This document shows, piece by piece, positions 1 to 32,152 of a DNA stretch of 32,152 bases. The stretch's first letter is position 1. Every line of letters starts with the position of its first letter. The notes under the pieces are model-generated. The model was not told the origin of the DNA, did not search any database, and saw only the letters and a list, made by a program, of their open reading frames with translations. The translations under genes were made by a program, and so were the position numbers. The DNA comes from Actinomycetota bacterium (GTDB lineage: Bacteria; Actinomycetota; Nitriliruptoria; Nitriliruptorales; Nitriliruptoraceae). Location: NCBI GenBank assembly GCA_018335555.1, contig JAGXST010000254.1:1-32152 (forward strand), read 5' to 3'.

Positions 1-258
1 CTCGACGTAGCCGGACTCCACGAGCCGCTTCACGTGCCGGCTCGCCGTCGAGACGTCGATCCCGAGCGCGGACGCGAGGTCGGACAGGCGGGCGCCGTCG
101 AGCGCGGCGATGTTGACCAGCGTGACGTACGCGGCGCGTTCGAGGTGCACACCCGCAGCCCGTCGGGTCGCCTCGCCCACGGTCGGCAGGAATGCCCGCC
201 GGATCAGCCGCGTCAGGGCGCGCTCGAGCTCGGTGAAGGGGGCGGGGTCGTCAGGCAT
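1..258 (-). CDS. MarR-family transcriptional regulator, N-terminal part (runs off the left edge)
   Basis: The reverse strand from the ATG at 258 reads without a stop to the window edge, giving 86 residues. The pattern is that of a MarR-type DNA-binding domain: an N-terminal dimerisation helix (FTELERALTRLIRRAF), then a helix-turn-helix in LSDLASALGIDVSTASRHVK at about residues 59-78, then VESGYVE leading into the expected beta-wing. The wing and C-terminal helix are outside the window. The gene is divergent from the FAD oxidoreductase at 531, so it may control itself and that operon, as is common for MarR proteins (family knowledge). A short inverted repeat TTGC-N9-GCAA lies 18-34 bases upstream of its start. 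The ligand cannot be inferred. An ArsR- or Lrp-like winged helix is a less likely reading. Confidence 0.75.
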   Translation of the reverse strand, partial: MPDDPAPFTELERALTRLIRRAFLPTVGEATRRAAGVHLERAAYVTLVNIAALDGARLSDLASALGIDVSTASRHVKRLVESGYVE

Positions 259-275
259 GGCACGAACGTACAAGA

Positions 276-292
276 TTGCTTGGTGACTGCAA
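276..292. promoter_or_regulatory. Candidate operator TTGC-N9-GCAA upstream of the marR-like gene
   Basis: The sequence TTGCTTGGTGACTGCAA has 4-bp inverted arms around a 9-base centre. It lies just upstream of the leftward regulator. On the reverse strand TTGCAG, 16 bases, then TACGTT could serve as -35 and -10, which would place this repeat inside the promoter. The arms are short, so chance occurrence is possible. Confidence 0.3.
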
Positions 293-387
293 CCATTGTG
301 CGCGCCGGTGTCGGATCCCGCGCCCCGGCGCGGCCCCGATCCGGCGCTCGGTGCGCTGGCACGCGAGCCCGCCAAGTCCGTACCAAG

Positions 388-416
388 CCGTAATTGCGTC
401 ACGTTACGGCCTGTAA
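388..416. promoter_or_regulatory. Candidate operator cluster with TTAC-N5-GTAA motif upstream of the oxidoreductase/peptide operon
   Basis: CCGTAA (388-393) and TTACGG (404-409) form a perfect 6-bp inverted repeat with a 10-base spacer. TTAC (404-407) also pairs with GTAA (413-416) across a 5-base centre, GGCCT. The same TTAC-N5-GTAA arrangement recurs at 21544-21556, with weaker copies at 10605-10617 and 20098-20110, all between genes. The block lies 115-143 bases upstream of the ATG at 531. It could be a regulator site; which protein binds it is not known. Confidence 0.45.
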
Positions 417-478
417 AGCACCGCGGAACGTGTTGACACAGTGGGTCTGTTGCCGTCCCTCCTACCTCCATAGTCTCC

Positions 479-512
479 GAGTCCGGACAGCGTCCGTAAG
501 GACGCCTGACTC
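479..512 (+). promoter_or_regulatory. Two-tier stem-loop in the leader before the first operon
   Basis: GAGTC (479-483) pairs with GACTC (508-512), and GCGTCC (490-495) pairs with GGACGC (500-505). The closing loop is GUAA, a GNRA-type tetraloop. An asymmetric internal loop (6 and 2 bases) separates the stems. The ribosome binding site AGGAG (518-522) follows directly. It would be a transcribed leader structure if the promoter lies further upstream. It matches no riboswitch class I recognise. Confidence 0.4.
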
Positions 513-530
513 CCGGCAGGAGCTTGGCTG

Positions 531-1958
531 ATGTCGATGCGGACAGCGCGGGATCTGAACACGGACGGCTCGGGCCGCCCGTATGCGGACGTCAGCTACT
601 GGCTCGAGGACATGTCGCCACTGGCGCCGCGCTCAGAGCTCGTCGGGGAGGTCGATGCGGACGTCGCCATTCTCGGAGCCGGCTACACCGGGCTCTGGAC
701 CGCCTACTACCTGCTGCAGCGTGAGCCATCGCTCCGGGTCGTCGTCCTCGAGGCGGAGGTGGCCGGCTACGGAGCGTCGGGTCGCAACGGCGGCTGGTGC
801 AATTCGTCGATGATGGGCGTCTCCGTTGGCGAGATGCGGTCCCGCTTCGGGCCACAGCGGACACTGGAGATGTTCCGTGAACTGCGTCACACGGTGGAGG
901 AGGTCGGGCGCGTCTGCGAGACCGAGGGCATCGACGTCGCCTGGCGCAAGGCCGGGGTGCTGCGCGTAGCCGTCGGGGCCCACGAGGTCCCGACACTCGA
1001 GTCCCGCTGGGCGACGTTGCAGGAGCTGGGACTGGACGAGGGCTGCGAGCGCCTCGACACCGCGCAACTGCGTGACCGGGTGCGGTTGGCGGGTGGCCAG
1101 GGAGCCGTGTTCGACCCCCACGTCGCGTTCCACCACCCCGCCAGGCTCGTCCGCGGGCTGGCCGAGCGGGTGGAGTCGGCCGGCGGGACCATCTTCGAGC
1201 ACAGCCCGGTGACGAAGTACACGCTCGGTGCATCGCCGACGTTCACGACGGAACGTGGGACCGTCCGGGCAACCACGCTGGTGTTCGCGGGCGAGGCGTT
1301 CATGACCAGCCTTCCGCGGTTTCGGCGGTCCATGATCCCGGTGTACTCCCTGATCGCGCTGACCGAGCCGCTGAGCGAGGCCCAATGGGACGAGATCGGC
1401 TGGGCACAGGGGGAATGCCTCTCCTCGCACTCGCTGACCGTCGACTACGTCTCGAGAACGCACGACGGCCGGGTCCTGTTCGGTGGTCGCGGCGCGCCCT
1501 ATCACTTCGGGTCGAGCGTCGCGGCGGACTACGACCGGGATGCCGACACGCACGCAGCGTTGCGTCGCCGACTTCGACAGTGGTTCCCGGTCCTGCGTGA
1601 CACCAAGATCACGCATGAGTGGGGCGGCCCCCTCGGTGTCACCCGCGACTGGATGCCCACGCTGGTGCACGATCCGAAGCAAGGCTTCGCGACCTGCCAC
1701 GGGTACGCGGGCCAAGGCGTCGCGCCGAGCAACCTGGCCGGCCGCACGCTCGCTGACCTGATCACCGAGCGGACCGACTCGCCGCTCCTCCAACTTCCCC
1801 ATGCGCAGCGACGTGCCCGCAAGTGGGAACCCGAGCCGCTGCGGTGGCTCGGCATCCGGACGGTGCAGCGCGGCCTTGCGCGCATCGACAAGAAGTCGGA
1901 GGCGACGGGAGTGCCTCCGAGCGGCAAGAGCCTCAGCGAGCGTCTGTCGCGGCACTGA
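531..1958 (+). CDS. FAD-dependent amine/amino-acid oxidoreductase (DAO family, gamma-glutamylputrescine oxidase-like)
   Basis: This 475-residue protein belongs to the D-amino-acid-oxidase (DAO) superfamily. The dinucleotide-binding motif GAGYTG is at residues 49-54, after the short N-terminal extension YADVSYWLED that is typical of the PuuB/OrdL-like branch. ASGRNGGW near residue 84 is the conserved flavin-contact loop of that branch, and the C-terminal GYAGQGVAPSNLAGR matches its second FAD-binding stretch. Such enzymes oxidise a C-N bond in amino acids, gamma-glutamylated amines or opine-like compounds, passing electrons to oxygen or an acceptor. The ATG at 531 is chosen because AGGAG lies 8 bases upstream. 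It opens the peptide-transport operon, so its substrate is probably something imported or released by those products. The exact substrate is not deducible. Confidence 0.85.
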   Translation: MSMRTARDLNTDGSGRPYADVSYWLEDMSPLAPRSELVGEVDADVAILGAGYTGLWTAYYLLQREPSLRVVVLEAEVAGYGASGRNGGWCNSSMMGVSVGEMRSRFGPQRTLEMFRELRHTVEEVGRVCETEGIDVAWRKAGVLRVAVGAHEVPTLESRWATLQELGLDEGCERLDTAQLRDRVRLAGGQGAVFDPHVAFHHPARLVRGLAERVESAGGTIFEHSPVTKYTLGASPTFTTERGTVRATTLVFAGEAFMTSLPRFRRSMIPVYSLIALTEPLSEAQWDEIGWAQGECLSSHSLTVDYVSRTHDGRVLFGGRGAPYHFGSSVAADYDRDADTHAALRRRLRQWFPVLRDTKITHEWGGPLGVTRDWMPTLVHDPKQGFATCHGYAGQGVAPSNLAGRTLADLITERTDSPLLQLPHAQRRARKWEPEPLRWLGIRTVQRGLARIDKKSEATGVPPSGKSLSERLSRH

Positions 1959-2062
1959 CCGCGAGCAGACGACGTCCGGCCTTGACGAAGGAGACAGGGA
2001 GCGCAACAGCTTGGCGGTCCGACCAGGAGCACGTTCACCGGGAGCACGAAGGAGGCCATTCA

Positions 2063-3703
2063 ATGGCGAGCACGACGAAGAGGTGGGGGCGAGCAGGTAC
2101 GCCGCGGCGGGGTGCGGTCACGGCAACCGTGATCGCATTCGCACTGGCGCTGGCCGCATGCGGCGGCGGCGGGGACGAACCGGAGGCAGATCCGGCGGCA
2201 GGTGACCAACCCGCCGGCGAGGAGCCCGAAGACGAGGGAGCCGACGAGGGATCTGGCGAACCCGTCATCATCACCATCGCACAGGGCGTCGACACGGAAT
2301 CGGGCGACGCAGCCAACCTGAACGCGACGCCGTCGATCAACATCGGCTACGCGATCTACGACCGGCTGCTGTCACGGGACGCGGACGGGGTCTTGGGCCC
2401 GGCGTTGGCGACCGAGTGGTCGCAGGTGGACGATTCGACCTGGGAGTTCAAGCTCCGCGACGACGTGCTCTTCCACGACGGCACCCCGCTCACGGCGGAT
2501 GATGTCGTCTTCACGTTCGAGCGTCTCCTCAACGGCGAGTACGGCGCGACCAACAACATCACGCCCATCAACGCTGCCGAGAAGGTCGACGACTACACGG
2601 TCCGCCTGACCACCGACGGTCCGTACGCACCGACCCCGGCGCGAACCATGTTCGCCAGCATCGTGCCCAAGCACTATGTCGAGGAGGTCGGTGACGAGGA
2701 GTTCAACCTCAACCCGATGGGAAGCGGACCCTTCAAGTTCGTCGAGTGGGAACGCGACTCACGGTTCGTGGTCGAGCGCTTCGACGACTACTGGGGTGGC
2801 CCGGCGGCGGCCGATCAGATCGTCTACCGCCCGATCTCGGAGACGTCGTCGCGCATCGCGGCGCTGCGTACCGGCGAGGTCGACATCATCGTCAACGTCC
2901 CGCCGGACCTCGTGCAGTCGATCGACGACGATCCGTGCTGCGTCATGAAGCCGGTGCCGAGCATCCGGACCATGTTCGTCGGTATGAACACCAACGTGCC
3001 CCCGTTGGACAACGTGCTCGTCCGCCAGGCCCTCAACTACGCCATCGACAAGGACCTGCTCATCGAGACGGTCATGGGTGGACTCGCCTACAAGCATGAC
3101 GGTCAGAGCCTGCTGTTCGGTCCCCAGGTGTACGGTTTCGGCGCGGGTGAACCGATCGAGGACTACCCGTACGACCCGGACCGGGCACGGGAATTGCTCG
3201 CCGAGGCGGGGTACCCGGACGGGCTGAGCGTCGAGTTCGAGGCTCCGCGCGGCCGCTACCTCAACGACGCGGAACTCTCGGAAGCCATCGCCGGCATGCT
3301 CAGCGAGGTCGGGGTCCAGACGAACCTGACCATCTCCGAGTGGGGGACGTTCTGGCCGAAGACGGTCGAGGGCAACCAGCAGGGCCTGTGGTTCCTGGGT
3401 CTGGGCAACACGCTCAACGACGCTGAGTACTACTACACCCTGTACCTGTCGTCCGACGGCCGCGGCTACTACGCGACCGATCACATGGACGAACGGATCC
3501 GCCAGCAGTACGCCATCCTCGATGAGGCCGAGCGTGAAGCCACCCTCCACGACATCCACAAGACCTTCGTCGAGGAGGAGGTGCCCTGGATCTTCCTGTG
3601 GGACCAGGCGGACCTCTACGCGACCGGAGCGAACATCACCGGCTGGGAACCCCGCGCCGACGAGCGCATCGACATCATGACGGTGACCCGCAGCGACGGC
3701 TGA
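2063..3703 (+). CDS. Peptide ABC transporter substrate-binding lipoprotein (family 5, DppA/OppA-like)
   Basis: The product has 546 residues. It starts with basic residues, a hydrophobic stretch and a lipobox LAAC with the lipidated cysteine at position 33, followed by Gly and a long acidic Glu/Asp/Ala linker to about residue 70. This predicts a membrane-anchored extracytoplasmic lipoprotein. The remainder has the family-5 binding-protein signatures: LATEWSQVDDSTWEFKLRDD, then FHDGTPLTADDVVFTFERL, NPMGSGPFKFVEW and the late RQALNYAIDK. The ATG at 2063 is chosen because GAAGGAGG lies just upstream and the signal peptide begins there; an open frame extends upstream but lacks such features. It is followed by a strong 15-bp hairpin, then the dipeptidase and both permeases. 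Family members bind di- or oligopeptides, nickel or opines; the ligand here is unknown. Confidence 0.93.
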   Translation: MASTTKRWGRAGTPRRGAVTATVIAFALALAACGGGGDEPEADPAAGDQPAGEEPEDEGADEGSGEPVIITIAQGVDTESGDAANLNATPSINIGYAIYDRLLSRDADGVLGPALATEWSQVDDSTWEFKLRDDVLFHDGTPLTADDVVFTFERLLNGEYGATNNITPINAAEKVDDYTVRLTTDGPYAPTPARTMFASIVPKHYVEEVGDEEFNLNPMGSGPFKFVEWERDSRFVVERFDDYWGGPAAADQIVYRPISETSSRIAALRTGEVDIIVNVPPDLVQSIDDDPCCVMKPVPSIRTMFVGMNTNVPPLDNVLVRQALNYAIDKDLLIETVMGGLAYKHDGQSLLFGPQVYGFGAGEPIEDYPYDPDRARELLAEAGYPDGLSVEFEAPRGRYLNDAELSEAIAGMLSEVGVQTNLTISEWGTFWPKTVEGNQQGLWFLGLGNTLNDAEYYYTLYLSSDGRGYYATDHMDERIRQQYAILDEAEREATLHDIHKTFVEEEVPWIFLWDQADLYATGANITGWEPRADERIDIMTVTRSDG

Positions 3704-3712
3704 GGCCAGCTC

Positions 3713-3746
3713 TCGCCGGCAGGGGCCGACAGGCCCCTGCCGGCGA
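3713..3746 (+). terminator. Strong 15-bp hairpin between the binding-protein gene and the downstream operon genes
   Basis: Positions 3713-3727 are perfectly complementary to 3732-3746 with a GACA loop. The stem is GC-rich, has no following T-run, and starts 10 bases after the stop codon. Hairpins at this place in ABC operons often act as partial terminators or block 3' exonucleases, leaving more binding protein than permease (family knowledge). Its role here is inferred. Confidence 0.65.
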
Positions 3747-3798
3747 AACAGGTCACGATTCGGCGTCAGGCTTCGCAGAGCCGACCAAAGGGAGCAAG

Positions 3799-4809
3799 AT
3801 GGAAACCGAGATCTCGGACACGGCGGCAAGACTCCACGAGGAGTCGATCGTCATCGACGGCCTGGTCGGCTCGATGATGAACCTCGACCCGGTCATGGAC
3901 GGTGGGCTGACCGCCGGCAACATCACCCTCGCGAGCTCGTCGACGCAGGACTTCCTTCCCGTACTGCGCTCGGCCATGGAGTACCACGACCTGGCGCGGG
4001 TCGACGACCGTGCCGTCATGGTCCATGTCGCCGAGGACATCGTGCGGGCCAAGGAGGCGGGCAAAGCCGGCTTCATTCTCGGCGTGCAGGGGTGCGACTT
4101 CCTGGGCCGCGATCTCGACAACATCTGGATCGCCCAGCGTTGCGGCCTGCGCATCATGCAGCCCACCTACAACGAGGAAAACCTGCTCGGGTACGGCTGC
4201 CTGGAGAAGACCGATCACGGGCTGAAGGCGTATGGGCGCATCGTGATCCGCGAGTTCAACCGTCTCAACATGCTGGTCGACGTGGCACACGTCGGGCAGC
4301 AGACGGCGCTCGACTGCACCGAGGCCAGTGCGACCCCGACGATCCTGTCCCACTGCAACACGCGGGCGCTCAACGACAACCCGAGGTGTGTCTCCGACGA
4401 GTTGATCAAGGAAGTCGGCGCAGCGGGCGGCGTCGTTGGCATCTCCACCTACTCCAGTTTCGCCGAGACCACCTACGACCAGCGACCGACCGTCGAGGAC
4501 GTCCTTCGGCACATCTCGCATGCCATCGACCTCGTCGGCGTCGACCACGTGGGTATCGGCACGGACTGCTTCGAGGCGCGGTCACCGGTCAGCTTCGAAC
4601 GCGCCATGGTCCGCAAGTACCCGGAGGTGTTGCGCACCTACATGACCGCCGAGAGCCGTCACGCCATCGGCATGGGCTCCAGCCGCAGCCTCCCGAAGCT
4701 GACCCAGGGGATGCTCGATCTCGGGATGCCCGAGGACGACATCCGAAAGGTGCTCGGGCTGAACTTCCTGCGCGTCTTCACCGAGGTCTTCGGTGAGGCC
4801 CGTACATGA
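3799..4809 (+). CDS. M19 (renal/membrane dipeptidase) family protein with altered metal site
   Basis: The 336-residue product follows the M19 peptidase fold: GLRIMQPTYNEENLLGYG (residues 116-133), FNRLNMLVDVAHVG with His164, TILSHCNTRAL with His185, and HVGIGTDCFE with Asp256. M19 enzymes hydrolyse dipeptides, often accepting a D-residue at the second position. Two usual zinc-ligand sites are changed. The N-terminal HxD (normally DGHND) reads DGLVG, giving Leu22 and Gly24. The bridging Glu, normally in a GxEG context, is Gln97 (GVQGC). One metal site should therefore be lost while His164 and His185 remain. From memory a subfamily shares this pattern, so it may be a coherent variant. ATG 3799 follows a GGGAGCAAG Shine-Dalgarno-like stretch. 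It overlaps the next permease by 4 bases (ATGA). Catalysis on ordinary dipeptides is uncertain. Confidence 0.82.
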   Translation: METEISDTAARLHEESIVIDGLVGSMMNLDPVMDGGLTAGNITLASSSTQDFLPVLRSAMEYHDLARVDDRAVMVHVAEDIVRAKEAGKAGFILGVQGCDFLGRDLDNIWIAQRCGLRIMQPTYNEENLLGYGCLEKTDHGLKAYGRIVIREFNRLNMLVDVAHVGQQTALDCTEASATPTILSHCNTRALNDNPRCVSDELIKEVGAAGGVVGISTYSSFAETTYDQRPTVEDVLRHISHAIDLVGVDHVGIGTDCFEARSPVSFERAMVRKYPEVLRTYMTAESRHAIGMGSSRSLPKLTQGMLDLGMPEDDIRKVLGLNFLRVFTEVFGEART

Positions 4810-5786
4810 GTGACGTGACGGCCAAGCGGCCCTGGACCCTCGCCAGGGTCACGGCCTCACCCGGGCTGCGGTTCGCCATCCAGCGGGTCGGTTACGGGGT
4901 CCTGGTGATGCTGGCCGTCTCGGTGGTCGTCTTCCTGCTCACGTTCCTCACCGGGGACCCGGCCGCCCTGATCCTGCCGCCTGAGGCCACGCCGGCACAG
5001 GTCGAGGCCTTCCGCGTCCAGCGAGGGTTCGATCGTCCCATTCTGGTCCAGTACTGGGACTTCCTGTCGGGCGCGCTGACCCTGGACTTCGGTCGGTCGC
5101 TGATGCAGGGCGAGGACGCCATGCAGATGGTGCTGGCTCGCCTCGCGCCGAGCCTGAAGCTGGCCATGGTCTCGCTGTTCGCCTCGCTGGTGATCGCCAT
5201 CCCGCTCGGGCTCCTCGCAGCCATGAAGCGCGGGACGTGGATCGACCAGGTGTCGCGCATCCTGGCCCTGATCGGACAATGCACCCCGAACTTCTACCTC
5301 GGCATCGTGCTGATTCTCGTCTTCGCCGTTCAGCTGCGACTCCTGCCGGCCACCGGCAGTCCGACGGCACGGGGGTTGGTGCTCCCGGCGATCACCCTCG
5401 GCCTCTACGCCGCCGCCGAGACGATGCGACTGCTGAGATCCAGTCTGCTCGAGGTGTTCGGTGAGGACTACGTGCGCACGGCGCGGGCCAAGGGTCTGTC
5501 GGAGCGGGTGACCATCCTCAAGCACGCGATGAAGAACGCGGCGATCCCTGTCGTGACGGTCATGGGCCTGCAACTGAACACCATGATGGGACGTGCTGTC
5601 GTCACCGAGACGGTCTTCACCTACCCGGGCATGGGCATGTTGGCCTTCCGTGCCATCGCCAACCGCGACTTCATCGTGGTGCAGGCCTTCGTGATCGTCA
5701 TGGCCATGGTCGTGGTGACCCTCAACCTGATCGTCGACCTGCTGTATTCACGCCTCGATCCTCGTATCCAGCTGTCGGGACGCTGA
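4806..5786 (+). CDS. Peptide ABC transporter permease (DppB/OppB family)
   Basis: This 326-residue inner-membrane permease has about six transmembrane helices. The first lies at roughly residues 29-50 (VLVMLAVSVVVFLLTFL). It has the DppB-type periplasmic loop with RVQRGFDRPILVQYWDF, and the cytoplasmic EAA loop RTARAKGLSERVTILKHAMKNA near residue 225, which contacts the ATPase. The C-terminus ends in LDPRIQ, as in the family. The ATG overlaps the dipeptidase stop in ATGA, so translation is coupled, and its own stop overlaps the next start in TGATG. It forms the membrane channel together with the DppC-type subunit downstream. Confidence 0.95.
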   Translation: MSDVTAKRPWTLARVTASPGLRFAIQRVGYGVLVMLAVSVVVFLLTFLTGDPAALILPPEATPAQVEAFRVQRGFDRPILVQYWDFLSGALTLDFGRSLMQGEDAMQMVLARLAPSLKLAMVSLFASLVIAIPLGLLAAMKRGTWIDQVSRILALIGQCTPNFYLGIVLILVFAVQLRLLPATGSPTARGLVLPAITLGLYAAAETMRLLRSSLLEVFGEDYVRTARAKGLSERVTILKHAMKNAAIPVVTVMGLQLNTMMGRAVVTETVFTYPGMGMLAFRAIANRDFIVVQAFVIVMAMVVVTLNLIVDLLYSRLDPRIQLSGR

Positions 5787-6718
5787 TGACCATCGACACC
5801 CCCCCCACGCTCGAGGATGGCCAGGCGCCGCCCGCGACGGTCTCGCGTACCGGTTCCCGATCGAAGATGCGTCAGTTCAGGCGGAACTTCGGTGCCATGT
5901 TCGGACTGACGGTGATCGTCGTCGTCTGTCTGATGGCGTTGTTCGCCCCGTGGGTCGCGCCCTACGATCCCACGGCACAGGTCCTGCTCAACCGCAACAG
6001 GCCCCCGTTCTGGATGGACGGCGGCACCTTCGATCATGTGCTCGGTACGGATCAACTCGGCCGCGACCTGTTCAGCAGGATCGTCTACGGGGCGCGGATC
6101 TCGCTCTTCGTCGGTATCGCGACCGTGCTCATCCAGACGTCCATCGGCGTCACGGTCGGGCTCATCGCCGGCTACCGCCGCGGCTGGGTCGACACCTTGT
6201 TCATGCGTATCGCCGACGTGTGGTTGGCGATCCCGTTCCTGGTCCTGGCCATCGCGGTCGCGGTCATCCTCGGCCCGGGCGTGATGAACACGGTGCTCGT
6301 CCTCGGCCTGGTCGGCTGGGTCACCTACGCCCGGGTCGTCAGGGCGGAGGTGCTCACCGTCCGCGAACGGGACTACGTGCTCGCTGCTCGCAGCATCGGG
6401 ACACCCGCCCTGCGGATCGTCCGGCAGCACATCGTCCCCAACGTCATGGCCTCCGTGCTCGTCGTCGGAACGCTGCAGATCTCACGCATGATCATCGCCG
6501 AGGCCTCCCTGAGCTTCCTCGGCCTCGGCGTCCAGCCACCGAACCCCGCATGGGGCAGCATGATCTCCGAGGGTCGCGACCGCCTCGGCCAGCAGTGGTG
6601 GCTGGCGACCATGCCCGGCCTCGCCCTGATGCTGACCACGCTCGGCATCAACCTGCTCGGGGACTCGATGCGTGACATCCTCGACCCCAAGCTCGGACCG
6701 AAGGAGGGCGGCGCGTGA
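5786..6718 (+). CDS. Peptide ABC transporter permease (DppC/OppC family)
   Basis: The product has 310 residues. A cytoplasmic N-terminus with [10 protein letters not shown] is followed by the first helix, then the typical DppC segment [26 protein letters not shown] at about residues 84-109. Further helices and the EAA loop [20 protein letters not shown] (about residues 202-221) follow. The end, [12 protein letters not shown], is the family hallmark. The start ATG overlaps the previous stop by one base (TGATG), and the stop overlaps the GTG of the first ATPase gene (GTGA). It is the second half of the transmembrane channel. Confidence 0.95.
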
Positions 6719-7803
6719 GCCATTTCGTGCAGGACTCGGCAGCGCCGGGCCGTGGCGACGCCGCTCTCAGCATCGAGGACCTGACGGTCGAGTTCCGTAC
6801 CCCGGAGGGGACCCTGCGCGCCGTGGACGGCGTCTCCTACGAGGTCGGCCGCGGCGAGGTGCTCGGCGTCGTCGGCGAGTCGGGGTCGGGCAAGTCCGTC
6901 ACCGCCATGTCGGTGCTGGGCCTGTTGCCCATGCCGCCGGCGCGCGTGAGGTCCGGACGCATCATGTTCGAGGGGGAGGATCTGCTGCGTGTCGGACGAC
7001 GCCGGCTTCGCGAGATCCGCGGCGGGCGCATCGCCATGGTCTTCCAGGACCCGATGACCGCGCTGAACCCGGTCTTCCGTGTCGGGGACCAGCTCGGCGA
7101 GGCTATCCGGAAGCACAACCCCGACTTCAGCCGCAGCGATGCCCGGCGGCGCGCCATCGATCTGCTCGAGATGGTCGGCATCCCGTTCCCGGCCCAGCGC
7201 TATCGGCAGTATCCGCACCAGTACTCGGGCGGGATGCGCCAGCGCGTCATGATCGCGATGGCGATCGCCAACAAGCCCAGTGTCCTGATCGCCGACGAGC
7301 CGACGACCGCGCTCGACGTGACCATCCAGGCCCAGGTGCTCGACGTCCTGAAGCTGGCCAAGGAGGAGACCGGCGCCGCCACGATCCTGATCAGTCACGA
7401 CCTCGGATTGATCGCCGAAATGGCCGACCGGGTCGCGGTCATGTACGCCGGCCGCCTGGTCGAGTCGGCGGCGGTGCGCGACCTGTTCGCCCAGCCGCGG
7501 CATCCGTACACGCAGGGCCTGATCAAGAGCGTTCCGAGCCTGTCGGCCGAGATCCAGGCACTCACACCCATCGAAGGGCAGCCGCCGGATCTGATGCACC
7601 CACCCTCGGGGTGTCGATTCCATCCCCGCTGCGCGTTGCGCCAGGGCCGTTCCGTCTGCGCGACCGATCAGCCGCCCTTCGAGCAGATCGCGACTGGCCG
7701 GTGGTCCGCCTGCCACTTCCACGAGGAGATGACCGGGGTGGACGGCGGCGTCCGGGAGCGGGAAGTCGACAACGCGGGCAGCGGCGGCGGGGGTGTCACG
7801 TGA
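6715..7803 (+). CDS. Peptide ABC transporter ATP-binding protein (DppD/OppD family)
   Basis: The 362-residue ATPase carries Walker A GESGSGKS (about residues 57-64), the Q-loop in [12 protein letters not shown], the ABC signature YSGGMRQRV, and Walker [14 protein letters not shown] followed by the H-loop in ILISHDLG. The C-terminal extension [12 protein letters not shown] followed by [11 protein letters not shown] is the oligopeptide-transporter tail. Its cysteines are often linked to an iron-sulfur cluster in the family. GTG is the start; it overlaps the DppC stop in GTGA, and no better start fits the N-terminal alignment. It energises transport with the following ATPase as a heterodimer. 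Confidence 0.95.
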
Positions 7804-8828
7804 GGGGCAGTAGGCGGCGTCAACCAGATCCCGTCCAGAACTCCGAGCACGGCACGGAGATCCTGCGCGTGGAAGGGCTCACCAAGCACTTCCCCATGGG
7901 ACACGGCGAGTTCGTTCACGCCGTCGACGATGTCAGTCTGTCCGTGTCTGCGGGCGAGACCCTCGGTCTGGTCGGAGAGACCGGATCGGGCAAGAGCACC
8001 GTCGGTCGTACGATTCTGCGGCTCTACGAGCCGACCGCGGGCAAGATCTTCTTCCTGGGACAAGAGATCAGTCAGCTCAAGGATCGCGCGCTGTTCCCGA
8101 TCCGCCGCCAGATGCAGATGGTCTTCCAGGACCCGTACGCATCGCTCAATCCGCGCATGACCGTCCGTGAGATCATCGCCGAGCCCCTCGAGGTCCACGG
8201 CCTGTTCCACGAAGAGGGCGGGGGCCGGCGCGTCGACGAGCTGCTCGAGATCGTCGGACTCAACAGCGAGCACGCCAAGCGGTACCCACACGAGTTCTCC
8301 GGTGGGCAGCGCCAGCGTGTCGGCATCGCCCGGGCGCTCGCCCTGCGGCCGCGGCTGCTGGTGCTCGACGAGCCCGTGTCCGCGCTCGACGTGTCGATCC
8401 AGGCCCAGATCGTCAACCTGCTCGAGCAACTGCAGGACGAGTTCAACCTGGCCTATCTCTTCATCGCCCACGATCTCGCCGTGATCCGACACATCTGCGA
8501 CCGTGTGGCCGTCATGTACCTCGGGCAGATCGTCGAGACCGGGACCCGGGACGAGGTCTACCGCGAGACCGCGCACCCGTACACGCAGGCGCTGCTCTCC
8601 GCGGTACCCATTCCCGAACCCGAACTACGTGACGAGCGGGCCCGGATCGTGCTCCAGGGCGACCTGCCGTCGCCGATCCATCCGCCCTCGGGCTGTCGCT
8701 TCCGGACGCGTTGCTGGAAGGCCGATGAGCGCTGCGCGGTCGAGGAACCGCGGATCGTGACACCCCTGGGGACACACGGTGCCGCGTGCCATTACGCTGA
8801 GAGCCGGGACATGCTCGCCCGACCCTGA
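7800..8828 (+). CDS. Peptide ABC transporter ATP-binding protein (DppF/OppF family)
   Basis: The 342-residue ATPase starts at a GTG that overlaps the stop of the preceding ATPase (GTGA). The frame is open far upstream, but that part is antisense-like noise across the previous gene. It has Walker [11 protein letters not shown]-loop [16 protein letters not shown], signature [15 protein letters not shown], Walker [15 protein letters not shown] and H-loop FIAHDL. The OppF-type tail runs from [16 protein letters not shown] to [12 protein letters not shown], with a further cysteine near the end. It completes a full five-component importer. The next gene, the PucR regulator, starts within about 20 bases. 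Confidence 0.94.
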
Positions 8829-8846
8829 CGGCTCGTGGGAGGCCAG

Positions 8847-10601
8847 GTGACGGATGCAGGCCGCTTCTCCGGTTCGACCGATCGCGGCCTCCTGCACGCG
8901 ATGCCATCACCCCCGGACGAGCGCCTGTCCGTCGCGGCGTCGGGCCTGACGGTCCGCGACGTCCTCGAGGTCCCGGAACTGCGTGGTGCTCGGTGCCAGG
9001 TGCTGACCGGGGAGGCCGGCCTCGATCGGCCCGTTCGATGGGTCCACATCAGTGAGCTCCCCGACATCGCACCACTGCTCAATGGCGGCGAGCTGGTCCT
9101 GACCACCGGCATCGCCCTGCCGGCGAGCGATCAACAGTTGCGCGCCTACATCGCCGGCTTGCAGGCAGCGGGCGCGAGTGGCCTGCTCATCGAGTTGGGG
9201 CGGCGATTCACCGGCCTGCCCGACGCGCTCGTCGACGAGGCGACCTCCCACGGGTTCCCGCTCGTGGCCATCACCCGCGAAGTCCGTTTCGTCCGGGTCA
9301 CCGAAGAGGTGCATGGACGGATCATCAACGCCCAGATGGAGATCCTCAAGGCGTCCGAGCGCATCCAGCGTCGTTTCACGGAGTTGACCGCGGACGGCGC
9401 ATCCACCATCGAGATCGTCACCGAGATCGCACGTGTCGCCGAGAATCCGGTCGTCCTCGAAAATCTCTCTCACCAGGTGGTCGCATACGAGACCTTCGAA
9501 CGTCCCGTCGAGGAGCTGCTCGACGACTGGGAGCGTCGGTCGAGATGCCTGCGAAAGCGCAGCCGGACGGAGTTCGTCACCCTTCCCGGGTCGGACGACG
9601 CCTGGATCATCACCGACGTCGGCGCCCGAGGGGAGCAGTGGGGCCGACTGCTCATGCCCGTCGAGGGTGAGCTGCACGCCTGGCAGGCCGACGCGCTCGA
9701 GCGTGGCGCCACCGCCATCGCACTGAACCGGCTCATCGACCGTGAACGCCAGACCCTGACCCGCCAGGCGCACCGGTCCCTGCTCCACGACATCAGACGA
9801 CGCAACTACACCTCGGCGGCCGCCGTCATCGTGCGGGCCCTGTCACTCGGCGTCCAACTCTCGGACCGGGCGCTGATCGGGTTCGTGGTCGATGTCGGCG
9901 ACACGCCGAATCGGGCGCTGCTCGCCTACGAGTCGGTGACCGGTGACCATGCCGAGCTCGTGGCCGAAGCGGCGCGGAGCGCCGGCGTCCAGGCGCTCGT
10001 CGGCATCATCGAGACCGATCAGGTCGCGGGGGTCCTGTCGGTGCCGCTCGACAGCGCGCAGGCCGACGTCATCGATCGGTTCGCCAAGGCGGTGCACCGT
10101 GCGGCGGTGTCGACCTCGGCGCCGGCGGCGGTGCGGATCGGTGTCGGGGCGACCGTCGACAGCGTCCGGGACCTGCACCGCTCCCTGATCGAGGCACAAC
10201 AGGTCGTCGACATCAGCCGGACCCTGCCGGACGACAAGACCTACTACAGCATGCTCGACATCGAGATCCGGGGACTTCTCTACCTGCTGCGGGACGACTC
10301 GCGGCTGCAGGTTTTCATCGAGCGCGAACTCGCGCCGCTGCTCAGCTACGACGATGCACACGACACCAACCTCGTCGACGTCCTGCGCATCTACGTCACC
10401 GAGGGTGGGAACAAGTCGACCGCTGCCGACCGGCTGCAGCTCAGCAGACCGTCGCTGTACCAACGCCTCGAGACGATCTCGCAGGTGCTGCAGGTCGACC
10501 TGTCGTCGGTAGAGTCGCGGCTGTCGCTCCACGTGGCGCTGCTCGGGCTCGAGGCGGTCCGCTGGCACGCGCGCGACACCGAGAGCCCGGCCACCGACTG
10601 A
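8847..10601 (+). CDS. PucR-family transcriptional regulator
   Basis: The 584-residue product has the PucR arrangement. An N-terminal PucR-type sensor domain (LTVRDVLEVPELRGARCQVLTG, then GGELVLTTGIAL and GFPLVAITREVRF) covers about residues 30-160. A middle GGDEF-like/GAF-type region includes VRIGVGATVDSVRDLHRSLIEAQ near residues 430-452. The C-terminal PucR helix-turn-helix reads YVTEGGNKSTAADRLQLSRPSLYQRLETI. Such proteins activate purine, amino-acid or amine catabolic operons in response to a metabolite. GTG 8847 has GGGAGG upstream with a short spacing; GTG 8835 and ATG 8901 are alternatives. Directly behind the ABC importer and before the CoA ligase, it is the best candidate local regulator. 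The TTAC-N5-GTAA sites are a plausible but untested target. Confidence 0.9.
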   Translation: MTDAGRFSGSTDRGLLHAMPSPPDERLSVAASGLTVRDVLEVPELRGARCQVLTGEAGLDRPVRWVHISELPDIAPLLNGGELVLTTGIALPASDQQLRAYIAGLQAAGASGLLIELGRRFTGLPDALVDEATSHGFPLVAITREVRFVRVTEEVHGRIINAQMEILKASERIQRRFTELTADGASTIEIVTEIARVAENPVVLENLSHQVVAYETFERPVEELLDDWERRSRCLRKRSRTEFVTLPGSDDAWIITDVGARGEQWGRLLMPVEGELHAWQADALERGATAIALNRLIDRERQTLTRQAHRSLLHDIRRRNYTSAAAVIVRALSLGVQLSDRALIGFVVDVGDTPNRALLAYESVTGDHAELVAEAARSAGVQALVGIIETDQVAGVLSVPLDSAQADVIDRFAKAVHRAAVSTSAPAAVRIGVGATVDSVRDLHRSLIEAQQVVDISRTLPDDKTYYSMLDIEIRGLLYLLRDDSRLQVFIERELAPLLSYDDAHDTNLVDVLRIYVTEGGNKSTAADRLQLSRPSLYQRLETISQVLQVDLSSVESRLSLHVALLGLEAVRWHARDTESPATD

Positions 10602-10604
10602 GGA

Positions 10605-10617
10605 CTACAGCCTGTCA
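10605..10617. promoter_or_regulatory. Weaker copy of the TTAC-N5-GTAA motif upstream of the acyl-CoA ligase genes
   Basis: CTAC-AGCCT-GTCA lies 4 bases after the PucR stop and matches the site at 404 in all but three positions. It partly overlaps a hairpin (CTGTC 10612-10616, GACAG 10622-10626) that could end the PucR transcript. Its position before the ligase pair makes regulation of that pair possible. Confidence 0.35.
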
Positions 10618-10626
10618 GCGAGACAG
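10612..10626 (+). terminator. Small hairpin after the PucR gene
   Basis: CTGTC pairs with GACAG around AGCGA, 11 bases after the stop. The stem is only 5 bp with no T-run, so it is at best a weak terminator or part of an operator. Confidence 0.25.
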
Positions 10627-10774
10627 ACGGGCCGTTACAAGGTGGTCGTTGTCCGGGCGCCGGGGCATGGGTGAAGCTGGCCGGGGCACCGGGACAGACT
10701 TCGACGCTCGGGCGAGACGCCCGCTCGTCGGGTCGGACAACGGGGCTGGCCCGGCACGTCGAATGAGGTCTCCC

Positions 10775-11869
10775 ATGGTGCGGTTCCTGCTCGAGAGCGA
10801 CGCCAAGCACATCCTCGCCGGCGCGGGCATCCCGGTCCCACGCGGATGGGCCCTGGCTGATGTGCCCGCGGGGCTCGCGGGGCCGCTGGTTGCCAAGGTC
10901 CTCGTCGAGGAAGGGGGCCGTGCAGCTCGTGGCGGTGTCTGTCGGGTTCCGTCACGGGAGCTGCTGGACGCCGCTGCCGCAGCGATGCTCGCGGACTGGT
11001 CCGGCCCCCCGGTCCAGGGCATCTGGGTCGAGGAGATGGTGGACGGGGTACAGCACGAGCTCTACCTCGCCATCTCCATCAACCGTCATCGGTGCGTGCC
11101 CACCCTGCTCGTCGCAGACGGTGGTACCGACGTGGAGAGCCGGACGGCCGTCTCCATCGACCTGCCCCCCGACGGAGCGTGGCGTCAGTACGCCGTGCAC
11201 CGAATGCGGGAGGTCATGGGTTTCGACGGCGAGGTTGCCGCCCGGGTCGGTGAGATCGCCCGCTCGATGCTGCGCGTCGTCGTGGAACAGCGGGCGGAAC
11301 TCGTCGAGGTGAACCCGCTCGCGCTGCGCAGCAACGACGCCGTGGCGCTCGACGCCAAGGTTGTGCTGCCGGCAGCGCGGCCGTTCGAGTTCCCGGTCGA
11401 CGGCACGGCTCTCGGTCTGGTCGCCGGCTGCCGCCGCATGGGGGTGAACGCCGCGCTGGGCGATGGGAAGGTCGCGGTCGTGACGTCCGGTGCGGGGCTG
11501 CTGTTGGCCACCGTCGACCTGTTGTCGCAGCGGCGGGTCGAACTCGGCGCGATGGTGGACCTCGGCGGTGCGGTCTTCGGCGACGGGGCCGGGATCGCCG
11601 ACATCATCCGCATGACGGCCGAGACGGCGCCCGCACAGATCCTGTGCAACTACTTCATGCAGTTCGTCTCGTGCGCGACGGTGGCGGAACACATCGTTCG
11701 TGGACTGGAGGCATCGGCCCAGGACCCGGCCACGGTGGTGGTGCGACAACGTGGTCGCGAGCAGGACCGCGGCCGCGAGATCCTCGAGGCTGCCGGTTGC
11801 ACGGTTCTGGAGGACCTGGAGCAGGCCTGTGACCTCGTCGCGCGGGTCGACGCGGAGGCACTGGTATGA
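10775..11869 (+). CDS. Acyl-CoA ligase, ATP-grasp (SucC-like, beta) subunit
   Basis: The 364-residue product resembles the beta subunit of ADP-forming succinyl-CoA synthetase. The N-terminal ATP-grasp region has ESDAKHILAGAGIPVPRG, PLVAKVLVEEGGRAARGGV and the metal-binding VEVNPLAL near residue 175. The C-terminal half is the CoA-ligase domain, with LGDGKVAVVTSGAGLLLATVD and VDLGGAVFGDGAGI. It starts the acid-activation reaction (acid + CoA + NTP) with the subunit encoded next. ATG 10775 is favoured by GAGG six bases upstream; ATG 10763 is the alternative. The stop overlaps the next start (ATGA). It is slightly shorter than housekeeping SucC and sits among catabolic genes rather than TCA-cycle genes, so a substrate other than succinate, such as malate or another dicarboxylate, is plausible. 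Confidence 0.85.
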   Translation: MVRFLLESDAKHILAGAGIPVPRGWALADVPAGLAGPLVAKVLVEEGGRAARGGVCRVPSRELLDAAAAAMLADWSGPPVQGIWVEEMVDGVQHELYLAISINRHRCVPTLLVADGGTDVESRTAVSIDLPPDGAWRQYAVHRMREVMGFDGEVAARVGEIARSMLRVVVEQRAELVEVNPLALRSNDAVALDAKVVLPAARPFEFPVDGTALGLVAGCRRMGVNAALGDGKVAVVTSGAGLLLATVDLLSQRRVELGAMVDLGGAVFGDGAGIADIIRMTAETAPAQILCNYFMQFVSCATVAEHIVRGLEASAQDPATVVVRQRGREQDRGREILEAAGCTVLEDLEQACDLVARVDAEALV

Positions 11870-12762
11870 GCGTTGTGGTGAGTGCGGCGACGCGTGTCGC
11901 GGTTCAGGGCATCACGGGGGGAGCCGGCGCCATGTTCGCCCGGCGGATGCTCGACGACGGAACGGCCGTCCGCGCCGGGATCGTGCCAGGACGCGGAGGA
12001 ACCACCATCCACGGGATTCCGGTCTTCGACACGGTGTTCGGTGCCCGCGAAGCGGTCAACGTCGACACGTCGCTGATCTGCGTGCCGGGGCCGGCGGTCT
12101 ACGACGCCTTCTGTGAGGCCGTCGCGGCCGGCATCTCCACCGTCGTCGTGTACACCGAAGGTGTCCCGGCGGTCGAGGCGGCCAAAATGGTGACGCATGC
12201 GCGCGCCACCGGGGTGCGGCTGCTCGGGCCGGCGAGCGCAGGCATCGTCACGCCCGGTGTCGCCAACATCAGCGACCTCCGGTCGGACTTCGTCACGCCT
12301 GGCCCCGTCGGCATCGTCTCGCGCAGCGGCACCCTGACCTACGAGGTGATCGCCCCGCTGGCCGACCTCGGCATCGGGGTCAGCACGGTGTGCTGCCTCG
12401 GAGGCGACGCCTGTGTCGGCACCTCGTTCACCGACGTCCTGCCATTGTTCGACCGCGACCCCGCGACCGAGGTGGTCGTGCTGCTGGGCGAGATCGGTGG
12501 GCTGGGCGAGTCGGACGCTGCGAAGGTCGTGCGCACGATGAAGACACCGGTCGTCGCCTACGTCGCCGGCCGTGGCGCGCCGCCTGGCCAGCGCCTTGGC
12601 CACGCCGGCGCGCTGGTGGCCCTCGCCGCCGAGACGGCGCAGGCCAAGGCCAAGATCCTCGGCGAGGCAGGTGCCCACGTCGCCGGGGACATCCTTGCCG
12701 TGACCACGCTGACCGCCGCGCTCCTGGACGACAGCCGACGAACGGCACCGGTCGGTGCCTAG
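11866..12762 (+). CDS. Acyl-CoA ligase, SucD-like alpha subunit
   Basis: The 298-residue product has the alpha-subunit plan. A CoA-binding Rossmann domain starts with VAVQGITGGAGAMFARRMLDD and continues through GTTIHGIPVFDTV. The motif GPASAG replaces the usual GPNSPG-type loop, and GPVGIVSRSGTLTYEV binds nucleotide/CoA. The phosphorylated histidine lies in GQRLGHAGAL at residue 246, the position it has in E. coli SucD. Together with the beta subunit it forms an acyl-CoA synthetase. The ATG overlaps the beta-subunit stop in ATGA, so the two are made in equal amounts. The replaced loop and the catabolic setting suggest a specialised substrate, which is inference. Confidence 0.87.
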   Translation: MSVVVSAATRVAVQGITGGAGAMFARRMLDDGTAVRAGIVPGRGGTTIHGIPVFDTVFGAREAVNVDTSLICVPGPAVYDAFCEAVAAGISTVVVYTEGVPAVEAAKMVTHARATGVRLLGPASAGIVTPGVANISDLRSDFVTPGPVGIVSRSGTLTYEVIAPLADLGIGVSTVCCLGGDACVGTSFTDVLPLFDRDPATEVVVLLGEIGGLGESDAAKVVRTMKTPVVAYVAGRGAPPGQRLGHAGALVALAAETAQAKAKILGEAGAHVAGDILAVTTLTAALLDDSRRTAPVGA

Positions 12763-12768
12763 CCCCCA

Positions 12769-12790
12769 CGCCGCCGGTGCCGGGGCGGCG
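12769..12790. terminator. Possible bidirectional terminator between convergent genes
   Basis: CGCCGCC (12769-12775) pairs with GGCGGCG (12784-12790) in the 43-base gap between the rightward alpha subunit and the leftward hydratase gene. There is no T-run. The place fits a shared terminator. Confidence 0.4.
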
Positions 12791-12805
12791 CGGGCGCGGC
12801 AGGCG

Positions 12806-13576
12806 CTACTTCGCGGCCATGAATGCCGTCATCAGCGCCTGCGGTTCACCGGACCCGTAGGCGAGTTGGTGCCAGTGGTGACCGGCTTCGAGCGCGGCGG
12901 CAAACCCCGGTTCGGAGCGTTCGCGCAACAACTGCTTGTTGAGCCGCATCGCCCCCTGGGGGAGTCTGCCGAGTAGGGACGCGACCTCGACCGCACGTGG
13001 CCGCACCTCACCCGCGGCGACGAGATGGTGGACGAGGCCGCACGCGTGCGCCTCCTCACCTTCCATCATCCGCCCGGTCAGGATCAACTCGGTCGCGCGC
13101 GAGAGTCCGACGCGCTGCTCGAGCAGCCACAAGCCGAGCGGGCTGGGAAGGCCCGAGCGGATCTCTGGCTGACCGAGTCGCGCCTCGGGGTGTGCGACCC
13201 TGACGTCGGCCAGCAACGCGACCTGAAACGCGGAGCCGGCCGCGACGCCGCGGATCGCGGCGACGACGGGCTTGTCGAGGGCGCGCACCGCTCCGTACAG
13301 GCGTCGCCACTCGTCGACCCACCAGCCGGCCTGCGACGGCTCGAAACCGGCGGACTCGCCGAGGTCCTGGCCGGCAGAGAACGCGCGATCCCCAGCGCCG
13401 GTCAGCACGACGGCGCCCACCTCGTCGTCGGCGGCGAGTTCGGCGAGGAGGGCGATCACCTGGGCTCGCATCTCGGCGTGCCAGGCGTTGAGACGGTCCG
13501 GGCGGTTCAGCACGACCGTCGCGACCGCGTCCTCACGCTCCAGCAGGACGAAGGGGCCCTCCTCGGACGCGGTCAC
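12806..13576 (-). CDS. Enoyl-CoA hydratase/isomerase (crotonase) family protein
   Basis: The 256-residue product has the crotonase fold: LNRPDRLNAW near the N-terminus, the oxyanion-hole loop FSAGQDL at residues 66-72, and the second loop AAIRGVAAGSAFQVA at 106-120. Of the two catalytic glutamates of classical hydratases, Glu138 (LGQPEI) is kept, but the other is Gln118. The usual hydration of enoyl-CoA may therefore be weakened or replaced by isomerase, hydrolase or decarboxylase chemistry, all known within the superfamily. The GTG at 13576 overlaps the stop of the upstream amidohydrolase gene (GTGA), which supports this start. It is the last gene of the six-gene leftward operon and converges on the CoA-ligase genes. 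Confidence 0.88.
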   Translation of the reverse strand: MTASEEGPFVLLEREDAVATVVLNRPDRLNAWHAEMRAQVIALLAELAADDEVGAVVLTGAGDRAFSAGQDLGESAGFEPSQAGWWVDEWRRLYGAVRALDKPVVAAIRGVAAGSAFQVALLADVRVAHPEARLGQPEIRSGLPSPLGLWLLEQRVGLSRATELILTGRMMEGEEAHACGLVHHLVAAGEVRPRAVEVASLLGRLPQGAMRLNKQLLRERSEPGFAAALEAGHHWHQLAYGSGEPQALMTAFMAAK

Positions 13577-14802
13577 AGTCCCACCACCTCGACACCGCCC
13601 TTCATGACCCACGCGACGTCACCGACCGCCTCCGGACGCTCGAGCGGGTCGCCGTCCACGGCGATCAGGTCGGCCAGCAGCCCGACGCCGACGGTGCCGA
13701 CCTCCCCGTCGGTTCCCATGGTCTTCGCCGCGACCGAGGTTCCGGCCATGATCGCCTCCATCGGAGTGAGGCCGGCTTCGACGAGCAGCGGGATCTCGCG
13801 CCAGTTGTCCCCGTGCTGCGTGTGGGGCCGCAGGCCGAGGTCGGTGCCGAGCGCGATCGCCACGCCCGCCTCCTTCGCCCATGCGACCCCCCGGAGGCTC
13901 GCCTCCCAGGTCTCGGCGAACTTCTGGTTGATCCAGGGGGACACGCCGACCTCGGGACCGCGGGTGACGCCGCGTTGCAGACGCAACAGTGTCGGGACGA
14001 ACACCGTGCCGTGCTCCGCCATCAACTCCGCGTCCTCGCGGCTGAGGAAGTAGCCGTGCTCGATCGTGTGCACCCCGGCGAGGACGGCCTGACGGATCCC
14101 GGCGCCACCGGCATGCGCGGCAACGCGCCGCTCCCACCGACCGGCCTCGTCCACGATCGCGTCCATCTCGGCCGGCGAGAACTGGGCGTGGCGCGGGTGA
14201 TCCCGACGGGTGACGACGCCGCCAGACGCCATGACCTTGATCAGGTCGGCGCCTTCGCGCAGGTTGAGTCGGACGGCCCGTCGGCACTCGTCCGGACCGT
14301 CGGCGATGACGCCGGAGCGGATGCGTGGATGGTCGACCCACTCGCGGGGTAAGAAGTGCATGTCGCCGTGGCCGCCCGTCTGGGACACCGGGAGACCGGC
14401 CACCTGCAGGCGAGGGCCGAGGATCTCGCCCTCGACGATTGCGTCCCGCAGAGGGAAGCCGTCCAGGCCGCCGACATGTCTGGCACTCGTGAAGCCGGCC
14501 CGAAGGAGCCGTTCCGCATCGACGACGGAACGGATCAGTCGCAGTTCGGGAGACTCGAGGGTGCGCTGGATCTCCTCCTCGCTGCGCGTGCGGGCGAAGT
14601 GCACGTGCAGGTCGGCCAGACCGGGCATGAGTGTCCGCTCACCGAGGTCGACCACGCGGGCGTCAGCGGGCACGTCGAGGCTGCCGGTTGGCCCGACCGC
14701 TCGGATCCGCTCGTCATCGACCAGCACCTCGGCGTCGAGTTGGACCGGTGAGCCGGTTCCGTCGATCAGACGGCGGGCACGGACGAGGGTCGTGTCAGAC
14801 AT
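13573..14802 (-). CDS. Metal-dependent amidohydrolase (imidazolonepropionase-like / Xaa-dipeptidase-like)
   Basis: The 409-residue product is an amidohydrolase-superfamily enzyme. LADLHVHFA gives the HxH metal ligands at 66 and 68. LIKVMASGG holds the bridging lysine. AAHAGGAGIRQAVLAGVHTIEHG carries the two later histidines, and ALGTDLG the final aspartate, so the binuclear site appears complete. Close relatives hydrolyse N-acyl or dipeptide bonds with a C-terminal hydrophobic or basic residue, or lactams such as imidazolonepropionate. With no signal peptide it should act in the cytoplasm. The ATG at 14802 overlaps the stop of the preceding gene by 8 bases, and its own stop overlaps the hydratase start. 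An upstream in-frame Met at 14859 lies inside the neighbouring gene and is less likely. Confidence 0.88.
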   Translation of the reverse strand: MSDTTLVRARRLIDGTGSPVQLDAEVLVDDERIRAVGPTGSLDVPADARVVDLGERTLMPGLADLHVHFARTRSEEEIQRTLESPELRLIRSVVDAERLLRAGFTSARHVGGLDGFPLRDAIVEGEILGPRLQVAGLPVSQTGGHGDMHFLPREWVDHPRIRSGVIADGPDECRRAVRLNLREGADLIKVMASGGVVTRRDHPRHAQFSPAEMDAIVDEAGRWERRVAAHAGGAGIRQAVLAGVHTIEHGYFLSREDAELMAEHGTVFVPTLLRLQRGVTRGPEVGVSPWINQKFAETWEASLRGVAWAKEAGVAIALGTDLGLRPHTQHGDNWREIPLLVEAGLTPMEAIMAGTSVAAKTMGTDGEVGTVGVGLLADLIAVDGDPLERPEAVGDVAWVMKGGVEVVGL

Positions 14803-15214
14803 CGCTCGGCGCCTCGGCGTCGCCCCACTTCGGCGAGTCCGGCATTCCCTCGTGGGCACCGGTGAGCTCCATCAGGATCCCCACGCCCTTCACGAAGGCG
14901 ACACCGCCGCCAGACAGCAGGACGATCTCCATGAGGTTGAGCAGTTCCTCCTTGGTGGCACCCAGCTTCATCGCTTTGCGCATGTGGGTCCGGATCGCCA
15001 TGTCCTGATGCTTCATGCAACTGCCGAGCAGGATCATCATCTCCTTGTACTTCGCCGGGATGGGGCCGTCCCGGCGCCACGCCTTCATCATCGAGAACCA
15101 CGCTTCGGCGAACTCCGGGTCCTCCTGGGCGAGGTACTCGAACTGCGGGTACATGTAGCCAGCCATGGCCATGTAACGGGTCTTGTATTCCTCGACGTAG
15201 ACCTGATCGGACAT
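14795..15214 (-). CDS. Carboxymuconolactone decarboxylase-like (AhpD-fold) protein
   Basis: This 139-residue all-helical protein has the CMD/AhpD core: IPAKYKEMMILLGSCMKHQDMAIRTHMRKAMKLGATKEELLNLMEIVLLSGGG. It has a CxxH pair (Cys-Met-Lys-His) where redox-active AhpD proteins have CxxC, so disulfide chemistry of that type is not supported. Relatives decarboxylate lactones or have unknown roles beside oxidative catabolic enzymes. A 54-base gap with a small hairpin separates it from the YtcJ-like gene upstream, and it overlaps the next gene by 8 bases. It sits between two amidohydrolases, so a role in handling their product is likely but unproven. Confidence 0.8.
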   Translation of the reverse strand: MSDQVYVEEYKTRYMAMAGYMYPQFEYLAQEDPEFAEAWFSMMKAWRRDGPIPAKYKEMMILLGSCMKHQDMAIRTHMRKAMKLGATKEELLNLMEIVLLSGGGVAFVKGVGILMELTGAHEGMPDSPKWGDAEAPSDV

Positions 15215-15238
15215 CGGGGTGCCTTTCTGCGGTTGCTG

Positions 15239-15254
15239 CGGTCCGGACGGACCG
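15239..15254 (-). other. Small intercistronic hairpin
   Basis: CGGTCCG and CGGACCG are inverted around GA in the gap between the YtcJ-like gene and the CMD-like gene. It could tune expression of the last three operon genes, but it is short and has no T-run. Confidence 0.3.
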
Positions 15255-15268
15255 TCAGGGGGCGGTGG

Positions 15269-16900
15269 TCAGGCGTCCTGCCAGACGAGGACACCGTCGA
15301 TGTAGGTCTCGAGGACCTTCACGTGACGAAGTTCGTCATCGGAGACGCGAAGTGGGTCGCGGTCGCAGACCACGAGATCGGCGAGCTTGCCGGGCTCGAT
15401 CGAGCCGCGGATGTGGTCCTGGAAGACCGCGTGGGCCCCGTCGATCGTGTAGCTGCGCAGTGCCTCGCGCGCCGTGAGCGCCTCGGCGCTGTCCAGCCGC
15501 TTCCCCCCGAACGTCTCGCGCGCCACGCAGTGCCACATGCCCATGAACGGGTTGCTGGACTCTGGATGTGAACCGGTCAGATCGCTCGCGCTCGGCGGGC
15601 GGAATCCCATGTCGACCAGCGTCTTCATGCGCATGCCCAGTTCGTCGCCCCGTGGCCCCACCAGGCCTTCGAACTGATCGCCGATCGAGTACAGGTGCGG
15701 TGGGTTGGGGACGGGGAGCAGCCCGACCGCACGCATCCGTTCGAGGCGCTCATCGGTGGCGAACGGGTTGCCGATGTGCTCGATCCGCCAACGGTGGTCC
15801 TCGCGCGGTCGTTGGGCGAGTTCCTCGGCGTAGATCTCGGTCACCATGTCCATCGCGAGGTCACCGGCGCAGTGGATGATGGGCTGGAGACCGGCCTCGT
15901 TGCAGGTGCGCACGATCGCCGCGAGTTCGTCGCGGGTGTAGACGAGCTTGCCGCGCGAGTCCGTCCCTGGATACGGCTCGTGGGTGGCCGCGAGACGCGC
16001 CGAGATGCCGCCGTCGGCGAAGACCTTCACGCCGGCCAGGTAGAAGTGGTCGTTGCCGAATCCCGTCGGGAAGCCGGTCGCCGCCAGGGCCTCGTGATCG
16101 ATGGGACGCGGCGTACGGGCATAGAGCGCGATCCGCAGCGGCAGTTCCCCCGACGTCGTCAGCTCATGGAAGAGCCGGACACCTTCGAGGGTGTCGGAGA
16201 TCTCGCCGACGCAGGTCACGCCGTAGCGGAGGAAGTACTCGCGGGCCGTCGCGGGGATGGCCGCGCGCTTCTGCTCGTCGGTGAAGCCGGGGATGCCGAG
16301 ATACTTGTACATCTCCATGAACAGGCCGGTCGGCGTCCCGTCGTCGTGACGGAAGATGACGCCACCCGGAGGCGGTTCGGTGTCCGCGTCGATGCCGAAG
16401 GTCTCGAGTGCGGGCGTGTTGACCACCGTGACGTGGGCGCCGTGGCGCAACACGATCGGGTGCTCGGTGGACACGCTGTCGAGTTCCTCGCGCGTGGGAT
16501 ATCGCTGCTCCTCGAACCGCATGTCGTGGAAGAGGTTGCCCTGACCGATCACCCACTCGCCGGCCGGTCGGTCGGCGCACGCTGCCCGCAGGCCCTCGAG
16601 CAGGGTCGGGATGTCGTCGTTGGGCGGCGTATGGATGCTTGTCATCAGCGAGAGCGCAACGCTGGCCATCTCGAGGTGGACGTGCGGGTCGGTGAACCCG
16701 GGAACCATCGTGCGGCCCCGGAGATCCACGACGTCGGTGTGCTCGCCGACGAGCGCGCGGACGGTCGCGTCATCACCGGTGGCCTGGATCCGGCCGTTGC
16801 GCACGGCCACGGCGGACACCGTGGCGTCGTGGTCATCGACAGTGTGGACCGTCCCGCCGAGGAAGACGGTGTCGGCCGGTGGCTGGAGCCTCGTGGTCAT
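15269..16900 (-). CDS. Amidohydrolase family 3 protein (YtcJ-like)
   Basis: The 543-residue product is a YtcJ-type amidohydrolase. Its small beta-sandwich part (TVFLGGTVHTVDDHD, VVDLRGRTMVPGF) leads into DPHVHLEM with metal-ligand histidines 73 and 75. GVKVFADGGISARLAATHEPY, the histidine in IIHCAGDLAMDM, and RIEHIG follow, and the C-terminal IEPGKLADLVVCDRDP closes the sandwich. This group hydrolyses amides, including N-formyl and N-acyl amino compounds, though most members are uncharacterised. ATG 16900 is chosen because AGGAGA lies 7 bases upstream, partly over the stop codon of the MFS gene. The frame is open much further upstream, but that part is antisense-like noise across the transporter gene. 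Location after a transporter and a hydrolase suggests a catabolic step on an imported amide. Confidence 0.9.
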   Translation of the reverse strand: MTTRLQPPADTVFLGGTVHTVDDHDATVSAVAVRNGRIQATGDDATVRALVGEHTDVVDLRGRTMVPGFTDPHVHLEMASVALSLMTSIHTPPNDDIPTLLEGLRAACADRPAGEWVIGQGNLFHDMRFEEQRYPTREELDSVSTEHPIVLRHGAHVTVVNTPALETFGIDADTEPPPGGVIFRHDDGTPTGLFMEMYKYLGIPGFTDEQKRAAIPATAREYFLRYGVTCVGEISDTLEGVRLFHELTTSGELPLRIALYARTPRPIDHEALAATGFPTGFGNDHFYLAGVKVFADGGISARLAATHEPYPGTDSRGKLVYTRDELAAIVRTCNEAGLQPIIHCAGDLAMDMVTEIYAEELAQRPREDHRWRIEHIGNPFATDERLERMRAVGLLPVPNPPHLYSIGDQFEGLVGPRGDELGMRMKTLVDMGFRPPSASDLTGSHPESSNPFMGMWHCVARETFGGKRLDSAEALTAREALRSYTIDGAHAVFQDHIRGSIEPGKLADLVVCDRDPLRVSDDELRHVKVLETYIDGVLVWQDA

Positions 16901-16911
16901 GTGGTGTTCTC

Positions 16912-18126
16912 CTATTGCTTGTGACGGGCGCTCTCTGGCGCCAGGAAGGACAGGGCGGCGACGATCAGCATGAGCAGCGCGAACAGCAGGAACGTGGGAC
17001 GGAAACCGACGTGCTGCAGCCCGAAGCCGACGCCGAGCGGACCGATCACCATCCCCAGATCGACACCCATCCGCTGCAGTCCGACGGTGACACCGGGTCT
17101 CACGTCGTCGTCCATGACGTCTGCCATGACGGCGACCGGGGCGAGGCCGCTGTAGGCCGATACGGCCCCGAGGAGTGCGACGACGGCGAACAATTGCCAG
17201 AGTTCGCCGACGAACGCGAGGACGAGCAGCATCACGGCGTTGGCCGCCATGCTGCGGATCGTGATCGGTCGTCGCCCCGTCGAGTCCAGACTGCGACCGG
17301 CGTGAGGGAGCAGTAGCGCATTCGTCAGGACTGCCGCGGTGAGCAACACGCCGACCATGGCCACCGTCATGCCCAGTTCCTCGACCGCGAACATCGGGAT
17401 GGCGGTGTTTCGGACACCGGATCGCACCGCGTAGCCCGTGGAGACCACGAGCAGCGAGATCACGAACGCCGGCGTGGTGAGCAGCTGGTGGAGCGCCTCG
17501 CGAAGCCCGGGTTGCGTCTCTGGACTTCCGGAGCGCTCGACGCTGGCTGGGATCCACAGCGCTGACGTGACGCCGGCGACGACCGCCAGCAACGCGAACG
17601 CATAGAAGGGTGCGCGCAGGCTGATCACGTCACCGAGCGCCCCGCCCAGCACCGGACCGATCGAGAACGCCACGATGATCGCGGTGTGATAGGTGCCGAG
17701 CAGGCGTGCCTTCCGCAGTGGGTCGGCGAGCAGGATGATCACCGTGAACGCGGCGATGGTGTAGAGCGCGGAGCCGACCCCCGCGATGATCTGGCCGGTC
17801 AGCAGGGTCGCAAAGTCCGTGGCCAGTGCGCTCAGCAGGGCCCCCGCGGTCACGAGCAGGCAACCGCCCACGGCGACGCGGCGGAAGCCGAGCCGGTCGC
17901 CGAGCATGCCGCCGGCGAGGTCGAGCAGGAGGCGGGCGGCCCCGTACGAGGCGACGACGAAGCCGATCTGTGTCGTCCGGAACCCGAGCGACGCACCGAA
18001 CAGCGGCAGGACCGGGGTGATGGTGGCGTACCCCATGACGATGACGAAGTTCGAGAACGTGATCGCGACGAAGTTCTGCGGTGCCGTGGCCTGGAACCGG
18101 CGTACCCGCCCGACCAGCTGGCTCAC
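16912..18126 (-). CDS. Major facilitator superfamily (MFS) transporter
   Basis: The 404-residue membrane protein has about 12 hydrophobic helices. The loop between helices 2 and 3 reads DLAGGMLGDRLGFRRV, the classic MFS motif A (GxLxDRxGrR). A second copy, GRSLDSTGRRPITIR, follows in the second half. The pattern is that of drug/H+ antiporter or sugar-type MFS proteins. The GTG at 18126 lies 11 bases after the stop of the CocE-like gene, and GAAGGA overlapping that stop can serve as its ribosome binding site. The gap to the YtcJ gene is also 11 bases. It probably imports the operon's substrate or exports a product; direction and ligand are not visible. Confidence 0.9.
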   Translation of the reverse strand: MSQLVGRVRRFQATAPQNFVAITFSNFVIVMGYATITPVLPLFGASLGFRTTQIGFVVASYGAARLLLDLAGGMLGDRLGFRRVAVGGCLLVTAGALLSALATDFATLLTGQIIAGVGSALYTIAAFTVIILLADPLRKARLLGTYHTAIIVAFSIGPVLGGALGDVISLRAPFYAFALLAVVAGVTSALWIPASVERSGSPETQPGLREALHQLLTTPAFVISLLVVSTGYAVRSGVRNTAIPMFAVEELGMTVAMVGVLLTAAVLTNALLLPHAGRSLDSTGRRPITIRSMAANAVMLLVLAFVGELWQLFAVVALLGAVSAYSGLAPVAVMADVMDDDVRPGVTVGLQRMGVDLGMVIGPLGVGFGLQHVGFRPTFLLFALLMLIVAALSFLAPESARHKQ

Positions 18127-18137
18127 GTCCGTGTCCT

Positions 18138-19970
18138 TCAGGAAGCCGGGATCACGGGCAGCAGCACCTGGCTGGGATGGTCGGCTGACAGGTGCACGGT
18201 GTTGTTGGCCGGCCGTGAGGATCGCTGCCGTCCGAGTGGCTCGCCGGTGTTCGGATTGACGTCGTACTTGGGGAAGTTGCTCGAACTGACGTCGATACGG
18301 ATGCGGTGTCCACGAACGAACAGGTTCGAGGTCGCCGAGAGATCGACTTCGAGCCGGTAGATCTCGCCCGGCTCGAGCATCGCCTCGTGGTCGAAGCCCT
18401 CGTGGAACCGGGAGCGGATGATCCCGTCACAGATGTTGAGCGAGAAGCCCTCCGGCCAGTCCGGCGATGGCGGGTACTCGTCGATCAGCTTGACCGTGAA
18501 GTCGGTGTCGGGGGCGTCGCTGGACACGAACAGCGTCGCGAGGACCGGGCCGGTCAGCTCGGTGTCCACCTCCAGGGGCGCTGTTCGGAAGACCAACACG
18601 TCGGCACGCTGCTCCAGGGGTAGGCCGCTGGTCGGGTCACGTTGGTCGAGCCCACCCGGTCGGGCCACGCTGCTGACTCCGGACATGGCACCACCGACGG
18701 AGGGGACGGGGTTGCGCGGGTCGAACCGATAGGTGATCGATTCGGTACCAGTCGATGCGTCGGCCGTCAGCGCCCCTCCGGCGTGCAGGTAGTAGGGCGT
18801 CGGCTGCATCCGGGCGAGTGGCCACTCCTGTTCCCATCGCCACGTGCCGCCATGGTCGAGGCGGTGTGTCGGGGTCGGCGCGTCCATCCTTCGGCGCCCG
18901 GATCCGCCGCCCATCACGAAAAGCTTGACCGGGGGCTCGTCCTGCAGGCCGCTGTCGATGCCCCGGAGCACGTGGTCGAACCAGCGACGTCGCTCGTCGT
19001 TGTAGTCGAACGCTGCGGCACCGCCGAATTCGGTGTCACCGGAGAAGCTGTGTCGAACCGGCTCCTCGCCGTGGAGCCACGGTCCCATGATGAGGTGGAT
19101 GGGTTGGCTGAGCCGCCGCCGCAATTCGACGTAGTCGTTGAGTGTGCCCTTGGTGTGCATGTCGTACCAGCTGCCGACCAGCATCATCGGCACGTCGGGC
19201 ACGTCGTCGTAGTACTCCTGCGGGCTCAGCGTCCGGTTGCGCCAGTGGTCGTCGAACCCTCCGCGCGTGAGGGTGTCGAGCAACGACCGCTCGTAGTCGG
19301 GGAACTCCGCCAACACGGTCGTGCCTGCGTCGATGGTGCCGCGCAGGAGGATGGGCATCAGGCGGTCGTGGGCGAGGTGAGCCTCGATCCGTTGCGTGAG
19401 TTGTGCGTCCGCGCGGGCGCGGGGATCCGACAGTGCCATGTGCAGCATGAACGGATACATACGACCGTCCAGCGCCCCGCCGACCATGCGCAGACCCGAG
19501 ACGTAGTAGCTGGATTGCCCCTGGCAGCGGAACTGTGTCACCAGCGCTTCGGGGCGCAGCGTCGCCAGCGAGGACTGGGTGCTGTTGCTGTAGGAGAGCC
19601 CGGTCGTGGCGACGCGCCCGTCCGACCAGGGCTGGGAAGCGAGCCACTCGACCGTGTCGTAGCCGTCCTCGGCCTCGTTGACCCCGAAGTCCCAGTCCCC
19701 GTCGGAGTCATAGCGTCCGCGAACGTCCTGCAACGCGAAGGCGTACCCGTGGCGGCTGAAGTAGTGGGCGGCGCGGACCAGGATGGTGCGCTCGCGGTGG
19801 TAGGGGGTCCGCTCGACGATGACCGGCCAGGGACCGGAGCCGTGAGCAGGCAGGTACACGTCGGTGGCGAGAGTTCGGCCGTCTCGCATCGGGACGCGAC
19901 AGTTCTCGAGCAGGATCGAGCGGTCGACCCGCTTGCCGGCGATTGCGTCAGTGCTCGAGCGGGCATCCAT
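18138..19970 (-). CDS. CocE/NonD-family alpha/beta hydrolase (X-Pro dipeptidyl-peptidase-like)
   Basis: The 610-residue product has an N-terminal S15-type alpha/beta hydrolase (VPMRDGRTLATDVYLP, VIVERTPYHRE, FALQDVRGRYDSDGDW) with nucleophile Ser126 in GLSYS. The aspartate lies in VGSWYDMHTKGTLNDY and the histidine in GPWLHGEEPVRH. A C-terminal jelly-roll region (LEVDTELTGPVLATLFVSSDAPDTDF, VRGHRIRIDVSSSNFP) is the PepX_C domain. Members cleave esters (cocaine esterase), acyl-amino acids (glutaryl amidase) or X-Pro peptides. The ATG at 19970 is chosen because the conserved domain starts soon after and a purine-rich GGGAGAG lies upstream; the longer frame upstream has no support. It opens the leftward operon and is divergent from the DadA-like gene. 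The substrate bond type cannot be settled from sequence. Confidence 0.9.
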   Translation of the reverse strand: MDARSSTDAIAGKRVDRSILLENCRVPMRDGRTLATDVYLPAHGSGPWPVIVERTPYHRERTILVRAAHYFSRHGYAFALQDVRGRYDSDGDWDFGVNEAEDGYDTVEWLASQPWSDGRVATTGLSYSNSTQSSLATLRPEALVTQFRCQGQSSYYVSGLRMVGGALDGRMYPFMLHMALSDPRARADAQLTQRIEAHLAHDRLMPILLRGTIDAGTTVLAEFPDYERSLLDTLTRGGFDDHWRNRTLSPQEYYDDVPDVPMMLVGSWYDMHTKGTLNDYVELRRRLSQPIHLIMGPWLHGEEPVRHSFSGDTEFGGAAAFDYNDERRRWFDHVLRGIDSGLQDEPPVKLFVMGGGSGRRRMDAPTPTHRLDHGGTWRWEQEWPLARMQPTPYYLHAGGALTADASTGTESITYRFDPRNPVPSVGGAMSGVSSVARPGGLDQRDPTSGLPLEQRADVLVFRTAPLEVDTELTGPVLATLFVSSDAPDTDFTVKLIDEYPPSPDWPEGFSLNICDGIIRSRFHEGFDHEAMLEPGEIYRLEVDLSATSNLFVRGHRIRIDVSSSNFPKYDVNPNTGEPLGRQRSSRPANNTVHLSADHPSQVLLPVIPAS

Positions 19971-20097
19971 CGCGGTCTCTCCCGGCAGGTGGCGCGAGAG
20001 TCGGTGGCAGCGCGGTCTCCGCGTCCCGACAACCCGCTCGACATGCCACCCTCCGGCGGCTCGGCCGATGCAACTCGGCGACCCCCCGCAGGACAAC

Positions 20098-20110
20098 GCA
20101 CAGCCTGTAA
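20098..20110. promoter_or_regulatory. Degenerate TTAC-N5-GTAA site in the divergent CocE/DadA interval
   Basis: GCAC-AGCCT-GTAA keeps the centre and right half of the motif seen at 404 and 21544. It lies 128 bases upstream of the leftward operon start and about 150 bases upstream of the rightward one, in a 292-base divergent region with no gene. That region should hold both promoters, though I see no convincing -35/-10 pair in it. Confidence 0.3.
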
Positions 20111-20262
20111 CGACCCTCGCATACCCGCTGACACGTTGTTATGCCGGCCGAGTCCAGCGTGATGCTTAGGTGCTGGCGGGCGCCTGACGTCTGCCGCGCC
20201 CGTGCCGTCCCGTCGCCCTCCGGGCAGTAGTGGCTGCCCCGACGTACCGAACAGGTCCGCGC

Positions 20263-21495
20263 ATGCACGTTGTGGTCGTCGGCGGTGGGGTGATCGGGAC
20301 CACGTCGGCACATGCCCTGCTCGAAGCGGGTCACGAGGTCACCGTGGTCGATCGCGGACGTGACGGCGATGGCGTGGCGACGAACGTGAATGCCGGCCTG
20401 ATCTCGCCCGGACACGCGTTGGCCTGGGCCTCACCGGCGATGCTCGCTCGCCTGCCGGCTGTGCTCTCGAACAGGACGCCACAGTTGCGGGTGCGTGCGC
20501 ACTTCGACCCGCACCTGGTGCGATGGGGGATGAGCTTCGTCCGCAACTGCACGGCGGGACGAGCGCGCCGGACGAGCCTGCTGCGTGCAGAACTCGGCGA
20601 GCGCAGCCGCGTCCTGCTCGACCGCATGATCGCCGAGTTCGCGATCGACTGCGGGCGGGCGGAAGGCATGCTGTTCGTACACACGAGCGATGCGGCGCTC
20701 TCGCAACAGTTCGCGGCGATGCAGGTGCTGCGCGACGACGGCCATGACCTGCGGGCCGTGGATCGGGACGGCTGCCTGAGACTCGAGCCGGCCCTGGCGG
20801 GTGCGGACCTGGCCATCGCCGGAGCCATCCACCACCCGACCGGGTTCACCGCAGACTCTGCCGCGTTCACAGCGGCGCTGGGCCGGATCTGCCGTGAACA
20901 AGGAGCCCGCCTGGTGTCGGCGGACGTGACCGGATTCGAGTCCAGGGGTGAGCAGGTCGTGGCCCTCGTGACCGACCGGGGGCGGATCCCCGCCGACGCG
21001 GTTGTGGTCGCCGGGGGGGTGCACACGGCCGCGCTGCTGGGCAGGTCCGGACGACGTCTGCGGCTCTACCCGGTCGCGGGACTCGGACTCACCTGGGACG
21101 GGGTGCCGGAGGAGCTCGCTCCACGCCTCGGAGGCATCGACGAGACCAACCTGGTCGCGTGGTCGCGCGCGGACGGTCGTCTGCGCGTCACCGGCATCGC
21201 CGAGTTCAACCGCTTCTCGACCAGGGTCCACCCGGCGGATCTCCACCAGGTCACCCAGGGCGCCTACCGGCTGTTCCCCTGGCTCACCTCGCTCGGGAGA
21301 CCCCGCGTGGGCGTCGGGTTCCGGCCCATGACGGCGGACGGCCTGCCGAAGATCGGCCACTGGCGTGGCAACGTGTTCGTCAACGCGGGACACGCCAACC
21401 TCGGCTGGACCATGGCGTGCGGCGCCGCGGAGCTGCTGGCCGCGAGCGTGGCGGGACAGGCCGACGGTCCGTTGGCGACGGCGTTCGCGCCCTGA
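20263..21495 (+). CDS. FAD-dependent D-amino-acid dehydrogenase-like oxidoreductase (DadA-like)
   Basis: The 410-residue product begins with the flavin-binding MHVVVVGGGVIGTTSAHALLEAGHEVTVVDRG, the usual N-terminus of DadA proteins. It continues with NAGLISPGHALAWASPAML, which matches the conserved NAGxxxPG segment of this group. The C-terminal VGFRPMTADGLPKIG and NAGHANLGWTMACGAAELLA contact the flavin. DadA enzymes deaminate D-amino acids to 2-oxo acids and pass electrons to the respiratory chain, usually at the inner membrane face. ATG 20263 places the dinucleotide motif at the extreme N-terminus, as in the family; GTG 20230 would add 11 residues and is less likely. It is the second of three DAO-type enzymes in the window. 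Confidence 0.88.
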   Translation: MHVVVVGGGVIGTTSAHALLEAGHEVTVVDRGRDGDGVATNVNAGLISPGHALAWASPAMLARLPAVLSNRTPQLRVRAHFDPHLVRWGMSFVRNCTAGRARRTSLLRAELGERSRVLLDRMIAEFAIDCGRAEGMLFVHTSDAALSQQFAAMQVLRDDGHDLRAVDRDGCLRLEPALAGADLAIAGAIHHPTGFTADSAAFTAALGRICREQGARLVSADVTGFESRGEQVVALVTDRGRIPADAVVVAGGVHTAALLGRSGRRLRLYPVAGLGLTWDGVPEELAPRLGGIDETNLVAWSRADGRLRVTGIAEFNRFSTRVHPADLHQVTQGAYRLFPWLTSLGRPRVGVGFRPMTADGLPKIGHWRGNVFVNAGHANLGWTMACGAAELLAASVAGQADGPLATAFAP

Positions 21496-21497
21496 AC

Positions 21498-21519
21498 GCG
21501 ACGTCGACGTCGACGTCGC
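21498..21519. terminator. Perfect 22-bp palindrome of GACGTC repeats after the DadA-like gene
   Basis: The stretch consists of three GACGTC units plus flanks and is identical to its own reverse complement over 22 bases. It begins 3 bases after the stop codon. It can form a hairpin or cruciform and may stop transcription or mark the 3' end; there is no T-run. Confidence 0.4.
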
Positions 21520-21543
21520 CGCCGCGGCGATGCCAGCGCCCGT

Positions 21544-21578
21544 TTACGCACTGTAAGCATCCGCCCCAACTCTATAGA
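21544..21578 (+). promoter_or_regulatory. Candidate promoter/operator of the dehydrogenase operon (TTAC-N5-GTAA plus TATAGA)
   Basis: TTAC-GCACT-GTAA at 21544-21556 repeats the arrangement found at 404. Sixteen bases downstream, TATAGA (21573-21578) is a good -10 box. This places the inverted repeat over the -35 position, where a repressor could block or an activator could replace -35 recognition. The start codon at 21663 is 84 bases further on. Confidence 0.45.
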
Positions 21579-21662
21579 GGGTGTCGGTTGCCGGGCTCGG
21601 TGACGGCCGGAGACACTTGATGCAGTTGCCTCGCCCGTTCGTACGACCTCGGAGTCACGCAG

Positions 21663-23159
21663 ATGACTGAGCACATCACGCACTGGATCGCCGGCAAGGA
21701 ACACGGCGGAACCGCCACGCGGACCGCCGACGTGTACGACCCGGCAACCGGTCGCGTGACGGCGCACGTTGCCCTGGCCGACGCGGCCGACGTGGCCGAG
21801 GGCGTCGAAGCAGCTGCCGAAGCGGCCAAGGCCTGGCGTGCGACGTCCCTGACGCGACGGACACAGGTGCTGTTCGCCTTCCGGCAGTTGCTGTCCGAGC
21901 GAACCGAGGAACTGGCGGCCATCATCACCGCCGAGCACGGCAAGGTGCTCGACGACGCCGTCGGCGAGATCACCCGGGGCCTCGAGGTCGTCGAGTTCGC
22001 CTGCGGTATTCCGCACCTGCTCAAGGGCGGGTTCTCCGAGGGGGTGTCGACCGGGGTCGACGTCTACTCGATCCGCCAGCCGCTCGGCGTGGTCGCCATC
22101 ATCAGCCCGTTCAACTTTCCCGCCATGGTCCCGATGTGGTTCTTCCCCATCGCGATCGCCACGGGCAACGCCGTCATCCTCAAGCCCAGCGAGAAGGACC
22201 CGTCGGCAGCGGTCTGGATCGCTCGGTTGTGGGAGGAGGCGGGACTCCCGCCAGGCGTCTTCAACGTCATCCACGGCGACAAGGTCGCGGTCGATGCACT
22301 GCTCGAGCACCCGACGGTCGCCTCTGTCTCCTTCGTCGGATCGACACCGGTCGCCCGCTACGTCTACGAGACCGGCACGCGCAACGGCAAGCGGGTCCAG
22401 GCGCTCGGCGGGGCGAAGAACCACATGGTCGTCCTGCCCGACGCCGACCTGGACCTCGCTGCGGACGCCGCGGTGAGTGCAGGCTTCGGCGCCGCCGGCG
22501 AGCGGTGCATGGCGATCGCCACGGTGGTCGCCGTCGAGCCGATCGCCGACGACCTCGTCGCCCGCATTGCCGAACGCATGCAGGGCCTGCGGGTCGGTGA
22601 CGGGCGCCGTGGCTGCGACATGGGTCCGTTGATCACACGTGAGCACCGCGACCGCGTCGCCAGCTACGTCGACGCCGGGGTCGACGACGGCGCCGCACTC
22701 GTGGTCGACGGTCGCGAGCCGGGTGAGATCGACGCCGACGGGGAGGGGTTCTGGCTCGGACCCACCCTGTTCGACCGGGTGCGACCGGACATGAGCATCT
22801 ACACCGACGAGATCTTCGGTCCCGTGCTCGGCGTGGTACGCGCCTCGTCGTACGACGAGGCCCTGTCGCTCGTCAACGACAATCCCTACGGCAACGGCAC
22901 GGCCATCTTCACCAACGACGGAGGTGCGGCCCGCCGCTTCCAGTACGACGTCCAGGTCGGCATGGTGGGTATCAACGTGCCCATCCCGGTACCCATGGCC
23001 TACTACTCCTTCGGAGGCTGGAAGTCGTCGCTGTTCGGTGACACGCACGCGCACGGCATGGACGGCGTGCACTTCTTCACGCGCGGCAAGGTCGTGACGT
23101 CGCGGTGGCCAGAGCCCAGCCACGGGGGCATCAACCTCGGCTTTCCCCGTCACGACTGA
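21663..23159 (+). CDS. mmsA: CoA-acylating (methyl)malonate-semialdehyde dehydrogenase
   Basis: The 498-residue aldehyde dehydrogenase is of the MmsA type. It has THWIAGKEH at the start, IISPFNFPAMVPMWFFPIAIATGN with the catalytic Asn, LKPSEKDPSAA for cofactor binding, and the nucleophilic cysteine near residue 282 in GERCMAIAT. The segment LGGAKNHMVVLPDADLD has Asn where ordinary aldehyde dehydrogenases have the general-base Glu, a hallmark of the CoA-dependent branch. It converts malonate or methylmalonate semialdehyde with NAD+ and CoA to acetyl- or propionyl-CoA and CO2. ATG 21663 has GGAG 8 bases upstream. The class III aminotransferase that follows could make its semialdehyde substrate from beta-alanine or 3-aminoisobutyrate. 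Confidence 0.93.
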   Translation: MTEHITHWIAGKEHGGTATRTADVYDPATGRVTAHVALADAADVAEGVEAAAEAAKAWRATSLTRRTQVLFAFRQLLSERTEELAAIITAEHGKVLDDAVGEITRGLEVVEFACGIPHLLKGGFSEGVSTGVDVYSIRQPLGVVAIISPFNFPAMVPMWFFPIAIATGNAVILKPSEKDPSAAVWIARLWEEAGLPPGVFNVIHGDKVAVDALLEHPTVASVSFVGSTPVARYVYETGTRNGKRVQALGGAKNHMVVLPDADLDLAADAAVSAGFGAAGERCMAIATVVAVEPIADDLVARIAERMQGLRVGDGRRGCDMGPLITREHRDRVASYVDAGVDDGAALVVDGREPGEIDADGEGFWLGPTLFDRVRPDMSIYTDEIFGPVLGVVRASSYDEALSLVNDNPYGNGTAIFTNDGGAARRFQYDVQVGMVGINVPIPVPMAYYSFGGWKSSLFGDTHAHGMDGVHFFTRGKVVTSRWPEPSHGGINLGFPRHD

Positions 23160-23182
23160 ACCGACCCATGGAGGTCACGCCG

Positions 23183-24526
23183 GTGTCAGCGACCCTCGCG
23201 ACTGAAGCGCAACGCGTCTACGATCTCGACCGCCAACACGTGTTCCATTCCTGGTCGGCCCAGGCCGACCTCCGTCCCATGGTGGTGGCCGGGGCCGAGG
23301 GATCGTACGTATGGGACCACGATGGTCGCCGCTGGCTCGACTTCTCGTCGCAGCTGGTCAATACCAACATCGGCCATCAGCATCCCCGGGTCGTGGCAGC
23401 GATCAAGGAGCAGGCGGATCGTCTGTGCACGATCGCGCCTCAGCATGCCAACGATCGTCGGGGCGAGGCGGCGCACCGCATCGCGCGAGTTGCCCCGGAG
23501 GGCTTCCGGCGGGTCTTTTTCACCAGCGGCGGCGCCGAAGCGGTCGAGAACGCGGTCAGGATGGCGCGGCTCCACACCGGACGCATCAAGGTGCTCTCCG
23601 CGTACCGCTCCTACCACGGCGGCACCACGACGGCCGTGAACCTCACCGGTGACCCCCGGCGATGGCCCAATGATCACGGCAGCTCGGGGGTGGTGCACTT
23701 CTTCGGGCCCTTCCTGTTTCGGTCACACTTCCATGCCGGCACCGAAGCCGAGGAGTGCGAACGGGCACTGCAGCACCTGTCGGACATGATCATGTTCGAA
23801 GGGCCGGAGACGATTGCGGGCATCGCCCTGGAAACCATTCCGGGCACGGCCGGCATCATGCCTCCGCCGCCCGGCTACCTCGCCGGCGTGCGGGAGTTGT
23901 GCGACCAGTTCGGGATCGTGATGATCCTCGACGAGGTCATGGCCGGGTTCGGTCGCACCGGCGCATGGTTCGCGCTGGACCACTGGGGCGTGATCCCCGA
24001 CCTGATCACGTTCGCGAAGGGTGTGAACTCTGGGTACGTCCCACTGGGTGGCGTGATCATCTCCGACCCGATTGCAGCGACCTTCGACCACCGTGTCTAT
24101 CCCGGTGGCCTGACCTACTCCGGCCACCCGCTCGCCTGTGCGGCTGCTGTCGCGACACTCGATGCCATGACCGATGAAGGGATCGTCGAGCACGCGGCAT
24201 GGCTTGGACGTGACGTCCTCGGCCCGGGACTGGCCGAGCTCGCGGCTCGCCATCCCAGCGTCGGCGAGGTTCGCGGACTTGGCGCCTTCTGGGCCCTGGA
24301 CCTGGTTCGCGACCCTGCGACCCGTGAACCCCTGGCGCCCTACGGAGGTTCGAGCCCGGCGATGCAGCAGACCGTGGCGGCTTGTCTCGAAGGCGGCCTG
24401 CTGCCCTTCGTGAACTTCAACAGGATCCACGTGGTACCGCCGTGCAACACCTCCGCCGAAGACGCACGGATCGGCCTCGACATCCTCGATGCCGCACTGA
24501 CAGTGGCCGACCAGCACGTCGCCTGA
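23183..24526 (+). CDS. Class III PLP-dependent aminotransferase (omega-amino acid type)
   Basis: The 447-residue product is a fold-type I, class III aminotransferase. WDHDGRRWLDFSSQLVNTNIGHQHP is the substrate-entry region. FTSGGAEAVENAVRMARLHTG binds the phosphate. MILDEVMAGFGRTG carries the pyridine-N-contacting Asp, and TFAKGVNSGYVPLGGV contains the PLP lysine near residue 279. Members transfer the amino group of beta-alanine, 3-aminoisobutyrate, GABA or taurine to pyruvate or 2-oxoglutarate. GTG 23183 is preferred because GGAGG lies 8 bases before it; ATG 23168 lies over that element and has no own site. Next to the malonate-semialdehyde dehydrogenase, beta-alanine or 3-aminoisobutyrate is the most likely donor, by inference. 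Confidence 0.9.
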   Translation: MSATLATEAQRVYDLDRQHVFHSWSAQADLRPMVVAGAEGSYVWDHDGRRWLDFSSQLVNTNIGHQHPRVVAAIKEQADRLCTIAPQHANDRRGEAAHRIARVAPEGFRRVFFTSGGAEAVENAVRMARLHTGRIKVLSAYRSYHGGTTTAVNLTGDPRRWPNDHGSSGVVHFFGPFLFRSHFHAGTEAEECERALQHLSDMIMFEGPETIAGIALETIPGTAGIMPPPPGYLAGVRELCDQFGIVMILDEVMAGFGRTGAWFALDHWGVIPDLITFAKGVNSGYVPLGGVIISDPIAATFDHRVYPGGLTYSGHPLACAAAVATLDAMTDEGIVEHAAWLGRDVLGPGLAELAARHPSVGEVRGLGAFWALDLVRDPATREPLAPYGGSSPAMQQTVAACLEGGLLPFVNFNRIHVVPPCNTSAEDARIGLDILDAALTVADQHVA

Positions 24527-24554
24527 CCTTCGACCCCCAGCCGTGGAGTCCCGC

Positions 24555-24947
24555 ATGCCCGAAGCCGAGACCCGCCCGATCCCCAGCATCACCGCCGATG
24601 CCGCAACGACTCCCCTGGTTGCCCAGGGACAACGGGCGGGTGCCGACCGTGGCGACCCGCAGGTCTGCTCGCACGCCATCCACCGCGATGATCGCAGTGG
24701 CGCGGTGGCGGGCCTGTGGACCTGCACGCCGGGTAGTTGGCCGGTGCCGCCGCGCGACAACACCGAGGTGGCACACATTCTCTCCGGTCGTGCGCGCATC
24801 ACGGATGCCGACGGTCACGAGAAGCTGGTCGGCCCCGGTGACGTCCTCGTGCTACCGGTCGGTTGGGCGGGCCGCTGGGAGATCATCGAAGAAGTCCGCA
24901 AGGTGTATGTCATCGTTGACGCGCTCCCACCCGAGCCGGGGTCCTAG
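24555..24947 (+). CDS. Small cupin-domain protein (DUF861/Cupin_3-like)
   Basis: The 130-residue product is a single cupin barrel. GLWTCTPGSWPVPPRDNTEVAHILSGRARITDADG and GPGDVLVLPVGWAGRWEIIEEVRKVYVI match the DUF861 pattern found in ureidoglycine aminohydrolase-like and EutQ-like proteins. The Glu-Val-Ala-His in the first motif could bind a metal, but a full His set is not visible. Many such small cupins next to amine oxidases have no assigned role. ATG 24555 is chosen for GGAG with 6-base spacing; GTG 24543 is an alternative. It lies 28 bases after the aminotransferase and 21 bases before the end of the convergent gene, so it closes this rightward operon. Confidence 0.8.
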   Translation: MPEAETRPIPSITADAATTPLVAQGQRAGADRGDPQVCSHAIHRDDRSGAVAGLWTCTPGSWPVPPRDNTEVAHILSGRARITDADGHEKLVGPGDVLVLPVGWAGRWEIIEEVRKVYVIVDALPPEPGS

Positions 24948-24968
24948 GTTGCTGCGCCAAGACGACGT

Positions 24969-26579
24969 CTAGGCCGTCAGGGCCATGCCGTCACGCCCCG
25001 GGTCGGCCCCACCGTCCAGTCGGCCGTCCTCGGCGATCCGGATGGCGTGAACCCCACCGAAGTGGAAGCTGAGCGGGTACCGACGGAAGCGGTACCCCTG
25101 CGCTTCGAGTTCGATCTGGGTCGCCCTCGGGATCCGGTTCACGATCTCGATGATGTCGCTCGTCGCGGAGAACCGAGGTGCCGACACGGCCTGTTGGGCG
25201 TCCATGTCGAAGTCGATGACGTTGAGGATGGTCTGGAGCACCCCCATCGAGATGTAGGTGCCCCCAGGGGCGCCCACGAGCAGGGTGGGGCGTCCGTCTC
25301 TGAACACGACCGTCGGTGCCATCGCTGTGAACCGCGCCTTGCCTGGCGCGAGGGAGCCGGTCCTGCCGGGACGCGGATCGAACACCCCCATGCAGCCGTT
25401 GTAGATGAACCCGAGTCCGTCCGTCGTCACCCCTGAGGGCATCCCGAGCGAATGGGTCATGCTGACGCAGCTTCCCTCGCGGTCGACCACGCACAGGTGG
25501 GTTGTCTCCGTCTGGTTCGTCGCCCGCTGAAGCCGCGCAACATGCGTCTGGTGGCCCTGCTCAATCCTGCGCGCGGCGTCGCGGGCATGCTCGGTCGACA
25601 GCAGCCTTTCGACCGGAACGTCCACGAACCTGGGATCACCGACGTGGCGGTCCTTGTCGACGGTCGCGATCTTCATCGCCTCCGCGACTGTGCGGATGTA
25701 CTCCGGGGAGTTGTGACCCATCGCGGCGAGATCGAAATGCTCGAGGATGTTCAGCATCTCGAGGACCATCAGGCCGCCCCCTGGCGGCGGGTTGCTGGCG
25801 ATGTCATGACCTCGGTACCGGGTCCAGAGCACATCGCTGTCCTCCGGGGCACAGCCGGCAAGGTCCTCCGCGCTCAGCAGGCCGTTGTTGGCCTCCATGT
25901 CCGCGACGATGCGGGACGAGATCTCCCCGACGTACAGGTCGTCGGCGCCGACGTCGGCGATCCGGCGGAGCGTCGCAGCCATGTCCGGGTTGTGGATCAC
26001 GTCGCCGAGCGACCGTGGTAAGCCGTCATCGCCGAGGTAGGTCCGTGCCGTCGCAGGTGAACCCCGTAGGTACTCGATGTGGTCGATACGGCCGCTCGGC
26101 TCCTCCTGCTCCCAGAACCTGCGAACGTGTGGCCGGACCATCCAACCGCGATCGAGCAGCTCGATCGCCGGCTGGATGACGTCGGCCAGAGACCGGGTCC
26201 CCCACCGGGTGAGGGCGTGGTCGAAGGCTCGCAGGCTCTCGGGCGTGGCGACCGACTGGTAGCCGACCTCGTTGACTCGGCCCTCGAGGATGAAGCCGAA
26301 CCCGTCCTCGCACTCCGCGATCAGCAGGTCCTCCCACATGGTCTCGGTGGTCGCGCGCGGCGCACGGGCGTAGAAGTCCAGACACTGGTGGACGTTGCGA
26401 TCCGGGATGAAGACGTGCAACGAACCGAAGCCCGCGATGCCACACATGAACGGGTCGACAGCGGTTTGGGCGAGAGCAGTCGCGATCGCCGCATCGACGG
26501 CGTTGCCCCCGTCACGGAGAATCCCGACACCCGCTTCCACCGCTTCGGGCTGGGGTGCGCAGACCATGCCGTCAGCCAC
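24969..26579 (-). CDS. Gamma-glutamyltransferase family protein (N-terminal nucleophile hydrolase)
   Basis: The 536-residue precursor has the N-terminal GGT signature GGNAVDAAIATALAQTAVDPFMCGIAGFG and NPPPGGGLMVLEMLNIL. The processing site lies before the nucleophilic Thr near residue 357 in TETTHLCVVDREGS, followed by LAPGKARFTAMAPTVVF and GAPGGTYISMGVLQT. Such proteins cut themselves at that Thr into two subunits and then hydrolyse or transfer gamma-glutamyl groups; some relatives are cephalosporin acylases. There is no N-terminal signal peptide, unlike periplasmic GGT, which suggests cytoplasmic action on imported gamma-glutamyl compounds or glutathione derivatives. GTG 26579 has GAGGAG 8 bases upstream. 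It lies 75 bases after the flavoprotein gene on the same strand. Confidence 0.9.
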   Translation of the reverse strand: MADGMVCAPQPEAVEAGVGILRDGGNAVDAAIATALAQTAVDPFMCGIAGFGSLHVFIPDRNVHQCLDFYARAPRATTETMWEDLLIAECEDGFGFILEGRVNEVGYQSVATPESLRAFDHALTRWGTRSLADVIQPAIELLDRGWMVRPHVRRFWEQEEPSGRIDHIEYLRGSPATARTYLGDDGLPRSLGDVIHNPDMAATLRRIADVGADDLYVGEISSRIVADMEANNGLLSAEDLAGCAPEDSDVLWTRYRGHDIASNPPPGGGLMVLEMLNILEHFDLAAMGHNSPEYIRTVAEAMKIATVDKDRHVGDPRFVDVPVERLLSTEHARDAARRIEQGHQTHVARLQRATNQTETTHLCVVDREGSCVSMTHSLGMPSGVTTDGLGFIYNGCMGVFDPRPGRTGSLAPGKARFTAMAPTVVFRDGRPTLLVGAPGGTYISMGVLQTILNVIDFDMDAQQAVSAPRFSATSDIIEIVNRIPRATQIELEAQGYRFRRYPLSFHFGGVHAIRIAEDGRLDGGADPGRDGMALTA

Positions 26580-26611
26580 GTTGCTCGCTCCTCTGCACGG
26601 GGTTCGGACGC

Positions 26612-26632
26612 ACGTTCGACGCCACGGAACGT
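26612..26632. promoter_or_regulatory. Inverted repeat ACGTTC-N9-GAACGT before the gamma-glutamyltransferase gene
   Basis: Perfect 6-bp arms separated by 9 bases lie in the 75-base gap between two leftward genes, 33 bases upstream of the downstream start. It could be an operator for the second gene or a weak terminator of the first. Confidence 0.35.
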
Positions 26633-26654
26633 TCGTGTGGACCGGCCGCTCTGG

Positions 26655-29090
26655 TCACAGGTGCAGGCGCGAGCGGGTGGCGTAGAAGGAGCGTAGGGAG
26701 GCCGTTGCTGGAATCCGCTCCAGGGCGACCTCGATCTCCCAAGTCCCGTTGCCGACGTAGTCCGTGTCGATCTCCTGTTCGTCCACGACGTAGCCCATGG
26801 CCAGTGGGCGGCGCTCCGTGTAGCTCCACATCCCCGAGGAGGTTCGACCGATCAGGACCCCGTCGCGAAAGATGGGTTCGTCGTGGTACAAGAGCCGATC
26901 CGGATCCTCCAGGCGGAACTGCACCAGCCGCTTGGTCAGGGGACGGCCGCGCTGTGCTTCGAGCGCACCACGTCCGATGAAGTCGACGGAACCGTCCATG
27001 TCCACCGCGAAGCCCAGACCCGCTTCGAGCGGTGTGTCCTCGACGGTGAGGTCATGACCCCAGTGGCGGTAGCCGGCTTCGAGCCGTAGCGAGTTCATCG
27101 CGTGGAATCCCGCGAGGGCGAGCCCGTGAGGGGAACCGGCATCGACGACCGCGTCGTGGACTGTCAGCGCGGCCTCCCACGGGACGTACAACTCCCAGCC
27201 GAGCTCACCGACGTAGCTCATCCGAAGTGCGAGGGTCTCCACACCGGCGAGGTCGATGCGCTGTGACGTACCGAACGGGAAGGCATCGTTGCTGAGGTCC
27301 GCGGTGGTGAGGCCCGTGAGCAGGGCCCTCGACCGGGGTCCCATCACGCCGAGGACGGCGAACCGTGCCGTGACGTCGTCGATCCGGACGTCGTACGGCC
27401 GAGCGTGACGGTGCAGCCAGGCCAGGTCGCGGGTCCTGGTGGCAGCCGCGGTGACGACGAGGAAGTCGTGCTCGCCGAGGCGGGTGATGGTGAGGTCGGC
27501 CTCGATCCCTGCCCGTCCGTTCAGCCACTGCGTGTAGACGACCTTGCCCTGGGGAACGTCGATCGCGTTCGCGCTCACGCGATCGAGCAGCGACAGCGCG
27601 TCGGGTCCGGACACCGCGATCTTCGCGAAGGAACTCTGGTCGAACAGGCCCACCGCGTTGCGGACAGCCTCGCACTCGACCCCGACGGCGTCGAACCAGT
27701 TCTGCTTGCCGTACGAGTACCGGTAGACCCGCTCCTGCCCGGGACGGGCGAACCAGTTGGGCCGCTCCCATCCCGCGACGCTGCCGAAGACCGCACCGGA
27801 CGACTCCAATCGGTCGTGCAGTGGGGAGGTGAAGACGTTGCGTGCTGTCTCGTACTGACGGAAGGGCCAGTGCATCGCGTAGAGCAGCCCAAGACTCTCC
27901 GGGATCCGTTCGCGTAGGAAGTCCTCGTTCGACTCGAACGAAAATGTGCGTCGGATGTCGACCGGCCACAGATCCATCGGGGCTTGACCATCCACGATCC
28001 AGTCGGCGAGGACGGCACCGACGCCGCCAGCGGACTGGATGCCGACCGAGTTGAAGCCGGCAGCGACGAAACAGCCCTCGAGTTCGGGGACCTCGCCGAG
28101 GTGGTAGAGCCCGTCGGGGGTGAAGGCCTCCGGTCCGTTGAAGAACAGTTGGATCCCCGCCTCCTCCAGCGCGGGGACTCGGTTGATGGCCTGCGCGAAT
28201 ACCGGTGCGATGTGCTCCCAGTCCTCGGGCAGGGAGCGGAAGGAGAAGTCCCGGGGGATCGGGTCGGTCCTCCACAGCTTCCCGCGGGGTTCGAAGAACC
28301 CCACCATCAGCTTGCCTCCCTCCTCCTTGATGTAGGTGTGCGCCCCCTGGTCCCGCACGGTGGGCATACCGGCTCCGACCCCGTCAAGGGGTTCCGTGAC
28401 CAGGTAGAAATGCTCGCAGGCCTGCAGCGGCACGTTGATGTCCGCCTGCTCCGCTAGGTGTCGAGTCCACATCCCTGAGCAGAGCACGACAGTCTCGGCC
28501 TCGATGGCACCGAACTCGGTCTCGACCCCCGCGATGCGTTCCCCATCGCGGCGCAGCTTCGTGACCTCGACTCCCTCGAGGATGCGGACCCCCCTCTGCT
28601 GGGCGCCTTTCGCCAGCGCCATGGTGGTATCCACCGGGCTTGTCTGGCCGTCCCGGGGGAGGTATGCGGCGCCGACGAGGTCGTCCGTGCGCAACAGCGG
28701 CCAGAGCTCACTGAGCTCGTCCATCTCGAGCACACGGGCCTCGATCCCCAGGGTGCTGGCCATCGACAGACCGCGGAGGATCTCCTCCCAGCGCTCTCCG
28801 TCGGTGGCGACCGAGATCGATCCGGACGTGCGGTAGCCCGTGGCCTGCCCCGTCTCCGCTTCGAGAGTTTCGAACAGCCGGGCGGAGTAGGTCGCGAGCT
28901 TTGTCAGGCTGTGGTGGGACTTGAGCTGCGAGACAAGGCCAGCCGCGTGCCACGTCGTCCCTCCCGTGAGCTCGCCCTGTTCCAACACGACGACATCTGT
29001 GGTGTCGCGGCGAGCGAGGTGGTAGGCGACGCTGCAGCCGACAATGCCACCACCCACGATGACGACCTGTGCGCGGTCGGGAATCTCCAT
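26655..29090 (-). CDS. Dimethylglycine/sarcosine dehydrogenase-like flavoprotein with GcvT domain
   Basis: The 811-residue product fuses a DAO flavin domain to a folate-binding aminomethyltransferase domain. It begins RAQVVIVGGGIVGCSVAYHLARR. GGTTWHAAGL places His48 where dimethylglycine dehydrogenase binds FAD covalently. EAFTPDGLYHLGEVPELEGCFVAAGFNSVGIQSAGGVG is the flavin-domain end, then the FAO_M linker (RRTFSFESNEDFLRERIPESLGLLYAMHWP). The GcvT part has GLFDQSSFAKIAVSGPDALSLLDRVSAN, FAVLGVMGPRSRALL and ALAGFHAMNSLRLEAGYRHWGHDL. Family enzymes oxidatively demethylate N-methylated glycine derivatives and hand formaldehyde equivalents to tetrahydrofolate. ATG 29090 follows GGAGGG. It is likely cytoplasmic. 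Substrates could be dimethylglycine, sarcosine or another N-methyl amino acid. Confidence 0.9.
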   Translation of the reverse strand: MEIPDRAQVVIVGGGIVGCSVAYHLARRDTTDVVVLEQGELTGGTTWHAAGLVSQLKSHHSLTKLATYSARLFETLEAETGQATGYRTSGSISVATDGERWEEILRGLSMASTLGIEARVLEMDELSELWPLLRTDDLVGAAYLPRDGQTSPVDTTMALAKGAQQRGVRILEGVEVTKLRRDGERIAGVETEFGAIEAETVVLCSGMWTRHLAEQADINVPLQACEHFYLVTEPLDGVGAGMPTVRDQGAHTYIKEEGGKLMVGFFEPRGKLWRTDPIPRDFSFRSLPEDWEHIAPVFAQAINRVPALEEAGIQLFFNGPEAFTPDGLYHLGEVPELEGCFVAAGFNSVGIQSAGGVGAVLADWIVDGQAPMDLWPVDIRRTFSFESNEDFLRERIPESLGLLYAMHWPFRQYETARNVFTSPLHDRLESSGAVFGSVAGWERPNWFARPGQERVYRYSYGKQNWFDAVGVECEAVRNAVGLFDQSSFAKIAVSGPDALSLLDRVSANAIDVPQGKVVYTQWLNGRAGIEADLTITRLGEHDFLVVTAAATRTRDLAWLHRHARPYDVRIDDVTARFAVLGVMGPRSRALLTGLTTADLSNDAFPFGTSQRIDLAGVETLALRMSYVGELGWELYVPWEAALTVHDAVVDAGSPHGLALAGFHAMNSLRLEAGYRHWGHDLTVEDTPLEAGLGFAVDMDGSVDFIGRGALEAQRGRPLTKRLVQFRLEDPDRLLYHDEPIFRDGVLIGRTSSGMWSYTERRPLAMGYVVDEQEIDTDYVGNGTWEIEVALERIPATASLRSFYATRSRLHL

Positions 29091-29260
29091 CCGGCCCTCC
29101 CTCTCCGAGTTTGGGGCGGAAAGCGGGCCCAGGCCCGTGATCGCCAGTCCAGAGTCCGGCCATACTAGGAGCCTGGACGCCGGTAGGTGTCGACTGCGAC
29201 GCTCTCCCTCGGCGGGTTCGAGGCTAGGGTCGATGGCATGGGAATTGACAGGAGCGGCAG

Positions 29261-29938
29261 ATGCGGACCAGGGGATCGCCACCTTCGGAACTCGAAGGTC
29301 CGCTCGAACTCGATCCGACGGACTGGTCGTCACGCGACGTCTACCACCTGATGACGGGGCTCGTCGTTCCGCGCCCGATCGCCTGGGTGTCGACGGTCGA
29401 CGAAGACGGAGTCTGCAATCTCGCCCCCTACTCGTACTTCAACATCGTGGCGAGCGACCCACCGCACGTCGTGTTCAGTTCGGTGGGGGAGAAGGACACG
29501 CTGCGAAACGTGCGCAGCACGGGCGAGTGCGTGATCAACATCGTCACCATGGATCTCGTGGAACGCATGGTCTTCACCGCGACCGACTTCCCCGAGGACG
29601 AGGACGAGTTCTCGTGGGCAGAGCTCGAGCAGGCGCCCTCCCGCAGGGTGCGGCCGCCGCGGGTCGCTGCGGCTGCGGCCCACCTCGAGTGCGCGGTGCG
29701 ATCCATCGTCCCGGTCGGCAACGGCAGCATCGTTGTTGCCGAAGTGGTGCATCTGCATGCCTCGGAGCGAGTCTGGTCGAATGGCCGGATCGATCCGGAG
29801 CTGCTCGATCCCGTCTGCCGTCTGGGCGGTTCCAGCTATGCCTCGCTCGGACACGTATTCAAGCTTTCATGGCCGTCGTGGGCGCACGATGTCGCGGGCA
29901 CCCGACCGGGGGAAGTCGTGCCCCGACGGGCCCTCTGA
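29261..29938 (+). CDS. Flavin reductase-like domain protein (DIM6/NTAB family)
   Basis: The 225-residue product has the split-barrel FMN-binding core: LMTGLVVPRPIAWVSTVDEDGVCNLAPYSYFNIVASDPPHVVFSSV at about residues 30-75, then KDTLRNVRSTGECVINIV, and VEVVHLHASERV-like strands towards the end. Family members bind FMN and reduce flavins or act as flavoproteins of unknown substrate. The ATG at 29261 has AGGAGC 5 bases upstream. The gene is divergent from the dimethylglycine dehydrogenase-like gene with a 170-base gap that must hold both promoters; TAGTAT on the reverse strand near 29165 is a possible -10 for the leftward one. It is the last ordinary chromosomal gene before the presumed integrated element. 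Confidence 0.85.
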   Translation: MRTRGSPPSELEGPLELDPTDWSSRDVYHLMTGLVVPRPIAWVSTVDEDGVCNLAPYSYFNIVASDPPHVVFSSVGEKDTLRNVRSTGECVINIVTMDLVERMVFTATDFPEDEDEFSWAELEQAPSRRVRPPRVAAAAAHLECAVRSIVPVGNGSIVVAEVVHLHASERVWSNGRIDPELLDPVCRLGGSSYASLGHVFKLSWPSWAHDVAGTRPGEVVPRRAL

Positions 29939-30030
29939 ACGTCGACGGCTGGCCAGGTCGATTGGCTTCGTTGGGGCGGCGGCGGGCACGCCAGCTGGGA
30001 GCGCACCGAGAATGCGCCGCCCGAAATGAA

Positions 30031-30067
30031 GAATTCGGGCTCCCAGGTACTTCGGAAGCCCGAATTC
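30031..30067 (-). terminator. 11-bp hairpin behind the tRNA-Phe 3' half
   Basis: GAATTCGGGCT (30031-30041) is perfectly inverted at 30057-30067. On the reverse strand it begins 2 bases after the CCA of the tRNA fragment, the normal place for a tRNA terminator. On the forward strand it could also end the flavin-reductase transcript 92 bases downstream of that stop. Confidence 0.6.
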
Positions 30068-30069
30068 GG

Positions 30070-30114
30070 TGGTGGTCAGGGGCGGGGTCGAACCGCCGAC
30101 ACCACGATTTTCAG
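30070..30114 (-). repeat. 3' half of a tRNA-Phe(GAA) gene: probable attachment site of an integrated element
   Basis: Read on the reverse strand, this 45-base stretch has anticodon loop CTGAAAA (anticodon GAA, complement of 30110-30112) and anticodon-stem 3' strand TCGTG. The variable loop is GTGTC and the T-arm is GGCGG-TTCGACC-CCGCC. The acceptor strand CCTGACC, the discriminator A and an encoded CCA follow. A matching 5' half (acceptor GGTCAGG, D-arm, 5' anticodon strand) is absent beyond 30114; the bases there pair poorly. This is the pattern left when a tyrosine integrase recombines at the anticodon loop. The original 3' end stays at one edge and the rebuilt tRNA lies at the other edge. 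Confidence 0.75.
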
Positions 30115-30187
30115 GTGCGGGCAACGCCCGAAACCTGGCGAAATCCGGCGTCTCTGGGCTGTCCAGGTCGCCCCAGCGCACCCGCCC

Positions 30188-30215
30188 TTGTCACGATTTG
30201 TCACGTCTTGTCATG
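30188..30215 (+). repeat. Three TTGTCAyG direct repeats at exact 10-bp spacing
   Basis: TTGTCACG at 30188, TTGTCACG at 30198 and TTGTCATG at 30208 lie on one face of the helix, 74 bases inside the tRNA fragment. This resembles arm-type binding sites of a tyrosine integrase or its excisionase. The surrounding 30115-30442 stretch shows no gene I can support. Confidence 0.55.
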
Positions 30216-30442
30216 CCCAGCGCGATGCAATCGGTCCGGAGACGATGCGAGCAGAGGGTTACTGGGAGGAGCTCGCCGCCGGCCCAATGATTGGCCTACC
30301 CCATACGGCTCGTGGCGGGTTCCCCACCTGGTCATACCGGCGGTTCGTTACATGTTGGTCCCCTGACCTCAGGAACCGGGGCGGAAGAACGCTGGAAGGC
30401 GTGTTGTGCAGGTTGACTCCTGCCCAGCGGTCGAGAGGCGCT

Positions 30443-30471
30443 CCGGCCGCGCGAGCAGAGAGCGCGGCCGG
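30443..30471 (-). terminator. 10-bp GC-rich hairpin directly after the small membrane-protein gene
   Basis: CCGGCCGCGC (30443-30452) and GCGCGGCCGG (30462-30471) are perfect inverted arms with a 9-base loop, abutting the stop codon at 30472-30474 on the reverse strand. It probably ends the leftward hypothetical-gene transcript. Confidence 0.65.
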
Positions 30472-30816
30472 TCACTGTCTCGGCTCGCATTCGATCCGGC
30501 CGATCACGCCCTCACCCCCAACGTCTCGGCACTCCTCGCCCGGCTGGACCATCAGCATGACGGCCATGATGCCGATGGCCGCGACCGCGAACGCGGTGAT
30601 GAGTCGACGGACACCGCGTCTTGTCTCCGCCTCCGAGGTCCGCCACCTCCAGGCCGCTCCGGCGATCACCAGAATCGGCGCGGCCACAATCAATCCGAAA
30701 GCGGCAAGATCGAAGATGATGGCTAGCAGGCCGAGTAACGCGGAAACCGCAACTCCCCAGAGCCCGCCTTCCGCTGCCGCAATGAGCCGGCTCAACTTGG
30801 AGTCTGATGGTGGCAT
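30472..30816 (-). CDS. Small hypothetical membrane protein
   Basis: The 114-residue product is not recognised. It shows three hydrophobic stretches at about residues 19-35, 38-55 and 72-90, an arginine-rich loop between the second and third (RWRTSEAETRRGVRR), and a polar tail with cysteines 96 and 110. ATG 30816 is chosen because AGAGAGG lies a little upstream on the reverse strand. The gene follows the unknown gene at 30834 with a 17-base gap, so the two are probably co-transcribed. Base composition is visibly less GC-rich than the catabolic region, in line with a transferred segment. Two or three membrane passes are likely; function unknown. Confidence 0.55.
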   Translation of the reverse strand: MPPSDSKLSRLIAAAEGGLWGVAVSALLGLLAIIFDLAAFGLIVAAPILVIAGAAWRWRTSEAETRRGVRRLITAFAVAAIGIMAVMLMVQPGEECRDVGGEGVIGRIECEPRQ

Positions 30817-30833
30817 CGGAGAGTGTGCCTCTC

Positions 30834-31406
30834 TCAGGGGATAAAGACGTATCCCTGGATGGGTGCGCACAGGCCAAGGTTGAGGATGTCGGCCAAACAG
30901 ACAGCCATCGCGTTGCTCGGGGGCACATAGGCGTAGAACGATCCGGGTGTAAGGTATCGTGACGGACTACTCCCGCTTCCTCCCGGCACACCAAGGTCGT
31001 TCGCATATGCCCACGTATATGCCTCGTGAGCCAGGAATGGATCATGACTCAGCTGGAACGCCAGCGAGCCGTCTCGCTCCCAGTAGCGGCCGGCACCCAT
31101 CGCGAATCTAGCCCCGGCGTGATCCATCAACCTCTGCGTCACCGTCGCCAGTGAACCAGGGAACTCGCAGAACGGATCGGCCGTGTCGTTGCTGAATGTT
31201 TGCCCGACTCGACCGACAGACCCGTTGTTGCCGCCAAGCGAGTAGTGGACTCCCCCCGCGCCGTGCATCGCGCCCGTGCCGGCGTTCCGTACACGCGTTG
31301 TCAGATCAATCTCGGGAACCCCGGTGGAGACCCTCACACTTCGCACACGAACCGTGTCGTCGACGCGTTCCCCGTAAGCCGGGTCTTCCCCACTGAAGTG
31401 GGTCAC
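30834..31406 (-). pseudogene. Hypothetical protein gene, 5' end apparently replaced by insertion-sequence end
   Basis: The frame encodes 190 residues from a GTG at 31406 that overlaps the stop of the truncated transposase (GTGA). The first eight or nine codons lie in what looks like the end of the insertion sequence (31381 to about 31405). The native N-terminus is therefore probably lost and the present start is borrowed. The rest is Gly/Ser/aromatic-rich (GAGGVHYSLGGNNGS, GAGRYWERDGSLAFQLSHD, AHEAYTWAYANDLG) and ends in a hydrophobic ILNLGLCAPIQGYVFIP with two late cysteines. I recognise no family. With the following membrane-protein gene it forms a two-gene leftward unit within the presumed element. 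Confidence 0.45.
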
Positions 31407-31906
31407 GCCGCGGTGGTGAAGCTGTAGGACCTGATCCTCGTGGTGGTCGGGACCCTACGTGGCTGGCCGGCGTGGAGGCGGATCCGGGCCGCGTAGTTGC
31501 CGCAGTTGCGAAAGCCGCGGGCGGCCCGGCGGATCGACTTGATCTTGACGTTGGCGGACTCGGTCGGTGCGTTGGAGGCGCGGGTGTCGAAGAACGCGAG
31601 CACCTCGTCTTGCCAGGTGTCGATGGTCTTGGCGAGCCGGAGCACTTCGTCGACCTCGACCTCGACGGCCCACTCGTAGAAGGCCACGAGGCGGCGGTGG
31701 GCGGTGCCGCGATCGGGTGCCTGATACATCCGCCGGAGCAGGTCGACCGCGATCCAGGCGGCCGCGACCTCGTCATCGGTGTCCGCAGCACGCAGCCGGT
31801 CGAAGATCTTGGCGAGCACCGTGTCGTCTAGCCGTTCCTGGCCGACCCGCAGGACCCGTCGGAGCTTGAACAGCGGATCGTCTTTGTGGCCGCGGTGTTT
31901 GATATG
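31403..31906 (-). pseudogene. ISL3-family transposase, C-terminal remnant
   Basis: The reverse frame runs HRGHKDDPLFKLRRVL, RVGQERLDDTVLAKIFDRL, then TWQDEVLAFFDTRASNAPTESANVKIKSIRRAARGFRNCGNYAARIRLHAG. This last part is the C-terminal signature of ISL3-type DDE transposases (SNAxTExxNxxIKxxxRxAxGFRN). Only the last 168 or so residues are present. Upstream of about 31906 the frame stays open to near 31970, but the sequence no longer resembles the family, and the zinc-finger and first catalytic aspartates are missing. A start at GTG 31819 is possible but would not give an active enzyme. The probable outer end of the insertion sequence is near 31381 (GGGTCTTCCCCACTGAAG). This is a decayed insertion sequence beside the integrase gene. 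Confidence 0.78.
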
Positions 31907-31965
31907 CGGGTGATCCTGCTCCGGCCGGGGTTCAGTCTTGCTGGAGGTGGCACGAGGAGCGCCTG

Positions 31966-32152
31966 ATGATGTTCAACGTCTGCTTGACCCGCTCATCGAA
32001 CGGGTCCGAGATCAAGAAGGTGGAGCTGGGGCAGCCGCTGCTGGACGACTACCTGATGTTCGTGATGGCGCGGGCTCGACCGAACACGGTGCTCGCGACG
32101 GCGTACGACTTGAAGGTGTTCTTCGGTGCCGTGGGCAAATCTCCGGGGGAGG
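31966..32152 (+). CDS. Probable tyrosine recombinase/integrase, N-terminal part (runs off the right edge)
   Basis: The 62 visible residues start MMFNVCLTRSSNGSEIKK and continue GQPLLDDYLMFVMARARPNTVLATAYDLKVFF, the pattern of the SAM-like core-binding domain at the start of XerC/D-type and phage-type integrases (a helix, xRxxNTxxxYxxDLxxF). The catalytic domain with its RHRY tetrad is beyond the edge, so activity cannot be judged. GAGGAG at 31954-31959, 6 bases before the ATG, supports this start. It is back to back with the truncated transposase and lies within 2 kb of a tRNA-Phe 3' fragment, which fits an element integrated at that tRNA. Confidence 0.68.
   Translation, partial: MMFNVCLTRSSNGSEIKKVELGQPLLDDYLMFVMARARPNTVLATAYDLKVFFGAVGKSPGE

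Follow-up and report, generated by a model that had tools for sequence, protein, structure and literature searches.

The window, the whole stretch of 32,152 nucleotides that was analysed, spans one entire contig (C254) of a metagenome assembly (G000; 349 contigs, 77.5% complete, 3.3 Mb searched for repeats) whose host belongs to the class Nitriliruptoria (Actinomycetota). Near its right edge, at 30070–30114 on the minus strand, lies the 3′ half of a tRNA-Phe(GAA) gene, running from the first base of the anticodon loop through CCA. Read from 30114 to 30070, these 45 bases are CTGAAAATCGTGGTGTCGGCGGTTCGACCCCGCCCCTGACCACCA, beginning CTGAAAATC and closing CTGACCACCA; we take them to be a displaced half, the att core at the junction of island and chromosome. 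ARAGORN found no full tRNA in the window, and the 5′ half of tRNA-Phe is absent from it. Directly behind the half, at 30031–30067 (minus strand), is a strong inverted repeat of terminator type (arms 30031–30044 and 30054–30067, –25.6 kcal/mol), as had been noticed from the sequence; hairpins of like type follow tRNA-Phe in G001, G002, G003, and G007. We considered this hairpin as proof that the DNA to its left is native chromosome, an argument weakened by element-side terminators of the same type in G002 and G007.

On the other side of the half, the putative island end (30115–30187, minus strand) closes with the bases ...CCCGCAC, which resemble the half-site CCTCGCAC of other tRNA-Phe elements. 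It leads to three copies of TGACAA at 10-bp spacing (30188–30213, minus strand), 79, 89, and 99 bp from the core, where shuffles of the window give an expectation of 0. These are the “phased repeats” that the original prediction had placed to the right of the half, and we propose, from the shuffles, a genome-wide count, and the comparison with relatives described below, that they are arm-type sites for an integrase.

Beyond the repeats are two open reading frames on the minus strand that we regard as probable island cargo: one of 132 aa (30472–30870), probably a small membrane protein, with no Pfam family above the cut-off, and one of 190 aa (30834–31406) that has no Pfam or PHROG match and is absent from 60 relatives. 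The expectation of AT-richer genes of unknown family at this place was borne out as to the genes, but the AT enrichment is only mild (GC 0.61–0.63 at 30500–31250 versus 0.65–0.70). Next comes the broken insertion sequence that had been recognized by eye, an ISL3-family transposase remnant (31403–31972, minus strand) comprising the C-terminal part only (DDE_Tnp_ISL3, PF01610, positions 138–240 of 240, E = 1e-24) and sharing 87% identity with a G002 copy. The window ends inside the start of a tyrosine recombinase gene (31966–32152, plus strand), cut by the contig end. Its product is identical over 62 residues to a second copy at the very start of another contig, C102; both contigs end at the same point in this recombinase repeat, the probable cause of the break in the assembly. 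None of 20 near relatives has the gene, which is rare in a sample of the phylum; on plasmids of Nocardioides and Rhodococcus, its homologues adjoin a second recombinase gene. The C102 copy, the rarity, and the plasmid neighbors most likely mark it as a later insertion of a separate mobile cassette, so that the earlier reading as the N-terminus of a tyrosine recombinase stands while its candidacy as the integrase of the island, which lies instead at the tRNA end of contig C49 (see below), was rejected. Beside different genes in the window (31823–32152), in C102 (L006:1–330), and in G103 (L102:1680–1770), the cassette appears to have the same border, GTTTGATATGCGGGTGATCC, a hint that its end or target is fixed.

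The original prediction had proposed that extending the sequence rightward would reveal an intact tRNA-Phe in the appropriate orientation, with its last 45 or so bases matching the half. Extension is impossible because the window is the entire contig, which ends at the window edge, but the intact partner exists on a separate contig, C49, found when the right end of the window was used as a query against the genome. C49 carries, in order, tRNA-Lys, tRNA-Asp, and tRNA-Phe(GAA) (a conserved cluster), a terminator of its own that differs from that of the window, two copies of TGACAA (the repeat TGACAAATCCATGACAA), and a gene for a tyrosine integrase. In a sequence comparison, the last 45 bases of its tRNA-Phe(GAA) are identical to the window half (45/45), and the identity begins at the first base of the anticodon loop, the point at which the homology had been predicted to stop. 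The integrase frame, directly behind tRNA-Phe, runs for 260 codons up to the contig end; its last third was searched for in the bin and not found, and the island interior is likewise absent from the bin. Cut in this way, the copy scores below the Pfam cut-off, whereas full-length homologues, 54–63% identical in an alignment, match Phage_integrase (PF00589) and PHROG integrase families, and homologues about 50–63% identical lie directly behind tRNA-Phe in G002, G004, G017, and G035. No phage structural genes were seen in the ~2 kb available at one island end or the ~0.9 kb at the other.

To gauge how unusual the arm motif is, we counted TGACAA doublets with 4–5 bp between the copies across 3.3 Mb of the genome, with the reversed pattern as the control. 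There were five doublets, all near integrative elements (one on C49, 74–85 bp from tRNA-Phe; an overlapping pair in the window; and one apiece at the two ends of an element on contig C47), and none for the control pattern. The C47 element (C47:2454–20217; L096, L095) is a complete integrative element of 17.7 kb bounded by 33-bp direct repeats (TTTTCGGCGTCCTCGACGTAGAGGTAGTACTCC), with an integrase at 19533–20108 and TGACAA arm repeats at both ends; its target is probably the 3′ end of a protein gene. It serves as an internal control: one element, with the same arm motif at both ends. A full-length paralogue of the C49 integrase (C113:6800–8117; L093) immediately follows tRNA-Arg(ACG) and is accompanied by similar arm repeats; for this element we looked for a tRNA-Arg 3′ fragment and found only the intact gene in the bin.

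The same organization is found among relatives. Fragments of the tRNA-Phe 3′ end occur in G004, G007, G013, G016, G018, G022, G026, G034, G035, G038, and G046, nearly all of them beginning with CTGAAAATC or a decayed version of that sequence, and the predicted geometry of intact tRNA-Phe and displaced half recurs within single contigs, for example in G004, G007, and G038. The arms lie 89 and 100 bp from the core in G004 and 78 and 88 bp in most fragments of other genera; the core-to-arm distance is conserved between the window and its relatives. Arm motifs differ between elements, but within an element the two ends have one in common: TGACCA in G004, CTCACGA in G038, and TGACAA in the genome studied here. 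The arm-pair score was 23 for G004 against 10 for the best mismatched pair, 14 for G038, and 11 for G000, a value reached by 1 of 200 shuffles; the more degraded pairs of G007, G046, and G035 gave no signal. Arm-type repeats that lie near both ends and match each other, as these do, are expected of elements with lambda-type, heterobivalent integrases, as is a catalytic domain of the Phage_integrase family, which the full-length homologues have. Conversely, in two genomes of the same genus, G001 and G003, tRNA-Phe is followed by its terminator, with no integrase, arms, extra half, or element. These comparisons show tRNA-Phe to be a recurrent insertion point, a hotspot, in Nitriliruptoria.

A second kind of unit occupies this site in the family. 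An end of ~100 bp (CCGTCCAA..TCCGTCCAACC..CTCAGTTCGC..CCTCGCAC) precedes tRNA-Phe halves in seven family genomes (conserved in G007, G013, G016, G018, G022, G026, and G034; L071:4590–4760, L108:380–2092, L109:1750–3280, L112, L113, L114, L117, L076, and L077), attached to different short units that mostly lack an integrase. A profile of this end gave no significant match to the window, with which the units have the layout alone in common. The units of G007 (2.8 kb) and G022 (1.4 kb) have no integrase, and in that of G013 (1.5 kb) the start of an integrase is only faintly traceable. Beside the tRNA-Phe fragment of G007 is a pair of genes, named by eye, for a ribbon-helix-helix antitoxin and a RelE-like toxin (L071:3854–4650), of which the antitoxin part recurs in G013. 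Such small units (about 1.4–2.8 kb, some with toxin–antitoxin-like genes) might, with their arm-repeat ends, be moved in trans by resident tRNA-Phe island integrases, a suggestion that we put forward tentatively and consider rather unlikely.

We conclude, with a probability of nearly 0.9, that 30070–30114 is one attachment junction of an integrative island in tRNA-Phe(GAA), with the restored tRNA and the integrase at the C49 end. We base this on what was seen directly, namely the half tRNA, an intact partner with an integrase, arm repeats at both ends, and a like layout in relatives. The target would be the single tRNA-Phe(GAA) gene of the host. The C49 tyrosine integrase would bind core sites around the anticodon loop together with the TGACAA arms near both element ends and recombine the attP of the element with the tRNA gene. 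At the integrase end, the tRNA would thereby be made functional again by the 3′ half that the element brings, and the gene's former 3′ half would be displaced to the far end, which is the window. The DNA to the right of 30114 would then be island, entered later by the ISL3 insertion sequence and the foreign recombinase cassette, and the DNA to the left of about 30070 would lie outside it.

Because C49 and the window are separate contigs, and no read or contig joins them, we infer rather than observe that they belong to a single insertion as its two ends. An identical core says little for the pairing because the tRNA sequence is so conserved: the 45-bp core is identical in G002 and matches at 44/45 in a G007 fragment. 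The arm repeats are stronger evidence; on the other side stands the paralogous element at tRNA-Arg (C113), which uses similar arms. The orientation of the C49 tDNA and the window fragment is consistent with one island, and, of the features by which Islander defines an island, the genome holds an intact tDNA with a cognate 3′ fragment, the fragment extends from a recognized crossover sublocation (the anticodon loop) to the 3′ end of the tRNA, and a tyrosine integrase lies inside the interval (on C49). The remaining features, one replicon, the same orientation, and a distance of 2–200 kb, are found on one contig in G004, G007, and G038, while here the ends are on separate contigs.

The pairing bears on the best surviving alternative, in which tRNA-Phe carries a tandem array, the window half being the end of an older element or of a decayed cis-mobilizable one and the C49 integrase belonging to a later element stacked between it and the tRNA. 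Tandem halves and integrase-less units do occur in G013, G022, and G007; the recombinase cassette and the insertion-sequence remnant near the end show that the island is not pristine; and the genes of the left flank are accessory. TGACAA is nevertheless common to C49 and the window where other elements at this site have TGACCA, TGTCCA, or CTCACGA, and a further tRNA-Phe half was looked for in the bin and none was found. We regard a stacked array as improbable but a real competitor.

A different assignment of the sides, with the island to the left of the fragment and host chromosome to its right, seems very improbable. The left flank contains a flavin reductase-like protein (29261–29938, plus strand; PF01613), which in our preferred reading lies outside the island, and a dimethylglycine dehydrogenase-like protein. 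These genes are patchy among relatives, so the left side could itself be an older island, and the catabolic genes have no close homologue in same-genus relatives. In relatives, no gene of this left flank sits downstream of tRNA-Phe, and we found among them no empty site that is flanked on the left as the window is; the flavin reductase was tried as a marker of such a site and rejected, its homologues in relatives never being beside a tRNA. Against this assignment, integration displaces a 3′ fragment along with the DNA downstream of the tRNA, and the arm repeats, the ORF absent from 60 relatives, the insertion-sequence remnant, and the recombinase cassette are all to the right of the fragment. 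Finally, it is scarcely credible that the 45-bp half arose without integration, as a tRNA duplicate due to chance or decay: other duplications can yield tRNA fragments and all relatives have the core sequence, but the exact start at the anticodon loop, the terminator behind, the arms at a conserved 79–99 bp, and about ten other genomes alike speak against it, and the relatives' fragments, which also begin at the anticodon loop and have arm repeats, already refute it.

The island at the C49–C254 site is, by its sequence features, most probably a tRNA-targeted genomic island of a well-known, ordinary kind. In Islander, 2083 of 3919 islands use an anticodon-centered site (PMC4383910); islands in the tRNA anticodon loop are very common, so the Nitriliruptoria island belongs to a known kind. 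It resembles the “A” crossover class of that collection in its restored tRNA, its displaced 3′ fragment in the same orientation, and its tyrosine integrase beside the tRNA (PMC4383910). The tRNA-Phe elements of G002, G004, G017, and G035 have the same integrase family, tRNA, and arm layout, but their arm motifs (TGTCCA, TGACCA) and cargo differ. Decayed cis-mobilizable elements and tandem accretion are already published (PMC5704250), and the integrase-less, att-bounded units at the same tRNA in G007, G013, and G022 match them; such units are found in relatives only, whereas the island studied here has the C49 integrase. Within the genome, the tRNA-Arg(ACG) island and the 17.7-kb element are alike in having an integrase and TGACAA-type arms but differ in their targets. 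In a small search of the literature, we found no account of such islands in Nitriliruptoria. Pairing by arm repeats offers a way to join island ends that are split over contigs in a fragmented metagenome assembly, and in this little-studied class an island now has a precise boundary, an integrase, and likely arm sites.
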